A model generated the notes under the pieces. The model searched no databases. It had not been told where the DNA came from and worked only from the letters and a program-made list of their open reading frames with translations. A program made the position numbers and the translations under genes. A DNA stretch of 64,000 nucleotides from Flavobacterium praedii (lineage in GTDB: Bacteria > Bacteroidota > Bacteroidia > Flavobacteriales > Flavobacteriaceae), in NCBI RefSeq assembly GCF_026810365.1, contig NZ_CP113948.1, positions 2,443,001-2,507,000 of the forward strand, read 5' to 3'. Below, in pieces: positions 1 through 64,000 of this stretch. The stretch's first letter is position 1, and every line of letters starts with the position of its first letter.

Positions 1-65
1 TCAATTGCACTTTTTTTCATTGTATCTATATTTCTTTATTCAAAAAAATATTCAAATTGTATTAC

Positions 66-623
66 TCAAGAATACTTCTCTTTATTTTTTAGAATAGTAA
101 TTTGATTTTTTAAAATTCTTCGGGCATGAGCAAATTGTGATTTAGAAGTACCTTCATTAATAGAAAGCATACTAGCAATTTCTTTATGCTTATATCCTTC
201 AATTGCAAATAAATTAAAAACGATTTTATAACCATCGGGTAAACTATCAATTAAACTTTGAATGTCTTCAATAGAAAACTGAATATTGGTTTCGTTATCT
301 GTTTCTTCAAAACCAACAGAATCATCTAAAAAATGAACTTTTTTTTGAACCCTAATAAAAGAGACACATTCATTAATCATGATTCTTCGAATCCAGCCTT
401 CAAAACTACCTTTCTTTTCGAATTGTTTTAAGTTTACAAAGACTTTCATAAACGCAGTAATCATAACATCTTCGGCCAGTTGTATGTCTTTTATGTATTG
501 TCTGCAAACACTCAACATTTTTGGAGAAAATTTTGAATATAGGCGTTGTTGTGCCTGCCGATTATTTGCGACTGCCAAATCTATAATTTCATTTTCTTCC
601 TGATATAAATTAATTACTTTCAA
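66..623 (-). CDS. ECF-type RNA polymerase sigma-70 factor
   Basis: A 185-residue extracytoplasmic-function sigma factor, which would direct RNA polymerase to a dedicated set of promoters. Region 2 spans roughly residues 20-95: a helix with YIKDIQLAEDVM, then the -10-binding GSFEGWIRRIMINECVSFIR segment. Region 4 spans roughly 120-175, with the helix-turn-helix in GYKHKEIASMLSINEGTSKSQ. Length fits the family. The start is TTG at 621-623; no in-frame ATG lies nearby, and the reading MKVINLYQ matches what I remember of flavobacterial homologues. No anti-sigma gene can be confirmed, because only about 20 bases of sequence lie beyond it at the window edge. Target promoters are unknown. Confidence 0.9.
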   Translation of the reverse strand: MKVINLYQEENEIIDLAVANNRQAQQRLYSKFSPKMLSVCRQYIKDIQLAEDVMITAFMKVFVNLKQFEKKGSFEGWIRRIMINECVSFIRVQKKVHFLDDSVGFEETDNETNIQFSIEDIQSLIDSLPDGYKIVFNLFAIEGYKHKEIASMLSINEGTSKSQFAHARRILKNQITILKNKEKYS

Positions 624-796
624 AATGTTTAAAAAGTGTTTCTATAACTATAGACGAGAATTAATGTAAAAAGGTTGCATGGATTTAAAAAAAAGTTAAA
701 ATCAAAAGCATCATTTAATTTTAAAAATAACACAAATCACTATTTGTAAACAATTTAGAAAATAAAAACTATTTTTTAGTAAGACTCAAAGTTTAT

Positions 797-1774
797 TTAT
801 TTCTTTCTTTCTATTACGTAATTAACCATTAAAATCAAGGCTGATTTATAGTCGGATTCGGGGTAATCATTCAACAGCAGTAATGCTTCCTGTTGAAATT
901 CTATCATTTTATTTTCGGCATAAGTCAATCCGTGATTGTCTTTTACAAAAGTGATAACTTCTTTAACTCTTTTTTTATCTTTATTATGATTTTTTATCGA
1001 ATTGATCAGCCAACTTTTCTCTTTTGAAGTACAATTATTGAGAACGTGAATAAGAGGCAAAGTCATTTTTTGCTCTTTGATGTCGATTCCAGTTGGTTTC
1101 CCAATGGCTTCATCTGAATAATCGAATAAATCATCTTTAATTTGAAAAGCCATTCCGATAAGTTCACCAAATTTACGCATGTTCTCTACTTGAACTGTAT
1201 CCTCAACAACGGATCTTGCTCCAAGTGCACAACATGCGGCGATAAGGGTAGCCGTTTTTTTTCGAATTATTTCATAATAAATGGCTTCTGTGATATCGAG
1301 TCTACGGGCTTTTTCAATTTGGAGTAATTCCCCTTCACTCATTTCCCGAACTGCTACTGAAATAATTTTCAATAAATCAAAATCTTCGTTATCAATAGAA
1401 AGCAATAATCCTTTGGATAATAAATAATCACCTACCAAAACAGCAATTTTATTTTTCCAAAGGGCATTGATTGAAAAAAAACCTCTGCGGCGGTTGCTAT
1501 CATCTACAACGTCATCATGTACTAATGTTGCTGTATGTATCAATTCGATCACACATGCACCTCTGTAAGTTCTTTCATTTACTGAACCTTTTGAAACCAT
1601 TTTTGCCATTAAAAAAACAAACATAGGTCGCATTTGTTTTCCTTTTCTATTGACTATATAATAAGTAATTCGGTTTAAAAGCGCCACTTTTGAAGACATT
1701 GATTCGTAGAACTTTTTTTCAAAAAGTTCCATCTCGTAAACTATTGGCTGCTTTATTTGTGTAGTGATATTCAT
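797..1774 (-). CDS. Polyprenyl (octaprenyl-type) diphosphate synthase
   Basis: A trans-isoprenyl diphosphate synthase of 325 residues. It would condense isopentenyl diphosphate onto an allylic primer to build the isoprenoid side chain of menaquinone. Both aspartate-rich Mg2+-diphosphate motifs are visible: DDVVD at 87-91, followed by DSNRRRG, and DDLFD at 214-218. The GKQMRP substrate-binding segment lies near 45-50. The ATG at 1774 is preceded by a TATATTTG element at 1783-1790, so it is probably a single gene with its own promoter. Chain length cannot be read directly. IspB/octaprenyl-like is more likely than FPP synthase from overall similarity, so no symbol is given. Confidence 0.9.
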   Translation of the reverse strand: MNITTQIKQPIVYEMELFEKKFYESMSSKVALLNRITYYIVNRKGKQMRPMFVFLMAKMVSKGSVNERTYRGACVIELIHTATLVHDDVVDDSNRRRGFFSINALWKNKIAVLVGDYLLSKGLLLSIDNEDFDLLKIISVAVREMSEGELLQIEKARRLDITEAIYYEIIRKKTATLIAACCALGARSVVEDTVQVENMRKFGELIGMAFQIKDDLFDYSDEAIGKPTGIDIKEQKMTLPLIHVLNNCTSKEKSWLINSIKNHNKDKKRVKEVITFVKDNHGLTYAENKMIEFQQEALLLLNDYPESDYKSALILMVNYVIERKK

Positions 1775-1782
1775 TTAGATGC

Positions 1783-1790
1783 CAAATATA
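1783..1790 (-). promoter_or_regulatory. Bacteroidota-type -7 promoter element (TATATTTG)
   Basis: TATATTTG on the minus strand matches the flavobacterial TAnnTTTG consensus and ends 8 bases before the polyprenyl synthase ATG. No clear TTG -33 element is seen at the usual spacing. Confidence 0.5.
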
Positions 1791-2060
1791 CTATTTTAAA
1801 TAAAAATACGTTAATCAATTAATATTAAGTGCACGTTATTTGTCCTGAGGCAATATTTAATTTGCAATGTATAACTGACTTCAAATTCTTTTAAAACATG
1901 ATTAAAACTTTATAAATATAAAAAATTTTAAAGCCCTAATTAATCATAACAATTCTACTCAATAGATTCTAATAGATCAGCATTTTTTTTAACAGCTGAT
2001 TTAAACCATTTTGAAATTTACAGATCAAACAAGAATTAACAAACCAAAAAATTTATAATT

Positions 2061-2918
2061 ATGAAAACTAAAAATTTAATTATTGCTTCATTTATGACAA
2101 TTGCCTTATTTATTAGTTGCGACTCAACTGATAAAACAGCTGATACACCAACCGCTATTTCTACAGAACAAGTTAATGCTGATGCTAAAATTGATGCTTC
2201 TATTAATGATGTCTCTAATATTATTGAAGATCAATTTTTGGTAAAACAAAGCGTTACTAGTAAGTCTGGCGAAAAAATTAAAAGTATTTTGCCTGCTTGC
2301 GCAACTGTAACTTGGACGCTAACCAATGGGAATTTTACAGGTTCAATTGATTTTAGAACAGTAGGCTGCGCACTTGACAATGGAAATGTATTGAAAGGAA
2401 AAATTACCCTAACTTTCTCTGGTAACTTCACAACTCCCGAACAAACGATTACGTATACTTTTGATGAATTTTATCACAACGGTAAAAAACTACAAGGAAG
2501 CAAAACCATTACCAGATCACTTAAATCTACTGAACTGTTAGCAACTGCTCATCCCGTATTCACTTGTGCTGTAGACATGACCGTGACATTTGATGATGGT
2601 TCTGTTTATACTAGAACCGAGAACAAAGTTAAAGAAATGGTAGAAGGTTATGACACTTTGGGCAATTGGGACGATAATGTTTTCCTTGTTACTGGAAGCG
2701 GAACTACTACTATGCCAAATGGCGACAAATTATCCAGCACTATCAAAACACCGTTACGTTATGTTATGGCTTGCAAACAACCGTTCCCAGTTGCAGGAAC
2801 AGTTTTGAAAGTCAAAAATGATATCGAAACTTTGGTTGATTTTGGAAACGGTGACTGCGACAATCTTGCGACAGTCACTACTGGAGGTGTAACAACTACA
2901 ATTGAATTAAAAAAATAA
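2061..2918 (+). CDS. Putative lipoprotein of unknown function
   Basis: A 285-residue protein I do not recognise. The N-terminus is a lipoprotein signal (MKTKNLIIASFMTIALFISC) with the lipobox cysteine at residue 20, followed by an acidic, low-complexity linker (about 21-75). The remainder is rich in threonine and alternating hydrophobic residues (for example GSIDFRTVGC, VTFDDGSVYTR). This suggests beta-strands in a secreted beta-sandwich or barrel-like fold. Cysteines at about 80, 103, 168, 240 and 269 could form disulfides in the periplasm. It stands alone, with 286 bases upstream and a strong terminator just downstream. Function cannot be inferred. Confidence 0.8.
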   Translation: MKTKNLIIASFMTIALFISCDSTDKTADTPTAISTEQVNADAKIDASINDVSNIIEDQFLVKQSVTSKSGEKIKSILPACATVTWTLTNGNFTGSIDFRTVGCALDNGNVLKGKITLTFSGNFTTPEQTITYTFDEFYHNGKKLQGSKTITRSLKSTELLATAHPVFTCAVDMTVTFDDGSVYTRTENKVKEMVEGYDTLGNWDDNVFLVTGSGTTTMPNGDKLSSTIKTPLRYVMACKQPFPVAGTVLKVKNDIETLVDFGNGDCDNLATVTTGGVTTTIELKK

Positions 2919-2952
2919 TATCTAACTAGTAATAAGCTATTTACCAAACTAG

Positions 2953-2995
2953 AAAAAACCTTAAAAAGCCAGAAATTGCACTTTTAAGGTTTTTT
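2953..2995 (+). terminator. Intrinsic terminator after the lipoprotein gene
   Basis: The stem AAAAAACCTTAAAA pairs with TTTTAAGGTTTTTT across a 12-14 base loop and is followed by a T-run. The A/T symmetry means it could also stop leftward transcription, but the leftward gene rlmN ends beyond it. Confidence 0.8.
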
Positions 2996-3021
2996 TATTT
3001 ATATCAACATTATAGCTAGAT

Positions 3022-4065
3022 CTATGCTTCTTTATTGGCCAATTGCCCGCAGGCGGCATCAATATCTTTACCTCGACTTCTTCTTACTTTGACAACAATT
3101 CCAATAGCTTCGAGTGCTTTTATATATGCATTTATAGATTCTTCAGAAGCTTGTTGAAACTCACCATCATCAATAGGATTGTATTCGATTAAGTTTACTT
3201 TACAAGGTACATATTTACAAAATTTCACTAATGCATCAATCGATGCTTTATCATCATTGATCCCTTTCCAAACCACATATTCATAGGATATTTTGCATTT
3301 TGTTTTTCGATACCAATATTCTAAAGATTCTCTTAGATCGGCCAAAGGAAAATTTTCGCTAAACGGCATAATTCGAGAACGAATTTCATCAATAGCAGAG
3401 TGTAATGATACTGCTAATTTGAATTTCACATCATCATCGGCTAATTTTTTAATCATTTTAGGAATACCCGAAGTGGAAACCATTATTCGTTTGGGAGACA
3501 TTCCCAAACCTTCTGGAGAAGTAATCATTTCAATGGCTTTCAAAACATTATTGTAATTCATAAGAGGTTCTCCCATTCCCATAAAAACAATATTAGACAA
3601 CGGATGATTGTGATACAATCTACTTTCTTTATCGATAGCGATAACTTGGTCGTAAATTTCAGCAGGTTCTAGATTACGCATTCGTTTCAAACGAGCGGTT
3701 GCGCAAAAATTACAGTCTAAACTACAGCCTACTTGACTTGAGACACAAGCTGTTGTTCTTGTTTGAGTAGGAATCAACACACTTTCGACAACCAAACCAT
3801 CATGCAAACGAACTGCATTCTTTACCGTTCCGTCTTCAGAACGTTGCATGGTATCTACTTTGATATGATTGATCACAAAATGTCCTTCTAACATAGCACG
3901 AGTATTTTTGGACACATTAGTCATATCTTCAAAATGATGTGCTCCTTTACTCCATAACCATTCATAGACTTGATTTCCTCGAAAGGGTTTATCTCCGTTG
4001 GTTACAAAAAAATCTCTCAATTGATCTTTAGATAGGGCTCGTATGTCTTTTTTCTCGATTTGCAT
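3022..4065 (-). CDS. rlmN: Dual-specificity RNA methyltransferase RlmN
   Basis: A radical SAM enzyme of 347 residues that methylates C2 of A2503 in 23S rRNA, and A37 of some tRNAs in studied species. The CxxxCxxC cluster is at Cys114, Cys118 and Cys121 (CSLDCNFC). The methyl-carrier/resolving cysteine is in the C-terminal DAACGQL (Cys339). The GMGEPLMNY SAM-binding segment and the SLHSA motif are present. The ATG at 4065 is preceded by TAAATTTG at 4070-4077, only 4 bases upstream, so the mRNA would be almost leaderless. It is divergent from the O-methyltransferase gene. Confidence 0.97.
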   Translation of the reverse strand: MQIEKKDIRALSKDQLRDFFVTNGDKPFRGNQVYEWLWSKGAHHFEDMTNVSKNTRAMLEGHFVINHIKVDTMQRSEDGTVKNAVRLHDGLVVESVLIPTQTRTTACVSSQVGCSLDCNFCATARLKRMRNLEPAEIYDQVIAIDKESRLYHNHPLSNIVFMGMGEPLMNYNNVLKAIEMITSPEGLGMSPKRIMVSTSGIPKMIKKLADDDVKFKLAVSLHSAIDEIRSRIMPFSENFPLADLRESLEYWYRKTKCKISYEYVVWKGINDDKASIDALVKFCKYVPCKVNLIEYNPIDDGEFQQASEESINAYIKALEAIGIVVKVRRSRGKDIDAACGQLANKEA

Positions 4066-4069
4066 GGTG

Positions 4070-4077
4070 CAAATTTA
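4070..4077 (-). promoter_or_regulatory. -7 element almost abutting the rlmN start
   Basis: TAAATTTG on the minus strand fits TAnnTTTG. Only four bases (CACC) separate it from the ATG, which implies a leaderless or near-leaderless transcript if the element is used. Confidence 0.45.
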
Positions 4078-4142
4078 ATGACAATTTGTTGAATTATTTC
4101 ATCAATTCGCAGAAATGCTCATGTGTTGTTTTGATAATTTGA

Positions 4143-4150
4143 TAACTTTG
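4143..4150 (+). promoter_or_regulatory. -7 promoter element (TAACTTTG) for the O-methyltransferase gene
   Basis: TAACTTTG lies 15 bases before the ATG at 4166. It falls inside the longer frame that opens at 4115, which argues against that upstream start. Confidence 0.4.
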
Positions 4151-4165
4151 ACAAAAATTAGAAAA

Positions 4166-4807
4166 ATGCATTTTATCTCCCAAGAATTAGAAGATTATAT
4201 TGAACAACACTCCGAAAAAGAGCCTACATTATTAGCGGCTTTAAACAAAGAAACCTATCAAAAAATATTGTTGCCTAGAATGCTTAGCGGTCATTTTCAA
4301 GGAAGGGTTTTGAGTATGTTGTCTAAATTGATTCGACCAGTAAATATTTTGGAAATCGGTACATACACTGGTTATTCCGCATTATGCCTGTGTGAAGGTA
4401 TGCAAGAGAACGGGCAATTGCACACGATAGACATCAAGGAAGAATTGGTTGATTTTCAGCGCAAGCATTTTGACAAATCGCCTTGGGGTAAACAAATTGT
4501 ACAGCATTTGGGTGAAGCCGTTGCCATTATTCCTAATTTAGATATAAAATTTGACTTGGTTTTTATTGATGCTGACAAAGAAAATTACCTGAATTATTTT
4601 GAAATAATTGTACCAAAAATGAACAAAGGAGGAATTATTTTATCCGATAATGTATTGTGGAGCGGAAAAGTATTAGAGCCTGTTCATCCCAACGATGTAA
4701 GCACCAAAGTCCTAATAGAATACAATCAATTACTTAAAAATGACCCCAGAGTAGAAACGGTTTTATTACCTATTCGTGATGGATTGACGGTGAGTAGGGT
4801 GATTTAA
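4166..4807 (+). CDS. SAM-dependent O-methyltransferase (family 3)
   Basis: A 213-residue class I methyltransferase of the catechol/caffeoyl-CoA O-methyltransferase type. The glycine-rich SAM loop is ILEIGTYTGYSA. The metal-coordinating acidic motif is FIDADKENY, followed by the NVLWSG motif, all in family order. A longer frame opens at 4115, but its first 17 residues do not resemble the family and overlap a TAACTTTG promoter, so the ATG at 4166 is preferred. The substrate is unknown: bacterial members act on small catechols or on tRNA hydroxyuridine (TrmR), and neither can be chosen here. Confidence 0.9.
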   Translation: MHFISQELEDYIEQHSEKEPTLLAALNKETYQKILLPRMLSGHFQGRVLSMLSKLIRPVNILEIGTYTGYSALCLCEGMQENGQLHTIDIKEELVDFQRKHFDKSPWGKQIVQHLGEAVAIIPNLDIKFDLVFIDADKENYLNYFEIIVPKMNKGGIILSDNVLWSGKVLEPVHPNDVSTKVLIEYNQLLKNDPRVETVLLPIRDGLTVSRVI

Positions 4808-4867
4808 AACGTGGGATAAAGTCTATAAAGATTAATTGAGATTGATCCTATGAAATTTTAACTAAAC

Positions 4868-4978
4868 ATCCTTTATTCCCTGATTGCTTTGCCAATTCAC
4901 TTCGCTCGTGTGAAGAGATATCCGTATTGTTTTTTTTTAAAGAATAAGATACAGCGGATAGCAGGATTAGCTCCTTAA
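4868..4978 (-). other. Possible degenerate copy of a structured flavobacterial intergenic element
   Basis: The gap between two convergent genes holds no credible ORF. On the minus strand it reads GGAGCTAATCCTGCTATCCG, then an AT-rich stretch, ACGGATATCTCTTCA, a small hairpin (TTCAC...GTGAA) and finally CAATCAGGG. The opening CCTG and closing CAGG can pair. The order (YATCC core, inner hairpin, closing GC-rich word) resembles the element at 43227-43341 and, from memory, a word pattern common between flavobacterial genes. It may extend slightly beyond these bounds. Confidence 0.35.
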
Positions 4979-4989
4979 TGTTTATAACC

Positions 4990-5565
4990 CTAATTATTTT
5001 GTGTAACTGGAAAATTCTTTTTGAGTGCCCATTGGTAAGCTTTATACATTGCATATCCGGTTATTAGCCCGCACAAATACCCAGAAAGTATGTCTAAAGG
5101 ATAATGCAAACCCAAATAAATACGGCTGTAAGCAAAAATTAATGGCCATAGAAAAAGCAGTCCGAAATACTTAAATTGTTTCTTAAAAATAAGATACAAA
5201 AAGGTTGATACCGCCATAGTATTTGCAGCGTGCCCAGAGAAAAAACTAAAAGAAGTACGCACTTGAACGACTCTTATAAAAGTATTGATTTCGGGGTTAT
5301 TACAAGGTCTAATTCTTTGAAAAGTATATTTGAACAGATTGGTTATTTGATCAGTAGCCAAAACCAAAACAGCAACAAAAAGCAATAAATACCCTGTTTG
5401 CTTGATTCCTAATTTTTTATATATAAGATAAAACAAAAAGAAAAAAAATGGAATCCAATTGACTTGTTTGGTAATAATTAACCAAAATCCATCATAGGTT
5501 TCGGATCCTAAACTGTTTAGATAAATAAATAATTGAGTATCTAGAGCGAGTATTTTTTCTAGCAT
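4990..5565 (-). CDS. PAP2-family membrane phosphatase
   Basis: A 191-residue integral membrane phosphatase of the type-2 phosphatidic acid phosphatase family. It would dephosphorylate lipid phosphates such as undecaprenyl diphosphate or phosphatidate. The three family motifs are in order: K79xxxxxxRP87 (KYTFQRIRP), the FSGH motif with catalytic His112, and SRIYLGLHYPLD with His154 and Asp158. About five or six hydrophobic helices are visible. The ATG overlaps the tatA stop codon by one base, so the two genes are very likely translationally coupled. The lipid substrate cannot be told from sequence. Confidence 0.92.
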   Translation of the reverse strand: MLEKILALDTQLFIYLNSLGSETYDGFWLIITKQVNWIPFFFFLFYLIYKKLGIKQTGYLLLFVAVLVLATDQITNLFKYTFQRIRPCNNPEINTFIRVVQVRTSFSFFSGHAANTMAVSTFLYLIFKKQFKYFGLLFLWPLIFAYSRIYLGLHYPLDILSGYLCGLITGYAMYKAYQWALKKNFPVTQNN

Positions 5566-5963
5566 TACATTTGTCGTTTTACGGGACCAGTTATATCATC
5601 TATTAATGGAGTCCCATCTGCATTGACAGTTCCGCTTATAACGCTATCCTTGGTTTTATTAATTTCGGAAGAAAATGTATCTGTAATTCCGTTAAAAGTG
5701 TTAGTCGTTTCTCCTAAAAGATTTGATTTGGCTCTATTAATTTCAGCATTAATTCCACCAGTTAAATTATCCAAAGTTTTTTGGTCAAAGCCATTGGCTT
5801 CAGCACCTTTTTGAATTTCACTTTTAATATCATTAGTAGCATTTTTAAGTTGAGCCATAGCTTTCCCCATAGTTCTTGCTATTTCTGGAACTTTATCAGA
5901 ACCAAAAAGCATCAATACAATAAACATGATAAAAACTAATTCTCCTCCTCCTATTCCAAACAT
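5565..5963 (-). CDS. tatA: Sec-independent protein translocase subunit TatA/TatE
   Basis: The channel-forming subunit of the twin-arginine translocase, exporting folded proteins across the inner membrane. It has one N-terminal membrane helix (GGGELVFIMFIVLMLFG, about residues 4-20), then SDKVPEIARTMGKAMAQLKNATNDIKSE, the canonical hinge plus amphipathic helix. At 132 residues it is longer than E. coli TatA (about 89): the extra tail (about 55-132) is polar, repetitive (INRAKSN, INKTKDS) and probably flexible. No tatC is adjacent. A TATCTTTG -7 element lies upstream, and the gene overlaps the PAP2 gene by one base. Confidence 0.92.
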   Translation of the reverse strand: MFGIGGGELVFIMFIVLMLFGSDKVPEIARTMGKAMAQLKNATNDIKSEIQKGAEANGFDQKTLDNLTGGINAEINRAKSNLLGETTNTFNGITDTFSSEINKTKDSVISGTVNADGTPLIDDITGPVKRQM

Positions 5964-5984
5964 AATTTTTGCTTTTTAATCTGA

Positions 5985-5992
5985 CAAAGATA
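5985..5992 (-). promoter_or_regulatory. -7 promoter element (TATCTTTG) upstream of tatA
   Basis: TATCTTTG on the minus strand is a full TAnnTTTG match 21 bases before the tatA ATG. It would drive the tatA-PAP2 pair. Confidence 0.55.
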
Positions 5993-6037
5993 TTAAAATT
6001 TCAAACTTAGTCTTTTAATTATTTCATAAAAAAAATT

Positions 6038-6109
6038 GCTAAGATTCTAAGTTTTTCAGACTTCATGTCTTTGTTTAACTTATAAAATCTTAGCAACTTA
6101 GAACCTTAG
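6038..6109. repeat. Intergenic palindrome built from CTAAG(A/G)TTCTAAG words
   Basis: CTAAGATTCTAAGTT at 6039-6053 is inverted at 6095-6109 with one mismatch. The right side also carries a second unit, AATCTTAGC (6086-6094), that can pair with GCTAAGATT at 6038-6046. The same words form the hairpin at 46374-46418, so this is a dispersed element. It sits between the M1 peptidase 3' end and tatA. Confidence 0.7.
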
Positions 6110-6124
6110 TATCTGTTATTTAAG

Positions 6125-8368
6125 TTAATCGAATTTTGATTTTGTTTCCACTTTTGGCCAAGCATTGTTGGTTACATCAATATCGGCAGTTTCTAGTTTT
6201 GGATCAATTTGAATTTGTTTTATCGCCTTAGTGGTAGCATATACTTTTTTGGCAGTTTCATTGTTTTGTCTCCAAATTTGAGCTGGATATTTATAATTAT
6301 CTACTGACCCGTCTTCATACGTAATTTGAACAATAATTGGCATTGGCATACCACCTGGTTTATTAAATTCTACTTCGTAAAAGTATTTTGGATTTTTCAA
6401 AGTAGTGCGTTCTTCTGCAGTAAGCTTTTGATTTACATATTCAGAAAGAGAACTTACTTCTTCAATTTTAAATGGTTTTTTAGCAGTAGGATTCAATTCA
6501 GCATTATCACTTGCAATTAAATATACAAATGGTCCTTTGTCTTGACCAAAACGTCCTTTTCTAACTTTTGCATCTTTCAAAGCTATTGTTGGAGTCTCTG
6601 TAACATAGTATTGTTTTACCTCGTTAATTCCTATATCAACAAAGTCAGTTGAATAAAACCAACCTCTAAAAAACCAATCCAAATCGACAGCCGAAGCATC
6701 TTCCATTGTTCTGAAAAAATCTTCAGGAGTTGGATGCTTGAATTTCCATCTGTTGGCATACATTTTGAATGCATAATCAAACAACTCACGACCCATTATT
6801 GTTTCTCTCAAGATATTAAGTCCTGCTGCTGGTTTCCCATAGGCATTGTTTCCAAATTGAATGATATTTTCAGAATTTGACATAATAGGTTCCAAGAATT
6901 TTTGATCACCACTCATATAAGGAACTATATTTTTGGCTGGGCCTCGTCTAGAAGGAAAATTAGTTCCCAACTCCTGTTCGGCCATGTATTCCATAAAAGA
7001 GTTTAATCCTTCGTCCATCCATGTCCACTGACGTTCATCAGAATTGACAATCATCGGAAAAAAATTGTGTCCCACTTCATGAACTACAACTCCAATCATT
7101 CCATTTTTAATTTGTTCACTAGTCTTTCCGTTTTCGTCTGGACGACCAAAATTCCAACAAATCATAGGATATTCCATTCCTTGATCTTCTGCCGAAACAG
7201 AAACTGCTTTTGGATATGGATAATCAAAAGTATGAGAAGAATAACTTTTTAAAGTATGTGCAACTGTCATCGTTGAAGTTTCTCCCCAAAGCGGATTAGC
7301 TTCTTTTGGATATACCGATTCTGCCATAACTACTTTTCCGCTCAATTGAACCGCCATCGCATCATAAATAAATTTTCTTGAAGATGCTATTCCGAAATCT
7401 CTAACATTTTTGGCACTAAATTTCCAGGTTTTCTTTTGATTGGAAAAACCTTTTTCCGCAGCTTCGGCTTCTGCTTGCGTTACAATAACCACAGGTTTAT
7501 CAAAGGTTTTTTGAGCCAAAGCATATCTTTTAACTTGTTCTGGCGTAAAAACTTCGCTTCTATTTATTAATTCACCTGTAGCATCAACCACGTGATCTGC
7601 GGGTACCGTAACATTTACATCAAAATTTCCAAATGGCAAAGCAAATTCTCCACCACCCCAAAACTGCATGTTTTGCCAACCTTCGACATCATTATAAACA
7701 GCCATTCTTGGATAAAATTGAGCAATGACATACAACCTATTACCTTCTTTTTCAAACAATTCATATCCGGAACGACCTCCATCTTGTTGGTAATTATTGA
7801 TATTGTACCACCATTTTATAGAGAATGAAATACTGGTTCCTGGTTTCATTGGAGTTTCCAAATTGATTCGCATCATCGTTTGATTAATGGTGTAAGACAA
7901 TGGACTACCTTTTACATCTTTTACATATTCGATATTGAAACCACGTTCTAAACCCGGTTTTAAATACTCATTGGTAAATTTATTAACCGGCAAAACTTGT
8001 TCGATTTTTTCGTTTTCAACCAATGGAGACTGCGAATTTTTAGCAGCTTGATTTTGATCCAATTGAATCCACAAATACTCTAAATTATCTGGAGAATTGT
8101 TGTAATAGGTAATAGTTTCGGAACCACTCAGTTTCGCGTTTTTATCATCTAGTTCTACATCAATTTTATAATCAGCTTGTTGCTGGTAATAAGCTGGTCC
8201 TGGAGCACCCGAAGCAGTACGAAACATATTGGGAGTAGCCAATAAATCATACATTTGGCTAAACTTGTTGGTATCGTATTTACCTTGCTGTTTGACAGCT
8301 GGCGTTACTGTTTTTTCTTGTGCCAATAAAATGGTAGGAAGAATAAATAATAAAGAAATGGTTCTCAT
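6125..8368 (-). CDS. Secreted M1-family zinc metallopeptidase (aminopeptidase N-like)
   Basis: A 747-residue zinc peptidase with an N-terminal signal peptide (MRTISLLFILPTILLAQ), so it acts in the periplasm or outside. The gluzincin site is complete: H430-E-x-x-H434 (HEVGHNFFP) with third ligand Glu453 in WMDEGLNSFMEY. The exopeptidase signature GxMEN appears as QGMEYP at about 396-401, so N-terminal recognition may differ from classical aminopeptidases. An N-terminal beta-sandwich (about 65-260) precedes the thermolysin-like domain and a C-terminal helical or beta region. It lies downstream of the DUF6702 gene, 65 bases away, possibly in one transcript with the block to its right. Confidence 0.93.
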   Translation of the reverse strand: MRTISLLFILPTILLAQEKTVTPAVKQQGKYDTNKFSQMYDLLATPNMFRTASGAPGPAYYQQQADYKIDVELDDKNAKLSGSETITYYNNSPDNLEYLWIQLDQNQAAKNSQSPLVENEKIEQVLPVNKFTNEYLKPGLERGFNIEYVKDVKGSPLSYTINQTMMRINLETPMKPGTSISFSIKWWYNINNYQQDGGRSGYELFEKEGNRLYVIAQFYPRMAVYNDVEGWQNMQFWGGGEFALPFGNFDVNVTVPADHVVDATGELINRSEVFTPEQVKRYALAQKTFDKPVVIVTQAEAEAAEKGFSNQKKTWKFSAKNVRDFGIASSRKFIYDAMAVQLSGKVVMAESVYPKEANPLWGETSTMTVAHTLKSYSSHTFDYPYPKAVSVSAEDQGMEYPMICWNFGRPDENGKTSEQIKNGMIGVVVHEVGHNFFPMIVNSDERQWTWMDEGLNSFMEYMAEQELGTNFPSRRGPAKNIVPYMSGDQKFLEPIMSNSENIIQFGNNAYGKPAAGLNILRETIMGRELFDYAFKMYANRWKFKHPTPEDFFRTMEDASAVDLDWFFRGWFYSTDFVDIGINEVKQYYVTETPTIALKDAKVRKGRFGQDKGPFVYLIASDNAELNPTAKKPFKIEEVSSLSEYVNQKLTAEERTTLKNPKYFYEVEFNKPGGMPMPIIVQITYEDGSVDNYKYPAQIWRQNNETAKKVYATTKAIKQIQIDPKLETADIDVTNNAWPKVETKSKFD

Positions 8369-8433
8369 AAACTAAAATTGGAGTTTTTATAGGCCGTGAA
8401 AATACCATTTTTAAACAGAATTGTTAATATTCC

Positions 8434-8934
8434 TCAATATTTTAACACTTGTTTAGTAGAAGTTTCTGTAAAAAGAAAACTATTTTTCTTTCCGTAAGCA
8501 TTAATATGCATAATGTTTTGTTGCTCTGAGAAACAATCCAGCAATAAGGAATTAAAAATTTCGACTGAATTAATTTTTGATAAATCTTTACAATTTAAAT
8601 AGCAAACTAATACATCACCATCCATTTCTTTACTTAAAAAATGTATGGGCTTTGAAAGACCATTCACCTTAATAGTCAATTTTTCAGAAAAATATTTCTT
8701 TAAAAGATCAATTGATTCGACTGTTTCCTTATCGTTACCTATACAGACCTTTTTATTGTATTTTTTCTCTAAAGCTTTATTAAGATCGTCAATAAAAATG
8801 CGAGAGGTAATTTGAAGCATTTTCTTTTCGGGCACATAATTTATTTGGTAAATAGCCATATAAAATTTGTGAACACCAAAACTGCTCATAAAAAACGTCA
8901 ATAATACAAGAGAAATTGCTATTCTTTTTTTCAT
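8434..8934 (-). CDS. DUF6702-like secreted protein
   Basis: A 166-residue protein with a signal peptide (MKKRIAISLVLLTFFMSSFG) followed by VHKFYMAIYQINYVPEKKMLQITSRIFIDDLNKAL. That pattern is typical of the small family usually annotated DUF6702 and found next to M1 peptidases in Flavobacteriia. The function is unknown. The mature part (about 22-166) looks like an alpha/beta sandwich with an FxD-type N-terminal strand and no catalytic motif. Its start overlaps the preceding gene's stop (ATGA, 8931-8934), indicating translational coupling to the CarboxypepD_reg-like gene. A chaperone or inhibitor role for the adjacent peptidase is only a guess from order. Confidence 0.75.
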   Translation of the reverse strand: MKKRIAISLVLLTFFMSSFGVHKFYMAIYQINYVPEKKMLQITSRIFIDDLNKALEKKYNKKVCIGNDKETVESIDLLKKYFSEKLTIKVNGLSKPIHFLSKEMDGDVLVCYLNCKDLSKINSVEIFNSLLLDCFSEQQNIMHINAYGKKNSFLFTETSTKQVLKY

Positions 8935-9689
8935 TTTTCTAAAGTAGCAATATTTTTGAATTCCCTGTTTTTAGTAATCAAAAAATCCATTATTTCAAAT
9001 TGTTGATTGGTTTTGGAAAAAGTTTTAGCTTTTGGATCGTTTTCACAAAACAATAAGAAAAGCCCAATTTCGTCATCTTTTAGTTTTAAATCATCTGTAA
9101 AGAAAGAATAATTAACATTCTGCATCGCTAGAGTAGTAAAACTAATCTCTGAAACCAAATCCTCTTTTGTTGGATTGCTTTTTAACAGATTCCTAAAAAT
9201 CTTATGGTAAACTCGAATTACGTCCATATTATTGGGATCACCTGTACCAGTAGGCATCATTAAAATATTGTCTGGAGAAGATTGTCGGTCATCATAATAT
9301 TGTTTGTCTACAATTTTTTGAGAATTTGCAAATTCAGGATGTGGTCCATGTTTGGCATAAACAACAACCGATAGTAATTGCGTCGCAACAGCATTCAGTT
9401 TTATTCTATAAAATGAAGATGCTATATCAGATTGTGACAGCACCACTTTTTTACTTTTAAAACCTAAACTAGTAAAAACTAAGGTATCATTAACTTTGGC
9501 CAATATGCTAAAAAACCCTTTTGTGTCAATAACTGATCCTGTTTTTGCATTTACATTAAAAACCAACCCGTTTTCGATGGCAATAGAATCGTTTACCACT
9601 TTTCCATGCACTGTTTTTCGAGTCAATACTTGACCTAAACAAAGTTGACAACTCAATAACAAAACGAAGATCACTACTACATTTTTCAT
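8931..9689 (-). CDS. Secreted CarboxypepD_reg-like domain protein (paralogue A)
   Basis: A 252-residue secreted protein. A signal peptide (MKNVVVIFVLLLSCQLCLGQ) is followed by a beta-sandwich of the carboxypeptidase regulatory-like type at about 25-110 (HGKVVNDSIAIENGLVFNVNAKTGSVIDTKGFFSI). In Bacteroidota this domain caps many envelope proteins. The C-terminal region (about 120-252) has no recognised domain and ends in IGLFLLFCENDPKAKTFS and FEIMDFLITKNREFKN. The C-terminal words reappear in the decayed copy at 9848-10005 and, more loosely, in the two paralogues upstream. It is coupled by a four-base overlap to the DUF6702 gene. The molecular role is unknown. Confidence 0.8.
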   Translation of the reverse strand: MKNVVVIFVLLLSCQLCLGQVLTRKTVHGKVVNDSIAIENGLVFNVNAKTGSVIDTKGFFSILAKVNDTLVFTSLGFKSKKVVLSQSDIASSFYRIKLNAVATQLLSVVVYAKHGPHPEFANSQKIVDKQYYDDRQSSPDNILMMPTGTGDPNNMDVIRVYHKIFRNLLKSNPTKEDLVSEISFTTLAMQNVNYSFFTDDLKLKDDEIGLFLLFCENDPKAKTFSKTNQQFEIMDFLITKNREFKNIATLEK

Positions 9690-9847
9690 TTACAATCACT
9701 TAAAGATTAAACAGGCAATATAAAGCAATTTTCAATTTAAACATTGCCTTTTCACTTATTAAAATTACAACTTTATTTTATTCTTAGCCCTTTGAACAAC
9801 TGTTATTTTTTTAAAAAAGCAACAAAACAAAGGTTTGTATAAAAAAA

Positions 9848-10005
9848 TTATCTCTTATTTAACTCTTTATTTAATTCTAAAAAACTTTTGAATTCACGAT
9901 TTTTGTTAACCAAAAAATCCATAACTATAAATTTAGCATTGCTTCTGAAAATCACTTTCCTTTACCATTGGTTTCACAATAAATCAGAAAAAGATCAACA
10001 ATTTA
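9848..10005 (-). pseudogene. Decayed 3' fragment of a CarboxypepD_reg-like paralogue
   Basis: The 366-base gap between two paralogues contains a relic. One minus-strand frame reads FIVMDFLVNKNREFKSFLE and ends at TAA 9848-9850, matching FEIMDFLITKNREFKN of paralogue A. Just upstream, in a different frame, VDLFLIYCETNGKGK then a stop then FS matches IGLFLLFCENDPKAKTFS of A. At least one frameshift and one in-frame stop therefore separate the pieces. No start, signal peptide or N-terminal domain remains, so the gene is a truncated remnant of tandem duplication. Confidence 0.8.
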
Positions 10006-10055
10006 AGTTGGCCCAAAAACAACTTTATACAATTAAAATTAGTACCCTATAAACA

Positions 10056-10790
10056 TTATTCTTCAATTCTAATTTTATTATAAACAGTTGCTAAATTAGT
10101 AATAAGAAACATAGACATTGTTTTGTTTTTAAAGTTTAAAGACTCAACAAATTCAGGATCTTCCACACAATAGTACTGAAATCCTTTGATAAGTTCCTGA
10201 GGTATTTTCAAGGTATTTGTATAATATTTATTCCCAAAAAGATATTCCATTTTCTTTAATAAAAGCTCCTTTTTTTCTATCTCAACATTCATTTTAAGAA
10301 CATCTCTTTCTCCTGAAATAAAATTAAAAAAACCTTGAACGCCACCAGAACCAGAGTACAATCGTCGTTCTTGAGGAGTTAATTTAATTTGTCCTTTTGG
10401 AATAATTCCCAAATTTTCAGCAGTAATATTGGCGTATTTATTAATTATTACTTCATCTAATTCGATAGCATTAAAAGTCATATTAACTTCTAATGTACCG
10501 GATTCGTATTCAAATTTATAAACATATTTTCGAAGAAGTTTATAATCAATTCCTGAAAAACTTAAAACATCCCCCACTTTTGCCTGAATAGAAAAACAAC
10601 CATCAGCATCAGAGACAGCTATCATTTTATTAGTAAAATTAAAGACACTGATTCCGGCCAATTTAGTAGAATCGGAAGCAATTATACCCGTAATTACTTT
10701 ATCTTCTTTAACTTGAGCAATCATAAACTGAAACCCATTAAATAAAAACAATAGTATTAAAATTTTCTTCATATTATTAATTGAAATCAT
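10056..10790 (-). CDS. Secreted CarboxypepD_reg-like domain protein (paralogue B)
   Basis: A 244-residue secreted protein (238 if it starts at the second ATG, 10772). The signal MKKILILLFLFNGFQFMIAQ is followed by a CarboxypepD_reg-like sandwich at about 30-115 (ITGIIASDSTKLAGISVFNFTNKMIAVSDADGCFSI). A conserved linker follows (ITAENLGIIPKGQIKLTPQERRLY, split here only to show the motif). The C-terminal module contains FQYYCVEDPEFVESL and FLITNLATVYNK. It shares the linker and the tail with paralogue C. The ATG at 10790 overlaps C's stop (ATGA), so C and B are coupled; the inner ATG is nearer to a typical signal peptide. The function is unknown, probably envelope-associated. Confidence 0.8.
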   Translation of the reverse strand: MISINNMKKILILLFLFNGFQFMIAQVKEDKVITGIIASDSTKLAGISVFNFTNKMIAVSDADGCFSIQAKVGDVLSFSGIDYKLLRKYVYKFEYESGTLEVNMTFNAIELDEVIINKYANITAENLGIIPKGQIKLTPQERRLYSGSGGVQGFFNFISGERDVLKMNVEIEKKELLLKKMEYLFGNKYYTNTLKIPQELIKGFQYYCVEDPEFVESLNFKNKTMSMFLITNLATVYNKIRIEE

Positions 10791-11560
10791 TGAACTTCAG
10801 TATCTGTTGCCTTATCTTTATTAAATTTAGTAGCCAATCCAACTATTAAAAACATACACATTGTTTTATTTTTTCCTTTTAAAGATGCTACAAAATCAGG
10901 ATCCTCAATACAGTAATATTGAAAACCTCTTACATAATCTTTAGAAATTTTTAAAGTTTCCAAATAATATTTATCCTCAAATAGGGTTTGTAATTTGAGC
11001 ATTAAAAACTCTTTTCTCTCAACAGAAACAGCTTTTTTTAGCATTTTTGTTCTTCCACTAATCGCATTCAAAATTGGGTCAACTGCTAAAGCTCCACCCA
11101 ATACACCCAACAAGTGTGTCGGCTTAAAATCTCCGGCGGTTTGCAACTTTCTTTCTGCAGGGGTTAATTTTATTTGATTCTCAGGAATTATTCCTAAGTT
11201 TTCAGCAGTAATATCAGGACGCGTGTTTATTAAAACTTCGTTTAATTCGATACTTTTTGGAGTTAAATCAACAACTATATTTCCAGTTTTAAATTCTTTA
11301 GTATTGATATATTTTCGCAAAGTTTCATAATTAACAGCCGAGAAGCTCAAGATATCTCCTTCATTAACCAAAATCGAAAACGAGCCATTGGAGTCTGAAA
11401 CCACCATATTTATATTGGAAGTATTTAAGATATTTATACCCTCTAATGGAATCCCATTCGAAGAAACCTGCCCTTTGATCCTTTTAGCTAAAGTTACTTG
11501 AGCAGTTACACCAACGGATGCAAGCAAAAACAATAGTGAAAAAGTAAAATTATATTTCAC
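10787..11560 (-). CDS. Secreted CarboxypepD_reg-like domain protein (paralogue C)
   Basis: A 257-residue protein with the same layout as paralogue B: signal peptide (MKYNFTFSLLFLLASVGVTAQ), regulatory-like beta-sandwich (IKGQVSSNGIPLEGINIL...SDSNGSFSI), the ENLGIIPENQIKLTPAERK linker, and a tail with FQYYCIEDPDFVASL and KNKTMCMFLI. It carries about 13 extra residues around 148-170. The start codon is GTG at 11558-11560 and overlaps the stop of the small gene upstream (GTGA), so it looks coupled. It forms an operon with paralogue B, and with the small secreted protein before it. Its role is not known. Confidence 0.8.
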   Translation of the reverse strand: MKYNFTFSLLFLLASVGVTAQVTLAKRIKGQVSSNGIPLEGINILNTSNINMVVSDSNGSFSILVNEGDILSFSAVNYETLRKYINTKEFKTGNIVVDLTPKSIELNEVLINTRPDITAENLGIIPENQIKLTPAERKLQTAGDFKPTHLLGVLGGALAVDPILNAISGRTKMLKKAVSVERKEFLMLKLQTLFEDKYYLETLKISKDYVRGFQYYCIEDPDFVASLKGKNKTMCMFLIVGLATKFNKDKATDTEVQ

Positions 11561-11763
11561 AAGCTATTTATGTTTATAATGAATACTTTTTTTAACAAAA
11601 CTCTATTTTCTAAAACACAGCAGGCTTGTTTTGTATCATTTTTTTTTAAATAAAAATTAGCTTTCCGCTTATTAAAACAATCATTTTCAAAAAATTCTTG
11701 TGACTGTATTTGTAAGCTTAACGAAATAAATAACGGAATTAAAAAAAGTAAAACTTTTGCCAT
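11557..11763 (-). CDS. Small secreted protein of unknown function
   Basis: A 68-residue frame with a clear signal peptide (MAKVLLFLIPLFISLSLQIQSQ), then a short polar, cysteine-containing segment (ENDCFNKRKANFY...KQACCVLENRVLLKK). I do not recognise it. The ATG at 11763 is preferred to the TTG at 11805, because only the inner start gives a normal signal peptide. Its stop overlaps the GTG start of paralogue C, so it is the first gene of the leftward operon. It may be genuine, or a remnant of a longer gene shortened by a frameshift at its end. Confidence 0.5.
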   Translation of the reverse strand: MAKVLLFLIPLFISLSLQIQSQEFFENDCFNKRKANFYLKKNDTKQACCVLENRVLLKKVFIININSL

Positions 11764-11911
11764 AGTCACAATTATAAAGTGTAAAAGTATCCCAAACCCA
11801 TCCAAATTAATTATTAATGGTTTGGTAAAAGTTTGTTAATTAAAAAATGATTATTTCATTAAAAAACCAATCGTTTTATACCTTTACTTAAAATTTTACA
11901 AAGTAAAAAAA

Positions 11912-12619
11912 ATGAAAAACTGTATCATAGCAAGTACATCCACACTTCACGGCGGAGATTATTTAGAATATATTTTACCCGAATTGCAATTGCATTTTCA
12001 AAACTGTAAAACAATACTATTTATTCCATATGCACGACCAAGCGGCATAACCCATGACGAGTACACCTCTAAAGTCGCACAGGCATTCGGTAAAATAAAT
12101 ATAGTAGTGAAAGGAATTCATGAATTTGAAAACCCACAAGAAGCTATTCATAATGCAGAAGGAATTTTTACTGGTGGAGGTAATACCTTTTTACTGGTTA
12201 CTCAATTGTACAAAAATGAGCTTATGAATATTCTTGCAGATACCGTAAAGGCCGGTACACCTTATTTAGGAACAAGCGCCGGAAGCAACATTTGCGGATT
12301 GACCATGCAAACTACAAATGATATGCCAATTATTTATCCACCGAGTTTTCAAACTTTAGGGTTAATCCCATTCAATTTAAATCCACATTATTTAGACCCG
12401 GACCATCAATCCCAACACATGGGGGAAACAAGAGAAACGAGAATAAAAGAGTTTCATGCGTTTAATACTTTACCCGTTTTAGGATTACGCGAAGGAAGCT
12501 GGCTAGAGGTTAAAGGAGACAAAATCACTTTAAAAGGAAATTTACAAGCTCGCCTTTTTAGGCAAAACCTATTACCCGAAGAACTAGAAACAGGAAGTGA
12601 TTTGAGTTTTTTAAATTAA
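11912..12619 (+). CDS. pepE: Dipeptidase E (peptidase family S51)
   Basis: A cytoplasmic serine peptidase of 235 residues that cleaves dipeptides with an N-terminal aspartate. The nucleophile is in GTSAGSNI (Ser near residue 124). The downstream histidine lies in NPHYLDPD near 161, and the GGGNTF oxyanion-side motif near 90, all in family order and spacing. Length matches S. enterica PepE (229). It is a single gene transcribed away from the paralogue block, with 106 bases between the divergent starts. The alternative, cyanophycinase, is unlikely: that family is longer and has a different C-terminus. Confidence 0.93.
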   Translation: MKNCIIASTSTLHGGDYLEYILPELQLHFQNCKTILFIPYARPSGITHDEYTSKVAQAFGKINIVVKGIHEFENPQEAIHNAEGIFTGGGNTFLLVTQLYKNELMNILADTVKAGTPYLGTSAGSNICGLTMQTTNDMPIIYPPSFQTLGLIPFNLNPHYLDPDHQSQHMGETRETRIKEFHAFNTLPVLGLREGSWLEVKGDKITLKGNLQARLFRQNLLPEELETGSDLSFLN

Positions 12620-12647
12620 AGTATTCAAACTCAAATTAAAAAAATAG

Positions 12648-12684
12648 ACCATTAAGATATCAAGTTATTTAATATCTTAATGGT
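12648..12684. repeat. Palindrome ACCATTAAGATAT / ATATCTTAATGGT
   Basis: Perfect 13-base inverted arms at 12648-12660 and 12672-12684 around an 11-base loop, 28 bases after the pepE stop. There is no T-run, so it is not a classic terminator. The ACCATTAAG/CTTAATGGT ends recur at 27997-28060. Confidence 0.7.
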
Positions 12685-12712
12685 ACATAAAAAAATAATT
12701 TTTTGAGTAAAA

Positions 12713-12741
12713 AAAAACCTCAAATTTTCATTTGAGGTTTT

Positions 12742-12742
<1 letters not shown>
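12713..12742 (-). terminator. Terminator downstream of the tRNA-Gly pair
   Basis: AAAACCTCAAA pairs with TTTGAGGTTTT around a short loop, flanked by A-runs on the left that are T-runs on the minus strand. It sits directly at the 3' end of the first tRNA-Gly on the minus strand. Confidence 0.7.
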
Positions 12743-12817
<75 letters not shown>

Positions 12818-12865
12818 ATTAATCATTAAAAATTCCCTTTACAATCAAATAAAATTTGATTTTAG

Positions 12866-12938
<73 letters not shown>

Positions 12939-13491
12939 ATTATTGAGGTGCAAAGATAAACAATAAAAACAGTTATTTGCAAATTTTTTTTCAAAAATAA
13001 ACGCAAGAATAACGAAGTATTTTTCAACCATTTTAAAACTAAAAAGTTATGTATTAATTTTTTTTTAATTACCATACAAAATATTCAAAAAACAACCTCT
13101 TTAGAAACATTTACTAAAAGGTAAGCTATCATTTGAAAAGTAAAACCAATACTATTATTTCATTTTAAAGAATACAATAGATCCACTAAAATCATATTGA
13201 CTGTTTCTAAAAAGCATAAATTAACAAGAAATATTTCAGTATACTAAAATAATAATAGCATCTTTGTACTCTAAAAATAATTAAAAATCAGAGAATGGTA
13301 GTTTTAGATATAAATAAAACAAGAAAAGCTACTATTGTATTGTGAAAACACCATACAAAACCTCAACTGCTCTTGTTTAATTCACAAATAGCTTTTATAT
13401 GCTTTTGAAAAAATTAAACACCTTATATAGTTACGACTGTTTTACTTTAAAATTTGTAAGTCAACATTGATTAATTATAAAAACTGAATTA
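12939..13491. other. 553-base AT-rich intergenic region
   Basis: No convincing gene lies between the second tRNA-Gly and the L,D-transpeptidase. One plus-strand site, CATCTTTG at 13258-13265, is a near match to the -7 consensus. A 16-codon frame starts 29 bases after it (13295-13345), but it is too short to call. Confidence 0.5.
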
Positions 13492-15069
13492 ATGAATAAA
13501 ATTTCCTTCCTTATTATATTTATGGCTTTTGTAAGCTGCAAAAAAGACTCTATCATAAATATTGACTCATTAACAGACTCAAAAAAAAATGATAAAGAAG
13601 GATCGATCCTTGCTATTGACACACTTTTATATGCTCCTTTTAAAAGCAAAATACTAAATGAATTCTATAATTCCAAAGACAACGAGACGGTTTGGCAATC
13701 TGAAAACAACAGAAAAATAATTATCAAAACCATCAAAAACTGTGAGACGGAAGGTTTAAATCCAGACGATTATAACATCACTAAGCTATCCGAACTGGAA
13801 AAAAAATTCTCTGATCTAGATGAATCAGAACAAATAAATTATGACTTATTACTAACTTATAATTTTCAAAAATATTTAACCCACTTACATAATGGCAAAC
13901 TCAATCCTAGAAAAATTTACAACAACTGGGATTTACATATTAATGAATTGGACATTAAAACTATTTTAAACAATGCCATAGAAAAAGATTCTTTAATTCA
14001 TGAAATTGAAAAATGCCAACCAAAAGCTTTAACATATCAAAAACTGATAAAAGCGTTAGAAATTATCAATAAATTTCCTGACGAACAAACTCCATTAATA
14101 GTTACAGAAGATAAAATTTATCATAACAAAAAAAACATAGCAGTAATCAACATCAAAAAAAAATTAAGGTATTGGAAAGATTTAAAAGCCAAAGACAGCA
14201 TCACTTCAACTTATGATGATGATACTTTTGAGGCTGTAAAAAAATTTCAAACTAGACATGGTTTAATTTCAGATGGCATTATTGGAAAAAGCACTATAAC
14301 TGCTCTTAATTTCACAAAAGAAGAAAGAAAAAACCAAATCATAGCCAATCTAGAACGCTGGAGATGGTTTTCTAAATCCTTTGCAGAAAACTACCTCTTG
14401 ATTAATATCCCCAATTATAGTTTGAACGTAATAGAAAAGCAAAAAATCACTATGAATAAACGTATAGTTGTTGGAAAAATTAATCGAAAAACTCCAATCC
14501 TTACCTCTATTTTACAGACCGTCGTTTTCAACCCAACTTGGACCGTACCACCAACTATCCTGAAAGAAGATTTATTACCCGAAATGATTAAAAACAGAAA
14601 CACCTTGAAAAACAAAGGCATTGGTATTTATGACTCAAAAAACAAGGAGATAGACCCTTTAGATTGGAATGAAAAAAGACCAAGAGGCTATCGCTATATT
14701 CAAAAACCAGGGTATTACAATTCGCTAGGAGTCGTTAAGATTAATTTTCCAAATAAACACAGCGTCTATTTACACGATACGAATCACCGTAATTTGTTTG
14801 AAAGAAACAATCGTTCCTTGAGTTCAGGATGTGTTCGAATAGAAAAACCATTGGAATTGGCTCAATTATTATTAGACAATCCAGTTCAGTATTCTAAAGA
14901 AAAAATAGATTCTATTGTTGCAACAAGAGAAACATTATTTATAGGAATAAAAAAACGCTATGCCATATACCAATGGTACTGGACAGCGTGGAGTGAAAAT
15001 GACGAATTAATTTTTAGAGATGATATCTACAAACTTGATGCCGATTTATACAAACAATTACGAAACTAA
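13492..15069 (+). CDS. L,D-transpeptidase with peptidoglycan-binding domain (YcbB/LdtD-like)
   Basis: A 525-residue murein cross-linking enzyme that would join meso-diaminopimelate residues (3-3 bonds). It is a lipoprotein (MNKISFLIIFMAFVSC, Cys16). An N-terminal region of about 40-190 is followed by a PG_binding_1 domain near 215-265 (TFEAVKKFQTRHGLISDGIIGKST). The YkuD catalytic domain covers about 300-490, with the catalytic HDT...SLSSGCVRIEKP containing His and Cys. This order matches YcbB-type enzymes. The last 12 bases overlap the convergent gene at 15058. A role in stationary-phase or envelope-stress wall remodelling is inference from the family. Confidence 0.93.
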   Translation: MNKISFLIIFMAFVSCKKDSIINIDSLTDSKKNDKEGSILAIDTLLYAPFKSKILNEFYNSKDNETVWQSENNRKIIIKTIKNCETEGLNPDDYNITKLSELEKKFSDLDESEQINYDLLLTYNFQKYLTHLHNGKLNPRKIYNNWDLHINELDIKTILNNAIEKDSLIHEIEKCQPKALTYQKLIKALEIINKFPDEQTPLIVTEDKIYHNKKNIAVINIKKKLRYWKDLKAKDSITSTYDDDTFEAVKKFQTRHGLISDGIIGKSTITALNFTKEERKNQIIANLERWRWFSKSFAENYLLINIPNYSLNVIEKQKITMNKRIVVGKINRKTPILTSILQTVVFNPTWTVPPTILKEDLLPEMIKNRNTLKNKGIGIYDSKNKEIDPLDWNEKRPRGYRYIQKPGYYNSLGVVKINFPNKHSVYLHDTNHRNLFERNNRSLSSGCVRIEKPLELAQLLLDNPVQYSKEKIDSIVATRETLFIGIKKRYAIYQWYWTAWSENDELIFRDDIYKLDADLYKQLRN

Positions 15070-15780
15070 TTTCATTCTATTTGTTTTATTCAATGATGGA
15101 TGATAAATAAATAAGCAAGCTCCACCTTTAATCATATCAATAACATCTGAAGCAACATCTACAGGAACTGCGGGACAACCTTGACTTCTTCCTAATCGGT
15201 TGTGTGCTCTTATGAAGGCTTCAGAAACATAATCAGCGCCATGTATTACAACAGCTCTTTTGCGTGCTTGATCATTTAACCCTTTCTCCAAACCATCAAG
15301 TTTTAGAGAAACTCCATGTTTTCCTTTATAAACTTCTCCTGTTGCATAAAACCCTAAGCTACTTTTGAAAGATTCTGGAGTATTTGAAAAATTATTGGCA
15401 AATTCATCACCTGTATTTCTCCCATGTGCCACTAGAGATTGAAACAACACTTCATTGTTTACTAAATCAATAATCCAAAGACGTTTTGCATTTGAGGACA
15501 AACTAAAATCTACTACTGCAAGAATGTCTTTTTTAACCAAACCTTTTTCTTTTAAAGCATAAAATCCTTTTAAGGCTTCTGCAAAACATTCTGATTTAGG
15601 TAATTCAAAACGATTCCCTTTTAGAGATTTATAAACCTCTATAATTTTGGTATCTAAACTTGAAGTCAAATTAGAAGCTACTTTTCTATTTGTAGCTGTT
15701 TTTAATGTATTAGTACCATTATCCTTAAATGAATATGAAAAAAACATATAAATTGAAGCAAATAAAACTTTGTAAACCAT
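15058..15780 (-). CDS. Murein L,D-transpeptidase catalytic-domain protein (YkuD_2 type)
   Basis: A 240-residue exported protein with an N-terminal hydrophobic segment (MVYKVLFASIYMFFSYSF) and a single catalytic domain at about 85-235. The active-site region is VVIHGADYVSEAFIRAHNRLGRSQGCPAVP, with the conserved HG and the SQGCPAV cysteine of the YkuD_2 branch. This is a different branch from the large YcbB-like neighbour. The two genes are convergent and overlap by 12 bases at their 3' ends. It probably trims or cross-links peptidoglycan in the periplasm; the exact reaction is unproven for this branch. Confidence 0.9.
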   Translation of the reverse strand: MVYKVLFASIYMFFSYSFKDNGTNTLKTATNRKVASNLTSSLDTKIIEVYKSLKGNRFELPKSECFAEALKGFYALKEKGLVKKDILAVVDFSLSSNAKRLWIIDLVNNEVLFQSLVAHGRNTGDEFANNFSNTPESFKSSLGFYATGEVYKGKHGVSLKLDGLEKGLNDQARKRAVVIHGADYVSEAFIRAHNRLGRSQGCPAVPVDVASDVIDMIKGGACLFIYHPSLNKTNRMKLVS

Positions 15781-15938
15781 TGTATATCTATTCGTTAACC
15801 AACTTTTGGGGATTACAAATATACAAACAATTACTACTCATCAAAATAAATTTGCATTTAATCGGTAATATTTAACTTTTTATCGATATTTCTTTTTTAA
15901 AAAAAAATTCAAAAACACAATTTTTTAAAAATTTATAT

Positions 15939-15946
15939 TACTTTTG
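15939..15946 (+). promoter_or_regulatory. -7 promoter element (TACTTTTG) for the DUF5916 pair
   Basis: TACTTTTG, a full TAnnTTTG match, ends 20 bases before the ATG at 15967. The upstream region is AT-only and lacks an obvious TTG -33 box. Confidence 0.5.
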
Positions 15947-15966
15947 TTACAAATCACTAGTTTTTT

Positions 15967-18360
15967 ATGACCAAATTTCTAAATATTTTAGTTTTTTCTA
16001 TATTCCTTAGTAACTCCTTGCTTTATGGTCAAAAAAAGACTCTTAATACGAAGTCTATTACATCCAAGATTTTTGTAGATGGAAAGTTATCTGAAGTAGA
16101 ATGGAATACGGCCGAAACAGCTTCAAATTTTGTTATGTATCAACCAGATAACGGAAAACCAATTAGTGAAAATAAAAAAACAGAGGTGAAAATTCTTTAT
16201 GACAACGACGCAGTATATATCGCTGCCATTATGCATGATGAAAACCCCAGTAAAATAAAAAAAGAAATTACAAACAGAGATAGTTTTGGTGTAACCGATT
16301 ATTTTTCGGTATTCATCAATGGATTTAATGACGGCCAACAAGATTTTAGATTTTATGTTACTGCTGCTGGAGTACAAATAGACTGTATTACGACTGAAAG
16401 TTACAATGATTATTCTTGGGATGCTATTTGGGACAGCAAAACAACCATTACTGAACAAGGATGGGTTGTCGAAATGAAAATTCCATACGCTGCTATCCGT
16501 TTCCCAAATACAAAAAAACAAACTTGGGGTATCAATTTTCTAAGAAGCATCGAACGCGATGTTCAAATTTATTCTTGGAACCGAATTGACACTAAAATAG
16601 GAGCTGAACTTACACAAAATGGAATTTTAGAAGGTATAGAAAATATAAAAACCCCTACCCGATTATTTTTTATTCCTTACGCTTCTTTTTACAACCAAAA
16701 AGATGACAACCAATCAGACAGTACTTTTAAGGGAGGGTTAGACATCAAATACGGAATTAATGATGCCTTTACACTAGATGCAATATTAGTACCTGATTTT
16801 GGTCAAACTAAATTCGATAACATTGTCTTAAATCTTGAACCATTTGAACAACAATTGAACGAAAACAGACCATTCTTTACCGAAGGAACTGAATTATTTT
16901 CAAAAGGTAATCTCTTTTATTCCAGAAGAATCGGAGGGGAACCTACTGGATATCCAGATCTAGCTAAAAATGAAGTAGTCACTAAATACCCCGGAACTGT
17001 TGATTTACTGAATGCCATAAAAATATCAGGCCGAACCAAAAACGGATTGGGAGTTGGTTTTTTAAACGCCATAACCGAAAAAACCTTTGCTACAATAAGA
17101 GACACAGTTACTCAAAACATTCGAAAAGAAGTTATTGAACCATTAGCCAATTACAATGTAGTAGTTTTAGATCAACGATTCAATAAAAATTCATCTGTTA
17201 CTTTTATAAATACCAATACTACTCGAAATGGAGATTTTAGAGATGCTAACGTTGCTGGTCTTTTATTTGATTTAAACACTAAAAAAAACAGTTATAACTT
17301 AAATGGTGATTTCAAATACAGCACTATAAACACTACTGAAGATTATAACGGGTTTAAAACTTCCTTAGGTTTCAAAAAAACAAGTGGAAAAATTCGATAT
17401 GAATTCTCAGGAAAATACATTTCCGAAGACTATGATGTCAATGACTTAGGAATCATATTTTACACCAATTACCATGCAGCATACGCCAATGCGAGCTATA
17501 GAATCCTAAATCCTACCTCGATTTTCAATACTTTTAAAATTATTGAAGAAGCCAATCTGGAAATTCAAAATACAACTGGAAAAATTCAGGAAAATTTCTT
17601 AAAAACAACAATAGGAGCCAAATCAAAAAACAACACCTATTATGAATTTTCCGTTTTATACGCTCCAAAAGAAACTTTTGATTTTTATCAACCATTGGCT
17701 AGCGGAAGATATGTTTATATTCCAAAAAGATTGACTTCGTATTTTGGATTTGAATTAAACAGAAATCACCCTTTAACAGTAGACGCAACAGTTTCGACAG
17801 CGCAATATGATGAAGAAAACAGACAAACTTATGGTATTTATATCAATCCAAAATACAGATTCAACAATCAATTCTCACTAGAATATGCTTTTGATTATTT
17901 AACCAAAAGAAATGATAGAGGCAGAGTAGGAAGCGATTCTAATGGCATTGTATTTGCCGAAAGAAATCGAGAAACACTACAAAATACCCTTACCGGAAAA
18001 TTTGCTTTAACCAATAGAATGGCACTTAATCTTGATGTCCGTTATTATTGGTCTTATGCTGAAAACCATGAGTTTTTCACGCTTCAAGAGAACGGTTATC
18101 TTACCCCAAATCCCTCTTATAACCTTAATAAAAATAGGAATTACAATTCCTGGAACTTGGATTTATCCTATTCTTGGTGGTTTGCTCCTGGAAGTCAAAT
18201 GTATATTTTATACCGCAACTATGGTTTAGAAGACACTCGTCAAGTAGAAAAAGACCTCTCCTCCAATTTAAAAAATATTTTCAACAGTAATTTGACAAAC
18301 ATTATCTCTGTAAGTATTCGCTACTATATTGATTACAATGTGGTAAAAAATAAATTTTAA
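15967..18360 (+). CDS. DUF5916 / CBM9-like outer-membrane protein, copy 1
   Basis: A 797-residue exported protein: signal peptide (about 1-21, ending LLYGQ), then a carbohydrate-binding family 9-like sandwich at about 25-200 (VDGKLSEVEWNTAE... WGINFLRSIERD). A long C-terminal DUF5916 region (about 225-797) is rich in alternating aromatic strands (YSFNLDLSYSWWFAPG-like ends) and is probably an outer-membrane beta-barrel. It is closely similar along its length to the next gene, including ENRPFFTEGTELFSKGNLFYSRRIGG. The ligand is unknown; the CBM9-like fold does not prove sugar binding. A TACTTTTG promoter lies just upstream. Confidence 0.85.
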   Translation: MTKFLNILVFSIFLSNSLLYGQKKTLNTKSITSKIFVDGKLSEVEWNTAETASNFVMYQPDNGKPISENKKTEVKILYDNDAVYIAAIMHDENPSKIKKEITNRDSFGVTDYFSVFINGFNDGQQDFRFYVTAAGVQIDCITTESYNDYSWDAIWDSKTTITEQGWVVEMKIPYAAIRFPNTKKQTWGINFLRSIERDVQIYSWNRIDTKIGAELTQNGILEGIENIKTPTRLFFIPYASFYNQKDDNQSDSTFKGGLDIKYGINDAFTLDAILVPDFGQTKFDNIVLNLEPFEQQLNENRPFFTEGTELFSKGNLFYSRRIGGEPTGYPDLAKNEVVTKYPGTVDLLNAIKISGRTKNGLGVGFLNAITEKTFATIRDTVTQNIRKEVIEPLANYNVVVLDQRFNKNSSVTFINTNTTRNGDFRDANVAGLLFDLNTKKNSYNLNGDFKYSTINTTEDYNGFKTSLGFKKTSGKIRYEFSGKYISEDYDVNDLGIIFYTNYHAAYANASYRILNPTSIFNTFKIIEEANLEIQNTTGKIQENFLKTTIGAKSKNNTYYEFSVLYAPKETFDFYQPLASGRYVYIPKRLTSYFGFELNRNHPLTVDATVSTAQYDEENRQTYGIYINPKYRFNNQFSLEYAFDYLTKRNDRGRVGSDSNGIVFAERNRETLQNTLTGKFALTNRMALNLDVRYYWSYAENHEFFTLQENGYLTPNPSYNLNKNRNYNSWNLDLSYSWWFAPGSQMYILYRNYGLEDTRQVEKDLSSNLKNIFNSNLTNIISVSIRYYIDYNVVKNKF

Positions 18361-18417
18361 TCTTTTTCTCATAAACTGTAACATTGCAACAATTCGATAG
18401 TCTATTGATTGAAACAA

Positions 18418-18461
18418 TTTTTAATTCTCGTATTTCGAAACTGAAATAAGAGAATTAAAAA
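18418..18461. repeat. Hairpin between the two DUF5916 genes
   Basis: TTTTTAATTCTC (18418-18429) is inverted as GAGAATTAAAAA (18450-18461), with a second inner pair ATTTC/GAAAT. There is no terminal T-run in the plus direction, so it may be an mRNA processing or stability element rather than a terminator. Confidence 0.6.
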
Positions 18462-18487
18462 CTTTGATTAAACAAACTATCGTTTTT

Positions 18488-20905
18488 ATGAAAAATAAGT
18501 ATTTCGTTTTTTTTCTTTTGTTTTTTGCTTTAGGATACGGACAAAAAAAATCATTACAAACAAGATTCATTTCCGAAAAAATCACTTTAGACGGAAAGTT
18601 AGATGAAGCCATTTGGCAATCTGTACCAATTGCTACAGACTTTGTTATGTTTCAACCCGACAATGGTAAAAAAGTGGAAGAAAACAAAAGAACAGAAGTT
18701 CGTGTACTCTATGACAACGAAGCCATTTACATTGGAGCTTTACTTTACGACAATGAACCCAATAAGATATTAAAGGAAATTAGCAAAAGAGACGATTTTG
18801 GAACCGCCGATTTTTTTGGTGTTTTTGTGAATGGCTATAATGATGGGCAACAAAATTTTCAGTTTTTTGTAAATGCCGCAGACGGACAAGCAGATTGTTT
18901 AGCAACCGATTCTAATGGTGAAGACTATTCATGGGATGCTGTTTGGGAGAGTAAAGCAATTCTAACTGATTTTGGTTGGATAGTCGAAATGAAAATCCCT
19001 TATGCTGCTTTACGTTTTTCTAGTGAGACCAAACAAACTTGGGGTGTCAACTTTTTTAGAGAAATAAGAAGAGATCGTGCCAAATATTCTTGGAATTTCA
19101 TTGATTCAAAAATTGGAACATTCACCCAACAAAACGGAATTGTTGAAGGTATTGAAAATATTAAAACTCCTACTCGACTTTTCTTTTTACCCTATGCTTC
19201 TTTTTATACCTATGCCAATGCTGACCGAAAAACTTATGGAGAATTAAAAGGAGGTTTAGATATTAAATATGGTATAAATGATGCCTTCACACTTGACGCT
19301 ATGCTGATCCCAGATTTTGGCCAAACAAAATACGATGATCGAATATTAAATTTAAGTCCATTCGAACAGCAATTCAACGAGAACAGAGCCTTTTTTACCG
19401 AAGGGACGGATCTATTTAGCAAAGGAAACCTATTTTATTCCAGAAGAATTGGAGGTCCGCCTTCCTTACATCCAAAGAAAGAAAAAAATGAAGAACTAAT
19501 TGAGAATCCCACAAGTGTCGATCTCTATAACGCAACAAAAGTTTCAGGGAGAACAAAAGGAGGTTTGGGAATTGGCTTTCTCAACGCTATTACCCAAAAA
19601 ACGTACGCTACTATCAAAAACAATGACACTCAAGAAATAAAGCGTGTTTTAGTAGAACCTTTAACCAATTACAATGTATTGGTTTTTGATCAACGTTTTC
19701 ACAAAAACTCATCGATGACTTTAATAAACACTAATGTAACTAGAAATGGTTCTTTTAGAGACGGTAATGTTTCTGCTTTGGTTTGGGATTTAAACACTGC
19801 AAAAAACACCTATAATCTAAACGGAAATTTTGAATACAGTCTTGTAAACATTATAGAAAGCAAAAAAGACGGAATCAATACCACTTTGAATTTTGCAGAA
19901 ACCAGTGGCAAATACCGCTATAATGTAGGAACAAATATAGTCACCAAAGAATATGACAGTAATGACTTAGGAATTAATTTTGAGACCAATTATTATGCTT
20001 TTTACGGAAACACCAGTTATCGTATTCTAAATCCAACAAAAACATTTAACACCTTCAATTCTCATATTAACGTTTACACTCAATTCCAGAAAGAAACAGG
20101 CAAAGTACAAGCCGATGAAATCAATCTAAATATCAATTCCTCTACAAAAAAGAACCATTATATTGGATTTGGAATGAATTATCGTCCAGTAGAAACTTAT
20201 AACTATTATGAACCAAGATCGAATGGTCGATTCAACATTGATCCCACACGTTTGGGAGGTTGGCTTTCGATTTCAACAAATTACAATAACAAATTCGCAT
20301 TTGACATAAACCCTTCCATTGCAATATTAAATGAATCCAAAAGAATGTCATATGGATTTTATTTAAGTCCAAGATACCGTTTCAATGACCATCTATCGTT
20401 AAACTATGAATTCAACTTTTTCCGTCAAAACAACAACAAAGGTTATGTTGATAGTAGTGATAATAATGATGCTCTGCCTGCCGAAACTATACTTTATGCT
20501 AATCGAAATGCAATCAATTACACCAATAGTCTAAACGGAAAATACTCTTTAAACAGCAAAATGAATTTTGATTTATCTGCCAGATACTATTGGTCGTATA
20601 CTGAAAATAAAAACTTTCTAAAATTAGAAAACAATGGTAGACTGAGCGATTATAATGGTTATACAGAAAATAAAAACCAAAATCTGAATACTTGGAATCT
20701 TGATGTTTCATACAATTGGTGGTTTGCTCCAGGCAGTCAATTGACGCTTTTATACAGAAGCAATGCCGCAAAATATGATAATTTGATCAATAAAGATTTT
20801 GGAAACAACTATACTAGCCTACTCAACAATAAAGATTTAAGTCATGTATTATCCATTAGTGTAAAATATTTTATAGACTATAATCAAGTGAAGAATATAT
20901 TATAA
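18488..20905 (+). CDS. DUF5916 / CBM9-like outer-membrane protein, copy 2
   Basis: An 805-residue tandem paralogue of the preceding gene with the same plan: signal peptide (MKNKYFVFFLLFFALGYGQ), CBM9-like domain (LDGKLDEAIWQSVPIATDF), and DUF5916 barrel with FFTEGTDLFSKGNLFYSRRIGG and the final NTWNLDVSYNWWFAPGSQLTLLYRS. The ATG at 18488 is chosen because it begins the signal peptide; an upstream in-frame codon at 18464 falls in the spacer just after the hairpin. The pair is probably cotranscribed, with 127 bases between genes. Sequence divergence between the copies suggests an old duplication and possible separate ligands. Confidence 0.85.
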   Translation: MKNKYFVFFLLFFALGYGQKKSLQTRFISEKITLDGKLDEAIWQSVPIATDFVMFQPDNGKKVEENKRTEVRVLYDNEAIYIGALLYDNEPNKILKEISKRDDFGTADFFGVFVNGYNDGQQNFQFFVNAADGQADCLATDSNGEDYSWDAVWESKAILTDFGWIVEMKIPYAALRFSSETKQTWGVNFFREIRRDRAKYSWNFIDSKIGTFTQQNGIVEGIENIKTPTRLFFLPYASFYTYANADRKTYGELKGGLDIKYGINDAFTLDAMLIPDFGQTKYDDRILNLSPFEQQFNENRAFFTEGTDLFSKGNLFYSRRIGGPPSLHPKKEKNEELIENPTSVDLYNATKVSGRTKGGLGIGFLNAITQKTYATIKNNDTQEIKRVLVEPLTNYNVLVFDQRFHKNSSMTLINTNVTRNGSFRDGNVSALVWDLNTAKNTYNLNGNFEYSLVNIIESKKDGINTTLNFAETSGKYRYNVGTNIVTKEYDSNDLGINFETNYYAFYGNTSYRILNPTKTFNTFNSHINVYTQFQKETGKVQADEINLNINSSTKKNHYIGFGMNYRPVETYNYYEPRSNGRFNIDPTRLGGWLSISTNYNNKFAFDINPSIAILNESKRMSYGFYLSPRYRFNDHLSLNYEFNFFRQNNNKGYVDSSDNNDALPAETILYANRNAINYTNSLNGKYSLNSKMNFDLSARYYWSYTENKNFLKLENNGRLSDYNGYTENKNQNLNTWNLDVSYNWWFAPGSQLTLLYRSNAAKYDNLINKDFGNNYTSLLNNKDLSHVLSISVKYFIDYNQVKNIL

Positions 20906-20973
20906 AATCAATTACTAAAGACAAATACGATTCTTTAAAGAGATATCCTTTTAAACGACAAAAATATCTTCAA

Positions 20974-21016
20974 AAAACCCTGTTATTCCTACATGGTTTT
21001 CGAAGATTTTTTTTTG
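20974..21016 (+). terminator. Terminator after the DUF5916 pair
   Basis: ATCTTCAAAAAACC pairs with GGTTTTCGAAGAT around a loop and is followed by nine or more Ts. Confidence 0.75.
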
Positions 21017-21152
21017 CATTTAATAAAGAAAAAAAGACTTTTTTCAACACATTTTTAAGTATTTGTTGCACTTCTCTTTTTTATGTATAATAGTAGTTTT
21101 GACTTCTTTATATTTTTTGCGAAAGCCTTATCTTTACAAAAAATTTAATGCT

Positions 21153-22670
21153 ATGAACAAAAAAGTAATTTTAATGATTTTAGACGGTTGGGGAAAATCT
21201 CCTGACCCGAAAGTTTCTGCAATTGATAATGCAAATGTTCCGTTTATAAATAGTCTCTATACAAAATACCCAAGCGCACAACTTAGGACTGATGGTTTAC
21301 ATGTTGGTCTTCCGGAAGGGCAAATGGGAAACAGCGAAGTAGGACATATGAACCTTGGAGCTGGAAGAATTGTTTACCAAGATTTGGCCAAAATCAATCT
21401 AGCTGTAGAACACAAAACATTAGTAAAAGAACAAGTTTTACTTGATGCTTTCGAATACGCCAAAAACAATAACAAAAAAATACATTTCTTAGGTTTACTT
21501 TCTGATGGTGGAGTACACTCACATACTTCACACTTGAGAGGTTTAATTGATGCTACACAAGATTATGGATTGGATAATGTGTTTGTACATGCTTTTACAG
21601 ACGGTCGTGATGTAGATCCAAAATCGGGAAAAAAATATGTAAAAGATTTAGAAGAATATATTGCGAACACAACAGTAAAATTAGCTTCAATTACTGGCCG
21701 TTATTATGCAATGGACAGAGATAAGCGCTGGGAAAGAGTAAAACTTGCTTATGATGCGGTAGTTAATGGAACAGGAACTCATTCAACAGATGCCGTAGCC
21801 AGCATAAAAGAAAGTTACAAGAATGATGTCACTGACGAATTTATTCACCCAATTATTATGGTGGATGAAAAAGACCAACCTCTTGCAACTATTAAAGAAG
21901 ATGACGTGGTTATTTTCTTTAACTTTAGAACAGACAGAGGACGTGAATTGACCGAAGCGCTTTCGCAAAAAGATTTCCACGAGCAAAACATGCACAAATT
22001 GAAATTGTACTATGTAACGCTAACCAATTATGATGAAACTTATGAAAATGTAAAAGTGGTCTACAACAAAGACAACATCACAGAAACATTGGGTGAAGTT
22101 TTAGAAAAAGCCAACAAAAAACAAATTCGTATTGCCGAAACAGAAAAATACCCTCACGTAACCTTTTTCTTTTCTGGAGGTCAAGAAACTCCATTTAAAG
22201 GCGAAACCAGAATCTTGAGAAATTCTCCAAAAGTAGCAACTTACGATTTACAACCAGAAATGAGCGCTTATGAATTGAAAGATGCTTTGGTTCCTGAATT
22301 AAACAAAGGAGAAGTTGATTTTGTTTGCTTGAATTTTGCAAATGGTGACATGGTAGGTCATACAGGAGTTATGAGTGCAGCCATAAAAGCTTGTGAAGCA
22401 GTAGATGCATGTGTGAAAGAAGTTGTTGAAGCGGCTCTTGCCAATGATTATACCACAATTATTATTGCAGACCATGGTAACTGTGAAACGATGATCAATC
22501 CTGACGGTACTCCAAATACAGCTCATACCACAAATCCAGTGCCAATTATTTTGGTAGATAAAGACTTAAAAACCATTCATGATGGAGTTTTAGGTGATAT
22601 TGCTCCAACTGTTCTTGCTTTGATGGGAATCGAGCAACCAGCTGCAATGACTTGTCATTCTTTACTATAA
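21153..22670 (+). CDS. gpmI: 2,3-bisphosphoglycerate-independent phosphoglycerate mutase
   Basis: A glycolytic enzyme of 505 residues interconverting 3- and 2-phosphoglycerate through a phosphoserine intermediate, with two Mn2+ ions. MILDGWG near the N-terminus supplies a metal-binding Asp. GNSEVGHMNLGAGR contains the serine nucleophile near residue 62. The C-terminal ADHGNCE and TAHTTNPVP motifs supply metal ligands. The longest frame opens at 21063, but the 30 extra residues are hydrophobic and foreign to the family. The ATG at 21153 gives the expected MNKKVILMILDGWG. A TATCTTTA box at 21129-21136 may be its promoter. Monocistronic, with a strong terminator. Confidence 0.97.
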   Translation: MNKKVILMILDGWGKSPDPKVSAIDNANVPFINSLYTKYPSAQLRTDGLHVGLPEGQMGNSEVGHMNLGAGRIVYQDLAKINLAVEHKTLVKEQVLLDAFEYAKNNNKKIHFLGLLSDGGVHSHTSHLRGLIDATQDYGLDNVFVHAFTDGRDVDPKSGKKYVKDLEEYIANTTVKLASITGRYYAMDRDKRWERVKLAYDAVVNGTGTHSTDAVASIKESYKNDVTDEFIHPIIMVDEKDQPLATIKEDDVVIFFNFRTDRGRELTEALSQKDFHEQNMHKLKLYYVTLTNYDETYENVKVVYNKDNITETLGEVLEKANKKQIRIAETEKYPHVTFFFSGGQETPFKGETRILRNSPKVATYDLQPEMSAYELKDALVPELNKGEVDFVCLNFANGDMVGHTGVMSAAIKACEAVDACVKEVVEAALANDYTTIIIADHGNCETMINPDGTPNTAHTTNPVPIILVDKDLKTIHDGVLGDIAPTVLALMGIEQPAAMTCHSLL

Positions 22671-22675
22671 TAAAT

Positions 22676-22700
22676 AAAAAGCGCCAATTGGCGCTTTTTT
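22676..22700 (+). terminator. Strong terminator after gpmI
   Basis: Perfect GCGCCAATTGGCGC palindrome (22681-22694) flanked by AAAAA and a run of seven Ts. Confidence 0.92.
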
Positions 22701-22715
22701 TATGTTTAAACATTT

Positions 22716-22753
22716 AAAAAAGTGGGCGTAAATTAGTTTATGCTCACTTTTTT
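22716..22753 (-). terminator. Bidirectional terminator at the end of the acetyl-CoA hydrolase gene
   Basis: AAAAAAGTGGGC...GCTCACTTTTTT forms an imperfect A/T-flanked hairpin that overlaps the stop codon of the leftward gene at 22752. It could work on either strand. Confidence 0.65.
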
Positions 22754-24029
22754 ATTCCATTTTGTTGAGCAATTCAAAATATTCTCTTTCAACACTTTCT
22801 TGATGATTGGGATGTGCAATTCGTACCATTTCTGAAGCACGTTGTCTTAACGTTTTTCCATATAAATCGGCAATACCGTTTTCTGTAATAACATAATGAA
22901 TGTGACCTCTCGTAGTTACCACTCCAGCACCCTGTTTCAAGAAAGGAACTATACGACTTTGACCATTTTTTGTGGTTGACGGCAAAGCAATTATCGCTTT
23001 TCCACCATCACTTAAGGAAGCTCCACGTATAAAATCCATTTGCCCTCCTACACCAGAATACATTCTTGGCCCAATAGAATCTGCACAAACTTGGCCGGTT
23101 AAATCGACCTCAATAGCCGAATTGATGGCAATCATTTTGGGGTTTTTTCGGATTCGAGCAGTATCATTCACCGTAGAAGATTCTCGTAATTCGATAAAAG
23201 GATTATCATCTACAAAGTCATACAAACGTTTGGATCCCAGAACAAAAGTCGACAATACTTTCCCTCTTAATGAGCCTTTATAATTGCAATTGATCACATT
23301 ACTTTCAATTAAATCGATTACACCATCCGAAAACATTTCGGTATGTAAGCCTAAATCTTTATGATTACCCAATTTGCTCAAAGCGGCATTTGGAATCGAT
23401 CCAATACCCATTTGTAACGTACTTCGATCTTCAATCAAAGAGGCAATATAATTCCCTATTTTATCCTCTTCGGTTGTAAAAGGCTCTACTTCATGAGAAT
23501 AAATAGGCACATCTACATTTACCAAATAATTTATTTCAGAAACATGAAGAATTCCATCTCCAAAAGTCCTTGGCATTTGAGGATTTACCTGTGCAATAAC
23601 AATTTTTGCGTTTTCAATCGCAGCTACCGAAGCTTCAACAGAAACCCCAAGTGAACAATATCCATGACTATCTGGAGGAGATACATGAATAAAAGCAACA
23701 TCCAATGGCAATACATTTTTTCGAAACAAACGAGGTAACTCACTCAAAAAAACGGGAGTATAGGAACCATTTCCTGCTTTTAAAGTATGACGAACATTTG
23801 AACCAATAAAAAAAGAATTCACATGAAAACTATCCGCTAATTCTGGATTAGCATAGCGTGCTTCACCTTCCGTATGCAGATGACAAATTTCAACATTTCG
23901 CAATTCTGAAGCCCTCTCGGCTAAGGCATTGGCAAGAATCGTTGGAGCTGCACCAGCGGCTTGCAGGTAAACTCTATCTCCCGATTTCACAACTTTTACG
24001 GCTTCTTCAGCAGTTACATATTTTTCCAT
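22752..24029 (-). CDS. Acetyl-CoA hydrolase / CoA-transferase family protein
   Basis: A 425-residue enzyme of the acetyl-CoA hydrolase/4-hydroxybutyrate CoA-transferase family, moving CoA between short acyl groups or hydrolysing acetyl-CoA. Two NagB/RPIA-like halves are visible. Recognisable blocks include AGAAPTILANALAERA near the start, the MGIGSIPNAALSKLGNHKDLGLHTEMFSDG block around 200-225, and VTTRGHIHYVITENGIADLYGKTLRQRA near 375-400. The frame extends to 24092, but the extra residues are hydrophobic and unlike the family, so the ATG at 24029 is used. A TACTTTTG -7 element lies 20 bases upstream. Substrate choice cannot be settled. Confidence 0.9.
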   Translation of the reverse strand: MEKYVTAEEAVKVVKSGDRVYLQAAGAAPTILANALAERASELRNVEICHLHTEGEARYANPELADSFHVNSFFIGSNVRHTLKAGNGSYTPVFLSELPRLFRKNVLPLDVAFIHVSPPDSHGYCSLGVSVEASVAAIENAKIVIAQVNPQMPRTFGDGILHVSEINYLVNVDVPIYSHEVEPFTTEEDKIGNYIASLIEDRSTLQMGIGSIPNAALSKLGNHKDLGLHTEMFSDGVIDLIESNVINCNYKGSLRGKVLSTFVLGSKRLYDFVDDNPFIELRESSTVNDTARIRKNPKMIAINSAIEVDLTGQVCADSIGPRMYSGVGGQMDFIRGASLSDGGKAIIALPSTTKNGQSRIVPFLKQGAGVVTTRGHIHYVITENGIADLYGKTLRQRASEMVRIAHPNHQESVEREYFELLNKME

Positions 24030-24048
24030 AAAAATGTTATATTTATAA

Positions 24049-24056
24049 CAAAAGTA
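24049..24056 (-). promoter_or_regulatory. -7 promoter element (TACTTTTG) for the CoA-transferase gene
   Basis: TACTTTTG on the minus strand, 19 bases before the ATG at 24029. It lies within the over-long frame, which supports the inner start. Confidence 0.5.
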
Positions 24057-24145
24057 AAACAATTGAAGAAAATAAAATATGACAACGCTCATATTTCAAA
24101 AAACCCAAATAAAAGTTAATATTTCATAATTAAAAGTATTACTAT

Positions 24146-24153
24146 TATATTTG
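24146..24153 (+). promoter_or_regulatory. -7 promoter element (TATATTTG) for the TetR-led export cassette
   Basis: TATATTTG, 17 bases before the ATG at 24171. It would drive the TetR-ABC-HlyD operon and is the natural place for autoregulation by the TetR-type protein. Confidence 0.55.
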
Positions 24154-24170
24154 CAATAAATTATTTCAAC

Positions 24171-24845
24171 ATGGATCAAATTCTTTCAAACATCAAAATC
24201 CAAATCAACGACAAACTGTATGTAAAGGACCCTGAAACTTCTATATTAGGCAAGAAAATCATTCAAGAAAGTATTATTTTAATTGATTGTATAGGCTTTG
24301 ATGATTTTACCTTTAAAAAATTAGGAGAAAAAATAGGCTCAAACGAAAGTTCTATCTATCGTTATTTCGAAAACAAACACAAATTATTAGTATATTTATC
24401 TTCATGGTATTGGAGCTGGATGGAGTATCGATTAGTATTTGCCATATCAAATCATTCTGATTCATGGGAGAAATTAAAAAAAGCAATATCGATAGTCACT
24501 GAAAAAGTAGAAGATGACCAAAAAACATTACACATTAACGAATCGATATTAAACAAAATCATAATTGCAGAGTTCACTAAAACTTTTCACACCAAAGAAG
24601 TAGATCAGGAAATCAAAGAAGGCTTTTATACCATTTATATCAGAGTCATCAATAGATTAACCACTTTTATAAATGAAGTAAAACCAGAATATTTATATGC
24701 AAAAAGTTTAGCTTCCAGCATTGTTGAAGGAGCTTTACATCAACACTATCTAAAAGATCACATGCAATCTATTACGGATTGCAATCAAAATACAAGCCCA
24801 ACCCTTTTTTATTTCGATTTAATCGAAAAAATACTTAAAAAATAA
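24171..24845 (+). CDS. TetR/AcrR-family transcriptional regulator
   Basis: A 224-residue DNA-binding regulator. The N-terminal helix-turn-helix (about 30-75) has the family pattern IIQESIILIDCIGFDDFTFKKLGEKIGSNESSIYRYFENKHKLLVYL. The C-terminal ligand-binding part (about 80-224) is helical. It is the first gene of an apparent operon: the ABC gene begins 5 bases after its stop. It is therefore likely to repress its own operon and respond to an exported or toxic compound; that is inference from gene order and family. No operator palindrome stands out near the TATATTTG promoter. Confidence 0.92.
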   Translation: MDQILSNIKIQINDKLYVKDPETSILGKKIIQESIILIDCIGFDDFTFKKLGEKIGSNESSIYRYFENKHKLLVYLSSWYWSWMEYRLVFAISNHSDSWEKLKKAISIVTEKVEDDQKTLHINESILNKIIIAEFTKTFHTKEVDQEIKEGFYTIYIRVINRLTTFINEVKPEYLYAKSLASSIVEGALHQHYLKDHMQSITDCNQNTSPTLFYFDLIEKILKK

Positions 24846-24850
24846 AAAAT

Positions 24851-26509
24851 ATGACTTCATTAAAAAGACTGTTTAGACTTTTGGAATTAGACAAAAAAGA
24901 CGTTTCGCAAATCTTTTTCTATGCTATTTTTGCTGGTATAGTGAGTTTATCCCTTCCTTTGGGCATTCAAGCGATTGTCAACTTTATTCAATCTGGTCGA
25001 GTAAGCGCATCTTGGATTGTTTTGGTTATTTTAGTTGTGATAGGAGTTGCCCTTGTCGGGATATTATCATTAATGCAGTTGCGTATTACCGAAAATTTGC
25101 AACAAAAAATGTTTGTGCGTTCGTCTTTCGAATTTGCTTCCAGATTGCCAAAAATAGAATTTAGAGAACTTTATGGCCAATATCCTCCCGAATTAGCCAA
25201 CCGCTTTTTTGACACATTAACGATACAAAAAGGAACTTCAAAACTATTAGTAGATTTTTCGGCTGCTATATTACAAATCGTTTTTGGTGTAGTATTATTG
25301 TCTTTATACCATCCCTTCTTTATAGTATTCGGACTCTTATTATTGGTGCTTTTATTTATTATTTTTAAATTTTCATATAGTGAAGGAATTAAAACCAGCC
25401 TGAAAACCTCTAAAAACAAATACAAAACAGCAGGTTGGATTCAAGAAATTGCACGAAATAATTTCAGTTTTAGAAACGAACTGAACTATGATTTTGCTTT
25501 AGAAAAAAACAACGGAATTATAAAAGATTATTTATACTGTCGTGAAAATCATTTTAATGTCATCAAGAGACAGTTTAGTCATCTTATCATTTTTAAAATA
25601 ATTATCACAGCCAGTTTATTGATTATAGGAGGTTATCTTGTATTGAGCCAGGAAATGAATATTGGACAATTTGTTGCGGCAGAAATCATTATTTTATTGG
25701 TAATAAATTCAGTTGAAAAAATAATTCTTGGTTTAGAAACCTTTTATGATGTATTGACAGCAGTAGAAAAAATTGGACAAGTCACCGATATGGAATTAGA
25801 AGAAGATATCACTGTTGAAAACAAAAGTTGCTATACCAATATCAGTCTTGAAACCGAAAATATGAATTTTCAATTTCCAGGAACTAACTTTGGAATATTA
25901 AATTCTATCAACTTAAAAATAGATACAGGAGAAAAAATTATAATCGATGGAGAAAATGGTTCTGGTAAAACAACCTTAATTAGAGTTCTGTCAGGCCTTT
26001 TGCACCCAACTTCTGGAAACTTTTATATAAATGATGACACTTTTAGAAAAATAGACATCAAACAATACCGTTCTAGAATTGGTAGTATTATACAAGGAGA
26101 AACCCCTTTTGAAGGAACAATTCTAGAAAACATAACTTTTAATGACAAAACCATCAAAACGGAAGATTTAAAATGGGCATTAGACGCTGTACAACTTACT
26201 GGGTTTATAAAAACATTACCTGAAGGACTCGACACTCAAATTTTCCCAGAAGGTAAAGAGCTCTCCTCATCCAATGCTCAAAAAATATTATTAGCAAGAA
26301 GTATAATTCACAAACCAAATATTTTATTTTATGAAGAACCAACTGATAAAATGGATGTGAAAGTTGCCAATGAAATCATTGACTTTATAACTTCTGAAAA
26401 AAACAAATGGACAGTAATCGTATCCTCACAAAATCCTCATTGGCTTACAAAATGTACTCGAGAAATTACCATGCAAAAAGGAACAATTCTATCAGACATT
26501 AAAAAATAA
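24851..26509 (+). CDS. ABC exporter half-transporter with degenerate ATPase motifs
   Basis: A 552-residue membrane-ATPase fusion. Membrane helices occupy about 20-300, followed by the nucleotide-binding domain (about 335-550). Walker A is intact (GENGSGKTT, 367-375) and the Q-loop Gln415 is present. The signature that should read LSGGQ is LSSSN (471-475). The Walker B aspartate is replaced by Glu (ILFYEE, 491-496), and the H-loop histidine position reads SSQ (525-527). The protein thus keeps nucleotide-binding features but lacks several hydrolysis features. It is flanked by TetR and HlyD genes, as in type I-like export systems. No C39 peptidase domain is present. Cargo is unknown. Confidence 0.88.
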   Translation: MTSLKRLFRLLELDKKDVSQIFFYAIFAGIVSLSLPLGIQAIVNFIQSGRVSASWIVLVILVVIGVALVGILSLMQLRITENLQQKMFVRSSFEFASRLPKIEFRELYGQYPPELANRFFDTLTIQKGTSKLLVDFSAAILQIVFGVVLLSLYHPFFIVFGLLLLVLLFIIFKFSYSEGIKTSLKTSKNKYKTAGWIQEIARNNFSFRNELNYDFALEKNNGIIKDYLYCRENHFNVIKRQFSHLIIFKIIITASLLIIGGYLVLSQEMNIGQFVAAEIIILLVINSVEKIILGLETFYDVLTAVEKIGQVTDMELEEDITVENKSCYTNISLETENMNFQFPGTNFGILNSINLKIDTGEKIIIDGENGSGKTTLIRVLSGLLHPTSGNFYINDDTFRKIDIKQYRSRIGSIIQGETPFEGTILENITFNDKTIKTEDLKWALDAVQLTGFIKTLPEGLDTQIFPEGKELSSSNAQKILLARSIIHKPNILFYEEPTDKMDVKVANEIIDFITSEKNKWTVIVSSQNPHWLTKCTREITMQKGTILSDIKK

Positions 26510-26513
26510 GAAT

Positions 26514-27863
26514 ATGTTAAATATATCCAACAAAAACACAATAAATAATAAGGCTCTAGAAAAGTATTCCACAGTGAAGAATTTGAGCAACAGACCTCAT
26601 TATAAAATTTTGAACAGAATAATTCTTACCGTTTCAATTTTAGGAATTATTGCACTTTTCTTGCCTTGGACTCAAAACATTTCGGGATCTGGTGCGGTAA
26701 CAACATTAAAACCAAATCAAAGACCCCAATCGATTCAATCTGTTATTTCGGGTCGAATAGAAAAATGGTATGTTCAAGAGGGGAATTATGTAAAAAAAGG
26801 CGATACCATTCTGTTTATTTCAGAAATAAAAGAAGATTATATGGATCCGAATTTGGTTAAAAACACAAAAAACCAAGTAGATGCAAAAAAACAGTCTTTG
26901 GAATCTTATGGTTCAAAAGTAGCAACACTTTCAAAACAAATGCAAGCCATAGAAAGAGAAAAAGGCTTAAAACTCAAACAAGCTGAGAACAAAATAAAAC
27001 AAGCGCGTTTGAAAATAAAAAGCGACAGTATGGATCTTGAAGCGGTAAAAACACAATTAAAAATTGCCAATACCCAATTCAATCGTTCCCTACAATTAAA
27101 CAAAGAAGGATTAAAAGCGTTGTCTGATGTGGAAGAAAAACGTTTAAAATTGCAGGAAGTCGAAGCTAAAATCATCACACAAGAGAATAAATTTTATACC
27201 AGTAAAAATGAATTCATCAATGCCGAAGTAGAAATCAACCGAATATCAGCAGAGTATTCTGAGAAAACATCCAAAGCACAAAGTGATCAATACACAGCGA
27301 TGAGTAATCAATACGATACCGAAGCGCAAGTAAGCAAATTAGAGAATCAATACGCCAATTACAGCATTCGAAATGGCATGTATTATATCAAAGCACCACA
27401 AAGTGGTTACATTAATAGAACTTTGCAATCTGGAATTGGAGAAAACATTAAAGAAGGAACTCCAATTGCTACAATTATGCCCGCAAAATATGACATTGCT
27501 GTAGAATCTTTTGTAGACCCAATTGATTTGCCTTTAATTAGAAGAGGTGAAAAAGTAAGGGTTTGGTTTGATGGTTGGCCAACAATTGTATTTTCTGGAT
27601 GGCCGGATATGTCTTATGGAACTTTTGGTGGTGAAGTCGTAGCTATAGAAAACTTTATCAGTGACAATGGAAAATTCAGAATCCTAATTGCTCCAGACAA
27701 AAACGAGGCTCCATGGCCTAAACAATTAAGCATAGGATCTGGCGCACAAACAATTGCATTACTAAACAATGTACCTGTTTGGTTTGAATTTTGGAGAACA
27801 CTTAACGGTTTTCCTCCTAATTATTACAAAGGAAAAGAGAAACCTTCAAAAGAAAAAAAATAA
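26514..27863 (+). CDS. HlyD-family periplasmic adaptor (membrane fusion protein)
   Basis: A 449-residue adaptor linking the inner-membrane transporter to an outer-membrane channel. It has a cytosolic N-terminus, one membrane helix at about 38-56 (ILTVSILGIIALFLPWTQ), and a biotinyl-lipoyl-like half (SGRIEKWYVQEGNYVKKGDTILFI). A long coiled-coil hairpin covers about 115-275 (many K/E/Q heptads). The second lipoyl half is YYIKAPQSGYINRTLQSGIGENIKEGTPIATIMP, followed by a beta-barrel. Its start lies 4 bases after the ABC stop, so cotranslation is likely. It is the partner of the ABC protein and of the TolC-like protein. Confidence 0.93.
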   Translation: MLNISNKNTINNKALEKYSTVKNLSNRPHYKILNRIILTVSILGIIALFLPWTQNISGSGAVTTLKPNQRPQSIQSVISGRIEKWYVQEGNYVKKGDTILFISEIKEDYMDPNLVKNTKNQVDAKKQSLESYGSKVATLSKQMQAIEREKGLKLKQAENKIKQARLKIKSDSMDLEAVKTQLKIANTQFNRSLQLNKEGLKALSDVEEKRLKLQEVEAKIITQENKFYTSKNEFINAEVEINRISAEYSEKTSKAQSDQYTAMSNQYDTEAQVSKLENQYANYSIRNGMYYIKAPQSGYINRTLQSGIGENIKEGTPIATIMPAKYDIAVESFVDPIDLPLIRRGEKVRVWFDGWPTIVFSGWPDMSYGTFGGEVVAIENFISDNGKFRILIAPDKNEAPWPKQLSIGSGAQTIALLNNVPVWFEFWRTLNGFPPNYYKGKEKPSKEKK

Positions 27864-27996
27864 TGAAACAAGTATGTACTATTTCGCACAAAGAAATGGT
27901 TATTTACTAGTTCTATCTGACTATTAAAAATTAATAAAAACAGTTCTACACTAAATCGTATGGGTTTTAAAAATTAAAAATTTAATTTTTCTTTGC

Positions 27997-28060
27997 ACCA
28001 TTAAGCTATTAAGGTTCATTAAGTCCTAGAAAACTTAATTTTTCTTAATTTCTTAATGGT
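27997..28060. repeat. Palindromic element (ACCATTAAG ... CTTAATGGT) inside the export operon
   Basis: ACCATTAAG (27997-28005) is inverted at 28052-28060, with nested CATTAAG/CTTAAT arms inside. The ends match those of the palindrome at 12648-12684. It separates the HlyD and TolC genes, in a 260-base gap without any other feature. Confidence 0.65.
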
Positions 28061-28123
28061 AAAAATTTTTCTTTATTCTTTTCTTACCCACACAATTCTT
28101 GGTAGAATCATAAAAACTAAGAG

Positions 28124-29533
28124 ATGAAACACCTTCTTTTACTACTAACATTATTAGGAACAACTATTTATAGTCAGACCAGTACCGAATCTACATTACC
28201 TCCAAATCTCAAAGAAATGAGTTATAATGAGTATTTGGGTTTTGTAAAAAAATACCATCCATTGGTAAAAAATGCCAACTTAGAAATAAGCAAAGCGCAA
28301 GCTAACTTGATGATGGCGCGTGGAGGATTTGATCCAAAATTGGAATTGAATTATAATAAAAAACAGTTTCAAGGCACTGAATATTATTCGATACTAAACA
28401 GCAGTTTCAAAATCCCAACTTGGTACGGAATAGACATAAAAGCAGGATTTGATGAAAACGAAGGCTATTATCTTGACCCCCAAAACAAAACTCCTAGCAA
28501 CGGATTGACTTCGCTCGGAATTAGTGTTCCTCTTGGACAAGGATTACTGATTAATCAAAGGATGGCCGATTTGCAAAAAGCTAAAATTCAAGTCAAATTA
28601 AGCCAAGCAGAGCAAAAACTAGGAGCCATTGCCGTTTTGTACGATGCTTCGGTAGCGTATTTCAATTGGAAGAAAAATTACGAAGAATATTTGCTTTATG
28701 ATAATTACAGCACCAATGCCCAAAAACGCTATGAAGGAATTGAATCTTTAATCAAACAAGGAGACAAACCAGCTATTGACAGTGTTGAAGCAGGAATTGT
28801 TGTAAAAAACAGACTGTTGGCGCTCGAAGATTCAAAATTAAAATTAACAAAAGCAAAACTAGAATTGTCAAACTTTCTATGGTTAGAAAACAACATCCCA
28901 CTAGAATTGGCAGATATTATTATTCCTGAAAAAAAGCTGGACCAAACTATTCAGGAAACACTTAATATAAGTGATTTGGTCAATCAGGAATTTTCGTTGA
29001 TAAACCATCCGAAAATCGAAGCACTTCAGAGCAAAATTGATTTATTGACTGTAGAGAAAAAAATGAAAGCCAACATGCTTTTACCTAAAATTGATGTAGG
29101 ATATTCCTATTTGGCACAGCCTAATCCGACCAAACCCAACAGTACTGATAATTACAAAGTAGGTGTCGATTTTTATTTTCCTTTGTTTCTTCGAAAAGAA
29201 AGAGGCGGTTTGAAACTAGCACAATACAAAATACAAGAAACTGAATTTACGAGAGATTTAGAAAAAGTACAATTAACAAACAAAATAAGTGCACAAAAAA
29301 CAGAAATTCAGTCACTGACAAAACAGCAAAAATTAATTAGCAAACTGGTAACTGATTATGAAACTATGTTAACATCCGAAGAGCGATTATTTACACTAGG
29401 AGAAAGTTCTCTCTTCCTTATTAACTCGAGAGAAAATAGTTTAGTGAGCGCTCAACTTTCGCAAATTGCATTAGAAAATAGATTTTATACGTCTAATTCA
29501 GAACTTTATAAAATCATGGCCAATCCGAATTGA
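28124..29533 (+). CDS. TolC-family outer-membrane efflux protein
   Basis: A 469-residue outer-membrane channel with signal peptide (MKHLLLLLTLLGTTIYSQ) and the duplicated OEP helical barrel: repeat 1 about 45-250, repeat 2 about 265-465. Long amphipathic helices (KAKIQVKLSQAEQKLGA, EKVQLTNKISAQKTEIQSLTKQQKLISKLVTDYETML) alternate with strand pairs such as KLELNYNKKQF. It completes the TetR-ABC-HlyD-TolC cassette. It is separated from HlyD by 260 bases holding a palindromic repeat and no visible promoter, so it may depend on read-through. Its stop codon lies within the outer arm of the next palindrome. Confidence 0.93.
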   Translation: MKHLLLLLTLLGTTIYSQTSTESTLPPNLKEMSYNEYLGFVKKYHPLVKNANLEISKAQANLMMARGGFDPKLELNYNKKQFQGTEYYSILNSSFKIPTWYGIDIKAGFDENEGYYLDPQNKTPSNGLTSLGISVPLGQGLLINQRMADLQKAKIQVKLSQAEQKLGAIAVLYDASVAYFNWKKNYEEYLLYDNYSTNAQKRYEGIESLIKQGDKPAIDSVEAGIVVKNRLLALEDSKLKLTKAKLELSNFLWLENNIPLELADIIIPEKKLDQTIQETLNISDLVNQEFSLINHPKIEALQSKIDLLTVEKKMKANMLLPKIDVGYSYLAQPNPTKPNSTDNYKVGVDFYFPLFLRKERGGLKLAQYKIQETEFTRDLEKVQLTNKISAQKTEIQSLTKQQKLISKLVTDYETMLTSEERLFTLGESSLFLINSRENSLVSAQLSQIALENRFYTSNSELYKIMANPN

Positions 29534-29656
29534 TTTACTTAAAAATTCAATTTCGCCATTATTAAATCCTGCAAGGTTTTTTTAACCTTGTAGGTTTACA
29601 AATCAAATACAATACCTACAAGGTTAAAAAAAAACCTTGCAGGAAAATCAATTCGG
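29525..29656. repeat. Nested palindrome with CCTRCAAGGTT units
   Basis: The word CCT(G/A)CAAGGTT occurs four times in alternating orientation. The left half (29567-29595) is inverted at 29614-29644, and each half is itself a near-palindrome. An outer pair CCGAATTGATTT (29525-29536) / AAATCAATTCGG (29645-29656) encloses the whole and includes the tolC stop codon. It lies between two convergent genes and could also terminate transcription through its T/A-rich inner runs. Confidence 0.8.
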
Positions 29657-29658
29657 AA

Positions 29659-30915
29659 TCACAATACAAAATTATGCAACACCAATTCAACAGCATAAAT
29701 CAAAAGCCCCACCAAACCGCCTACAAGTGTTCCGTTGATTCGAATGTATTGCAAATCGCCACCAATTTCTAGCTCTAATTTTTTGGAAACCTCATCGGTA
29801 TCCCAACTTTTAACAGTAGATGAAATCAAGTCGCCAATCGTTTTTTTGTTATTAATGAGCACAGAAAGCACGTCATTCTTGACAAAATTATTAATCTTGT
29901 CCATCATCAATTGATCGGCTTGTATTCCTTTTCCAAAACTCTGAATCATATTGGCAATACTATTTTTGATTGTTGATTCCTCGTTTTGTTTTAAATCATT
30001 AGTAATTGCCATTTTAATTTCCAACCAAATTCCGCTAATATAATCCTGCACTTCCTTTTTATTAGCAAAGCCAAGAACCAAATCATTAACCTTTTGTTGC
30101 ATTTCGGGTGATTCTTTCAACTCGATTATGAAATCCACCACATAGTTGTTTACTTTTTTTCGAATAATACTGTCTTGATGACTAGCCTGATCCAGAAAAT
30201 TATAGAGTCCATTAAAAATTCCTTCTGTTATCTTTTTATCGGCTAAGCCAAAAGAAAGAAATGGGGTAGAACTTTTTACTTTTTCTTCAATCACATGTTT
30301 ATTGTTTTGCAATTCAACAATTAGTGTTTTCAAAACATTGGTCACCAATTCTTCTTGTTTATCGCTTTTGGCTAATGATTCTAAACCAAGAGCAATCCAT
30401 TCTGCGAAATTTACTTTACTTAATTTACCACTAAACTGCGTCTGTATAAAATGCTGAACTTCTTCATCATCTATCGTTTTTAAAAGGCCCGGAATCACGT
30501 TTTCTGCAATTAAAATGGCTACAGTGTTGGCATTTTTTTCATCAATTAACCAATTGGAAGCTTTTGTAGCTACATTAAACTGATCGATTTTCAGTTCCAA
30601 TTTTTCTTTTATCAAAAACTCATCTGAAACAAAATTTCCCAGATTCTTCCCTATTTTATCTTTATTACTCGGAATCAAAGCGGTATGCGGTATCGGAATT
30701 CCAAGCGGATGCCTGAACAAAGCTACGACAGCAAACCAATCGGCAATTCCACCCACCATTGCGGCTTCGCTAAACGCTTTTAACCAATTTATCTTATAAA
30801 CATTGGCAAACACAAAAAGAACAACAGCAAATCCCAAAAGAATACCTGCATTTCTCTTCATTTTAGCCAAATCCTGTTCTTTTTTACTGTCTTCTTCTTC
30901 TATGGATGCATTCAT
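29659..30915 (-). CDS. DUF445 membrane protein
   Basis: A 418-residue protein of the DUF445 family (YjiN-like in proteobacteria), function unknown. Two N-terminal hydrophobic stretches (NAGILLGFAVVLFVFANV, WLKAFSEAAMVGGIADWFAVVALF) frame the conserved GGIADWFAVVALFRHPLGIPIPHTALIP motif. A long helical region of about 80-385 follows, and a C-terminal membrane helix (GGLVGLLIYAVELVL). The frame extends to 30951 only through a TTG codon; the ATG at 30915 is a better start. It ends against the nested palindrome at 29656. Probably an inner-membrane protein with a periplasmic or cytoplasmic helical bundle. Confidence 0.88.
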   Translation of the reverse strand: MNASIEEEDSKKEQDLAKMKRNAGILLGFAVVLFVFANVYKINWLKAFSEAAMVGGIADWFAVVALFRHPLGIPIPHTALIPSNKDKIGKNLGNFVSDEFLIKEKLELKIDQFNVATKASNWLIDEKNANTVAILIAENVIPGLLKTIDDEEVQHFIQTQFSGKLSKVNFAEWIALGLESLAKSDKQEELVTNVLKTLIVELQNNKHVIEEKVKSSTPFLSFGLADKKITEGIFNGLYNFLDQASHQDSIIRKKVNNYVVDFIIELKESPEMQQKVNDLVLGFANKKEVQDYISGIWLEIKMAITNDLKQNEESTIKNSIANMIQSFGKGIQADQLMMDKINNFVKNDVLSVLINNKKTIGDLISSTVKSWDTDEVSKKLELEIGGDLQYIRINGTLVGGLVGLLIYAVELVLHNFVL

Positions 30916-30965
30916 AATATAACGAATTGATTTCTTAGCTAATTTAAGCAACTAAACTTTGAAAA

Positions 30966-31208
30966 TTAACCGCAAGGTACACAAAGAATACCGCAATCCC
31001 CATAGCTCAGTATCATTAAGGTTAAGGGATTTCTAGCTAGGTTTTCTCTAAATCTAACCCTCGCAAAGACGTAAAGAAAAAGGGCCCACACTTTGCGTCT
31101 TTGCGTCTTCGCGAGAATAATAAGAGCTTAACTTAATCACATTGCCCATAGCCATCAGAACGCTAAGCTTTGCAGACATTACGCCTCCTTTGCGAGCATT
31201 GCGGTTAA
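30966..31208. repeat. Large imperfect nested palindrome with CGCAAAGACG words
   Basis: The 330-base gap upstream of map contains three nested inverted pairs: TTAACCGCAA/TTGCGGTTAA (30966-30975 and 31199-31208), ATTAAGGTTAAG/CTTAACTTAAT (near 31014 and 31128), and CTCGCAAAGACG with CGTCTTCGCGAG (near 31059 and 31104). The CGCAAAGACG unit is repeated. No ORF is present. Confidence 0.65.
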
Positions 31209-31257
31209 ACTTAAAAATTAAAACAAACCCAATACAAAAAAAATAATTTTAAAAGTG

Positions 31258-31265
31258 TATTTTTG
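31258..31265 (+). promoter_or_regulatory. -7 promoter element (TATTTTTG) for map
   Basis: TATTTTTG ends 20 bases before the ATG at 31286 and lies outside the palindromic region. Confidence 0.5.
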
Positions 31266-31285
31266 CAGACTGAAAATTCGAAAAT

Positions 31286-32104
31286 ATGATTATTCAAAAA
31301 ACCCGTGAGGAAATAGAATTAATGCGCGAAAGTGCACTAATCGTATCAAAAACATTAGGAATGATTGCTTCTGAAATAAAAGAAGGAGTTACTACATTAT
31401 ATCTAGACCAAAGAGCCGAAGAATTTATTCGTGATCACGGCGCAGTCCCAAGTTTTCTTGGTCTTTATGGTTTTCCAAATTCATTGTGTATGAGTCCTAA
31501 TTCACAAGTTGTACACGGAATCCCGAACAACAAACCGTTGGAAAGCGGCGATGTAATTTCGGTTGATTGCGGTGCTTACAAAAATGGCTACCACGGAGAC
31601 CACGCCTACTCTTTTGAAATTGGAGAAGTGGCTGAAGAAACTAAAAAATTATTACGCATAACCAAAGAATCACTATACGTAGGAATCCGCGAATTGCGTG
31701 TGGGTAACCGTGTGGAGGATGTTGGTAATGCAATCCAAAAATATACTGAATCTCATGGTTATGGTGTTGTTCGAGAATTGGTGGGTCATGGTGTAGGGCA
31801 AAAAATGCATGAAGATCCCGAAATGCCAAACTACGGTAAAAAAGGCCGTGGAAAACTTTTGATTGAAGGAATGGTTGTTGCTATTGAGCCGATGATCAAT
31901 TTGGGAACCAAAAACATCAAACAACACAAAGACGGTTGGACAATCACCACCGCCGACGGAAAACCATCTGCACATTTTGAACACGATGTAGCCATTATTG
32001 ACGGGAAACCTGAGATTTTATCGACGTTTGCCTATATCTACAAAGAATTGGGAATCTTGAGCAATGAAGAAGATGAGTTTAGAAAAGTACCTTTGGTTAT
32101 TTAA
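31286..32104 (+). CDS. map: Type I methionine aminopeptidase
   Basis: A cytoplasmic dinuclear-metal peptidase of 272 residues that removes the initiator methionine. The metal ligands are recognisable in order: Asp in VISVDCGA, Asp in GYHGDHAYSF, His in VGHGVGQKMHEDPEMPNYG, Glu in VAIEPMIN, and Glu in HFEHDVAI. The length and PNS start MIIQKTREEIELMRES fit the E. coli-like type Ia family. The stop codon adjoins an AAACACAG repeat arm. Expression would come from TATTTTTG at 31258-31265. It is one of the safest calls in the window. Confidence 0.97.
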   Translation: MIIQKTREEIELMRESALIVSKTLGMIASEIKEGVTTLYLDQRAEEFIRDHGAVPSFLGLYGFPNSLCMSPNSQVVHGIPNNKPLESGDVISVDCGAYKNGYHGDHAYSFEIGEVAEETKKLLRITKESLYVGIRELRVGNRVEDVGNAIQKYTESHGYGVVRELVGHGVGQKMHEDPEMPNYGKKGRGKLLIEGMVVAIEPMINLGTKNIKQHKDGWTITTADGKPSAHFEHDVAIIDGKPEILSTFAYIYKELGILSNEEDEFRKVPLVI

Positions 32105-32135
32105 AACACAGATTTCACAAATTTGCACAGATTAA
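32104..32135. repeat. Left inverted arm flanking the GxxExxY gene
   Basis: A 32-base arm built of CACAGATT(T) subunits (opening AAACACAGATTTCACA). It is complementary to the arm at 32600-32631 with 30 of 32 positions matching. It starts at the last base of the map stop codon. Confidence 0.85.
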
Positions 32136-32223
32136 AATAATATTGAAATAAAATCTTCTAACGCTTAAATAAATTATTGCAATTAATAAAAACTAAGCCA
32201 AATATCTTTTCTACGAATTAAAA

Positions 32224-32598
32224 ATGGAAGAATTTTATCTAAAGGAAGAAACATATAAAATAATTGGAATCTGCATGGAAGTCCATAAAATTCTAGGCAA
32301 AGGTCATAGTGAAATAATTTATGGCGATGCACTAGAATATGAGTTTAGGAAAAATAGCATTCCTTTCGAAAGAGAAAAAAAATATAATATTACATACAAA
32401 GACATAATTCTGCCTCATCATTATTTTTCAGATTTTGTGATTTTTGAAGAAATAATTTTAGAAATAAAAGCAATTCAAGAACTCTCAAGTAGTGAAATAA
32501 AACAAACGCTTAATTACCTTGCAGCATCAAAAAACAAAATTGGTTTACTAATAAATTTTGGAGAAGATAGCTTGAAATACAAACGAATCATACTATAA
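32224..32598 (+). CDS. GxxExxY-family protein (PD-(D/E)XK-like mini-nuclease)
   Basis: A 124-residue protein with the family signature G-H-S-E-I-I-Y (GKGHSEIIY, about residues 25-34), preceded by GICMEVHKILG. A putative nuclease core follows: Asp in HYFSDFVIF (about 66-72), then EEIILEIKAIQEL with ExK, and a C-terminal NYLAASKNKIGLLINFG. The family is related to PD-(D/E)XK nucleases by sequence; its activity is not established. It stands alone between two inverted 32-base repeat arms, its stop codon two bases from the right arm. This suggests it moved, or is maintained, together with those repeats. The ATG at 32224 fits the family length. Confidence 0.9.
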   Translation: MEEFYLKEETYKIIGICMEVHKILGKGHSEIIYGDALEYEFRKNSIPFEREKKYNITYKDIILPHHYFSDFVIFEEIILEIKAIQELSSSEIKQTLNYLAASKNKIGLLINFGEDSLKYKRIIL

Positions 32599-32599
32599 A

Positions 32600-32631
32600 T
32601 TAATCTGTGAAAATCTGTGAAATCTGTGTTT
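32600..32631. repeat. Right inverted arm flanking the GxxExxY gene
   Basis: A 32-base arm (opening TTAATCTGTG, closing AATCTGTGTTT) inverted relative to 32104-32135. It begins one base after the GxxExxY stop codon and contains both candidate start codons of the next gene. Confidence 0.85.
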
Positions 32632-33381
32632 AAACTTATACTCAATACAATCCCACGTCCCATTCTTATTCGACTAAGTTATGTTGCACGTCCTTTTATC
32701 GCTTTTTCATTAAAAGGAGATAAATATACAGACCCAATTGACGGGAAAAGTTTCAAATCGTTCTTGCCTTACGGCTACGAAACACAACGCAACAATGTGC
32801 TTTCACCAAGTACACTTTCGTTGGAGAGACATCGCTTGCTTTGGTTGTACTTAAACGAACAAACTGATTTTTTTACGGCTCCAAAGAAAGTATTGCATTT
32901 TGCGCCAGAACAGGCTTTTTATAAATTGTTCCGCAAACAAAAAAATTTGGATTACACTACAACTGACTTATTTTCGCCTTTGGCAGATGTAAAAGCAGAT
33001 ATCTGTAATTTGCCTTTTGAAGACAATCAATACGATGTTATTCTTTGCAATCACGTATTGGAACACATTCCGGATGATACCAAAGCGATGCAGGAATTGT
33101 ACCGTGTTTTAAAACCTGGCGGAATGGCTATTTTGCAAATTCCACAAGATTTGAATAGAGACGTAACCTTTGCAGACGACACAATTACAGATCAAAAAGA
33201 ACGTGCAAAAATCTTTGGGCAATACGACCACGTGCGTATTTATGGCCGAGATTATTTTGATAAACTAAGAAGCATCGGTTTTACAGTTGTCGAAGAAGAT
33301 TACACCAATAAAATAGCTCCCGAATTGGTAGAAAAATATTGTTTAGCAAAAGGAGAAATCATTCCAGTTTGTTTTAAATAA
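32626..33381 (+). CDS. Class I SAM-dependent methyltransferase (Methyltransf_11 type)
   Basis: A methyltransferase of about 251 residues. The SAM-binding region begins with VLHFAPEQAFYKLFRKQ rather than the classical GxGxG. The post-motif NLPFEDNQYDVILCNHVLEHIPDDTKAMQELYRVLKPGG is textbook for the family. The substrate is unknown. Two in-frame GTG codons (32617 and 32626) both lie inside the right repeat arm. The second gives MFKLILNTIPRPILIRL, which best resembles a natural N-terminus, so it is used here. The repeat has evidently replaced or supplied the initiation region. It is separated from the SNF2 gene by another copy of the same repeat. Confidence 0.85.
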   Translation: MFKLILNTIPRPILIRLSYVARPFIAFSLKGDKYTDPIDGKSFKSFLPYGYETQRNNVLSPSTLSLERHRLLWLYLNEQTDFFTAPKKVLHFAPEQAFYKLFRKQKNLDYTTTDLFSPLADVKADICNLPFEDNQYDVILCNHVLEHIPDDTKAMQELYRVLKPGGMAILQIPQDLNRDVTFADDTITDQKERAKIFGQYDHVRIYGRDYFDKLRSIGFTVVEEDYTNKIAPELVEKYCLAKGEIIPVCFK

Positions 33382-33408
33382 ACACGATTATTGATAGTTA
33401 AAAAATTC

Positions 33409-33485
33409 AACACAGATTTCACAGATTTACACAGATATATCATTAGGTTAGATAATAATCTGTGTAAATCTGTGAAATCTGTGTT
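33409..33485. repeat. Gene-less copy of the AACACAGATTTCACAG palindrome
   Basis: Perfect 28-base inverted arms at 33409-33436 and 33458-33485 around a 21-base spacer. They are built from the same CACAGATT(T) subunits as the GxxExxY-flanking arms. It ends 13 bases before the TTG start of the SNF2 gene. Confidence 0.9.
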
Positions 33486-33498
33486 TAAATAATCACAT

Positions 33499-36405
33499 TT
33501 GGAAACCGAAAATTCATTTCAGTTCTGCTTTGATATTAGTTTTGAGAAAAGGCTAAACAGCCATATTCCAACTACTTATATTATAGGACATACAGAAGCT
33601 ATAACTTATTTAGACAAGAAAGCGAGTCCCGAGGTACTCCAAAGTTTTGGTGTGATTGTTGAAAATTTAGATACAAACACAAAAAAAGTTTTATCCCTTT
33701 GCGAAGCACTCAAACCCGAAGTTATTTTTAAGAAATTCGGCAAAAATAGCAAATCAGCCAAAAATATTGAAGATTTGTTCAAAGACAGCAAACTGGAATT
33801 TGGAATTCGGCAATTCATAAAAACAAATTTAGACCAGTTCTATACTTTAGTTTGTCAAAATGATTTTCCGCTCTCAATGAATTTGGGAAAAGAAAAAGAT
33901 TTTCGCATTAGCAGAATCGACACTACAAATCCAAAATTGGAAACCAGTCTTCAATTTGACAAACACGAAAACGGAATTTCGTATACGTTACTTTTAAAAG
34001 ACGAAGCCACGACATTCTACCCATCAAACACGGAAATCACACTACTTTTGGACGAACCCGGTTGGTTGGTTGCCTACCATAAATTGCATCTTTTAAAAAA
34101 CATTAACACCAAAAAAATCATTCCTTTTTTAACAAAAAAAACCGTCGAGATTCCGTCAAAATTGGTTCCTGAATACTTTGAAAAATTTATTAAGGATGTC
34201 GCAAAAAAAGCAGATATAAAAGCCACTGGATTTGCAGTCGAAGTCAAGGACAAAATCAAATCTTGTTCGCTCGAGTTGGCGCACGATTTTTTTAAAAACA
34301 CTTATTCTCTGAACCTTATATTCGACTATAACGGTTTTAGTTTTGACAATAGCAAAACCAAGAAAATCCACTCCGAAATTGACACCCGCAATCTGGATGA
34401 AATCAAATTGATTCAATATAAAAGAACAACCGAAGAAGCTACATTTGAAAACAAATTGACAGAACTGGGTTTATACAAAACAGAGAATGGTATGTTTGGG
34501 CTTTCGCCAAAAGAAGAAAAACAGGATACATACGCAACTATTCAATGGGTTATAGAAAATCAGGAAAACCTAAAATCTTTAGGATTCGCGACGGAAAATC
34601 TAAAAATAGATAATAAGAAAATAGAAACCCACAAAGTCACTATTCAATTTTCGAATGACATAAAAAGCGATTGGTTTGACATCAAAATGATTGTGGTTTG
34701 CGAGGCATTTGAATTTAGCTTCACCGAAATTGTTCCGAATATAAAAAACCGAAACCGACTTTTTCTTTTACCTAACGGCAACTATTTTTTGATTCCAATC
34801 GAATGGATGACACTTTACGGACCAATGGCAAAATTGGCAAAAGTCCAAAACGGAAATATTATTTTACTTAAAAGCAATTTTGCTGTTTTGGATGGTATTT
34901 CAGAACTTAAAAATTCAATACATTTAAAAGGAGAGGTCGAATATCAACCTTCCTCATTAGTAAAAGCAACATTGAGACCCTACCAAATTGAAGGAGTCAA
35001 ATGGCTCTTGGAACACTACAACAATGGCTTAGGCGCTTGTTTGGCTGATGATATGGGATTGGGAAAAACATTGCAAACATTAACTACATTGGTTGCTGTC
35101 CAAGAGCAATTGGAATTTAAAAAAGCAGAAGACGTTCAACTCGATTTGTTTGGAAACGAAATTCCTGTACCAAAAGAATATTTAAAAGCATTAATTGTAC
35201 TGCCTTCGTCCTTAGTTTTCAATTGGTACAACGAAGCTCGAAAATTCACACCGCATTTTCGAAGAGTACAATACATTGGCAACGACCGAAAACTGCTTTC
35301 TAAAAAACTGGAAAAATACGACTTGATTTTTACGAGTTACGCGGTCGTTTCCAGAGATATTTCGATTTTGCAAAAATACAATTTCAGGTATTTGATTTTG
35401 GACGAAAGCCAATACATCAAAAACAAGAATTCTAAAATTTTCAAGTCGATTAGTCAAATAAAAGCCAGTCATAAAATATCGTTGAGCGGAACTCCAATAG
35501 AAAATTCACTTGATGATTTATGGTCGCAAATGCAATTTATCAATCCAAATATCTTGGGGAGTTATGCATTTTTTGCCGAAAATTATAAATTGCCAATCGA
35601 GAAAAAACAAGACGAAAACAGTTTATTGGAATTAAAAAATCTCATAAGTCCTTTTATATTAAGACGCACCAAAGAACAAGTTTTAAAAGACTTACCGGAA
35701 TTGTCCGAACAGATTTTCTATTGTGACATGGAGCCCGAACAGGAGAAATTGTATGAAGAGGAAAAATCGAAAGCACGAAACTCGTTATTAAAAACGGATG
35801 GTTCTGGAGTAGATAAAATCAACATCATCAATACCTTGATGCGTTTGAGACAGTTGAGTAATCACCCAAAAATGATTGATTCCAAATCCGAAATGGATTC
35901 GGGAAAATACATTGCGGCAACTCGTTATCTCGAGACTTTGGTCCAATCCAACCAAAAAACGATTGTTTTCAGTTCGTTTGTGTCCAATTTAAATTTTTAT
36001 AAAACGTGGTGCAAAGAAAACAAAATTGATTTTTGCGAACTCACTGGAGAAACTCCTTTAAAAGAACGAGAGTTTCAGGTCAATCGCTTTCAAGAACAAG
36101 AAAAACCATTGTTATTTTTCATCTCTTTGAAAGCAGGTGGCGTTGGACTCAACATTACCAAAGCTTCTTATGTTGTTTTTTTGGATCCTTGGTGGAATCC
36201 TTTTTCGGAAAAACAAGGAATTGGTCGTGCGCATCGAATTGGCCAGATGAATAAGGTAAATGTGATTCGGTTTATTACCAAAAATACCGTTGAAGAAAAA
36301 ATCATTCGTTTGCAGGAAAGCAAAAAACTATTAGCTGATTCACTTTTGGATGAAAATTACATGAGTGCAGAAATTGAGGAGAATTTAGATTTTATTTTAG
36401 AGTAA
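33499..36405 (+). CDS. SNF2-family DEAD/DEAH-box helicase
   Basis: A 968-residue SNF2-type ATP-dependent DNA translocase. A long N-terminal region (about 1-480) has no clear motif. The ATPase lobe 1 follows with motif I ADDMGLGKTLQT, motif II LDESQYIKN (DESQ rather than DEAH), and motif III LSGTPIENSLDDLWSQ. Lobe 2 has FSSFVSNLNFY, LISLKAGGVGLNI, and the Q-rich DPWWNPFSEKQGIGRAHRIGQ. Its biological partner is unknown; related bacterial proteins (RapA/HepA-like) remodel transcription or DNA complexes. The start is TTG at 33499: in-frame codons upstream meet a stop at 33490. A palindromic repeat ends 13 bases upstream, so the initiation region is abutted by it. Confidence 0.93.
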   Translation: METENSFQFCFDISFEKRLNSHIPTTYIIGHTEAITYLDKKASPEVLQSFGVIVENLDTNTKKVLSLCEALKPEVIFKKFGKNSKSAKNIEDLFKDSKLEFGIRQFIKTNLDQFYTLVCQNDFPLSMNLGKEKDFRISRIDTTNPKLETSLQFDKHENGISYTLLLKDEATTFYPSNTEITLLLDEPGWLVAYHKLHLLKNINTKKIIPFLTKKTVEIPSKLVPEYFEKFIKDVAKKADIKATGFAVEVKDKIKSCSLELAHDFFKNTYSLNLIFDYNGFSFDNSKTKKIHSEIDTRNLDEIKLIQYKRTTEEATFENKLTELGLYKTENGMFGLSPKEEKQDTYATIQWVIENQENLKSLGFATENLKIDNKKIETHKVTIQFSNDIKSDWFDIKMIVVCEAFEFSFTEIVPNIKNRNRLFLLPNGNYFLIPIEWMTLYGPMAKLAKVQNGNIILLKSNFAVLDGISELKNSIHLKGEVEYQPSSLVKATLRPYQIEGVKWLLEHYNNGLGACLADDMGLGKTLQTLTTLVAVQEQLEFKKAEDVQLDLFGNEIPVPKEYLKALIVLPSSLVFNWYNEARKFTPHFRRVQYIGNDRKLLSKKLEKYDLIFTSYAVVSRDISILQKYNFRYLILDESQYIKNKNSKIFKSISQIKASHKISLSGTPIENSLDDLWSQMQFINPNILGSYAFFAENYKLPIEKKQDENSLLELKNLISPFILRRTKEQVLKDLPELSEQIFYCDMEPEQEKLYEEEKSKARNSLLKTDGSGVDKINIINTLMRLRQLSNHPKMIDSKSEMDSGKYIAATRYLETLVQSNQKTIVFSSFVSNLNFYKTWCKENKIDFCELTGETPLKEREFQVNRFQEQEKPLLFFISLKAGGVGLNITKASYVVFLDPWWNPFSEKQGIGRAHRIGQMNKVNVIRFITKNTVEEKIIRLQESKKLLADSLLDENYMSAEIEENLDFILE

Positions 36406-36496
36406 AAAATAGAATCTGCCATTTCGCTATTATCAAATATATCATTATAATTCCCGTTAATTTGTATATTTACCATTCTTGAACAAATCGCTATCA

Positions 36497-37747
36497 ATGA
36501 AAATAATTGCTGTTTTACTGTTTTCTTTATTTTACATCAATTCTTCAGCACAAGTAGAGACTGAAATAGCACCTCCATTCAATATCAAAACAGCTTCTTT
36601 TGTCCAAAACAGTCAAAACGTGGTTCCCATATTTAAACTTGGAGACTCTTTTCAATTTCAATTTGATGATTTGTTTGGCAATGAAGCCGACTATTATTAC
36701 GAAATCACCCATTGCGATTACAATTGGGTTCCAACAGACATTCCAAAAAGCGAATATTTATCAGGTTTCGATAGCCAAAAAATTCAAGAATACATTAATT
36801 CTTTCAACACTTTACAAATTTTCACTCATTATAATTTAACCTTACCCAACAACTTTAGCAAGATAGTATTAAGTGGCAATTATGTCTTGACTATATTAAA
36901 CTCAGACAAAGAAGTAATTTTAAAAAGATATTTTATTTTGTATGAGGATTTGGTATCTGTTCCTGTAAAAATAAAACGCCCTCGAACAGTCAAGAACATT
37001 TATTCAAAACACAACTTAGAATTTGAAATCAAACCTGGAGATCAACTATTTTTTCAAAATCCGATGCAAAACCTAAAAGTTCTTTTGCTACAAAACGGGA
37101 AATTCAACACTGCGATAAAAAACATTGTGCCACAATATACCTTGAGCAGTAACTTCGTTTACAAATATGATCAAGAAACACAATTTTGGGCGGGTAATGA
37201 ATTTTTAAATTTTGATTCGAAAGACATTAAAAATGCAAACAACTATGTGAGTTTCATCAACTCAGAGAATGATATTTACAACACCCATTTGTTTACCAAT
37301 AATGACAAATCGAGTTTTCCATATACAAATTTTTCAGATCTTAACGGAAATTTCTCCGTTAGAAAATATGACGCAGAAAACCAACAAATAGAATCTGATT
37401 ATTCATGGGTCTATTTTAGTTTATCGGCACCATTGGCAAACCCGAAATCTTCCATTTATGTGGTTGGTATGTTTAACAATTACAGTATGTCACCAGAATA
37501 TAAAATGGACTTCAATACTGAAAAAGGACTTTACGAAAAAGCCATTTTAATCAAACAAGGATTCACTAACTTTCAATATCTGACCGCAAACAACAAAGGA
37601 TATATTGATCAGGAAAATGCTATAGATGGGAATTTTTACCAAACCGAAAACGATTATACTGTTCTAGTATATTACAAAGGAAGCACAGATCGCTATGAAA
37701 GAGTGATAGGAAAAGGAACTGCTAATTCAATTAATATTACGAATTAG
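36497..37747 (+). CDS. DUF5103 domain secreted protein
   Basis: A 416-residue exported protein: signal peptide (MKIIAVLLFSLFYINSSAQ), then beta-rich sequence across about 20-416. Family hallmarks are the early FQFQFDDLFGNEADYYYEITHCDYNWVPTDIPKSEYLSGF block, and a late YVVGMFNNYSMSPEYKMDFNTEKGLYEKAILIKQGFTNFQY block that resembles a carbohydrate-binding CBM48-like sandwich. No catalytic residues are evident and the role is unknown. A TTG upstream (36479) is in frame, but ATG at 36497 begins a normal signal peptide. Tandem position after the SNF2 gene gives no functional hint. Confidence 0.85.
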   Translation: MKIIAVLLFSLFYINSSAQVETEIAPPFNIKTASFVQNSQNVVPIFKLGDSFQFQFDDLFGNEADYYYEITHCDYNWVPTDIPKSEYLSGFDSQKIQEYINSFNTLQIFTHYNLTLPNNFSKIVLSGNYVLTILNSDKEVILKRYFILYEDLVSVPVKIKRPRTVKNIYSKHNLEFEIKPGDQLFFQNPMQNLKVLLLQNGKFNTAIKNIVPQYTLSSNFVYKYDQETQFWAGNEFLNFDSKDIKNANNYVSFINSENDIYNTHLFTNNDKSSFPYTNFSDLNGNFSVRKYDAENQQIESDYSWVYFSLSAPLANPKSSIYVVGMFNNYSMSPEYKMDFNTEKGLYEKAILIKQGFTNFQYLTANNKGYIDQENAIDGNFYQTENDYTVLVYYKGSTDRYERVIGKGTANSINITN

Positions 37748-37788
37748 AAAACTTTATTTATTTTTAAAAGGATTATTTATTTTTTTTG

Positions 37789-37796
37789 TAAATTTG
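37789..37796 (+). promoter_or_regulatory. -7 promoter element (TAAATTTG) for apaG
   Basis: TAAATTTG ends 31 bases before the apaG ATG, consistent with a promoter and a short leader. Confidence 0.45.
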
Positions 37797-37827
37797 TCGA
37801 CATACAGCACTTAATTAGCTCTTTAAC

Positions 37828-38214
37828 ATGGTTTCACAAATAACAAGAGGCATAAAAATTTCAGTTTTGACTAGTTTTGAAGGTACCTACTTCAAAAACT
37901 ACAAAATTCACTTTGCCTTTAGTTATGAGATTACAATTGAAAACCATAGTAAAGATTCCGTACAATTAACATCACGTCATTGGGAAATTTACGATTCTTT
38001 AAACGATTTAGAATTTGTAGACGGAGAAGGTGTTATTGGGAAAAAACCAGTTTTAAAACCTGGAGAACAACACACTTACAGTTCAGGTTGTTTATTATCA
38101 TCTCCTTATGGAGCTATGAAAGGCTATTTCAATATGATTAATTTTACTTCTACAAAATCATTCAGAGTTATTGTACCAACTTTTAGAATGTGTGCCCCTT
38201 TTGCTCTAAATTAA
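37828..38214 (+). CDS. apaG: ApaG (DUF525) protein
   Basis: A 128-residue protein consisting of a single ApaG/DUF525 fibronectin-like beta-sandwich. Family words are present in order: YEITIENHSKDSVQLTSRHWEI, GVIGKKPVLKPGEQHTYSSGCLLSSPYGAMKGYF, and a closing RVIVPTFRMCAPFALN. The length is typical. Its exact biochemistry is unresolved; in Enterobacteria apaG is linked to Co2+ resistance and Mg2+ efflux. Here it is alone, with a TAAATTTG promoter before it and a small ATGATA/TATCAT hairpin at 38226-38245 after it. I see no metal-related neighbour. Confidence 0.94.
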   Translation: MVSQITRGIKISVLTSFEGTYFKNYKIHFAFSYEITIENHSKDSVQLTSRHWEIYDSLNDLEFVDGEGVIGKKPVLKPGEQHTYSSGCLLSSPYGAMKGYFNMINFTSTKSFRVIVPTFRMCAPFALN

Positions 38215-38262
38215 TTTGACTTTTATTATGATATTTTTATCATGATTTAAATCTTTCCTTCG

Positions 38263-38270
38263 TACTTTTG
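38263..38270 (+). promoter_or_regulatory. -7 promoter element (TACTTTTG) for pruA
   Basis: TACTTTTG ends 40 bases before the pruA ATG. No TTG -33 box at normal spacing is visible. Confidence 0.45.
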
Positions 38271-38310
38271 CATCAAATTATCTAATTGTTTACTATTTAA
38301 TTATAAAGAT

Positions 38311-39939
38311 ATGTTAAAAGGATTTTTCAATGTACCCAATGCGGTAAATGAGCCAGTAAAAAGTTACGCTCCCAATTCTCCAGAAAAAGCTTCAGTTCTA
38401 GCAGCTTACAAAGCCATGTGGAATACTAAAATCGATGTTCCATTGTATATTGGAAGCGAAGAAATTAGAACTGGGAATACCAAAAACATGACTGCTCCAC
38501 ACGATCATCAGCATATTGTGGGAACCTATCATTTAGCCGAAAAATCTCATGTTGAAAGCGCCATTGCCAACGCATTAGAATCAAGAACAGCATGGGCCAA
38601 TATGGCTTGGGAACAAAGAGCCGCTATTTTCTTGAAAGCAGCTGAATTAATTGCAGGTCCATACAGAGCCAAAATAAATGCAGCAACAATGATTGCGCAA
38701 TCCAAAAATATATTTCAAGCAGAAATCGATGCTTCTTGCGAATTAATTGATTTTTTACGTTTCAACGTTGAATTCATGTCACAAATCTATGCGGATCAGC
38801 CAAAATCAACTTCAGATATGTGGAATCGTTTAGAATACAGACCACTTGAAGGTTTTGTCTATGCAATTACACCATTCAACTTTACCGCTATAGCTGCCAA
38901 TTTACCTGCAAGTGCAGCAATGATGGGGAATGTTGTAATTTGGAAACCAAGTGACAGCCAAGTATTCTCAGCAAAAATCATTATAGATGTTTTCAAAGAA
39001 GCAGGAGTTCCTGATGGTGTTATCAACGTTGTTTTTGGAGATGCTTTGATGATTACAGATACTGTTTTGGCTAGCCCTGATTTTGCTGGAATTCACTTTA
39101 CAGGATCTACTCATGTATTTAAAGATATTTGGGCAAAAATTGGAACCAACATTCACCATTACAAAACTTATCCAAGAATTGTGGGAGAAACAGGTGGTAA
39201 AGATTTCATCATCGCTCATCCAAGTGCTAATGTTAAACAAGTGGCTACTGGAATTGTTCGTGGAGCCTTTGAATTTCAAGGACAAAAATGTTCAGCTGCT
39301 TCAAGAGCTTATGTACCGCAAAGCTTATGGCCAGCATTAAAAGAGCAATTAATCATTGATACTAAATCAATGAAAATGGGTTCTCCAGAAGATTTTGGAA
39401 ACTTTATAACGGCTGTAATTCACGAAGGATCATTTGATAAATTGGCTAGTTTTATTGACCAAGCCAAAAAAGATGCTGATGCTGAAATTATCGTTGGTGG
39501 TAATTATGATAAATCGGTTGGATATTTTATTGAACCAACCATTATTGTAACATCAAATCCAAATTACAGCACGATGGCAACTGAATTGTTTGGACCTGTT
39601 ATGACAATTTATGTATATGAGGACGCTAAATGGTCTGAAACATTGAAATTGGTAGATTCTACTTCTGAGTATGCTTTAACTGGAGCTGTTTTCAGTCAAG
39701 ACCGTTATGCAATCGAAGAAGCAACTACAGCTTTACAAAACGCAGCAGGTAATTTTTACATCAATGACAAACCAACTGGAGCTATTGTAGGAATGCAACC
39801 TTTTGGTGGAGCAAGAGCTTCTGGAACCAATGACAAAGCAGGTTCTGCTTTGAACTTATTGCGTTGGGCTTCTCCAAGAACTATTAAAGAAACTTTTGTA
39901 ACTCCAACAGATTATAGATATCCATTTTTGGGAGAATAA
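38311..39939 (+). CDS. pruA: L-glutamate gamma-semialdehyde dehydrogenase (P5C dehydrogenase)
   Basis: A 542-residue NAD-dependent aldehyde dehydrogenase of the mitochondrial-type 1-pyrroline-5-carboxylate branch, completing proline oxidation to glutamate. The catalytic block is visible: the catalytic-base glutamate in VGETGGKDFII, and the cysteine in FEFQGQKCSAASRAYVP. NAD-binding motifs FTGSTHVF and PFNFTAIAANLPASAAMMGNVVIWKPSDSQ also match. The C-terminal GARASGTNDKAGSALNLLRW block is characteristic of this subfamily. No putA-like proline dehydrogenase is nearby, so the gene seems separate from its pathway partner. Two hairpin elements follow the stop. Confidence 0.95.
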   Translation: MLKGFFNVPNAVNEPVKSYAPNSPEKASVLAAYKAMWNTKIDVPLYIGSEEIRTGNTKNMTAPHDHQHIVGTYHLAEKSHVESAIANALESRTAWANMAWEQRAAIFLKAAELIAGPYRAKINAATMIAQSKNIFQAEIDASCELIDFLRFNVEFMSQIYADQPKSTSDMWNRLEYRPLEGFVYAITPFNFTAIAANLPASAAMMGNVVIWKPSDSQVFSAKIIIDVFKEAGVPDGVINVVFGDALMITDTVLASPDFAGIHFTGSTHVFKDIWAKIGTNIHHYKTYPRIVGETGGKDFIIAHPSANVKQVATGIVRGAFEFQGQKCSAASRAYVPQSLWPALKEQLIIDTKSMKMGSPEDFGNFITAVIHEGSFDKLASFIDQAKKDADAEIIVGGNYDKSVGYFIEPTIIVTSNPNYSTMATELFGPVMTIYVYEDAKWSETLKLVDSTSEYALTGAVFSQDRYAIEEATTALQNAAGNFYINDKPTGAIVGMQPFGGARASGTNDKAGSALNLLRWASPRTIKETFVTPTDYRYPFLGE

Positions 39940-39950
39940 AAGCCCCCTAA

Positions 39951-39963
39951 CCCCCGAAGGGGG
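39951..39963. repeat. CCCCC-GAA-GGGGG hairpin element after pruA
   Basis: CCCCCGAAGGGGG within CCTAACCCCCGAAGGGGGAA, a GC-rich word unusual for this AT-rich DNA. It has no T-run, so it is probably a dispersed repeat rather than a terminator. I recall similar words between flavobacterial genes, unverified. Confidence 0.5.
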
Positions 39964-39986
39964 AATTAGAAAGAAATAAAAACTCA

Positions 39987-40036
39987 AAACCCACAAAAAT
40001 TCAATTTATTTTGAAATTTTGTGGGGTTTGCTTTTT
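39987..40036. terminator. Terminator between pruA and rsmG
   Basis: AAACCCACAAAAATTCAA pairs, with small mismatches, with TTGAAATTTTGTGGGGTTTG, followed by CTTTTT. It stops pruA, and possibly rsmG from the other side. Confidence 0.75.
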
Positions 40037-40066
40037 ATATTTAATTTAATCTTGAAAGTTTTTAAT

Positions 40067-40696
40067 CTACACCACAAACTTCAACGGCAAGTGCACCACT
40101 TTCTTGGTTTCAAAAAACTCATCTTCAAAGAAATCCGAAATATTATATTCAGTTGCTTTAGGAAAATCTTTCAGTTCCTCCGTTAAGTCTCCCCCTTTTA
40201 GATAAAGAATACCGTTTTTTAATTCGTGTTTGTTTTGTTTCTTTATTTTTGTTTTTACCCAAGAAACAAAATCGGGCATATTGGTCACTGCTCGACTTAC
40301 GATAAAATCAAAATCGCCTTTGACATTTTCGGCACGAAGTTGTTCGGCTTTTACATTTTTCAGTTCCAATGCTTCCGCAACGGCTTGAACAACCTTAATT
40401 TTTTTGGCAATGATATCAATTAGATAAAAACGGGTTTCAGGAAAAAGTATAGCCAATGGAATACCAGGAAAACCACCGCCAGTACCCACATCCAAGACAT
40501 ATGTTCCGGGTTCAAACTTATTTATTTTGGCTATAGCCAAAGAATGTAATATGTGTTTAGTATACAAAGAGTCAATGTCTTTACGGGAAATAACATTGAT
40601 TTTTTCATTCCAATCATGGTATAAAAAATCCAATTTTTGAAACTGTTCCTTCTGATTATCAGACAGGTTAGGAAAATACTTTAGAATCTCGTCCAT
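40067..40696 (-). CDS. rsmG: 16S rRNA (guanine527-N7)-methyltransferase
   Basis: A 209-residue methyltransferase (GidB) that modifies G527 of 16S rRNA; loss of it confers low-level streptomycin resistance in many bacteria. The SAM loop is LDVGTGGGFPGIPLAI, preceded by KHILHSLAI and followed by DIIAKKIKVVQAVAEALELKNV and VSRAVTNM. The frame opens at 40714 with TTG; the ATG at 40696 (MDEILKYFPNLSDNQ) is the natural start. A TACTTTTG -7 element at 40712-40719 covers the alternative start. It is divergent from the desaturase gene. Confidence 0.95.
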   Translation of the reverse strand: MDEILKYFPNLSDNQKEQFQKLDFLYHDWNEKINVISRKDIDSLYTKHILHSLAIAKINKFEPGTYVLDVGTGGGFPGIPLAILFPETRFYLIDIIAKKIKVVQAVAEALELKNVKAEQLRAENVKGDFDFIVSRAVTNMPDFVSWVKTKIKKQNKHELKNGILYLKGGDLTEELKDFPKATEYNISDFFEDEFFETKKVVHLPLKFVV

Positions 40697-40711
40697 CTTA
40701 AAAATTTTTAA

Positions 40712-40719
40712 CAAAAGTA
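40712..40719 (-). promoter_or_regulatory. -7 promoter element (TACTTTTG) for rsmG
   Basis: TACTTTTG on the minus strand, 15 bases before the rsmG ATG, in the shared divergent region with the desaturase promoter. Confidence 0.5.
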
Positions 40720-40751
40720 CTGCTTTTAGCTTATAAATATTTAACTCAATA

Positions 40752-40784
40752 TTGTATGTTGAAAATTTATATTAGTTACCTTTG
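40752..40784 (+). promoter_or_regulatory. Complete promoter (TTG-N22-TACCTTTG) for the desaturase gene
   Basis: TTG at 40752-40754 and TACCTTTG at 40777-40784 are 22 bases apart, a full Bacteroidota promoter. It covers the TTG at 40782, so the coding start must be the ATG at 40803. Confidence 0.65.
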
Positions 40785-40802
40785 CAAATATTCAAAAAAC
40801 AT

Positions 40803-41894
40803 ATGAACAATACCCCACCTACATTTGCTAAGCAAGACAATTTGAAGTTTTTCAGAACACTTAACTCTCGTGTAAACAGCTATTTCAAAGAAAATAATAT
40901 TGAGAAAACCGGAAATTGGAAGATTCATTTAAAGACTATTATTCTTTTTACTGTCTTTCTTGTTCCTTACTTTTTGATTCTTACATTAGATATGCCTTTT
41001 TGGGCACACCTACTTCTAACAATTGTCATGGGAATTGGAATGGCCGGAATTGGAATGAACGTAATGCACGATGCCAATCACGGATCGTATTCAACCAAAA
41101 GTTGGGTAAATAAATTCATGGGTGGAACGATATATGTATTAGCTGGAAACGTACACAACTGGCAAGTACAACACAACGTTTTGCACCATACTTACACCAA
41201 CATTATTGGTCATGACGAAGACTTAGAAGCAGGAAGAATTATGCGTTTCTCTAAAGAAGCCGAATGGCATAAATTTCATAAATTTCAACAATACTACGCG
41301 GTATTTTTATACGGATTATTGACTTTCAATTGGGCCATAACAACTGATTTCAAACAAATGAGCAGTTACCTAAAAAGAAAATTATCTTATGGTGAACCAA
41401 AAAGCCCAAAGACACTTTGGACAACATTAATCATCACTAAAGTTATTTACTTGTCTATTTGGATTGTTTTACCAATCGTAATTGGAATCACTTGGTGGAA
41501 AGTTTTGGTTGGATTTTTCATCATGCACTATACTGCTGGATTAATCTTAAGTATTGTTTTCCAATTGGCGCATGTAGTTGACGAAGCTGCCAATCCACAA
41601 CCAAACGAGGCTGGCGAAATGGAAAATACATGGGCAATTCACCAATTATTCACTACCGTTAATTTTGCACCAAAAAATAAAATTGTAAATTGGTACACTG
41701 GAGGTTTAAACCACCAAATCGAACACCACATTTTTCCGCACATTAGCCATGTACATTATGGGAAAATTGCACAAATTGTAAAGGAAACAGCCAAAGAATG
41801 CCAATTACCTTATTACGAATACAAGACAATGACTGCCGCTGTTGTTGCCCATTTCAAACATTTAAGAACACTAGGGTTAGAACCCGCACTATAA
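40803..41894 (+). CDS. Membrane fatty acid desaturase (acyl-lipid/acyl-CoA type)
   Basis: A 363-residue di-iron membrane desaturase that would insert a cis double bond into membrane acyl chains, tuning fluidity. The three histidine boxes are present: HDANH near 90, HNVLHH near 121-126, and HQIEHH near 305-310. Two pairs of hydrophobic helices separate them (TIILFTVFLVPYFLILTL; LLTIVMGIGMAGIGMNVM; later helices VIYLSIWIVLPIVIGITW). The start is fixed by the TTG-N22-TACCTTTG promoter covering the upstream alternative. Regiospecificity cannot be read. No electron-donor domain is fused. Confidence 0.94.
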   Translation: MNNTPPTFAKQDNLKFFRTLNSRVNSYFKENNIEKTGNWKIHLKTIILFTVFLVPYFLILTLDMPFWAHLLLTIVMGIGMAGIGMNVMHDANHGSYSTKSWVNKFMGGTIYVLAGNVHNWQVQHNVLHHTYTNIIGHDEDLEAGRIMRFSKEAEWHKFHKFQQYYAVFLYGLLTFNWAITTDFKQMSSYLKRKLSYGEPKSPKTLWTTLIITKVIYLSIWIVLPIVIGITWWKVLVGFFIMHYTAGLILSIVFQLAHVVDEAANPQPNEAGEMENTWAIHQLFTTVNFAPKNKIVNWYTGGLNHQIEHHIFPHISHVHYGKIAQIVKETAKECQLPYYEYKTMTAAVVAHFKHLRTLGLEPAL

Positions 41895-41936
41895 TAATTA
41901 TCTAAAAAAAAGAATAAACCAAAAAATTACATTTTA

Positions 41937-43142
41937 ATGAGTAATCCACTTTCAGACAGAATTAACAATTTAGCTACATCACAAACATTAGCGATGGCTG
42001 CATTGGCAAGAGAATTAAAAGCACAAGGAAAAGACATTATCAGTTTAAGTTTAGGAGAGCCAGACTTCAATACTCCAGATTTTATCAAAGAAGCAGCTAA
42101 AAAAGCGATTGACGAAAACTACAGCACCTATTCTCCTGTAGAAGGGTATGCAGAATTGAAAGAAGCAATTTGCAGAAAATTCAAAAGAGACAACGATTTA
42201 GATTACAAACCGTCACAAATCGTGGTTTCAACAGGAGCCAAACAATCTTTGTATAACATTGCACAAGTAATGCTAAACGATGGTGACGAAGTTATTTTAC
42301 CAGCACCATACTGGGTTTCGTATTTCGAAATCGTAAAATTATCAGGTGGAGTTCCTGTAGAAGTTCCAACTTCTGTAGAAACTGATTTCAAAATCACTCC
42401 AGAGCAATTAGAAGCAGCTATCACACCAAAAACAAAAATGATGTGGTTCAGTTCTCCTTGTAATCCGAGTGGATCGGTTTACAACAGAGAAGAGTTAACT
42501 GCTCTTGCCAAAGTTTTAGAAAAATACCCACACGTATACGTAGTGGCTGACGAAATTTATGAGCACATCAATTTCTCAGGAACTTTCTGCAGTATTGCTT
42601 CTATTCCAGGAATGCTAGAAAGAACCGTTACTGTAAATGGTGTTGCCAAAGCATTTGCCATGACAGGATGGAGAATTGGATATATTGGAGCACCAGAATT
42701 TATTGCAAAAGCGTGTACTAAAATACAAGGTCAAGTAACCAGTGGAGCCAACAGTATTGCACAACGTGCTACTATTACAGCTGTAGATGCTGACCCATCT
42801 GTATTGAAACACATGGTGGACGCTTTCCACAGTCGTAGAGATTTAGTCGTAGGATTGTTAAAAGAAATTCCAGGAGTAAAAATCAACGTTCCAGAAGGAG
42901 CATTCTATGTATTCCCAGACGTTTCTTCTTTCTTCGGAAAAACACTAAAAGGAACATTTATCAAAGATGCCAATGATTTCTCAATGTATCTTTTAGCCGA
43001 AGCTTGTGTAGCAACCGTAACAGGTGACGCTTTTGGAAATCCAGATTGTATCCGTTTCTCTTACGCAACTAGCGAAGAATTATTAAAAGAAGCATTACGC
43101 AGAATTAAAGAAGCGGTTTCGCTTACAGAAGTTCTAGCATAA
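41937..43142 (+). CDS. aspC: Pyridoxal-phosphate aminotransferase (aspartate aminotransferase type)
   Basis: A 401-residue fold-type I aminotransferase, subclass Ib-like, most likely exchanging the amino group between aspartate and 2-oxoglutarate. LSLGEPDFNTPD, YSPVEGYAELKEA, and NPSGSVYNREEL are family blocks. The PLP lysine lies in NGVAKAFAMTGWRIGYIG (about residue 239), followed by the Arg-bearing RFSYATSEELLKEALRRI. Similar sequences include aromatic and LL-DAP aminotransferases, so the substrate is not certain. It lies downstream of the desaturase in the same direction, 42 bases apart, but no link is implied. A T-rich terminator follows. Confidence 0.88.
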   Translation: MSNPLSDRINNLATSQTLAMAALARELKAQGKDIISLSLGEPDFNTPDFIKEAAKKAIDENYSTYSPVEGYAELKEAICRKFKRDNDLDYKPSQIVVSTGAKQSLYNIAQVMLNDGDEVILPAPYWVSYFEIVKLSGGVPVEVPTSVETDFKITPEQLEAAITPKTKMMWFSSPCNPSGSVYNREELTALAKVLEKYPHVYVVADEIYEHINFSGTFCSIASIPGMLERTVTVNGVAKAFAMTGWRIGYIGAPEFIAKACTKIQGQVTSGANSIAQRATITAVDADPSVLKHMVDAFHSRRDLVVGLLKEIPGVKINVPEGAFYVFPDVSSFFGKTLKGTFIKDANDFSMYLLAEACVATVTGDAFGNPDCIRFSYATSEELLKEALRRIKEAVSLTEVLA

Positions 43143-43162
43143 CATAAACTTGTTTAAAGTTC

Positions 43163-43216
43163 AAAATAGTTTAAGGTTTAAAGTTTCATTACTTTTTACT
43201 TTAAACTATTTTTTTT
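43163..43216 (+). terminator. Terminator after aspC
   Basis: AAAATAGTTTAA (43163-43174) is inverted as TTAAACTATTTT (43201-43212) and followed by a further T-run, within a gap repeating AGTTTAAAG-type words. Confidence 0.7.
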
Positions 43217-43226
43217 ATGAATATTT

Positions 43227-43341
43227 GGGCGTGCCACCATAAAACAAAGGGGCCAACTTAGCAAACCGCTCAGTCGGCCCCTTTGTTTTATGCTGTCGGG
43301 CCATCCATGCTACTTCGGTAGCTTATTCCTGTCCCTCACGC
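43227..43341 (+). ncRNA. GC-rich multi-hairpin intergenic element (candidate structured RNA or repeat)
   Basis: In a 350-base gap of AT-rich DNA, a GC-rich block opens with GGGCGTGCC and closes with CCCTCACGCG. GCGTG (43229-43233) can pair with CACGC (43337-43341). Inside, CATAAAACAAAGGGGCC (43238-43254) pairs perfectly with GGCCCCTTTGTTTTATG (43276-43292). GCTAC-TTCG-GTAGC (43309-43322) forms a UUCG tetraloop hairpin after GTCGGGCCATCC. No ORF is present. The frame of conserved words resembles, from memory, a repeat frequent in flavobacterial genomes. Strand and function are undetermined. Confidence 0.5.
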
Positions 43342-43429
43342 GAGCTAGCGGTTAAAAACACGTTTAAAATATTTCAAGAAATCAGCAAAACACAATAGGC
43401 ATTCCTAAAAAAAATTCACACAAATAATG

Positions 43430-43437
43430 TATTTTTG
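43430..43437 (+). promoter_or_regulatory. -7 promoter element (TATTTTTG) for purT
   Basis: TATTTTTG ends 59 bases before the ATG at 43497 and overlaps the start of the over-long frame, supporting the inner start. Confidence 0.45.
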
Positions 43438-43496
43438 TGATAATTATACAAACCAAAATAAAACCACAAACCCTTAACCTTTCTAAACTTTTTTTA

Positions 43497-44657
43497 ATGA
43501 AAATATTACTTCTAGGATCTGGCGAATTAGGAAAAGAATTTATAATCGCAGCACAACGCATCGGACAAACCGTAATTGCTGTTGACAGCTACGAAAATGC
43601 ACCCGCAATGCAAGTAGCACATGGATTTGAAGTCATCAATATGCTCGATGGAGATGCTTTGGATAAAATTGTTGCCAAACACCAACCCGATTTCATCGTT
43701 CCCGAAATAGAAGCCATAAGAACCGAACGTTTTTATGATTACGAGAAACAAGGAATTACGGTTGTACCATCTGCGAAAGCGGCAAACTTCACCATGAACC
43801 GAAAAGCCATTCGAGATTTGGCCGCCAAAGATCTAGGATTGCGTACCGCCAATTATCGCTATGCTACTACCGCACAAGAATTACACGAAGGTGTAGAAGC
43901 GGTTGGAATGCCCTGTGTGGTAAAACCATTAATGTCATCCTCTGGAAAAGGGCAATCGACTATAAAAACCATTGCCGACATTGACAAAGCATGGCAATAT
44001 GCGGTAGAAGGTTCTCGTGGTGATGTAGTCGAAGTTATCGTCGAAGCTTTTGTTAAATTCAATTCGGAAATTACTTTATTGACGGTTGTCCAAAACGAGA
44101 ATCCTACATTATTTTGTGCTCCAATCGGGCACAGACAAGAACGTGGCGATTATCAAGAAAGCTGGCAACCCGCAAAAATATCCGATAAGGATTTATACGA
44201 AGCACAAGACATGGCCGAGAAAGTAACAGAAGCTTTGGGTGGAGCGGGATTATTTGGTGTCGAATTTTTCCTTGCTGATGACGGTGTTTATTTCTCAGAA
44301 TTATCTCCAAGACCACACGATACTGGAATGGTTACTTTGGCGGGAACACAAAACTTTAATGAATTTGAATTGCATTTACGTGCCATTTTAAGTTTACCAA
44401 TTTTCGAAATCACTTTAGAAAAAGCAGGAGCAAGTGCTGTAATTGCAGCTTCAGCAAACTCAGAAAACCCAAGCTATTCTGGTTTGAATAAAATTGCATC
44501 TTTACCCAAAACCGATTTTAGGATTTTTGGAAAACCAACTTCAAGACCCTATCGCAGAATGGGTGTTGCTTTGGTCAACGATACCTTAGACACTCCAATT
44601 GAAGAAGTGGTAGAAAAAACTAAAGAAGCTGCCAAATTAGTAACAGTACACCCTTAA
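43497..44657 (+). CDS. purT: Formate-dependent GAR transformylase (PurT)
   Basis: A 386-residue ATP-grasp ligase making formylglycinamide ribonucleotide from formate, ATP and GAR in purine synthesis. The N-terminal Rossmann-like start [23 protein letters not shown] and the EIEAIRTE block match PurT. The ATP-grasp domain has [17 protein letters not shown], then [19 protein letters not shown] and [28 protein letters not shown] with the metal-binding glutamates. The frame opens at 43437, but those 20 residues overlap a TATTTTTG promoter, so the ATG at 43497 is used. The neighbouring DUF6370-like and Crp genes start within 5 bases and suggest one transcript. Confidence 0.95.
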
Positions 44658-44661
44658 AACC

Positions 44662-44982
44662 ATGAAAAAAGCAACAATAATTACAATATTCTTTTTTTCT
44701 TTTGCTTTACAAGCACAAGAAAAAAACACAAAAGTAAATACTCAAATCGTTGAAGTTTCTTGTGGGGAATGCAATTTTGGCATGAAAGGAAAAAGCTGTG
44801 ATCTAGCAGTTCGAATCGATGGGAAAACATATTTTGTAGATGGAACCAAAATTGACGATCACGGGGATGCACATGCCAAAGATGGCTTTTGCGAAGTGAT
44901 TAGAAAAGCTGAAGTTACTGGAGAAATTATAAACAATCGCTTTCAAGCCACAACTTTCATTTTACTTCCAGAGCAAAAATAA
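44662..44982 (+). CDS. Small secreted cysteine-containing protein (DUF6370-like)
   Basis: A 106-residue exported protein: signal peptide (MKKATIITIFFFSFALQAQ), then QIVEVSCGECNFGMKGKSCDLAVRIDGKTYFVDGTKIDDHGDAHAKDGFCEVIRKAEVTGEI. Three cysteines in a CGECx(7)C spacing plus one downstream (DGFC) suggest metal binding or disulfides. The HGDAHAKDG segment adds candidate ligands. This pattern resembles the family I know as DUF6370, function unknown. Its start lies 5 bases after the purT stop, and the Crp gene starts at the very next base after its stop, so it is cotranscribed with both. Confidence 0.7.
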   Translation: MKKATIITIFFFSFALQAQEKNTKVNTQIVEVSCGECNFGMKGKSCDLAVRIDGKTYFVDGTKIDDHGDAHAKDGFCEVIRKAEVTGEIINNRFQATTFILLPEQK

Positions 44983-45558
44983 ATGGCTTTAATACTCGAA
45001 AACATTGCGCAACATATAGATCTCACTGCACAGGAGCAAGAACTTTTTTTGTCCAAAACTGAAATCCAGCATTATAAAGCTAAAACGATTTTATTGAATA
45101 GTGGCGCAATTTGCAAACACTCTTATTTTGTAAATTCAGGTATTCTGCGCAGTTTCAACATTAATGACAATATTGTAGAACACGTAATGAGTTTTGCTTG
45201 CGAAGGCTGGTGGATTGGCGACATGTACAGTTTACTTTCGCAAAAACCAGGTAACTTATTTATCGAGGTCTTGGAAGATGCCGAAGTGGTTTTATTATCC
45301 AAAGAAAATCAAGAAATATTGTATCGGGAAATTCCAAAACTAGAACGTTTCTTCAGAATACTTACCGAAAATTCACTCGTAGCCAACCAAGAGCGCTTAA
45401 TGGACAACCTCAGCCTCACTGCCGAAGAGCGTTTTGAGAAATTTTGTAAAAAATACCCCACTCTCCTTCAGAAAGTTGCCCAAAAGCAGATTGCTTCCTA
45501 TTTAGGTGTGACTCCTGAGTATTACAGTAAAATGAAAAACCGATTACTTAGAAAATAA
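44983..45558 (+). CDS. Crp/Fnr-family transcriptional regulator
   Basis: A 191-residue regulator with an N-terminal cyclic-nucleotide-binding-like beta-barrel (about 20-120: KTILLNSGAICKHSYFVNSGILRSF...VEHVMSFACEGWWIGDMYSLLS) and a C-terminal helix-turn-helix (about 160-187: VAQKQIASYLGVTPEYYSKMKNRL). This is the flavobacterial type that lacks the iron-sulfur cysteine set of Fnr. The effector is unknown. It begins immediately after the stop of the DUF6370-like gene. A 16-base perfect palindrome similar to Fnr sites lies just downstream, before the pirin gene, so it may regulate that gene. Confidence 0.9.
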   Translation: MALILENIAQHIDLTAQEQELFLSKTEIQHYKAKTILLNSGAICKHSYFVNSGILRSFNINDNIVEHVMSFACEGWWIGDMYSLLSQKPGNLFIEVLEDAEVVLLSKENQEILYREIPKLERFFRILTENSLVANQERLMDNLSLTAEERFEKFCKKYPTLLQKVAQKQIASYLGVTPEYYSKMKNRLLRK

Positions 45559-45561
45559 CTT

Positions 45562-45577
45562 CTTAATCTAGATTAAG
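45562..45577 (+). promoter_or_regulatory. Fnr-like palindrome (CTTAATCT/AGATTAAG)
   Basis: A perfect 16-base palindrome, close to the Fnr/Crp-type TTGATnnnnATCAA pattern (TTAATctagATTAA). Its centre lies about 34 bases upstream of the centre of the TAAATTTG -7 element at 45600-45607, a position consistent with an activator site for the pirin promoter. It directly follows the Crp/Fnr gene. Confidence 0.5.
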
Positions 45578-45599
45578 TGTCAAACGCTCAAAACGATTG

Positions 45600-45607
45600 T
45601 AAATTTG
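45600..45607 (+). promoter_or_regulatory. -7 promoter element (TAAATTTG) for the pirin gene
   Basis: TAAATTTG ends 29 bases before the ATG at 45637 and lies downstream of the Fnr-like palindrome. Confidence 0.55.
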
Positions 45608-45636
45608 TATAACAAAAATTACTAAATTTATACATC

Positions 45637-46353
45637 ATGAAAAATACAGTTTTACACAAAGCAGATACAAGAGGGCATGCAGACCACGGATGGTTAAACG
45701 CGTATCATAGTTTTAGCTTTGCCAGTTGGTACAATCCAGATAGAGTTCAATTTGGCGCTTTACGCGTTTTGAACGACGATACAATTGCTGCAGGAATGGG
45801 TTTTGGCACACATCCGCATGACAATATGGAAATTATTACCATTCCGCTTGAAGGTGATTTGGCACACAAAGACAGTATGGGTAATGCCGAAATTATAAAA
45901 AATGGTGATGTTCAAGTAATGAGCGCCGGAACTGGAATTCAACACAGTGAATATAATCCAAATGCGGATCAACGTACCAAACTTTTTCAAATTTGGGTAT
46001 TCCCAAAAGTAAGAAATGTAGAACCTCGTTACCAACAAATCACATTGAACACTGCTGAGCAAAAAAATAATTTTGCTCAAATTGTATCTCCAAATCCTGA
46101 GGATGCTGGAGTTTGGATTTATCAAGATGCTTGGTTTCACTTAGCTGATTTTAGTGCCGGATTTTCAAAAAAATACGAACTAAAAAAAGAAGGCAACGGC
46201 ATGTACGCTTTTGTAATATCTGGAACAATTACTATTGATGGTCAGGAATTGGAGACTCGTGATGGTTTAGGAATAACTGATTTCGAAACTTTGGACATCA
46301 AAGCAACAACAGACGCAAAGTTTCTGTTAATGGAAATCCCAATGGCTTATTAA
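45637..46353 (+). CDS. Pirin-family protein (YhhW-like, possible quercetin dioxygenase)
   Basis: A 238-residue double-cupin protein. The N-terminal metal site is intact: THPHDNMEIITIPLEGDL (two His), then SAGTGIQHSEYNP (His and Glu), the four ligands of pirin and quercetinase YhhW. The C-terminal half (about 150-238) is a second cupin without the full ligand set. Function in bacteria varies: quercetin dioxygenase in E. coli YhhW, or a metabolic regulator. It opens a small rightward set with the GNAT and Fe-S proteins. The promoter carries a Crp/Fnr-like palindrome, suggesting redox or stress control, which is inference. Confidence 0.92.
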   Translation: MKNTVLHKADTRGHADHGWLNAYHSFSFASWYNPDRVQFGALRVLNDDTIAAGMGFGTHPHDNMEIITIPLEGDLAHKDSMGNAEIIKNGDVQVMSAGTGIQHSEYNPNADQRTKLFQIWVFPKVRNVEPRYQQITLNTAEQKNNFAQIVSPNPEDAGVWIYQDAWFHLADFSAGFSKKYELKKEGNGMYAFVISGTITIDGQELETRDGLGITDFETLDIKATTDAKFLLMEIPMAY

Positions 46354-46373
46354 TTTAGCGTAAAAGTAACTAG

Positions 46374-46418
46374 GATTCTAAGTTTCTGAGAGATTTAGAA
46401 TCTCAGGAACTTAGAATC
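46374..46418. repeat. Hairpin of GATTCTAAGTTTCTGAGA words
   Basis: GATTCTAAGTTTCTGAGA (46374-46391) is inverted at 46401-46418 with one mismatch, around a 9-base loop. The GATTCTAAGTTT word is shared with 6042-6053, showing a dispersed repeat. It lies between the pirin and GNAT genes. Confidence 0.75.
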
Positions 46419-46434
46419 TTAACAAAAAAAAACC

Positions 46435-46719
46435 ATGAGCGATACAGTAACTATAGAATTCAATGACAAAAACGGTAGTTTCAATATTACAAACGAAGGC
46501 AGAAAAGTAGCTTTGATGACTTTTGTATTTGCTGGTCCCAATAAAATAATCATTGATCACACCGAAGTTTCTCCCGTATTTAATGGCAAAGGTCTGGGCA
46601 AAAAATTAATAGAAAAAGCCGTTGAAGTAGCAAGACAAAAAAAATGGACAATTATTCCGCTATGTCCTTTTGCAAAAAAAACATTTGAAAAAAATCCTGA
46701 ATATAATGACGTACTCTAA
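46435..46719 (+). CDS. GNAT-fold acetyltransferase-like protein (YjdJ type)
   Basis: A 94-residue mini-GNAT protein. It reads VALMTFVFAGPNKIIIDHTEVSPVFNGKGLGKKLIEKAVEVARQKKWTIIPLCPFAKKTFEKNPEYNDVL. The EVSPVFNGKGLGKKLIEKA block is the acetyl-CoA pyrophosphate-binding motif A (normally Q/RxxGxG/A), and CPFAKKTFEKNPEY is the family's C-terminal signature. It is paired with the small ferredoxin-like gene, as yjdJ and yjdI are in E. coli, 15 bases apart. The substrate of this family is not known. Confidence 0.85.
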   Translation: MSDTVTIEFNDKNGSFNITNEGRKVALMTFVFAGPNKIIIDHTEVSPVFNGKGLGKKLIEKAVEVARQKKWTIIPLCPFAKKTFEKNPEYNDVL

Positions 46720-46734
46720 ATTAAATTATTTGAA

Positions 46735-46959
46735 ATGGATCCAAAAAACATCAAAAAAGAATACACTAATGGCGAAGTAACTATTGTATGGCAATCCGGA
46801 AATTGCATTCATTCCGGAAATTGCGTACGCAACAATCCTGACGTTTTCAAACCGAAAGAACAACCCTGGATTACGGCCGAAAATTCAACAACAGAAAAAA
46901 TAATAGAGACCATCAACAAATGTCCATCAGGAGCGTTGAGTTTTTACAGGAACAAATAG
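46735..46959 (+). CDS. Divergent 4Fe-4S mono-cluster protein (YjdI type)
   Basis: A 74-residue protein of the Fer4_19/YjdI family: NCIHSGNCVRNNPDVFKPKEQPWI, then ETINKCPSGALSFYR. Cysteines at about 24, 30 and 63 in CxxxxxC...CPSGAL spacing fit the family rather than a classical CxxCxxC ferredoxin. It would bind one iron-sulfur cluster and possibly carry electrons; the partner is not known. It is cotranscribed with the GNAT-like gene before it. It converges with the maltose acetyltransferase gene, whose end is 2 bases away. Confidence 0.85.
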   Translation: MDPKNIKKEYTNGEVTIVWQSGNCIHSGNCVRNNPDVFKPKEQPWITAENSTTEKIIETINKCPSGALSFYRNK

Positions 46960-46961
46960 AT

Positions 46962-47519
46962 TTAATCCTCATTTAATTTCCGAATCACTTTGGCAGGATT
47001 ACCCACTGCCAAAGAATTTTCGGGAATATCTTTGGTTACTACAGATCCCGCACCAATTACACAACCATTACCAATTGTGACTCCCGGACAAATTACAGAG
47101 TTCCCTCCTATCCAACAATCATCTCCAATAGAAACAGGATTTGAACTTTCAACAGTTCTCCTTTCTATGGCATTCAGCGGATGGGTAGCTGTGTATATAT
47201 GAACGCCTGGTGCAAAGAAAACATTTTTGCCAATAGTCACTTTCATAGTATCCAAAACCACACAATTGACATTAAAATACACATTCTCCCCCGAATGGAT
47301 ATTGTACCCATAATCACAATGAAACGGTGGCTCTATATACAATCGCTTATGAGAATTAGGCAATAACTCCCGGAGAATAGCACGTGATTTCCCATTCATC
47401 AAATATTCTGTAACATTTAATTTATGCAATAATTTTTTGGCATTAGTACGCTCTTGCATAAGTTCTTTATCATTGGCAAAGTAGATTTCGCCTAAAAGCA
47501 TTTTTTCTTTTTCTGTCAT
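46962..47519 (-). CDS. Maltose/sugar O-acetyltransferase (hexapeptide-repeat)
   Basis: A 185-residue acetyltransferase of the Maa/LacA group, using acetyl-CoA to acetylate a sugar. The N-terminal MTEKEKMLLGEIYFANDKELMQERTNAKKLLHKLN is the family's mac domain. The left-handed beta-helix covers about 70-180 with hexapeptides (IGDDCWIGGNSVICPGVTIGNGCVIGAGSVVTKDI), and the catalytic-type His is in TATHPLNAIERRTVE. It begins 18 bases after the stop of the GT4-fusion gene, so it is the third gene of the GH130-GT4 operon. The acceptor sugar is unknown; maltose is only the family name. Confidence 0.9.
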   Translation of the reverse strand: MTEKEKMLLGEIYFANDKELMQERTNAKKLLHKLNVTEYLMNGKSRAILRELLPNSHKRLYIEPPFHCDYGYNIHSGENVYFNVNCVVLDTMKVTIGKNVFFAPGVHIYTATHPLNAIERRTVESSNPVSIGDDCWIGGNSVICPGVTIGNGCVIGAGSVVTKDIPENSLAVGNPAKVIRKLNED

Positions 47520-47537
47520 TTTAGAAAAATTTCAATA

Positions 47538-49802
47538 TCAAATTGCAAATATACCAGCTGTTTCTGAATACCTATAATCATCTTCATTTTTATATTTATC
47601 CATAATCATTTGAGCTTTAAAGAAACACAATGTAGATTCAGCCCCTTGATTAATATTCACATTTTTTTCTTCCAATCCATCATAAGAAGCACCATTTACA
47701 GGATTATAAATAATCTGATTCAGGTGATTATTTCCCAAGAACCAAGAAAAAGCCATATTTAGCTGGTTTTTATATTTTACATTTCCAGTTACTTCATAAA
47801 ACAAATGTAAGGTAATAATTGTTGTTGCCACTTCAATAGGCTGCTCTCCATAAGCATTTTTTTTCTTACCTTTTACAAACCAGCCTCTGTTGGAGATTAC
47901 GCTAAATTCCCCTTTCATAAAATAATGAGAAAGCAAAAAATCAAATGTAATTAAGGCAATTTTTTTATATTTTAAATCCCCTGTTGCCAAAAAACCATAC
48001 ATCATCGCCTCAGGCAACACATTATTTACATACGTCATATAATCCTCATACCAACACCAATTCTCATCAGAATTGATATGATAATGATTGAGCAATTTAT
48101 CTGCGAGTTGAATAATATTGTTTTTTATTTTTTCCTCAGGATTAACGGTGTAATAGTGATATAATCCCTTTAAGGTATAGGCAATTGCTCTTGGAGAAGT
48201 AACAGAATCAACATGAAATACTGCCTTATCCCAAACTTTTTGAGCTTGTTCAACAAGAGCGTAGGGAAGCAAATTATGATTGGATAATGTATAACCCAAA
48301 CTCCACAAAGCTCTTCCATTAGAATCCTCAAGATTTACTAATTCATTTTGCGATGTCAAATCTAGATTTAAATCTTTGTAATTATCAAATTTACCGTCTT
48401 CCCTTTGTATTCCTGCCACAAAATTCAAATAGATACTAGCCAAGCTCAAAGTATCAGCATCTTTGCTTGAATTGTAATACATAATTAAGTTAATTAATGC
48501 TCTTGCATTATCATCCAACGTATAACCAGATGAAAAATCAGGTTGACTAAAATTTGAAAATTGTAGCATTCCATATTCGGTGGTCAATTCCTTAATATGA
48601 TTTAATTTTATACGTGGGAAATTCAATTTTAGGTTTTTCTTGTTTTCAGTCACTTCTGCAAAAAGGAATCCATATTTTATGGCTATATTTTCCCAAGTAG
48701 TTTCATGGGTTAAAGCATATCCATTCCGACTCATTTCTAATCTTTTCTCCTTATTTTCAACCAATTCTAAAATAGCCTCTTGAAACTCGTTGGGTTTATC
48801 AAATTCCTTTAATAATATTCCGATTCCTGAGTTCAAATCTTCTTTGGCATGAGCTATTGGTGTCGAGATAATAGCACAACCACAACTCATGGCATAAGCA
48901 AAAGTGCCGCTAACAGCTTGATTGGGATCCTTGGAAGAAAACAAATAAATATCAGACATGATCAAATAATTGAGAAGTTCTTTTAAATCTAAAAATTCAT
49001 CAATAAAGATCACATTATTCTCAATTTTAAGTTCCTTAGTAGTCTCAACTAGCATAGTTCGGTATTTTTCTCCTTCTTTATTCAAAACTTCGGGATGCGT
49101 TTTTCCGATTACCAAATAAATCACTTCGGGGTGTTTTGCAATAACATTTGGCAAGGCATGCAAAACAGTTTCTATATTCTTATTGGCACTAATTAATCCA
49201 AATGTTGATAAAACAATTTTATCAGAATAGTGAAAATCCTTTTTAATTTTCTCCTTTTGATCCCAAAGAACCATATGTGTCCCATGCGGAATTACCCTTA
49301 ATTTTGACTCCAAACAATCATAGTCTTGCATCAAAATCTCTTGGGATTTTTTTGTAAGAACCACAATTTTGTTTGACAAATCAATGATGGCTTGAACAAT
49401 TTTTTTTAATTTATCATTCGGTCCAGGCAATACTGTATGAAAAACGGTTGCAACAGGTTTATTTACAGCTAGTAAAAAAGACAATAAATAATCCCCATAA
49501 TCACCTTCAAAAAGGCCAAATTCATGTTCGATACAAACCATTCCAATATCGTCACGATTATTAATCTTTTCGGCCAAAAGACGGTAATCATTAATAGAGT
49601 TGACATTTAGTATATAATGAACATCTGGATCATATTCGAATTGATTTTCTTTTTTTTGCAAGGCACATACTTCTATTGGTAGCGATTTTCCAAAGACCAA
49701 TTTAACGGAATTTACTATATCATTAGAAAAAGTTGCTATTCCACATTGTCTAGGCGGGTAGGAACTCATTAATAACATAGTTTTATTTTTCTTTAATTTC
49801 AT
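47538..49802 (-). CDS. GT4 glycosyltransferase fused to an alpha/alpha-toroid C-terminal domain
   Basis: A 754-residue two-domain protein. Residues 1-375 are a GT-B glycosyltransferase of family 4 type: PPRQCGIATFSNDI at the start, IEHEFGLFEGDYGD, then LSTFGLISANKNIETVLHALP and SDIYLFSSKDPNQAVSGTFAYAMSCGCAIIS. Residues about 385-754 are unlike transferases: repeated helical segments (YTLDDNARALINLIMYYN, LKGLYHYYTVN, IITLHLFYEVTGN) resemble an (alpha/alpha)6 toroid as in glycoside hydrolases of GH127-like or lantibiotic-cyclase-like folds. It is flanked by a GH130 gene upstream (61-base gap) and a sugar acetyltransferase downstream. Donor and acceptor sugars cannot be told. Confidence 0.85.
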   Translation of the reverse strand: MKLKKNKTMLLMSSYPPRQCGIATFSNDIVNSVKLVFGKSLPIEVCALQKKENQFEYDPDVHYILNVNSINDYRLLAEKINNRDDIGMVCIEHEFGLFEGDYGDYLLSFLLAVNKPVATVFHTVLPGPNDKLKKIVQAIIDLSNKIVVLTKKSQEILMQDYDCLESKLRVIPHGTHMVLWDQKEKIKKDFHYSDKIVLSTFGLISANKNIETVLHALPNVIAKHPEVIYLVIGKTHPEVLNKEGEKYRTMLVETTKELKIENNVIFIDEFLDLKELLNYLIMSDIYLFSSKDPNQAVSGTFAYAMSCGCAIISTPIAHAKEDLNSGIGILLKEFDKPNEFQEAILELVENKEKRLEMSRNGYALTHETTWENIAIKYGFLFAEVTENKKNLKLNFPRIKLNHIKELTTEYGMLQFSNFSQPDFSSGYTLDDNARALINLIMYYNSSKDADTLSLASIYLNFVAGIQREDGKFDNYKDLNLDLTSQNELVNLEDSNGRALWSLGYTLSNHNLLPYALVEQAQKVWDKAVFHVDSVTSPRAIAYTLKGLYHYYTVNPEEKIKNNIIQLADKLLNHYHINSDENWCWYEDYMTYVNNVLPEAMMYGFLATGDLKYKKIALITFDFLLSHYFMKGEFSVISNRGWFVKGKKKNAYGEQPIEVATTIITLHLFYEVTGNVKYKNQLNMAFSWFLGNNHLNQIIYNPVNGASYDGLEEKNVNINQGAESTLCFFKAQMIMDKYKNEDDYRYSETAGIFAI

Positions 49803-49863
49803 GGCTATTACTTTTATTGCTTATGCATTTAATTAGAAATCAATTGCTATATAAAACATCAAC

Positions 49864-51330
49864 TTATTGTTTGCTTTTCTTTAAGGCATCCAATAATTCT
49901 ACCAAGTCTACCACAGCATAGGTAGAGGAATAATCGGACACTGCATAGGGTAATATTAGGCTGTTATTATGAATTATTGAACCACAGGAATACACTACAT
50001 TTGGCACATAACCTTCTCGTTCGTCTTCAAGAGGGCTAAGCAAGGGCTCAGCTAATCTGCCAATTTCTTTGCTAGGATCCTCTAAATCAAACAATGAAGC
50101 ACCAATACAATACCGTCTCATAGCACCTACACCATGTGTAATTACAAGCCAGCCTTCTTCTGTCCATAAAGGTGATCCACAATTACCAATTTGGGTATAT
50201 TCCCATGGATATTTGGGTTTCTGAATAATTTGTGGATTTTTCCATTCGTTAGGACGTTTAGAGTACATCAAATAATTATTGACCCCATCAATTCTGCCTA
50301 GCATGGCATATTTACCTTTTATTCTTTTAGGAAACAAAGCCATACCCTTGCTTTGTGATCCTTCACCATATAAAGGCATTATCCGAAAAGTATAAAAATC
50401 TTCTGTTGTAATTAATTTTGAAAGTATCGAATGTCCATTATAAGCAGTGTAAGTTCCCATTACACTATCGAAATAGCCATCATCACTAAAACGAACAAAA
50501 CGGGCATCTTCAATTCCTCGGCTTTCTGTATCAGAAATAGGAAAAATAACACGCTCAGAAATATCGGAATCATGTTTAAATTGCACATCATAAAAAGAAT
50601 CCAACAACCAAATCACCTCTTCATAAGCCTCACTTTTTTCTTTACTTGTATTTGGATTTGCCAATTCTTTCATCAAGGCATTTTTCAACACTTCATACTC
50701 AAAAACTTCTGGAAAATCACATAAAATATTTGAATAAATATCCAAGGTATGCATTTCTGCTAATTTAGAAAGAACTCGCTTTTTGTTAAACATCATTTTA
50801 TGCAAAACCTCTGCTTTTTCAATATCATCACCAATACGCATCATTCGCAAATTATTCTCTTTATCTATAATTCCTCTTCTAAATACGATAGAGGAAACAT
50901 GGCCTTCTCCAGTCGCCCGAAATGAAATAACAACCCGTTTTTCACCCTTTTCCAGACTCGTTTGATCAAAATCTTCCACCATGGATGGGTTAAAAAAAGC
51001 AGCAGACTCTATGGAATATTCCATTGTAAGATAAGAGCCTATTAGTAGTTTTTGTTCTTCTGACAAATCAGCTACATTAATTTGCATTTCGGCAATTATA
51101 TTCGAAATATTTTGAAAATTACTATAAAAAATTTCCGAAATATTACGGTGTCTTCGTGCAAATCCTCTATTTATTTGTTCTAGGGTATGAGAAACTTCAT
51201 AATTACTCATAACCAATATACGACCAACAAGTTCTTTGGTTCGTTGTTCTCCACTATTGAAATATCGAGCCACAACCCTACTTGAATCAGGCATAAATTT
51301 CAAGTCTTTTCGAGTAACAGATACTTTCAT
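49864..51330 (-). CDS. GH130-family glycoside phosphorylase/hydrolase
   Basis: A 488-residue five-bladed beta-propeller enzyme. Family words include FRATGEGHVSSIVFRRG, SRGIEDARFVRF (the catalytic-region EDxR), VMGTYTAYNGHSILSKL, GRIDGVNNYLMYS, and IGNCGSPLWTEEGWLVITHGVG. GH130 enzymes phosphorolyse or hydrolyse beta-mannosides; which applies here is unknown. The N-terminal ~100 residues are helical and longer than in minimal members (about 330-390 aa total). It is the first gene of a leftward operon with the GT4 fusion protein and a sugar acetyltransferase, which suggests a pathway making or remodelling a short glycan. Confidence 0.85.
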   Translation of the reverse strand: MKVSVTRKDLKFMPDSSRVVARYFNSGEQRTKELVGRILVMSNYEVSHTLEQINRGFARRHRNISEIFYSNFQNISNIIAEMQINVADLSEEQKLLIGSYLTMEYSIESAAFFNPSMVEDFDQTSLEKGEKRVVISFRATGEGHVSSIVFRRGIIDKENNLRMMRIGDDIEKAEVLHKMMFNKKRVLSKLAEMHTLDIYSNILCDFPEVFEYEVLKNALMKELANPNTSKEKSEAYEEVIWLLDSFYDVQFKHDSDISERVIFPISDTESRGIEDARFVRFSDDGYFDSVMGTYTAYNGHSILSKLITTEDFYTFRIMPLYGEGSQSKGMALFPKRIKGKYAMLGRIDGVNNYLMYSKRPNEWKNPQIIQKPKYPWEYTQIGNCGSPLWTEEGWLVITHGVGAMRRYCIGASLFDLEDPSKEIGRLAEPLLSPLEDEREGYVPNVVYSCGSIIHNNSLILPYAVSDYSSTYAVVDLVELLDALKKSKQ

Positions 51331-51731
51331 AAAAAATATTAATTTAATTAAAATATATTAAGTAAGCATATTATGATTGTAGTAGGAAGGGCTTTTTTTA
51401 GAACTAAAGCCAATTTATTTATTAATAAAGCAACACTTCATTAAATCGGATAGAGGCATCTATTTAAATATAAATACAGATTAAAGGGTTTTGTTATTTT
51501 AGGGATAACAAAAGTTTAAAAAAATTTAGTCAGAACTTTTTAAAATTTTTCTAAACAAACACTATCAAATATACGAATAAAAAACAACTTAACTTAATGA
51601 TAATTATCACATTACAAATACTCTAAAAAAAACTTATTTAAAAAATAAAATCCCCTCATTTAGGCCCTGATTACTCTACTATGCTTTTATTTTCAAAAGC
51701 GTTCATTGAACTTCATTTGCAATAAAACACA

Positions 51732-51774
51732 TTTTATTCCAAGGCAAGTTTTTGATCACTGCCATGGAATAAAA
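51732..51774. repeat. Hairpin upstream of fabD
   Basis: TTTTATTCCAAGGCA (51732-51746) is inverted as TGCCATGGAATAAAA (51760-51774), one mismatch, around a 13-base loop. It is about 70 bases upstream of the fabD -7 element. Confidence 0.65.
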
Positions 51775-51840
51775 GATGGAAAAGAATAGCAGAAGAACTG
51801 TTCTTAAGAAGCAAAAAATTGCTGCTCCTAAAAAAAGTAG

Positions 51841-51848
51841 TATTTTTG
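51841..51848 (+). promoter_or_regulatory. -7 promoter element (TATTTTTG) for fabD
   Basis: TATTTTTG ends 62 bases before the fabD ATG, giving a leader of about 55 bases. Confidence 0.45.
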
Positions 51849-51910
51849 CAATCTGAAAAAACAAATTAGTACCCAGAAAAAGCTGAAGGGTTAAACTTAA
51901 AAAACAACAG

Positions 51911-52783
51911 ATGAAAGCATACGTATTTCCAGGTCAAGGCGCACAATTCACCGGAATGGGCAAAGACTTATATGAAAACTCACCATTAGCAAAAGAATTA
52001 TTTGAAAAAGCGAATGAAATTTTAGGTTTCCGCATTACCGATATTATGTTTGAAGGTACAGCAGAGCAATTGAAAGAAACCAAAGTAACGCAACCAGCTG
52101 TTTTTTTACACTCGGTTATTTTGGCTAAAACCTTGGAAGATTTTAAACCAGAAATGGTAGCAGGTCACTCATTGGGTGAATTTTCGGCATTGGTGGCTAA
52201 TGGCGCTTTGTCTTTTGAAGATGGTTTAAAATTAGTTTCGCAACGTGCGCTAGCGATGCAAAAAGCTTGCGAAATCAAACCTTCAACAATGGCTGCCGTT
52301 TTAGGATTAGCAGATAATATTGTAGAAGAAGTTTGTGCATCAATTGATGGAGTTGTGGTTGCTGCCAATTACAACTGCCCTGGACAATTAGTAATTTCGG
52401 GAGAAACTACAGCTGTAGAAAAAGCCTGCGAAGCTATGAAAACTGCTGGTGCAAAACGTGCATTATTACTACCTGTTGGCGGAGCTTTTCACTCTCCAAT
52501 GATGGAACCTGCTAGAGAAGAACTAGCGGCAGCTATAGAAGCGACAACATTCTCTACCCCTATTTGTCCGGTATATCAAAACGTAACGGCAACTGCAGTT
52601 TCATCACCAGAAGAAATAAAGAAAAATTTAATCATACAATTGACTGCTCCAGTACGTTGGACCCAATCTGTACAACAAATGATTGCTGATGGTGCTACTT
52701 TATTTACCGAAGTAGGTCCAGGAAAAGTATTAGCTGGTTTGATTGGGAAAATTGATAAAGAAGCTGCAACCGCAAATGCTTAA
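51911..52783 (+). CDS. fabD: [Acyl-carrier-protein] S-malonyltransferase
   Basis: A 290-residue malonyl-CoA:ACP transacylase that loads malonyl units for fatty acid synthesis. The active-site serine is in GHSLGEFSALVANGALSFEDGL (near residue 87), and the catalytic histidine in PVGGAFHSPMM (near 195). GQGAQFTGMGKDLY near the N-terminus and TEVGPGKVLAGLI near the C-terminus match FabD of many bacteria. It is monocistronic, with a TATTTTTG promoter and two successive terminator hairpins. No other fab genes are adjacent in this window. Confidence 0.96.
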   Translation: MKAYVFPGQGAQFTGMGKDLYENSPLAKELFEKANEILGFRITDIMFEGTAEQLKETKVTQPAVFLHSVILAKTLEDFKPEMVAGHSLGEFSALVANGALSFEDGLKLVSQRALAMQKACEIKPSTMAAVLGLADNIVEEVCASIDGVVVAANYNCPGQLVISGETTAVEKACEAMKTAGAKRALLLPVGGAFHSPMMEPAREELAAAIEATTFSTPICPVYQNVTATAVSSPEEIKKNLIIQLTAPVRWTQSVQQMIADGATLFTEVGPGKVLAGLIGKIDKEAATANA

Positions 52784-52814
52784 TTAATTTTTTAGTCAAA
52801 ACCGACCTATAAAA

Positions 52815-52850
52815 TAATCCTCATGAACAGTTGTTTATGAGGATTTTATT
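52815..52850 (+). terminator. Terminator after fabD
   Basis: AATCCTCAT (52816-52824) pairs with ATGAGGATT (52837-52845) and is followed by TTATT. Confidence 0.75.
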
Positions 52851-52856
52851 ATTTAC

Positions 52857-52898
52857 AAAAAAAACCAAATCATCAACTTGACAATTTGGTTTTTTTTA
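52857..52898 (-). terminator. Bidirectional terminator between fabD and galE
   Basis: AACCAAAT (52863-52870) pairs with ATTTGGTT (52884-52891), framed by runs of eight As and eight Ts. It can stop galE on the minus strand and any fabD read-through. Confidence 0.85.
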
Positions 52899-52909
52899 TA
52901 ATGTGAAAT

Positions 52910-53923
52910 CTAACTTCTAATTTTCTGTTCCCATTTCCAGGCGCTCTCCATGGCTTCATCCAAAGAAGACTGCGCTTTCCAACCCAATATATTATTGGCT
53001 TTATCGGTATTTGCGTAAGCTTCGGTAATATCACCTTCTCTACGGGGTACAATTTTGTAAGGGAGTTTTTTGCCGCTTACTTTTTCGAAACTTCGAATGA
53101 CTTCCAACACAGAACTTCCTGTTCCAGTTCCAAGATTGAATGTTTCTACTTTTTCTGTATTTTTTTTATTTAACAAACGTTGTAAAGCGATTACATGGGC
53201 TTTCGCCAAATCGACTACGTGTATATAATCACGAATGCAGGTTCCATCTGGAGTTGGGTAATCATCTCCAAAAACAGCTAATTCCTCACGCAATCCAAAA
53301 CCAGTCTGGGTTATAAAAGGCACTAAATTTTGAGGAACTCCTATTGGTAACTCCCCTATTTCAGCCGACGGATGTGATCCAATTGGGTTGAAATAGCGCA
53401 ACAATATTGCATTAATATTTGTAGCTTTTGCCACATCCTGAATTATTTCTTCGCCTATTTTTTTGGTATTTCCATAAGGAGAAATAGGTTGTTGAACGGG
53501 CGCATTCTCAGTGATTGGCATTTTTTTGGCTTGACCATAAACGGTACAAGAAGAACTGAATATAAAATTAGCTTCTGGTTTTTTTTCTAATTCTTGCAAA
53601 ATATAAACCAGCGTTCCAATATTGTTTTCATAATAAAGCAATGGATTCTCAACGCTTTCTCCAACTGCTTTAGAAGCCGCAAAATGAATAACACCCGCAA
53701 GATCTATATGCTTATTAAAGAATCCTTGAACACTATTTTTATCCCTTAAATCCAATTTTTCGAATAGAGGCATTTTGCCTGTAATAGTGACAATCCCTTT
53801 TAATACTTCTTCTGAAGAATTGGAAAGATTATCAATAATAACCACTTCAAAACCCTCGTTTTGTAGCTCAACTACGGTATGCGAACCGATAAAACCCAAT
53901 CCTCCTGTTACTAGTATTTTCAT
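52910..53923 (-). CDS. galE: UDP-glucose 4-epimerase
   Basis: A 337-residue short-chain dehydrogenase/reductase-type epimerase interconverting UDP-glucose and UDP-galactose using tightly bound NAD. The NAD loop is GGLGFIGSHT at about 7-16. The catalytic set is S/T in FSSSCTVYG and Tyr-x-x-x-Lys in YGNTK (about 149-153). The substrate-binding block NLVPFITQ and the C-terminal RREGDITEAYANTDKANNILGW block match GalE. It lies downstream of the DegT aminotransferase in the same direction (85-base gap), a likely surface-polysaccharide precursor pair. Specificity (Glc versus GlcNAc) is not resolved. Confidence 0.92.
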   Translation of the reverse strand: MKILVTGGLGFIGSHTVVELQNEGFEVVIIDNLSNSSEEVLKGIVTITGKMPLFEKLDLRDKNSVQGFFNKHIDLAGVIHFAASKAVGESVENPLLYYENNIGTLVYILQELEKKPEANFIFSSSCTVYGQAKKMPITENAPVQQPISPYGNTKKIGEEIIQDVAKATNINAILLRYFNPIGSHPSAEIGELPIGVPQNLVPFITQTGFGLREELAVFGDDYPTPDGTCIRDYIHVVDLAKAHVIALQRLLNKKNTEKVETFNLGTGTGSSVLEVIRSFEKVSGKKLPYKIVPRREGDITEAYANTDKANNILGWKAQSSLDEAMESAWKWEQKIRS

Positions 53924-54008
53924 ATTTGCTTTTTTTAGAAAACAGATAAAAGAGAATAGAAAACGACTCTATAACAAATCTATTTTCTAAAATCTATATT
54001 CTTTTCTC

Positions 54009-55139
54009 CTATTTTAAAAACTCTAAAACGCTATCCGTAATAAATTTTATTTGTTCATCATCAAGTTCTGTATGCATTGGTAATGAAATCACTTCTTTTA
54101 CCAACTGATTTGTTACTGGGAAATCTTCTTCTTTGTAACGCACGTCCAAATAGGCTTTTTGTGAATGCAACGGAATTGGATAATAAATAGCACAAGGAAT
54201 TCCTTTATCCAACAAATGCTGCATCAAACCGTTTCTATCGGCATCTATAATGCGTAATGTGTATTGATGAAAAACATGACAATCACAATTATCACAAATA
54301 GTTGGCGCAATAATATTTTTATGTCCTTCAAAAGCAGCGTTATATTTTCTGGCTGCATCTTGTCTTGCTTTTCCGTATTCATCCAAAAAGGGTAACTTGG
54401 CATTAAGAACTGCAGCTTGAATACTATCCAAGCGAGAATTTACTCCTACTACATCATGATGGTAACGTTCGTACATTCCATGATTTACAATCCCTCTTAA
54501 TTTGTGTGCCAAAGCATCGTCATTGGTGAAAATTGCTCCACCATCACCATAACATCCTAAGTTTTTTGATGGAAAAAAAGAAGTAGAAGAAACATGTCCA
54601 ATAGTTCCTGCTTTCTTTTTTGTTCCACCAGAGAATTTACAATTGGCTCCAATAGCTTGAGCATTATCTTCAATTACATATAAATTATGTTCCTTGGCAA
54701 TAGTCATAATAGCTTCCATATTGGCTGCACGACCAAACAAATGAACCGGAACAATTGCTTTAGTTTTTGGAGTTATTGCTTTTTTAATTGCTTCAATAGA
54801 AATATTCATATTTACCAAATCTACATCTACTAAAACAGGTGTTAATTGTAGCAAAGCAATTACCTCAACAGTAGCTGCAAAAGTAAAATCGGCAGTAATC
54901 ACTTCGTCTCCAGGTTTTAAACCTAGTCCCATCATAGCAATTTGCAAAGCATCTGTTCCATTAGCACATGGAATCACATGTTTAACTCCTAAATAATCTT
55001 CTAATGATTTTTGAAACGCATGAACCTGAGGCCCATTAATATAAGTATTGGTATCCAAAACTTCTTGAATCGAAGCGTTTACGGTTGCTGCGATTTTATC
55101 ATATTGACTTTTCAAGTCAACCATTTGTATTTTTTTCAT
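54009..55139 (-). CDS. DegT/DnrJ/EryC1/StrS-family sugar aminotransferase
   Basis: A 376-residue PLP enzyme that usually transfers an amino group from glutamate to a nucleotide-linked keto sugar for O-antigen or capsule. The PLP lysine is in SFFPSKNLGCYGDGGAIFTND (about 190). Other family words are ANGTDALQIAMMGLGLKPGDEVI, PVHLFGRAANMEAI, IEDNAQAIGA and GVNSRLDSIQAAVL. Which sugar is aminated cannot be read. It precedes galE in a likely operon and is divergent from waaA. No capsule cluster is visible within the window, so this may be part of general lipopolysaccharide or glycan synthesis. Confidence 0.9.
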   Translation of the reverse strand: MKKIQMVDLKSQYDKIAATVNASIQEVLDTNTYINGPQVHAFQKSLEDYLGVKHVIPCANGTDALQIAMMGLGLKPGDEVITADFTFAATVEVIALLQLTPVLVDVDLVNMNISIEAIKKAITPKTKAIVPVHLFGRAANMEAIMTIAKEHNLYVIEDNAQAIGANCKFSGGTKKKAGTIGHVSSTSFFPSKNLGCYGDGGAIFTNDDALAHKLRGIVNHGMYERYHHDVVGVNSRLDSIQAAVLNAKLPFLDEYGKARQDAARKYNAAFEGHKNIIAPTICDNCDCHVFHQYTLRIIDADRNGLMQHLLDKGIPCAIYYPIPLHSQKAYLDVRYKEEDFPVTNQLVKEVISLPMHTELDDEQIKFITDSVLEFLK

Positions 55140-55297
55140 GTATTCTTTTTTAACATCTCATGCCATTCACGAGACCAATTAATAGAAGTAAACTTGCCGT
55201 AAGACCAAATTTTACATCAATTTAGCAATCCCAAACAAGCACAACAAAAATAGTTATTTAATGAGTTTAAACCAATGAAAATAACACAAAGAAAATG

Positions 55298-55305
55298 TAT
55301 TTTTA
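55298..55305 (+). promoter_or_regulatory. -7-like element (TATTTTTA) upstream of waaA
   Basis: TATTTTTA ends 15 bases before the ATG at 55321. It differs from TAnnTTTG at the last base, so it is a weak call. Confidence 0.3.
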
Positions 55306-55320
55306 CAAAAAAAAATATCA

Positions 55321-56559
55321 ATGCATTTTCTCTACAATTTAACTATTCAATTCGTCCAGTTAGTATTAAAAACCATTGCCCTATTTAGCCCAAAAATGAA
55401 ACTTTTTGTGAACGGCAGGAAAAATGTATTTTCTATATTAGAACAAAAAATAGCCACTCAAGATCGCACAATATGGTTTCATGCAGCCTCTTTAGGAGAA
55501 TACGAACAAGGCCTACCCGTAATTGAAAAGATCAAAGACAAATACCCTAATCATAAAATTGTAGTTACTTTTTTCTCTCCTTCGGGTTACGAAGTACGCA
55601 AAAACAACACTATTGCTGACGTAACAGTTTACCTTCCTTTGGATACACCCAAAAACGCCAAAAAATTTTTAAAATTAGTACATCCTGAACTCGTATTCTT
55701 TATTAAATATGAATTTTGGATTAATTACTTAAATCAATTACACAAAAAGAACACTCCTACCTATTTGATTTCAGGGATTTTTAGAGAAAAACAATTATTC
55801 TTTAAATGGTATGGAGGATTTTACAGAAAAGCTTTAGACACTTTTACTCACTTTTTTGTTCAAAATGAAATCTCAAAAAAACTAATCACTCAGTTAGGCA
55901 AAACAAATGTTACAATTTCAGGAGACACTCGTTTTGACAGAGTGGTAGCCATTTTAGAAAAAAACAATTCATTGGATTTTATAAGTCAATTTAAAAACAA
56001 TAAAACAACAATCGTAATAGGAAGTTCATGGCCGAAGGATGAATCTTTACTCATAGAATATATCAATTCTTGCACAAAAGATGTAAAATTCATCATTGCT
56101 CCCCACAACATCAAAACAGAACAAATTCAGCTATTACAAAAAAATATAACAAAAAAATCTATTTTATTTTCTAAAAAAGAGAACCTTGATTTATCACAAT
56201 TTGACGTGTTTATCATTGATACTATTGGTATATTGACAAAAATATATAGCTATGCAGATATTGCCTATGTCGGCGGTGGTTTTGGAAACCCAGGCGTTCA
56301 CAACTTATTAGAACCTGCAACATTTGGCATCCCTATAGTAATAGGACCAAATTACTCGCACTTTGACGAGGCTACAAAATTAGTTCAATTAAAAGGCTGT
56401 TTTTCTATTAAAACCCATCAAGAATTAAACGCAACATTTTCAATACTAATTGATAATAAAACAATTAGACTTAAAACAGGTAAAATATGCGAATCTTTTG
56501 TACAAAAAAACAAAGGAGCAACAGAAACTATTTTAAACAAAATAAAACTACCTCTTTAA
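55321..56559 (+). CDS. waaA: 3-deoxy-D-manno-octulosonic-acid (Kdo) transferase
   Basis: A 412-residue GT30 family glycosyltransferase attaching Kdo to lipid A. An N-terminal hydrophobic anchor (MHFLYNLTIQFVQLVLKTIALFSPKMKLF) is followed by the conserved IWFHAASLGEYEQGLPVIEKIKDKYP with the acceptor-side glutamate. The CMP-Kdo half follows: TTIVIGSSWPKDESLLIEY, IIAPHNIKTEQI, and YVGGGFGNPGVHNLLEPATFGIPIVIGPNYSHFDEATKLV. It is divergent from the DegT aminotransferase, 181 bases apart. Whether it adds one or two Kdo units cannot be told. Confidence 0.95.
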   Translation: MHFLYNLTIQFVQLVLKTIALFSPKMKLFVNGRKNVFSILEQKIATQDRTIWFHAASLGEYEQGLPVIEKIKDKYPNHKIVVTFFSPSGYEVRKNNTIADVTVYLPLDTPKNAKKFLKLVHPELVFFIKYEFWINYLNQLHKKNTPTYLISGIFREKQLFFKWYGGFYRKALDTFTHFFVQNEISKKLITQLGKTNVTISGDTRFDRVVAILEKNNSLDFISQFKNNKTTIVIGSSWPKDESLLIEYINSCTKDVKFIIAPHNIKTEQIQLLQKNITKKSILFSKKENLDLSQFDVFIIDTIGILTKIYSYADIAYVGGGFGNPGVHNLLEPATFGIPIVIGPNYSHFDEATKLVQLKGCFSIKTHQELNATFSILIDNKTIRLKTGKICESFVQKNKGATETILNKIKLPL

Positions 56560-56954
56560 ATCAAAATAAAACAAACAAAAAAACTCAAAAAAACTCAAAT
56601 AAAACACACTAATCCCTTACATTCCATTAGTTATTAGTTTAAGCTACACAACCAAAAATACTATTAATTCCTAAAAAAAATTAAAACGTGAATTCCTTTA
56701 CAGGAAACACTTATAAAAACATGAATTTCAACACATAGAGATAACTTTAAGTTCTCGTTTATGTTTAAAACACTGACCTGAACTCATATTACAATTTAAC
56801 TTTTACAAATATTTTCTGATTATTATATCCTAAAAGGAAAAGCTAAAGTCCTGATAGAAAATTATTTTAAAAAAATAAATGAAAAAATATTTTACATATT
56901 AAAAATTTTATATCTTTGCCACGAATTAATAATTAACCTTTATATTAAATTAAG
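56560..56954. other. 395-base AT-rich region upstream of the small lipoprotein
   Basis: No ORF or repeat is evident. It contains the TATCTTTG promoter at 56911-56918 at its right end, and otherwise long A/T stretches. Confidence 0.6.
56911..56918 (+). promoter_or_regulatory. -7 promoter element (TATCTTTG) for the Ala/Val-rich lipoprotein
   Basis: TATCTTTG ends 36 bases before the ATG at 56955, and the leader sequence GCCACGAATTAATAATTAAC follows it. A strong TAnnTTTG match. Confidence 0.6.
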
Positions 56955-57167
56955 ATGAAAAAAGTATTTTTAAGTTTAGCTGTTGTTGCTGTATTAACTG
57001 TTGTATCATGTAAAAAAGCTGACGCTGCTGCTGAAGAAACTGTAGCTGTAGATTCTACTGCTGTTGTTGCTGATACTACTGCTGTTGTTGCTGACACTAC
57101 TGCTGTAGCTGCTGACACTACTGCTGCTGCTCCTGCTGCAACTCCTGCTGCTGCACCAGCTAAGTAA
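56955..57167 (+). CDS. Small Ala/Val/Thr-rich lipoprotein with internal repeats
   Basis: A 70-residue lipoprotein. The signal MKKVFLSLAVVAVLTVVSC has a lipobox cysteine at residue 19, then KKADAAAEETVAVDSTAVV. The rest repeats VVADTTA three times (residues about 36-57) and ends in APAATPAAAPAK. DNA units are 21 bases (57061-57130), so copy number could change by slippage. No fold is predicted; it may be an unstructured outer-membrane lipoprotein comparable in size to Lpp-like proteins, but it has no coiled-coil heptads. A strong promoter and a strong terminator frame it, suggesting high expression. Confidence 0.8.
   Translation: MKKVFLSLAVVAVLTVVSCKKADAAAEETVAVDSTAVVADTTAVVADTTAVAADTTAAAPAATPAAAPAK
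57061..57130 (+). repeat. In-gene 21-base tandem repeat (VVADTTA)
   Basis: Three near-identical copies of GTTGTTGCTGAYACTACTGCT (21 bases, in frame; the third has GTAGCT) encode VVADTTA. Length variation by slippage is possible. Confidence 0.75.
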
Positions 57168-57191
57168 TTTCAAATTACGCTAGAAAAAAAT

Positions 57192-57218
57192 AAGCTGCAT
57201 TTTATGCAGCTTTTTTTT
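57192..57218 (+). terminator. Strong terminator after the small lipoprotein
   Basis: AAGCTGCAT pairs perfectly with ATGCAGCTT around a TTT loop, followed by at least seven further Ts. Confidence 0.92.
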
Positions 57219-57268
57219 TGGTTTTATTTTACTGCAAACAACTTACACCAACAAATAAAACCCCAAAA

Positions 57269-57307
57269 AAAATGCTATCCAGAAAATTTCCAAAATAGCA
57301 TTTTTTT
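57269..57307. terminator. Bidirectional terminator for the DUF1508 gene
   Basis: AAAATGCTAT (57269-57278) pairs with ATAGCATTTT (57295-57304), flanked by A and T runs on both sides. The T-run on the minus strand follows the DUF1508 gene. Confidence 0.75.
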
Positions 57308-57327
57308 ATTCAATAAAAGCTTCGAAT

Positions 57328-57675
57328 TCAATCCAAAAAAATAAAATCATTTTCCGAGAAATCCAATATCTCCGACACCGAAGCATATTTTACAATTTCA
57401 TCAATACCTTTCTGAACCCTTAATTCTGTTGTATACTTTCTACTTAACGCAATTTGTGCACCATCCAAAAAAAGCTTAAAAAAGTACTTATTCCCTGGTG
57501 ATTTAAATTTAGAAAAAGTTGCCAATTCTATATTGTTTTTAAAATATTCTATAGCTTCCTCACATTCAAATTTAAGCTCATATCGCATACTAGTAAAAAT
57601 CACTTTCCCTTTTCTTGACGTAAATACAAATTTGTAATGATCATCAAATCTTTTACTTATTACAAAAGCCCCCAT
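57328..57675 (-). CDS. DUF1508 (YegP-like) protein
   Basis: A 115-residue cytoplasmic protein with two DUF1508 repeats, each a small beta-beta-beta-alpha motif: FVISKRFDDHYKFVFTSRKGKVIFTSMRYELKFECEEAIEYFKNN (about 4-48), and KFKSPGNKYFFKLFLDGAQIALSRKYTTELRVQKGIDEIVKYA (about 57-98). YegP of E. coli has the same tandem architecture; the biochemical function is unknown. The gene sits just downstream of the tRNA-Leu and tRNA-Gly genes in the same direction. No operon partner. The ATG at 57675 fits the family's usual start. Confidence 0.8.
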   Translation of the reverse strand: MGAFVISKRFDDHYKFVFTSRKGKVIFTSMRYELKFECEEAIEYFKNNIELATFSKFKSPGNKYFFKLFLDGAQIALSRKYTTELRVQKGIDEIVKYASVSEILDFSENDFIFLD

Positions 57676-57779
57676 TTGATTTAAGATTTAAGATTATAAC
57701 ACCTGAAGAATAAAACAATAAAAAAAACCAACCACTATACCATAAAAAAAAGCCCCAAACATAGTTTGAAGCTTTCTTG

Positions 57780-57865
57780 TACTCAGAGCGGGACTTGAAC
57801 CCGCACGAACATTGCTGTTCACTGGATTTTAAGTCCAGCGTGTCTACCAATTTCACCATCCGAGC
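57780..57865 (-). tRNA. tRNA-Leu (anticodon TAA)
   Basis: An 86-nucleotide class II tRNA on the minus strand. The acceptor is GCTCGGA/TCTGAGT with two GU pairs, the anticodon stem CTGGA-CTTAAAA-TCCAG giving TAA, a long variable arm TGAACAGCAATGTTCG, and the T-arm GCGGGTTCAAGTCCCGC. The discriminator is A, and CCA is not encoded. Confidence 0.95.
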
Positions 57866-57930
57866 GAATTACTTTATGTTTTATACTTAAAAATTAAATA
57901 AAAAACAAACCAAGTATTATTTGGTACTTG

Positions 57931-58003
57931 AGCGAAAAACGGGGCTCGAACCCGCGACCTCGACCTTGGCAAGGTCGCGCTCTACCAACTGAGCTATTTT
58001 CGC
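57931..58003 (-). tRNA. tRNA-Gly (anticodon GCC)
   Basis: A 73-nucleotide tRNA on the minus strand: acceptor GCGAAAA/TTTTCGC, anticodon arm CGACCTTGCCAAGGTCG giving GCC, T-arm GCGGGTTCGAGCCCCGT. CCA is not encoded. It lies 65 bases upstream of tRNA-Leu and is probably cotranscribed with it. Confidence 0.96.
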
Positions 58004-58244
58004 ATTTTCAATTCTTAAAAAGAACAGCAACACTTGATTTCTATTAACTCACCAACTTTATCAATCAGAGGAGTTCGTTGAACTTGTTTGCGGTTGCAAA
58101 TTTAGAACATTTATTCAATTACACAAGCCTTTTTTTTAAAAAAATTGAAGAATAAAATTAACCTTCTGACAACGATTTGTTTAAGAATAAAAAAAATAAA
58201 TTTCAAATTTCCAGAATCCGTTTTTATCACAATAAACTAAAAAC

Positions 58245-60851
58245 TCACCTTCTTGATAACATCCTTTTTATTTCATTGAGCTTCATCAATGCTTCAACAG
58301 GAGTGATGGTATTTATATCTAAATTTACGATCTCTTCTTTGATTTCTTCCAACAACGGATCATCAAGATTAAAGAAACTCATTTGCATCTCTTCTTTATC
58401 CGATTTAATCCCTACAAGAGCATCGCTAGAATGATTTTTTTCTAGCTTTTTCAACATTTTCTGCGCTCTTGATATAACAAGCTGAGGCATTCCAGCCATT
58501 TTTGCTACATGAATTCCAAAACTATGTGCAGATCCCCCTTTTACCAATTTACGTATAAAAAGTACCGTATCTTTTAATTCCTTGACCGAAACATTATAAT
58601 TCTGAATTCGAGGCATCGAATCACTCATTTCATTCAACTCGTGATAATGTGTCGCAAACAAAGTTTTAGGCCTAGAGGGATGCTCATGCAAAAACTCTGC
58701 AATAGCCCACGCAATAGAAATCCCATCATAAGTACTAGTTCCTCTTCCTATTTCATCTAGCAACACCAAACTTCGGTCTGAAATATTATTCAAGATAGAA
58801 GCAGTTTCATTCATTTCTACCATAAAAGTAGATTCACCCATCGATATGTTATCACTCGCTCCTACTCTAGTAAATATTTTATCCACTATTCCCATTCTGA
58901 CACTCTCGGCAGGTACAAAACTTCCCATTTGAGCCAACAATACTATTAATGCAGTTTGACGCAAAATAGCCGACTTACCAGACATATTAGGCCCTGTAAT
59001 CATGATCAACTGTTGCACTTCCCTATCTAAGAAAACATCATTAGCAATATACGGAATTCCAACTGGTAATTGTTTTTCGATAACAGGATGCCTACCATTT
59101 TTAATTTCAAGTTCAAAAGTATCGTCAATATCTGGACATACGTATTTATTTTCGATAGCCAATTGAGTAAACGAACACAAACAATCCAATTGCGCCACCA
59201 AATTGGCATTCATTTGAACAGGTTTAATATATGTAGCAATCCAACTCACCAATTGCTCAAACAAATCGGATTCTATTTTATGAATTTTTTCTTCTGCTCC
59301 AAGAATTTTAGTTTCATATTCTTTTAATTCTTCGGTAATATATCGTTCAGCGCTGACCAACGTTTGTTTTCTTATCCATTCTGGCGGCACTTTATCTTTG
59401 TGTGTATTTCGAACTTCGATATAGTATCCAAAAACATTGTTAAATGATATTTTTAGAGAAGAAATCCCCGTACGTTCGGACTCTCTTTTTTCGATTCCCT
59501 CCAAAAACTGCTTTCCAGAAGTAGAAATGGCGCGCAAATCATCCAATTCAGCATTAATTCCTTTTGCAATAGCATTCCCTTTTGCAACTGCAACAGGCGC
59601 ATCTTGATTCAAGGTGATTTTTATCTTTTCACGCAATAAATCACAACTGTGCAAACTATCTCCAATTACTTTTACAGCTTCTTGAGGACTTGCTAAAGCT
59701 AAAGTTTTCACAGGAATAATAGCATCCAAAGATTCTTTAAGGTAAACCACCTCGCGAGGCGAAACCTTACCTGTAGCAATTTTAGAAATCAAACGCTCCA
59801 AATCTGAAATCTGCTTGATTTGGTTTTGAATTTTTTTCAAAATATCTTGATTTTCATTCAAATAGGAAACTACCTGATGACGGCTTTTTATTTTATTACT
59901 ATCCTTTAAAGGCAAAGCTAACCAACGTTTTAACAATCGTCCCCCCATTGGCGAAAGTGTTTTATCAATCACATCTAAAAGTGTAACTGCATTTGGATTA
60001 TAACTGTGATACAATTCAAGGTTTCGAATCGTAAAACGATCCATCCAAACATAAGCATCTTCGGCAATTCTCTGAATAGCCGTAATATGTTGCACCTTAT
60101 TATGTTGTGTTTCTGATAAATAATAAAGAATAGCTCCAGAGGCAATAATTCCTTCATTTAATTCCTCGATTCCAAAACCTTTTAAAGAAACCGTTTGAAA
60201 ATGTTTCGTTAATATTTCAAAAGCATAATCTTCTTTGAAGATCCAATCTTCAAGATAGAAATTATGAAAATCTTCACCGAAAATTTCGCGAAAATCACTT
60301 TTATTATTTTTTGGAACTAAAACTTCAGATGGATTAAAATTTTGAAGCAGTTTATCGATGTATTCAGCATTGCCCTGAGCTGTTAAAAACTCACCCGTAG
60401 AAACATCCAAAAATGAAACACCAATTGTTTTATTGGTAAAATAAATAGCTGCCAAGAAATTATTGGTTTTGGACTGTAAAACCTCATCATTCATAGATAC
60501 TCCAGGAGTTACTAATTCTGTAACACCACGCTTTACAATAGTTTTAGTCATTTTTGGATCTTCCAATTGATCACAAATTGCAACACGAAGGCCCGCTTTG
60601 ACTAATTTTGGCAAGTAGGTATTAATGGAATGATGCGGAAAACCCGCCAGTGCCGTTTCCGTTTCAGAACCCGCACCTCTTTTTGTCAATGTTATTCCTA
60701 GGATTTTTGAAGCACGAACAGCGTCTTCCCCAAAAGTTTCATAAAAATCTCCCACACGAAACAACAAACAAGCATCAGGATATTTCCTTTTGATTTCATT
60801 GTACTGTTTCATTAATGGAGTCTCTTTAACTATCTTATCTTTTGCTGCCAA
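58245..60851 (-). CDS. mutS: DNA mismatch repair protein MutS
   Basis: An 868-residue mismatch-recognition ATPase. The mismatch-binding N-terminus has LLFRVGDFYETFGEDAVRAS (Phe-x-Glu of the mismatch-wedge motif). A connector and clamp domain (about 120-560) follow. The C-terminal ABC-type ATPase has Walker A GPNMSGKS, signature-region STFMVEMNETASILNN, Walker B SLVLLDEIGRGTSTYDG, and ATHYHELNEMS. The C-terminal tail has a helix for dimer contacts. The start codon is TTG at 60849-60851 (MAAKDKIVKETPLMKQYN). No ATG lies before the wedge domain that would preserve the full N-terminus. Confidence 0.97.
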   Translation of the reverse strand: MAAKDKIVKETPLMKQYNEIKRKYPDACLLFRVGDFYETFGEDAVRASKILGITLTKRGAGSETETALAGFPHHSINTYLPKLVKAGLRVAICDQLEDPKMTKTIVKRGVTELVTPGVSMNDEVLQSKTNNFLAAIYFTNKTIGVSFLDVSTGEFLTAQGNAEYIDKLLQNFNPSEVLVPKNNKSDFREIFGEDFHNFYLEDWIFKEDYAFEILTKHFQTVSLKGFGIEELNEGIIASGAILYYLSETQHNKVQHITAIQRIAEDAYVWMDRFTIRNLELYHSYNPNAVTLLDVIDKTLSPMGGRLLKRWLALPLKDSNKIKSRHQVVSYLNENQDILKKIQNQIKQISDLERLISKIATGKVSPREVVYLKESLDAIIPVKTLALASPQEAVKVIGDSLHSCDLLREKIKITLNQDAPVAVAKGNAIAKGINAELDDLRAISTSGKQFLEGIEKRESERTGISSLKISFNNVFGYYIEVRNTHKDKVPPEWIRKQTLVSAERYITEELKEYETKILGAEEKIHKIESDLFEQLVSWIATYIKPVQMNANLVAQLDCLCSFTQLAIENKYVCPDIDDTFELEIKNGRHPVIEKQLPVGIPYIANDVFLDREVQQLIMITGPNMSGKSAILRQTALIVLLAQMGSFVPAESVRMGIVDKIFTRVGASDNISMGESTFMVEMNETASILNNISDRSLVLLDEIGRGTSTYDGISIAWAIAEFLHEHPSRPKTLFATHYHELNEMSDSMPRIQNYNVSVKELKDTVLFIRKLVKGGSAHSFGIHVAKMAGMPQLVISRAQKMLKKLEKNHSSDALVGIKSDKEEMQMSFFNLDDPLLEEIKEEIVNLDINTITPVEALMKLNEIKRMLSRR

Positions 60852-60953
60852 AATTGTTGTATTTGAATGAATAAAAAACTCAGCGAATTTATAATTTTAT
60901 ATACAAAAAACTAAGGAGAAAAAAATTTAAATTAGTTTTAAGAAAAATTTACA

Positions 60954-60982
60954 TTGCAATTTTGTTTATTTGTATAAATTTG
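60954..60982 (+). promoter_or_regulatory. Complete promoter (TTG-N18-TAAATTTG) for the DUF1573 gene
   Basis: TTG at 60954-60956 and TAAATTTG at 60975-60982 are separated by 18 bases, the best-formed promoter in the window. It covers the TTG at 60962 that opens the longest frame, so the coding start is the ATG at 61004. Confidence 0.7.
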
Positions 60983-61003
60983 TCACATAATTCAAAAAAC
61001 ACT

Positions 61004-61465
61004 ATGAAAAAAATATTTCTATTAGCTATGCTAACTGTTTTAGGAGTAACCACTTCTAATGCTCAAGACACCTCTAAAAAGAGCAAAAAATCAAAAACGA
61101 CTGCAGTTGCTGCTTTACCAAAAGTAGACGGAGCTGGAATGGTTTTTGAAAATGAGACAATCGATTATGGAACTGTCGCTCATAATTCAGACGGAAATCG
61201 TCAATTTACATTTACAAATAATGGTAATAAACCATTAATTATTACAAATACTCAAGGATCTTGTGGTTGTACTGTACCAACTACACCAAAAGAACCTATT
61301 GCTCCAGGAGCAAAAGGAGTTATTGGAGTAAAATATGCCACAGATAGAGTTGGTCCTTTTACAAAAACAGTTACTGTAACATCAAATGCTGCAGGTCAAC
61401 CATCAAAAGTACTTACTATAAAAGGTACAATTTTACCAGATGCAGCGCCAGTTACAAAAAGCTAA
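61004..61465 (+). CDS. Secreted DUF1573-domain protein
   Basis: A 153-residue protein with a signal peptide (MKKIFLLAMLTVLGVTTSNAQ), a short lysine-rich spacer, and a DUF1573 immunoglobulin-like domain (about 45-145). It reads MVFENETIDYGTVAHNSDGNRQFTFTNNGNKPLIITNTQGSCGCTVPTTPKEPIAPGAKGVIGVKYATDRVGPFTKTVTVTSN. The SCGCT motif is characteristic. The family is common in Bacteroidota envelopes; no enzymatic role is known. The longer frame from 60962 has a foreign N-terminus and overlaps the promoter. A clean terminator lies at 61490-61519. Confidence 0.9.
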   Translation: MKKIFLLAMLTVLGVTTSNAQDTSKKSKKSKTTAVAALPKVDGAGMVFENETIDYGTVAHNSDGNRQFTFTNNGNKPLIITNTQGSCGCTVPTTPKEPIAPGAKGVIGVKYATDRVGPFTKTVTVTSNAAGQPSKVLTIKGTILPDAAPVTKS

Positions 61466-61489
61466 TATTCCTTTTTAAAGATAAAAGTA

Positions 61490-61519
61490 AAGGCTTCCTG
61501 ATTTTGGGAAGCCTTTTTT
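61490..61519 (+). terminator. Terminator after the DUF1573 gene
   Basis: AAGGCTTCC (61490-61498) pairs with GGAAGCCTT (61507-61515), followed by a T-run. Confidence 0.88.
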
Positions 61520-61538
61520 ATAAAACACTATTGAACAA

Positions 61539-62069
61539 ATGAGAAAACTCGAAAATAGCGAACTAGAAAGAAAATCTATTGAAGATTTTAAGAAATCCAA
61601 AAAAACTCCACTGATATTGGTTCTAGATGACATTCGCAGTTTACACAATATTGGCTCTGTATTTAGAACAGCTGATGCCTTTTTGATCGAAAAAATAATA
61701 CTCTGTGGAATCACTGCAACACCTCCGAACAAAGAAATACACAAAACCGCACTTGGCGCTACAGAAACCGTTTCTTGGGAACACCAAGAGAATGTACTAG
61801 ATGTTATCACCAATTTAAAAAAAGAAAATATCATTACATTAGCTATTGAACAAGTAGAAAGTGCCTTTTTTCTACAAGATTTTAAAGTCGATAAAGACCA
61901 AAAATACGCTTTAATCTTCGGAAATGAAGTTTATGGAGTAGCACAGGAAGCTGTAGCAATATGCGACGGATGTATAGAAATCCCACAATTAGGCACTAAA
62001 CATTCTTTGAACATTTCTGTTAGTGCTGGGATTGTAGTTTGGGATCTATTCAAACAATTTAATAAATAA
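61539..62069 (+). CDS. TrmH/SpoU-family RNA 2'-O-methyltransferase
   Basis: A 176-residue SPOUT-fold enzyme methylating a ribose 2'-OH in tRNA or rRNA. The three SpoU motifs are intact: motif 1 DIRSLHNIGSVFRTADAF (Asn and Arg), motif 2 YALIFGNEVYGV (Glu), and motif 3 IPQLGTKHSLNISVSAGIVVWDL (Asn, Ser). The N-terminus (RKLENSELERKSIEDFKKSKKTP) is a short RNA-binding-like tail. The exact nucleotide target is unclear; the length suggests the short TrmL/YfiF-free form rather than a TrmH with extensions. Its start lies 19 bases after the terminator of DUF1573. Confidence 0.93.
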   Translation: MRKLENSELERKSIEDFKKSKKTPLILVLDDIRSLHNIGSVFRTADAFLIEKIILCGITATPPNKEIHKTALGATETVSWEHQENVLDVITNLKKENIITLAIEQVESAFFLQDFKVDKDQKYALIFGNEVYGVAQEAVAICDGCIEIPQLGTKHSLNISVSAGIVVWDLFKQFNK

Positions 62070-62154
62070 AATTAATTTACAAAAATTCCTTTTTTTTTAT
62101 AATAAACTTCAAAACAATTCCTTACAATTTGTATTAAATGCTTATTTTTATAAA

Positions 62155-64000
62155 ATGAAAATTTATACGCATTTCTACATACTAACACTTTTAGTACTTA
62201 CAACTTATACTATTTGTACTGCTGAAAACACCTATAAAAACCCTCCCAAAAAGGGATTTACAACTTCGATCCTAAAACCAAAACGCAAAGCTGATTTTCT
62301 TGCAAACGTAGCTCCAATAGTTACTGCGACTGACAATCAGACCTATTGCCCTTTAACAAGTGTAAACATTGCAACCACTATCAATATTGTCGATCCAGAT
62401 GACACTACTACTGATGCAATTTATATACAAATTTCATCTGGCTACATCAATGGCCAAGACCAATTAATTTTCAATAATGCCTCGTCGCATCCTAAAGTGA
62501 CAAGCGGTTGGAATTCAAGCGAAGGAAAATTAACGCTAAAAAGCCCCACGGGAATACCTGTGACATATGTTGATTTTATAAGTGCCATCAAAGATGTTCA
62601 GTTTAGCAATTCTTCCCCTTCCCCTACAGGAACCAGAAATTTTTCTATCAGTATAGGTCAGGCCAATTATTTACCTCGAAATGGTCATTATTATGAATAT
62701 GTTCCTGGTTTAGGAATCACTTGGACCAGCGCAAAAACCGCGGCAGATACAAAAACATACTATGGACTTAAAGGATATTTAGCTACGCTTACAGCTGCAG
62801 ATGAATCACAATTAGCAGGAAAACAAGCCCCAGGAGCTGGTTGGATCGGCGGCAGCGATGCCGAAACAGAAGGCGTTTGGAAATGGGTAACAGGCCCTGA
62901 AGCTGGAACAATCTTTTGGAACGGAACCTCTAGTGGTTCTAGTCCAAATTTTGCCTTTTGGAATTCCAACGAACCGAATCAATTAGGAGATGAAGATTAC
63001 GCCCATATTACAGCGCCAGGAGTAGGCATAACTGGCTCTTGGAATGACTTATCCAATATAGGCGACACTAATGGCGATTACCAACCCAAAGGTTATATTG
63101 TAGAATATGGAGGAACAGCAGGAGATCCAATTCTACAACTTTCGGCCAGTACTACATTAACAATCGCATCTATTACAAGCACCACACCTAATCACAGATG
63201 TGATTCTGGAACTATTACATTACAGGCTACCGCTTCTGCAGGAATAATTAATTGGTATGATGCCTCAATTGGAGGTACTTACCTAGGAAATGGAACAAGT
63301 TTTATTACTCCAAGTATAAACACTACAACAAGTTATTATGTAGAAACCTCAACAACCAGTTGCTCAAGTATTAGAACAGCTGTCGAAGCTAAAATAATTA
63401 ATACACCCGTAATCTTAACAACAAACTCACCTGTACCCAATTGTGGCCCTGGAGTATTTAATTTAAAGGCTACATCGACGATTGGAACTGTAAATTGGTA
63501 CTCGCAAATTGGAGGAACAATACTAAGTACTGGATCAACATACTTCACACCTCAGATTACCAAAAACACCACTTATTATGCCGAAGCTACAAACAACGGC
63601 TGCACAAACGGATTAAAAATCCCAGTTGATCTTATTGTTTACCCATTACCCGTAGTCAATGATGAAACTGTAAAAAAATGTAATGCCAGCAATGTGTCAT
63701 TAGATGCGTCAATACCCAATATGACCTATCTTTGGTCAACTGGCGAAACTAGTCAAAAAATAACAGCAACAAATACAGGTGTTTATACCGTTGACATAAC
63801 CAGCCCAGCTCCAGAAAAATGTACTAGTAGAAAAACGATTACAGTAAAAGAAGACCTAAAACCTAAAATAAAAAACATAATCGTTGACGAAACAACCGTT
63901 AGCATAGAATTAGTACAAAATGAAGATTATTTTGAGTTCTCGATTGACGGTGTTAATTATCAAAACTCAAATGTATTCACTAATGCTCCCAGTGGATTAC
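62155..64000 (+). CDS. Large C-type-lectin and Ig-like surface protein (partial, runs off the window)
   Basis: An ATG at 62155 opens a frame with no stop to the window end (615 codons seen). The signal is weak but hydrophobic (MKIYTHFYILTLLVLTTYTICTA). A C-type lectin domain spans about residues 180-322: NGHYYEYVPGLGITWTSAKTAA, GWIGGSDAETEGVWKWVTGPE, then NEPN (mannose-type calcium motif) and SWNDL. Repeated Ig-like modules follow from about 335, each with a GxxNWY core and a TxTTYY motif (INWYDASIGGT...TTSYYVE; VNWYSQIGGT...NTTYYAEA), the CHU_C-associated Ig type. It probably ends in a type IX secretion signal beyond the window. Likely a secreted adhesin; the ligand is unknown. Confidence 0.88.
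   Translation, partial: MKIYTHFYILTLLVLTTYTICTAENTYKNPPKKGFTTSILKPKRKADFLANVAPIVTATDNQTYCPLTSVNIATTINIVDPDDTTTDAIYIQISSGYINGQDQLIFNNASSHPKVTSGWNSSEGKLTLKSPTGIPVTYVDFISAIKDVQFSNSSPSPTGTRNFSISIGQANYLPRNGHYYEYVPGLGITWTSAKTAADTKTYYGLKGYLATLTAADESQLAGKQAPGAGWIGGSDAETEGVWKWVTGPEAGTIFWNGTSSGSSPNFAFWNSNEPNQLGDEDYAHITAPGVGITGSWNDLSNIGDTNGDYQPKGYIVEYGGTAGDPILQLSASTTLTIASITSTTPNHRCDSGTITLQATASAGIINWYDASIGGTYLGNGTSFITPSINTTTSYYVETSTTSCSSIRTAVEAKIINTPVILTTNSPVPNCGPGVFNLKATSTIGTVNWYSQIGGTILSTGSTYFTPQITKNTTYYAEATNNGCTNGLKIPVDLIVYPLPVVNDETVKKCNASNVSLDASIPNMTYLWSTGETSQKITATNTGVYTVDITSPAPEKCTSRKTITVKEDLKPKIKNIIVDETTVSIELVQNEDYFEFSIDGVNYQNSNVFTNAPSGL

Follow-up and report, generated by a model that had tools for sequence, protein, structure and literature searches.

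A nuclease gene between the arms of a palindrome

The window, meaning the whole 64,000-nt stretch of the Flavobacterium praedii genome analysed here (genome 4.17 Mb, one contig), carries a predicted nuclease gene of the GxxExxY family (32224..32598, + strand, 124 aa) between map on its left (31286..32104, + strand) and a methyltransferase gene on its right (32617..33381, + strand). It is the sole ORF of at least 70 aa between two palindrome arms. The left arm (32101..32135, + strand) is 35 nt long and consists of three degenerate 9-10-nt units of the form CAC-NN-ATT (CACAGATTT CACAAATTTG CACAGATT), and the right arm (32600..32634, - strand) is its near reverse complement. An inverted-repeat search returned the arms as 91% complementary over 35 nt with 464 nt between them, which is the pair that an earlier note on this DNA had reported as 32-base arms around the 124-residue gene. 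As that note had also seen, map ends (32104) among the first bases of the left arm. On the other side, the GTG start of the methyltransferase ORF (32617) lies within the right arm, and the start codon thus appears to come from the element; relatives have ATGAAA at the start of this gene.

The same unit motif recurs without a gene in the spacer between the methyltransferase gene and a helicase gene (33406..33488), where two arms built of CACAGATT units (33406-33436 and 33458-33488) enclose a 21-nt loop, are 97% complementary and fold as DNA with -29.3 kcal/mol (z -12). This is the gene-less downstream version that had been claimed from the sequence. Another gene-less palindrome lies upstream of map (31062..31105, arms 31062-31076 and 31091-31105) and has a different unit motif (CGCAAAGACG..., CGCAAAG units). 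An RNA family was set aside as the identity of the hairpin at 33.4 kb, where an Rfam scan at E 1 gave six matches, all sub-gathering and of microRNA-precursor type; one snoRNA match fell elsewhere.

The control sample covered 864 kb of this genome, made up of the window and 40 further stretches of 20 kb (one of them partly masked); its 652 ORFs were scored for inverted repeats across the ORF in 250-nt flanks. The window gene had the top score (26), and a score of at least 15 was reached by 4 of the 651 other ORFs, two of them flanked by repeats of the ATATAAG and ATTAAG families. Among the 144 ORFs of 90-170 aa in this sample, the window gene alone reached 15. Gene-less palindromes of several families, including arm families of GxxExxY genes, were found in the sampled 864 kb. 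One palindrome, CGCTACAAGCAATTTGGG (one variant), has at least 5 copies in a single 20-kb stretch of the window's genome, their loops being 72-73 nt long (L271, at 8298, 10257, 10892, 11397 and 18181).

The enclosed protein is predicted to be a minimal Cas4/RecB-type nuclease

Scans of Pfam and NCBIfam placed the window protein in the GxxExxY family (TIGR04256, 132.9 bits against a cut-off of 35) and in PF13366 (PDDEXK_3; 117.1 bits against a cut-off of 22). These were its sole matches in the two libraries, with no HUH/Y1 transposase and no DDE enzyme. Residues E30, D70, E80 and K82 (E80-x-K82), and Q94 and Y98 (Q94xxxY98), the PD-(D/E)XK active-site residues of this family, are invariant in 59 sequences and in the genome's 8 copies. 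The predicted structure (pLDDT 94.5) has Cas4 SSO0001 as its best PDB match, placing the protein with the Cas4/RecB-type fold; a sequence search for solved structures of relatives gave no credible match, the one hit being at E 0.34. Judged by profile and model, the window protein is a minimal Cas4/RecB-type PD-(D/E)XK nuclease and not a RAYT, which bears out the resemblance to PD-(D/E)XK nucleases stated in the earlier note. With Cas4/RecB nucleases it has in common the fold and an active-site pattern of D, ExK and QxxxY; it differs from Cas4 SSO0001 in length (124 aa against 202 aa) and in being encoded by a stand-alone gene.

Three further possibilities gained no support. PADLOC gave no defence family at E 0.1, which speaks against a known anti-phage defence family, other defence roles being compatible with this result. 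A phage gene was rejected, as 50,697 phage records gave no match to one CNCNNAG-type protein and the PHROG match of the window protein reached only E 0.012. Spread by plasmids was likewise set aside, since relatives of that CNCNNAG-type protein occurred in 8 of 72,556 plasmid records.

Enclosure by arms recurs in the genome and across bacteria

The window genome has 8 GxxExxY genes, and 6 of them are enclosed by arms with a score of at least 15 (250-nt flanks), all six with different arm sequences (ACCATTAAG, ACCATATAAG, CACAGATT, CACGAATT, CACAAATT and ACACATAGA); the remaining two (L023, score 10, and L026, score 8) fall below this threshold. Identity to the window protein is only 28-55% among the seven other copies, whose arms also differ from its own, so nothing points to a recent burst of copying. 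Within the genus Flavobacterium, TIGR04256 was found in 330 of 398 genomes at 1-11 copies each (at most 11 candidates were scored per genome).

In a scan of a genome collection, the best 80 of 586 confirmed loci came mostly from Bacteroidota, the other labels being Ignavibacteria, Balneolaceae, Chlorobiaceae, Planctomycetota, Chloroflexota/Anaerolineales, Alphaproteobacteria and Pyrinomonadaceae (the labels of genome bins can be erroneous); one Chlorobiaceae locus (L135) and one Anaerolineales locus (L142) had no arm label. Among the 74 of these best 80 with an ORF of at least 100 aa, 25 scored at least 15 and 46 at least 12, compared with 4 and 16 of 248 neighbour ORFs. Three of those four neighbours are four-helix-bundle genes (TIGR02436, 87-102 bits) in AGTGTTCAGT-type arms, and the fourth shares an arm with an adjoining GxxExxY element, its right arm being the left arm of that element.

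We collected 203 loci, those from the genus scan being its best-scoring 30 and not a random draw, and counted 195 after dropping 8 with an ORF of less than 100 aa. By arm classes defined after inspection of the first loci, 114 were CNCNNAG (AG), 41 CNCNNATT (ATT), 2 TAAG-type and 38 without label. CNCNNAG or CNCNNATT arms thus enclose 155 of 195 GxxExxY loci from several phyla, as against 2 of 652 control ORFs. The same two labels were given to 3 of 157 neighbour ORFs lying outside the element and to 10 of 4000 random placements. The TAAG class comprises only 2 loci and lacks specificity, since it also labels 22 of 652 control ORFs; with it included, the counts become 157 of 195 and 24 of 652. 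The earlier note had named beforehand what would speak against its proposal, namely GxxExxY genes elsewhere without such flanks or arms equally common at unrelated genes; these counts do not refute it. That the gene is the content of a palindrome that also exists empty is supported, and this pairing recurs widely. The CNCNNAG units point inward from both sides (mean 5.7 per locus in the arm-wise orientation against 1.8 in the opposite one, best 80 of 586 genome-collection loci). That the arms are made of CACAGATT units, as first proposed, is correct in the window; elsewhere the nuclease subfamilies go with different unit motifs.

These controls refute chance, by which the repeats of an AT-rich genome would merely happen to lie around the gene: low GC, and nothing more, speaks for such an origin, which we regard as next to impossible given 4 of 651 other ORFs at score 15 and 10 labels in 4000 random placements.

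Arm class follows the protein tree

A maximum-likelihood tree was built from 143 non-redundant GxxExxY proteins, 110 of them with an arm label; it has few columns and many open forks. Over the 110 labelled proteins, arm class changes 4 times, compared with a mean of 29.1 and a minimum of 23 in 300 shufflings. In the window's genus alone (31 rows), there are 2 changes against a shuffled mean of 11.0 and minimum of 7. Exceptions are L219, within the window's clade, and a small clade on the CNCNNAG side labelled CNCNNATT (L053, L240, L248, L252 and L253), in which L248 and L252 have CGCAGATT-type arms. The palindrome class co-varies with the enzyme subclass, as in REP/RAYT systems, here for a PD-(D/E)XK protein and not a RAYT. 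This comparison of sequences suggests that each nuclease subfamily is associated with one unit motif, CNCNNATT in the case of the window's subfamily and CNCNNAG in that of the commonest one. The shuffle leaves host relatedness in, yet one genome and one site hold different clades with different arms. The window genome contains 41 AG-motif matches, yet none of its 8 GxxExxY genes is AG-labelled, so either class pairing within a genome is not strict or an AG-type gene has been lost.

Arm repeats are abundant where the nuclease gene is multicopy

We compared 48 genomes of the genus, picked by gene number (18 with none, 10 with one and 20 with 3-11 GxxExxY genes), a choice that inflates correlations; of 20 listed gene-less genomes 18 were used, the two least complete being left out. 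Exact CACRRATTNCACRRATT matches numbered 11 in genomes with no gene, 53 in those with one and 932 in those with 3-11, and exact CRCRRAGNNNCRCRRAG matches numbered 20, 56 and 396, whereas a reversed AG control gave 14, 6 and 16. The matches include the arms of the genes but far exceed them in multicopy genomes, as in G121, with 215 ATT matches for 11 genes. Motif number and gene number had a rank correlation of 0.78, and a partial correlation of 0.62 with genome size and RAYT number held constant (48 genomes, genus kinship remaining in both values). There are exceptions: two gene-less genomes, G081 and G044, have 15 and 9 motif matches, and six one-gene genomes have at most 2. In these 48 genomes, arm repeats are rare without the gene and abundant where it is multicopy.

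The earlier suggestion of a REP/RAYT-like protein-repeat pair is supported as regards co-occurrence of gene and repeats across genomes; the protein is of Cas4/RecB type and not a RAYT. A reading in which a Y1 (HUH) transposase moves REP-like arms and GxxExxY rides along could draw on the occurrence of Y1_Tnp in 33 of the 48 genomes and on a rho of 0.54 with motif number before correction. With gene number and genome size held constant, the partial correlation of RAYT number with motif number in the 48 genomes is 0.01. Moreover, G004 and G029 have 70 and 21 motif matches with no Y1_Tnp, while G027 and G174 have 3 and 5 Y1_Tnp but 0 and 2 motif matches. The window genome itself has one weak Y1_Tnp match (31.5 bits), and the best repeat around it (score 13, 500-nt flanks) is of different sequence. 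A RAYT as driver of the repeats is unsupported by this comparison, and we consider the riding-along of GxxExxY improbable.

Empty and occupied ortholog sites

In relatives without the element, the map stop TAA overlaps the methyltransferase ATG as TAATG (L160, L162, L167, L168, L169, L173 and L197), which are the empty sites that had been anticipated in related strains. Where a GxxExxY gene occupies the junction, the arms are CNCNNATT around a gene of the window type and CNCNNAG around one of another subfamily, whose protein shares 34-42% identity with that of the window. The junction was readable in 49 of 50 loci (48 genomes): 18 held the window type, 14 the other type (some broken, one counted twice), 8 were empty or nearly so, 6 held short remnants or other palindromes and 3 two-gene inserts. 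The sample was picked partly for a long gap, and the 20 ortholog stretches mostly for a long map-methyltransferase gap, so these counts are not frequencies. All 27 map-site loci in the labelled set have the arm class of their own subfamily (16 window-type and 11 other; 26 distinct genes, L170 and L195 being one gene counted twice, here as in the dN/dS and arm-concert tests below); occupied loci outside that set are L164, L177, L183 and L185. The two-gene inserts at the junction (L189, L191 and L192) are about 1.9 kb long and encode an ATPase that by eye looks OLD/RecF-like, together with a small protein in which VEFK forms a nuclease-like motif. In L191 and L192, the remnant of a CNCNNAG-like left arm is also present. 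L179 and L190 have a different insert of about 150 nt with the palindrome CCTGCAAGGTTTTCAAAACCTTG.

At a second site, behind a conserved GAATTAA stop, 9 of 20 loci contain a window-side gene; two have gaps of only 28 nt (L314) and 48 nt (L305), and the remaining loci have other palindromes or genes, among them a palindrome of type TCATTGCGAGGAACGAAGCAATC in L306. The element sits directly behind the stop codon at both ortholog sites, and no target-site duplication was recognised by eye at either, both having diverged. The spacer of the 33406-33488 palindrome, readable in 17 of 30 loci, contains different palindrome families, or 6 nt in L168.

At the map site, dN/dS was 0.095 for the window-type genes (17 genes, 103 pairs), 0.11 for the other type (11 genes, 48 pairs) and 0.048 for map, with dS near 1.5 and thus close to saturation. 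Such low values at a fixed site indicate that the GxxExxY genes there are kept by selection while sitting still. Distances between window-type genes track those between map genes (r 0.53, 16 loci, 0 of 2000 permutations), which points to largely vertical inheritance at this site. Arms match better within an element than between elements of the same class and site (18.7 against 13.9, 0 of 20000; second class 15.5 against 10.9, 6 of 20000), although the own partner ranks first, alone or in a tie, in only 4 of 17 and 2 of 11 elements. Either arm pairing is selected or one arm templates the other.

RNase III excises intervening sequences from 23S rRNA, and in a comparable manner the arms could pair in the RNA of the operon and thereby allow the insert to be removed or insulated, with a defence or repair role of the nuclease explaining selection. 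Such a function at the RNA or host level would fit the position of the elements directly behind stop codons, at the first site in a junction with stop/start overlap when empty, as well as the purifying selection at a fixed site and the concerted evolution of left and right arms. It leaves unexplained the same-motif repeats elsewhere, their dependence on the gene, and the matching of arms to proteins, and the null PADLOC result weighs against a defence role; we think it quite unlikely.

Four-helix-bundle genes also lie inside palindromes

Seven TIGR02436 (four-helix bundle) genes are present in the window genome (loci L030-L036), 5 of them in inverted repeats with a score of at least 15 at 250-nt flanks and all 7 at 500-nt flanks, the latter figure standing without a matched control. 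Their arms differ in sequence from those of GxxExxY genes (AGTGATCAGT, AAAGCTCAAAGC and others), and enclosed TIGR02436 genes occur in three other records (L113 1445-1774, L131 1251-1622, L136 1255-1632). L034, L113, L131 and L136 agree in protein type and also in having AGTG..CAGT arms, which hints at arm matching among four-helix-bundle genes as well. Enclosure is therefore not unique to the nuclease. As TIGR02436 proteins are not described as nucleases, their enclosure counts against a cognate pair of palindrome and nuclease.

These genes are the best support for the main rival explanation, that other machinery (replication slippage or a transposase) spreads the palindromes while GxxExxY and four-helix-bundle genes are cargo of the loop. 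This passenger role agrees with the several families of gene-less palindromes in the 864-kb sample and with the AG repeats that the window genome has without an AG-armed gene. Cargo need not match its arms, yet arm class tracks the protein tree; ordinary small ORFs are not enclosed, as the 90-170-aa control showed; and repeats are scarce in genomes without the gene. On balance, we regard a passenger role as unlikely.

A proposed palindrome-nuclease pair

Architecture, recurrence, arm-protein matching, presence and absence at ortholog sites, selection, left-right concerted evolution and repeat co-occurrence were all computed. They lead us to favour, with slightly better than even confidence, a cognate pair of palindrome and nuclease that works like REP/RAYT with an unrelated enzyme. 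Collectively, our results suggest that the nuclease gene and its palindrome form an undescribed kind of small selfish DNA element. This would be a minimal two-part element consisting of palindrome arms (runs of degenerate 9-10-nt units) and one Cas4/RecB-type nuclease gene of about 120-140 aa, with gene-less arm copies presumably forming the miniature palindromes elsewhere in genomes with the gene. The nuclease would recognise the arm units, probably when the palindrome has folded into a hairpin in DNA that is single-stranded during replication, and would then cut or process this hairpin; host repair might copy the palindrome to another place, either alone or together with the gene. At the two ortholog sites, the element remains in place for long, under purifying selection on its nuclease.

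More tentatively, and with a lean towards doubt, several bacterial phyla may share a large, undescribed class of selfish palindromic DNA with GxxExxY proteins as its dedicated enzymes. Each palindrome would be spread by a Cas4-like nuclease that reads a short unit motif in a hairpin, a strategy like that of REP/RAYT but invented independently. Four-helix-bundle genes enclosed by palindromes would then be a sister class, with 23S rRNA intervening sequences as its best-known insertion type.

TIGR04256 proteins, common as they are in the genus (330 of 398 genomes), are unexplained in the literature searched. In literature on GxxExxY, on PF13366/TIGR04256/PDDEXK_3 and on small palindromic elements (bioRxiv and most subscription papers lying outside), no description of the GxxExxY-palindrome pairing was found, and PDDEXK_3 combined with repeat or intergenic gave nothing pertinent. 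Six arm sequences searched as text gave no match. In excerpts of PMC8934634, the mention of GxxExxY is unrelated to the pairing, and neither extracts from the Flavobacterium palindromic-repeat literature, including PMC12306157, nor those from the four-helix-bundle and intervening-sequence literature, including PMC10910872 and PMC5524665, describe it. If the pairing is right, it gives TIGR04256 proteins a job, helps to explain the abundant palindromic repeats of such genomes and would mean that palindrome-spreading nucleases also arose outside the HUH superfamily, from the fold of Cas4. A 124-aa protein and a 35-nt arm would suffice for a direct test.

Comparison with known systems

According to passages of PMC6006769, REP/RAYT systems (REPtron, TnpA-REP) comprise small palindromes in many intergenic copies and a cognate nuclease gene flanked by them, with a palindrome type specific to the protein subclass and a patchy distribution. 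As far as those passages go, the GxxExxY element has in common with them multicopy small palindromes, a cognate gene, a subclass-specific type and patchiness. It differs in its enzyme, a Cas4/RecB-type PD-(D/E)XK protein and not an HUH tyrosine transposase, in having the gene inside one palindrome and not beside several, and in that a single genome can have several subfamilies. In the window's two arms, which were scored for the GT[AG]G foot, neither GTAG nor GTGG occurs.

MITE/IS pairs have inverted ends, one gene and gene-less short derivatives, and the GxxExxY element resembles them in all three respects. It differs in that its protein has no DDE/HUH match, its arms consist of degenerate tandem units, no target duplication was recognised and the copies of one genome have low identity to each other.

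Intervening sequences of 23S rRNA end in inverted-repeat stems. The one in Coxiella, with an S23p/four-helix-bundle ORF, is called a selfish genetic element in the portion of PMC4990558 cited here and, like the GxxExxY element, it has one small ORF inside. Such an intervening sequence with an S23p ORF was ruled out for the window, where the element lies between map and the methyltransferase gene and the protein is TIGR04256. Thus, while intervening sequences lie in 23S rRNA and encode another protein family, the GxxExxY element is intergenic and its arms go with the subfamily of the nuclease that they enclose.
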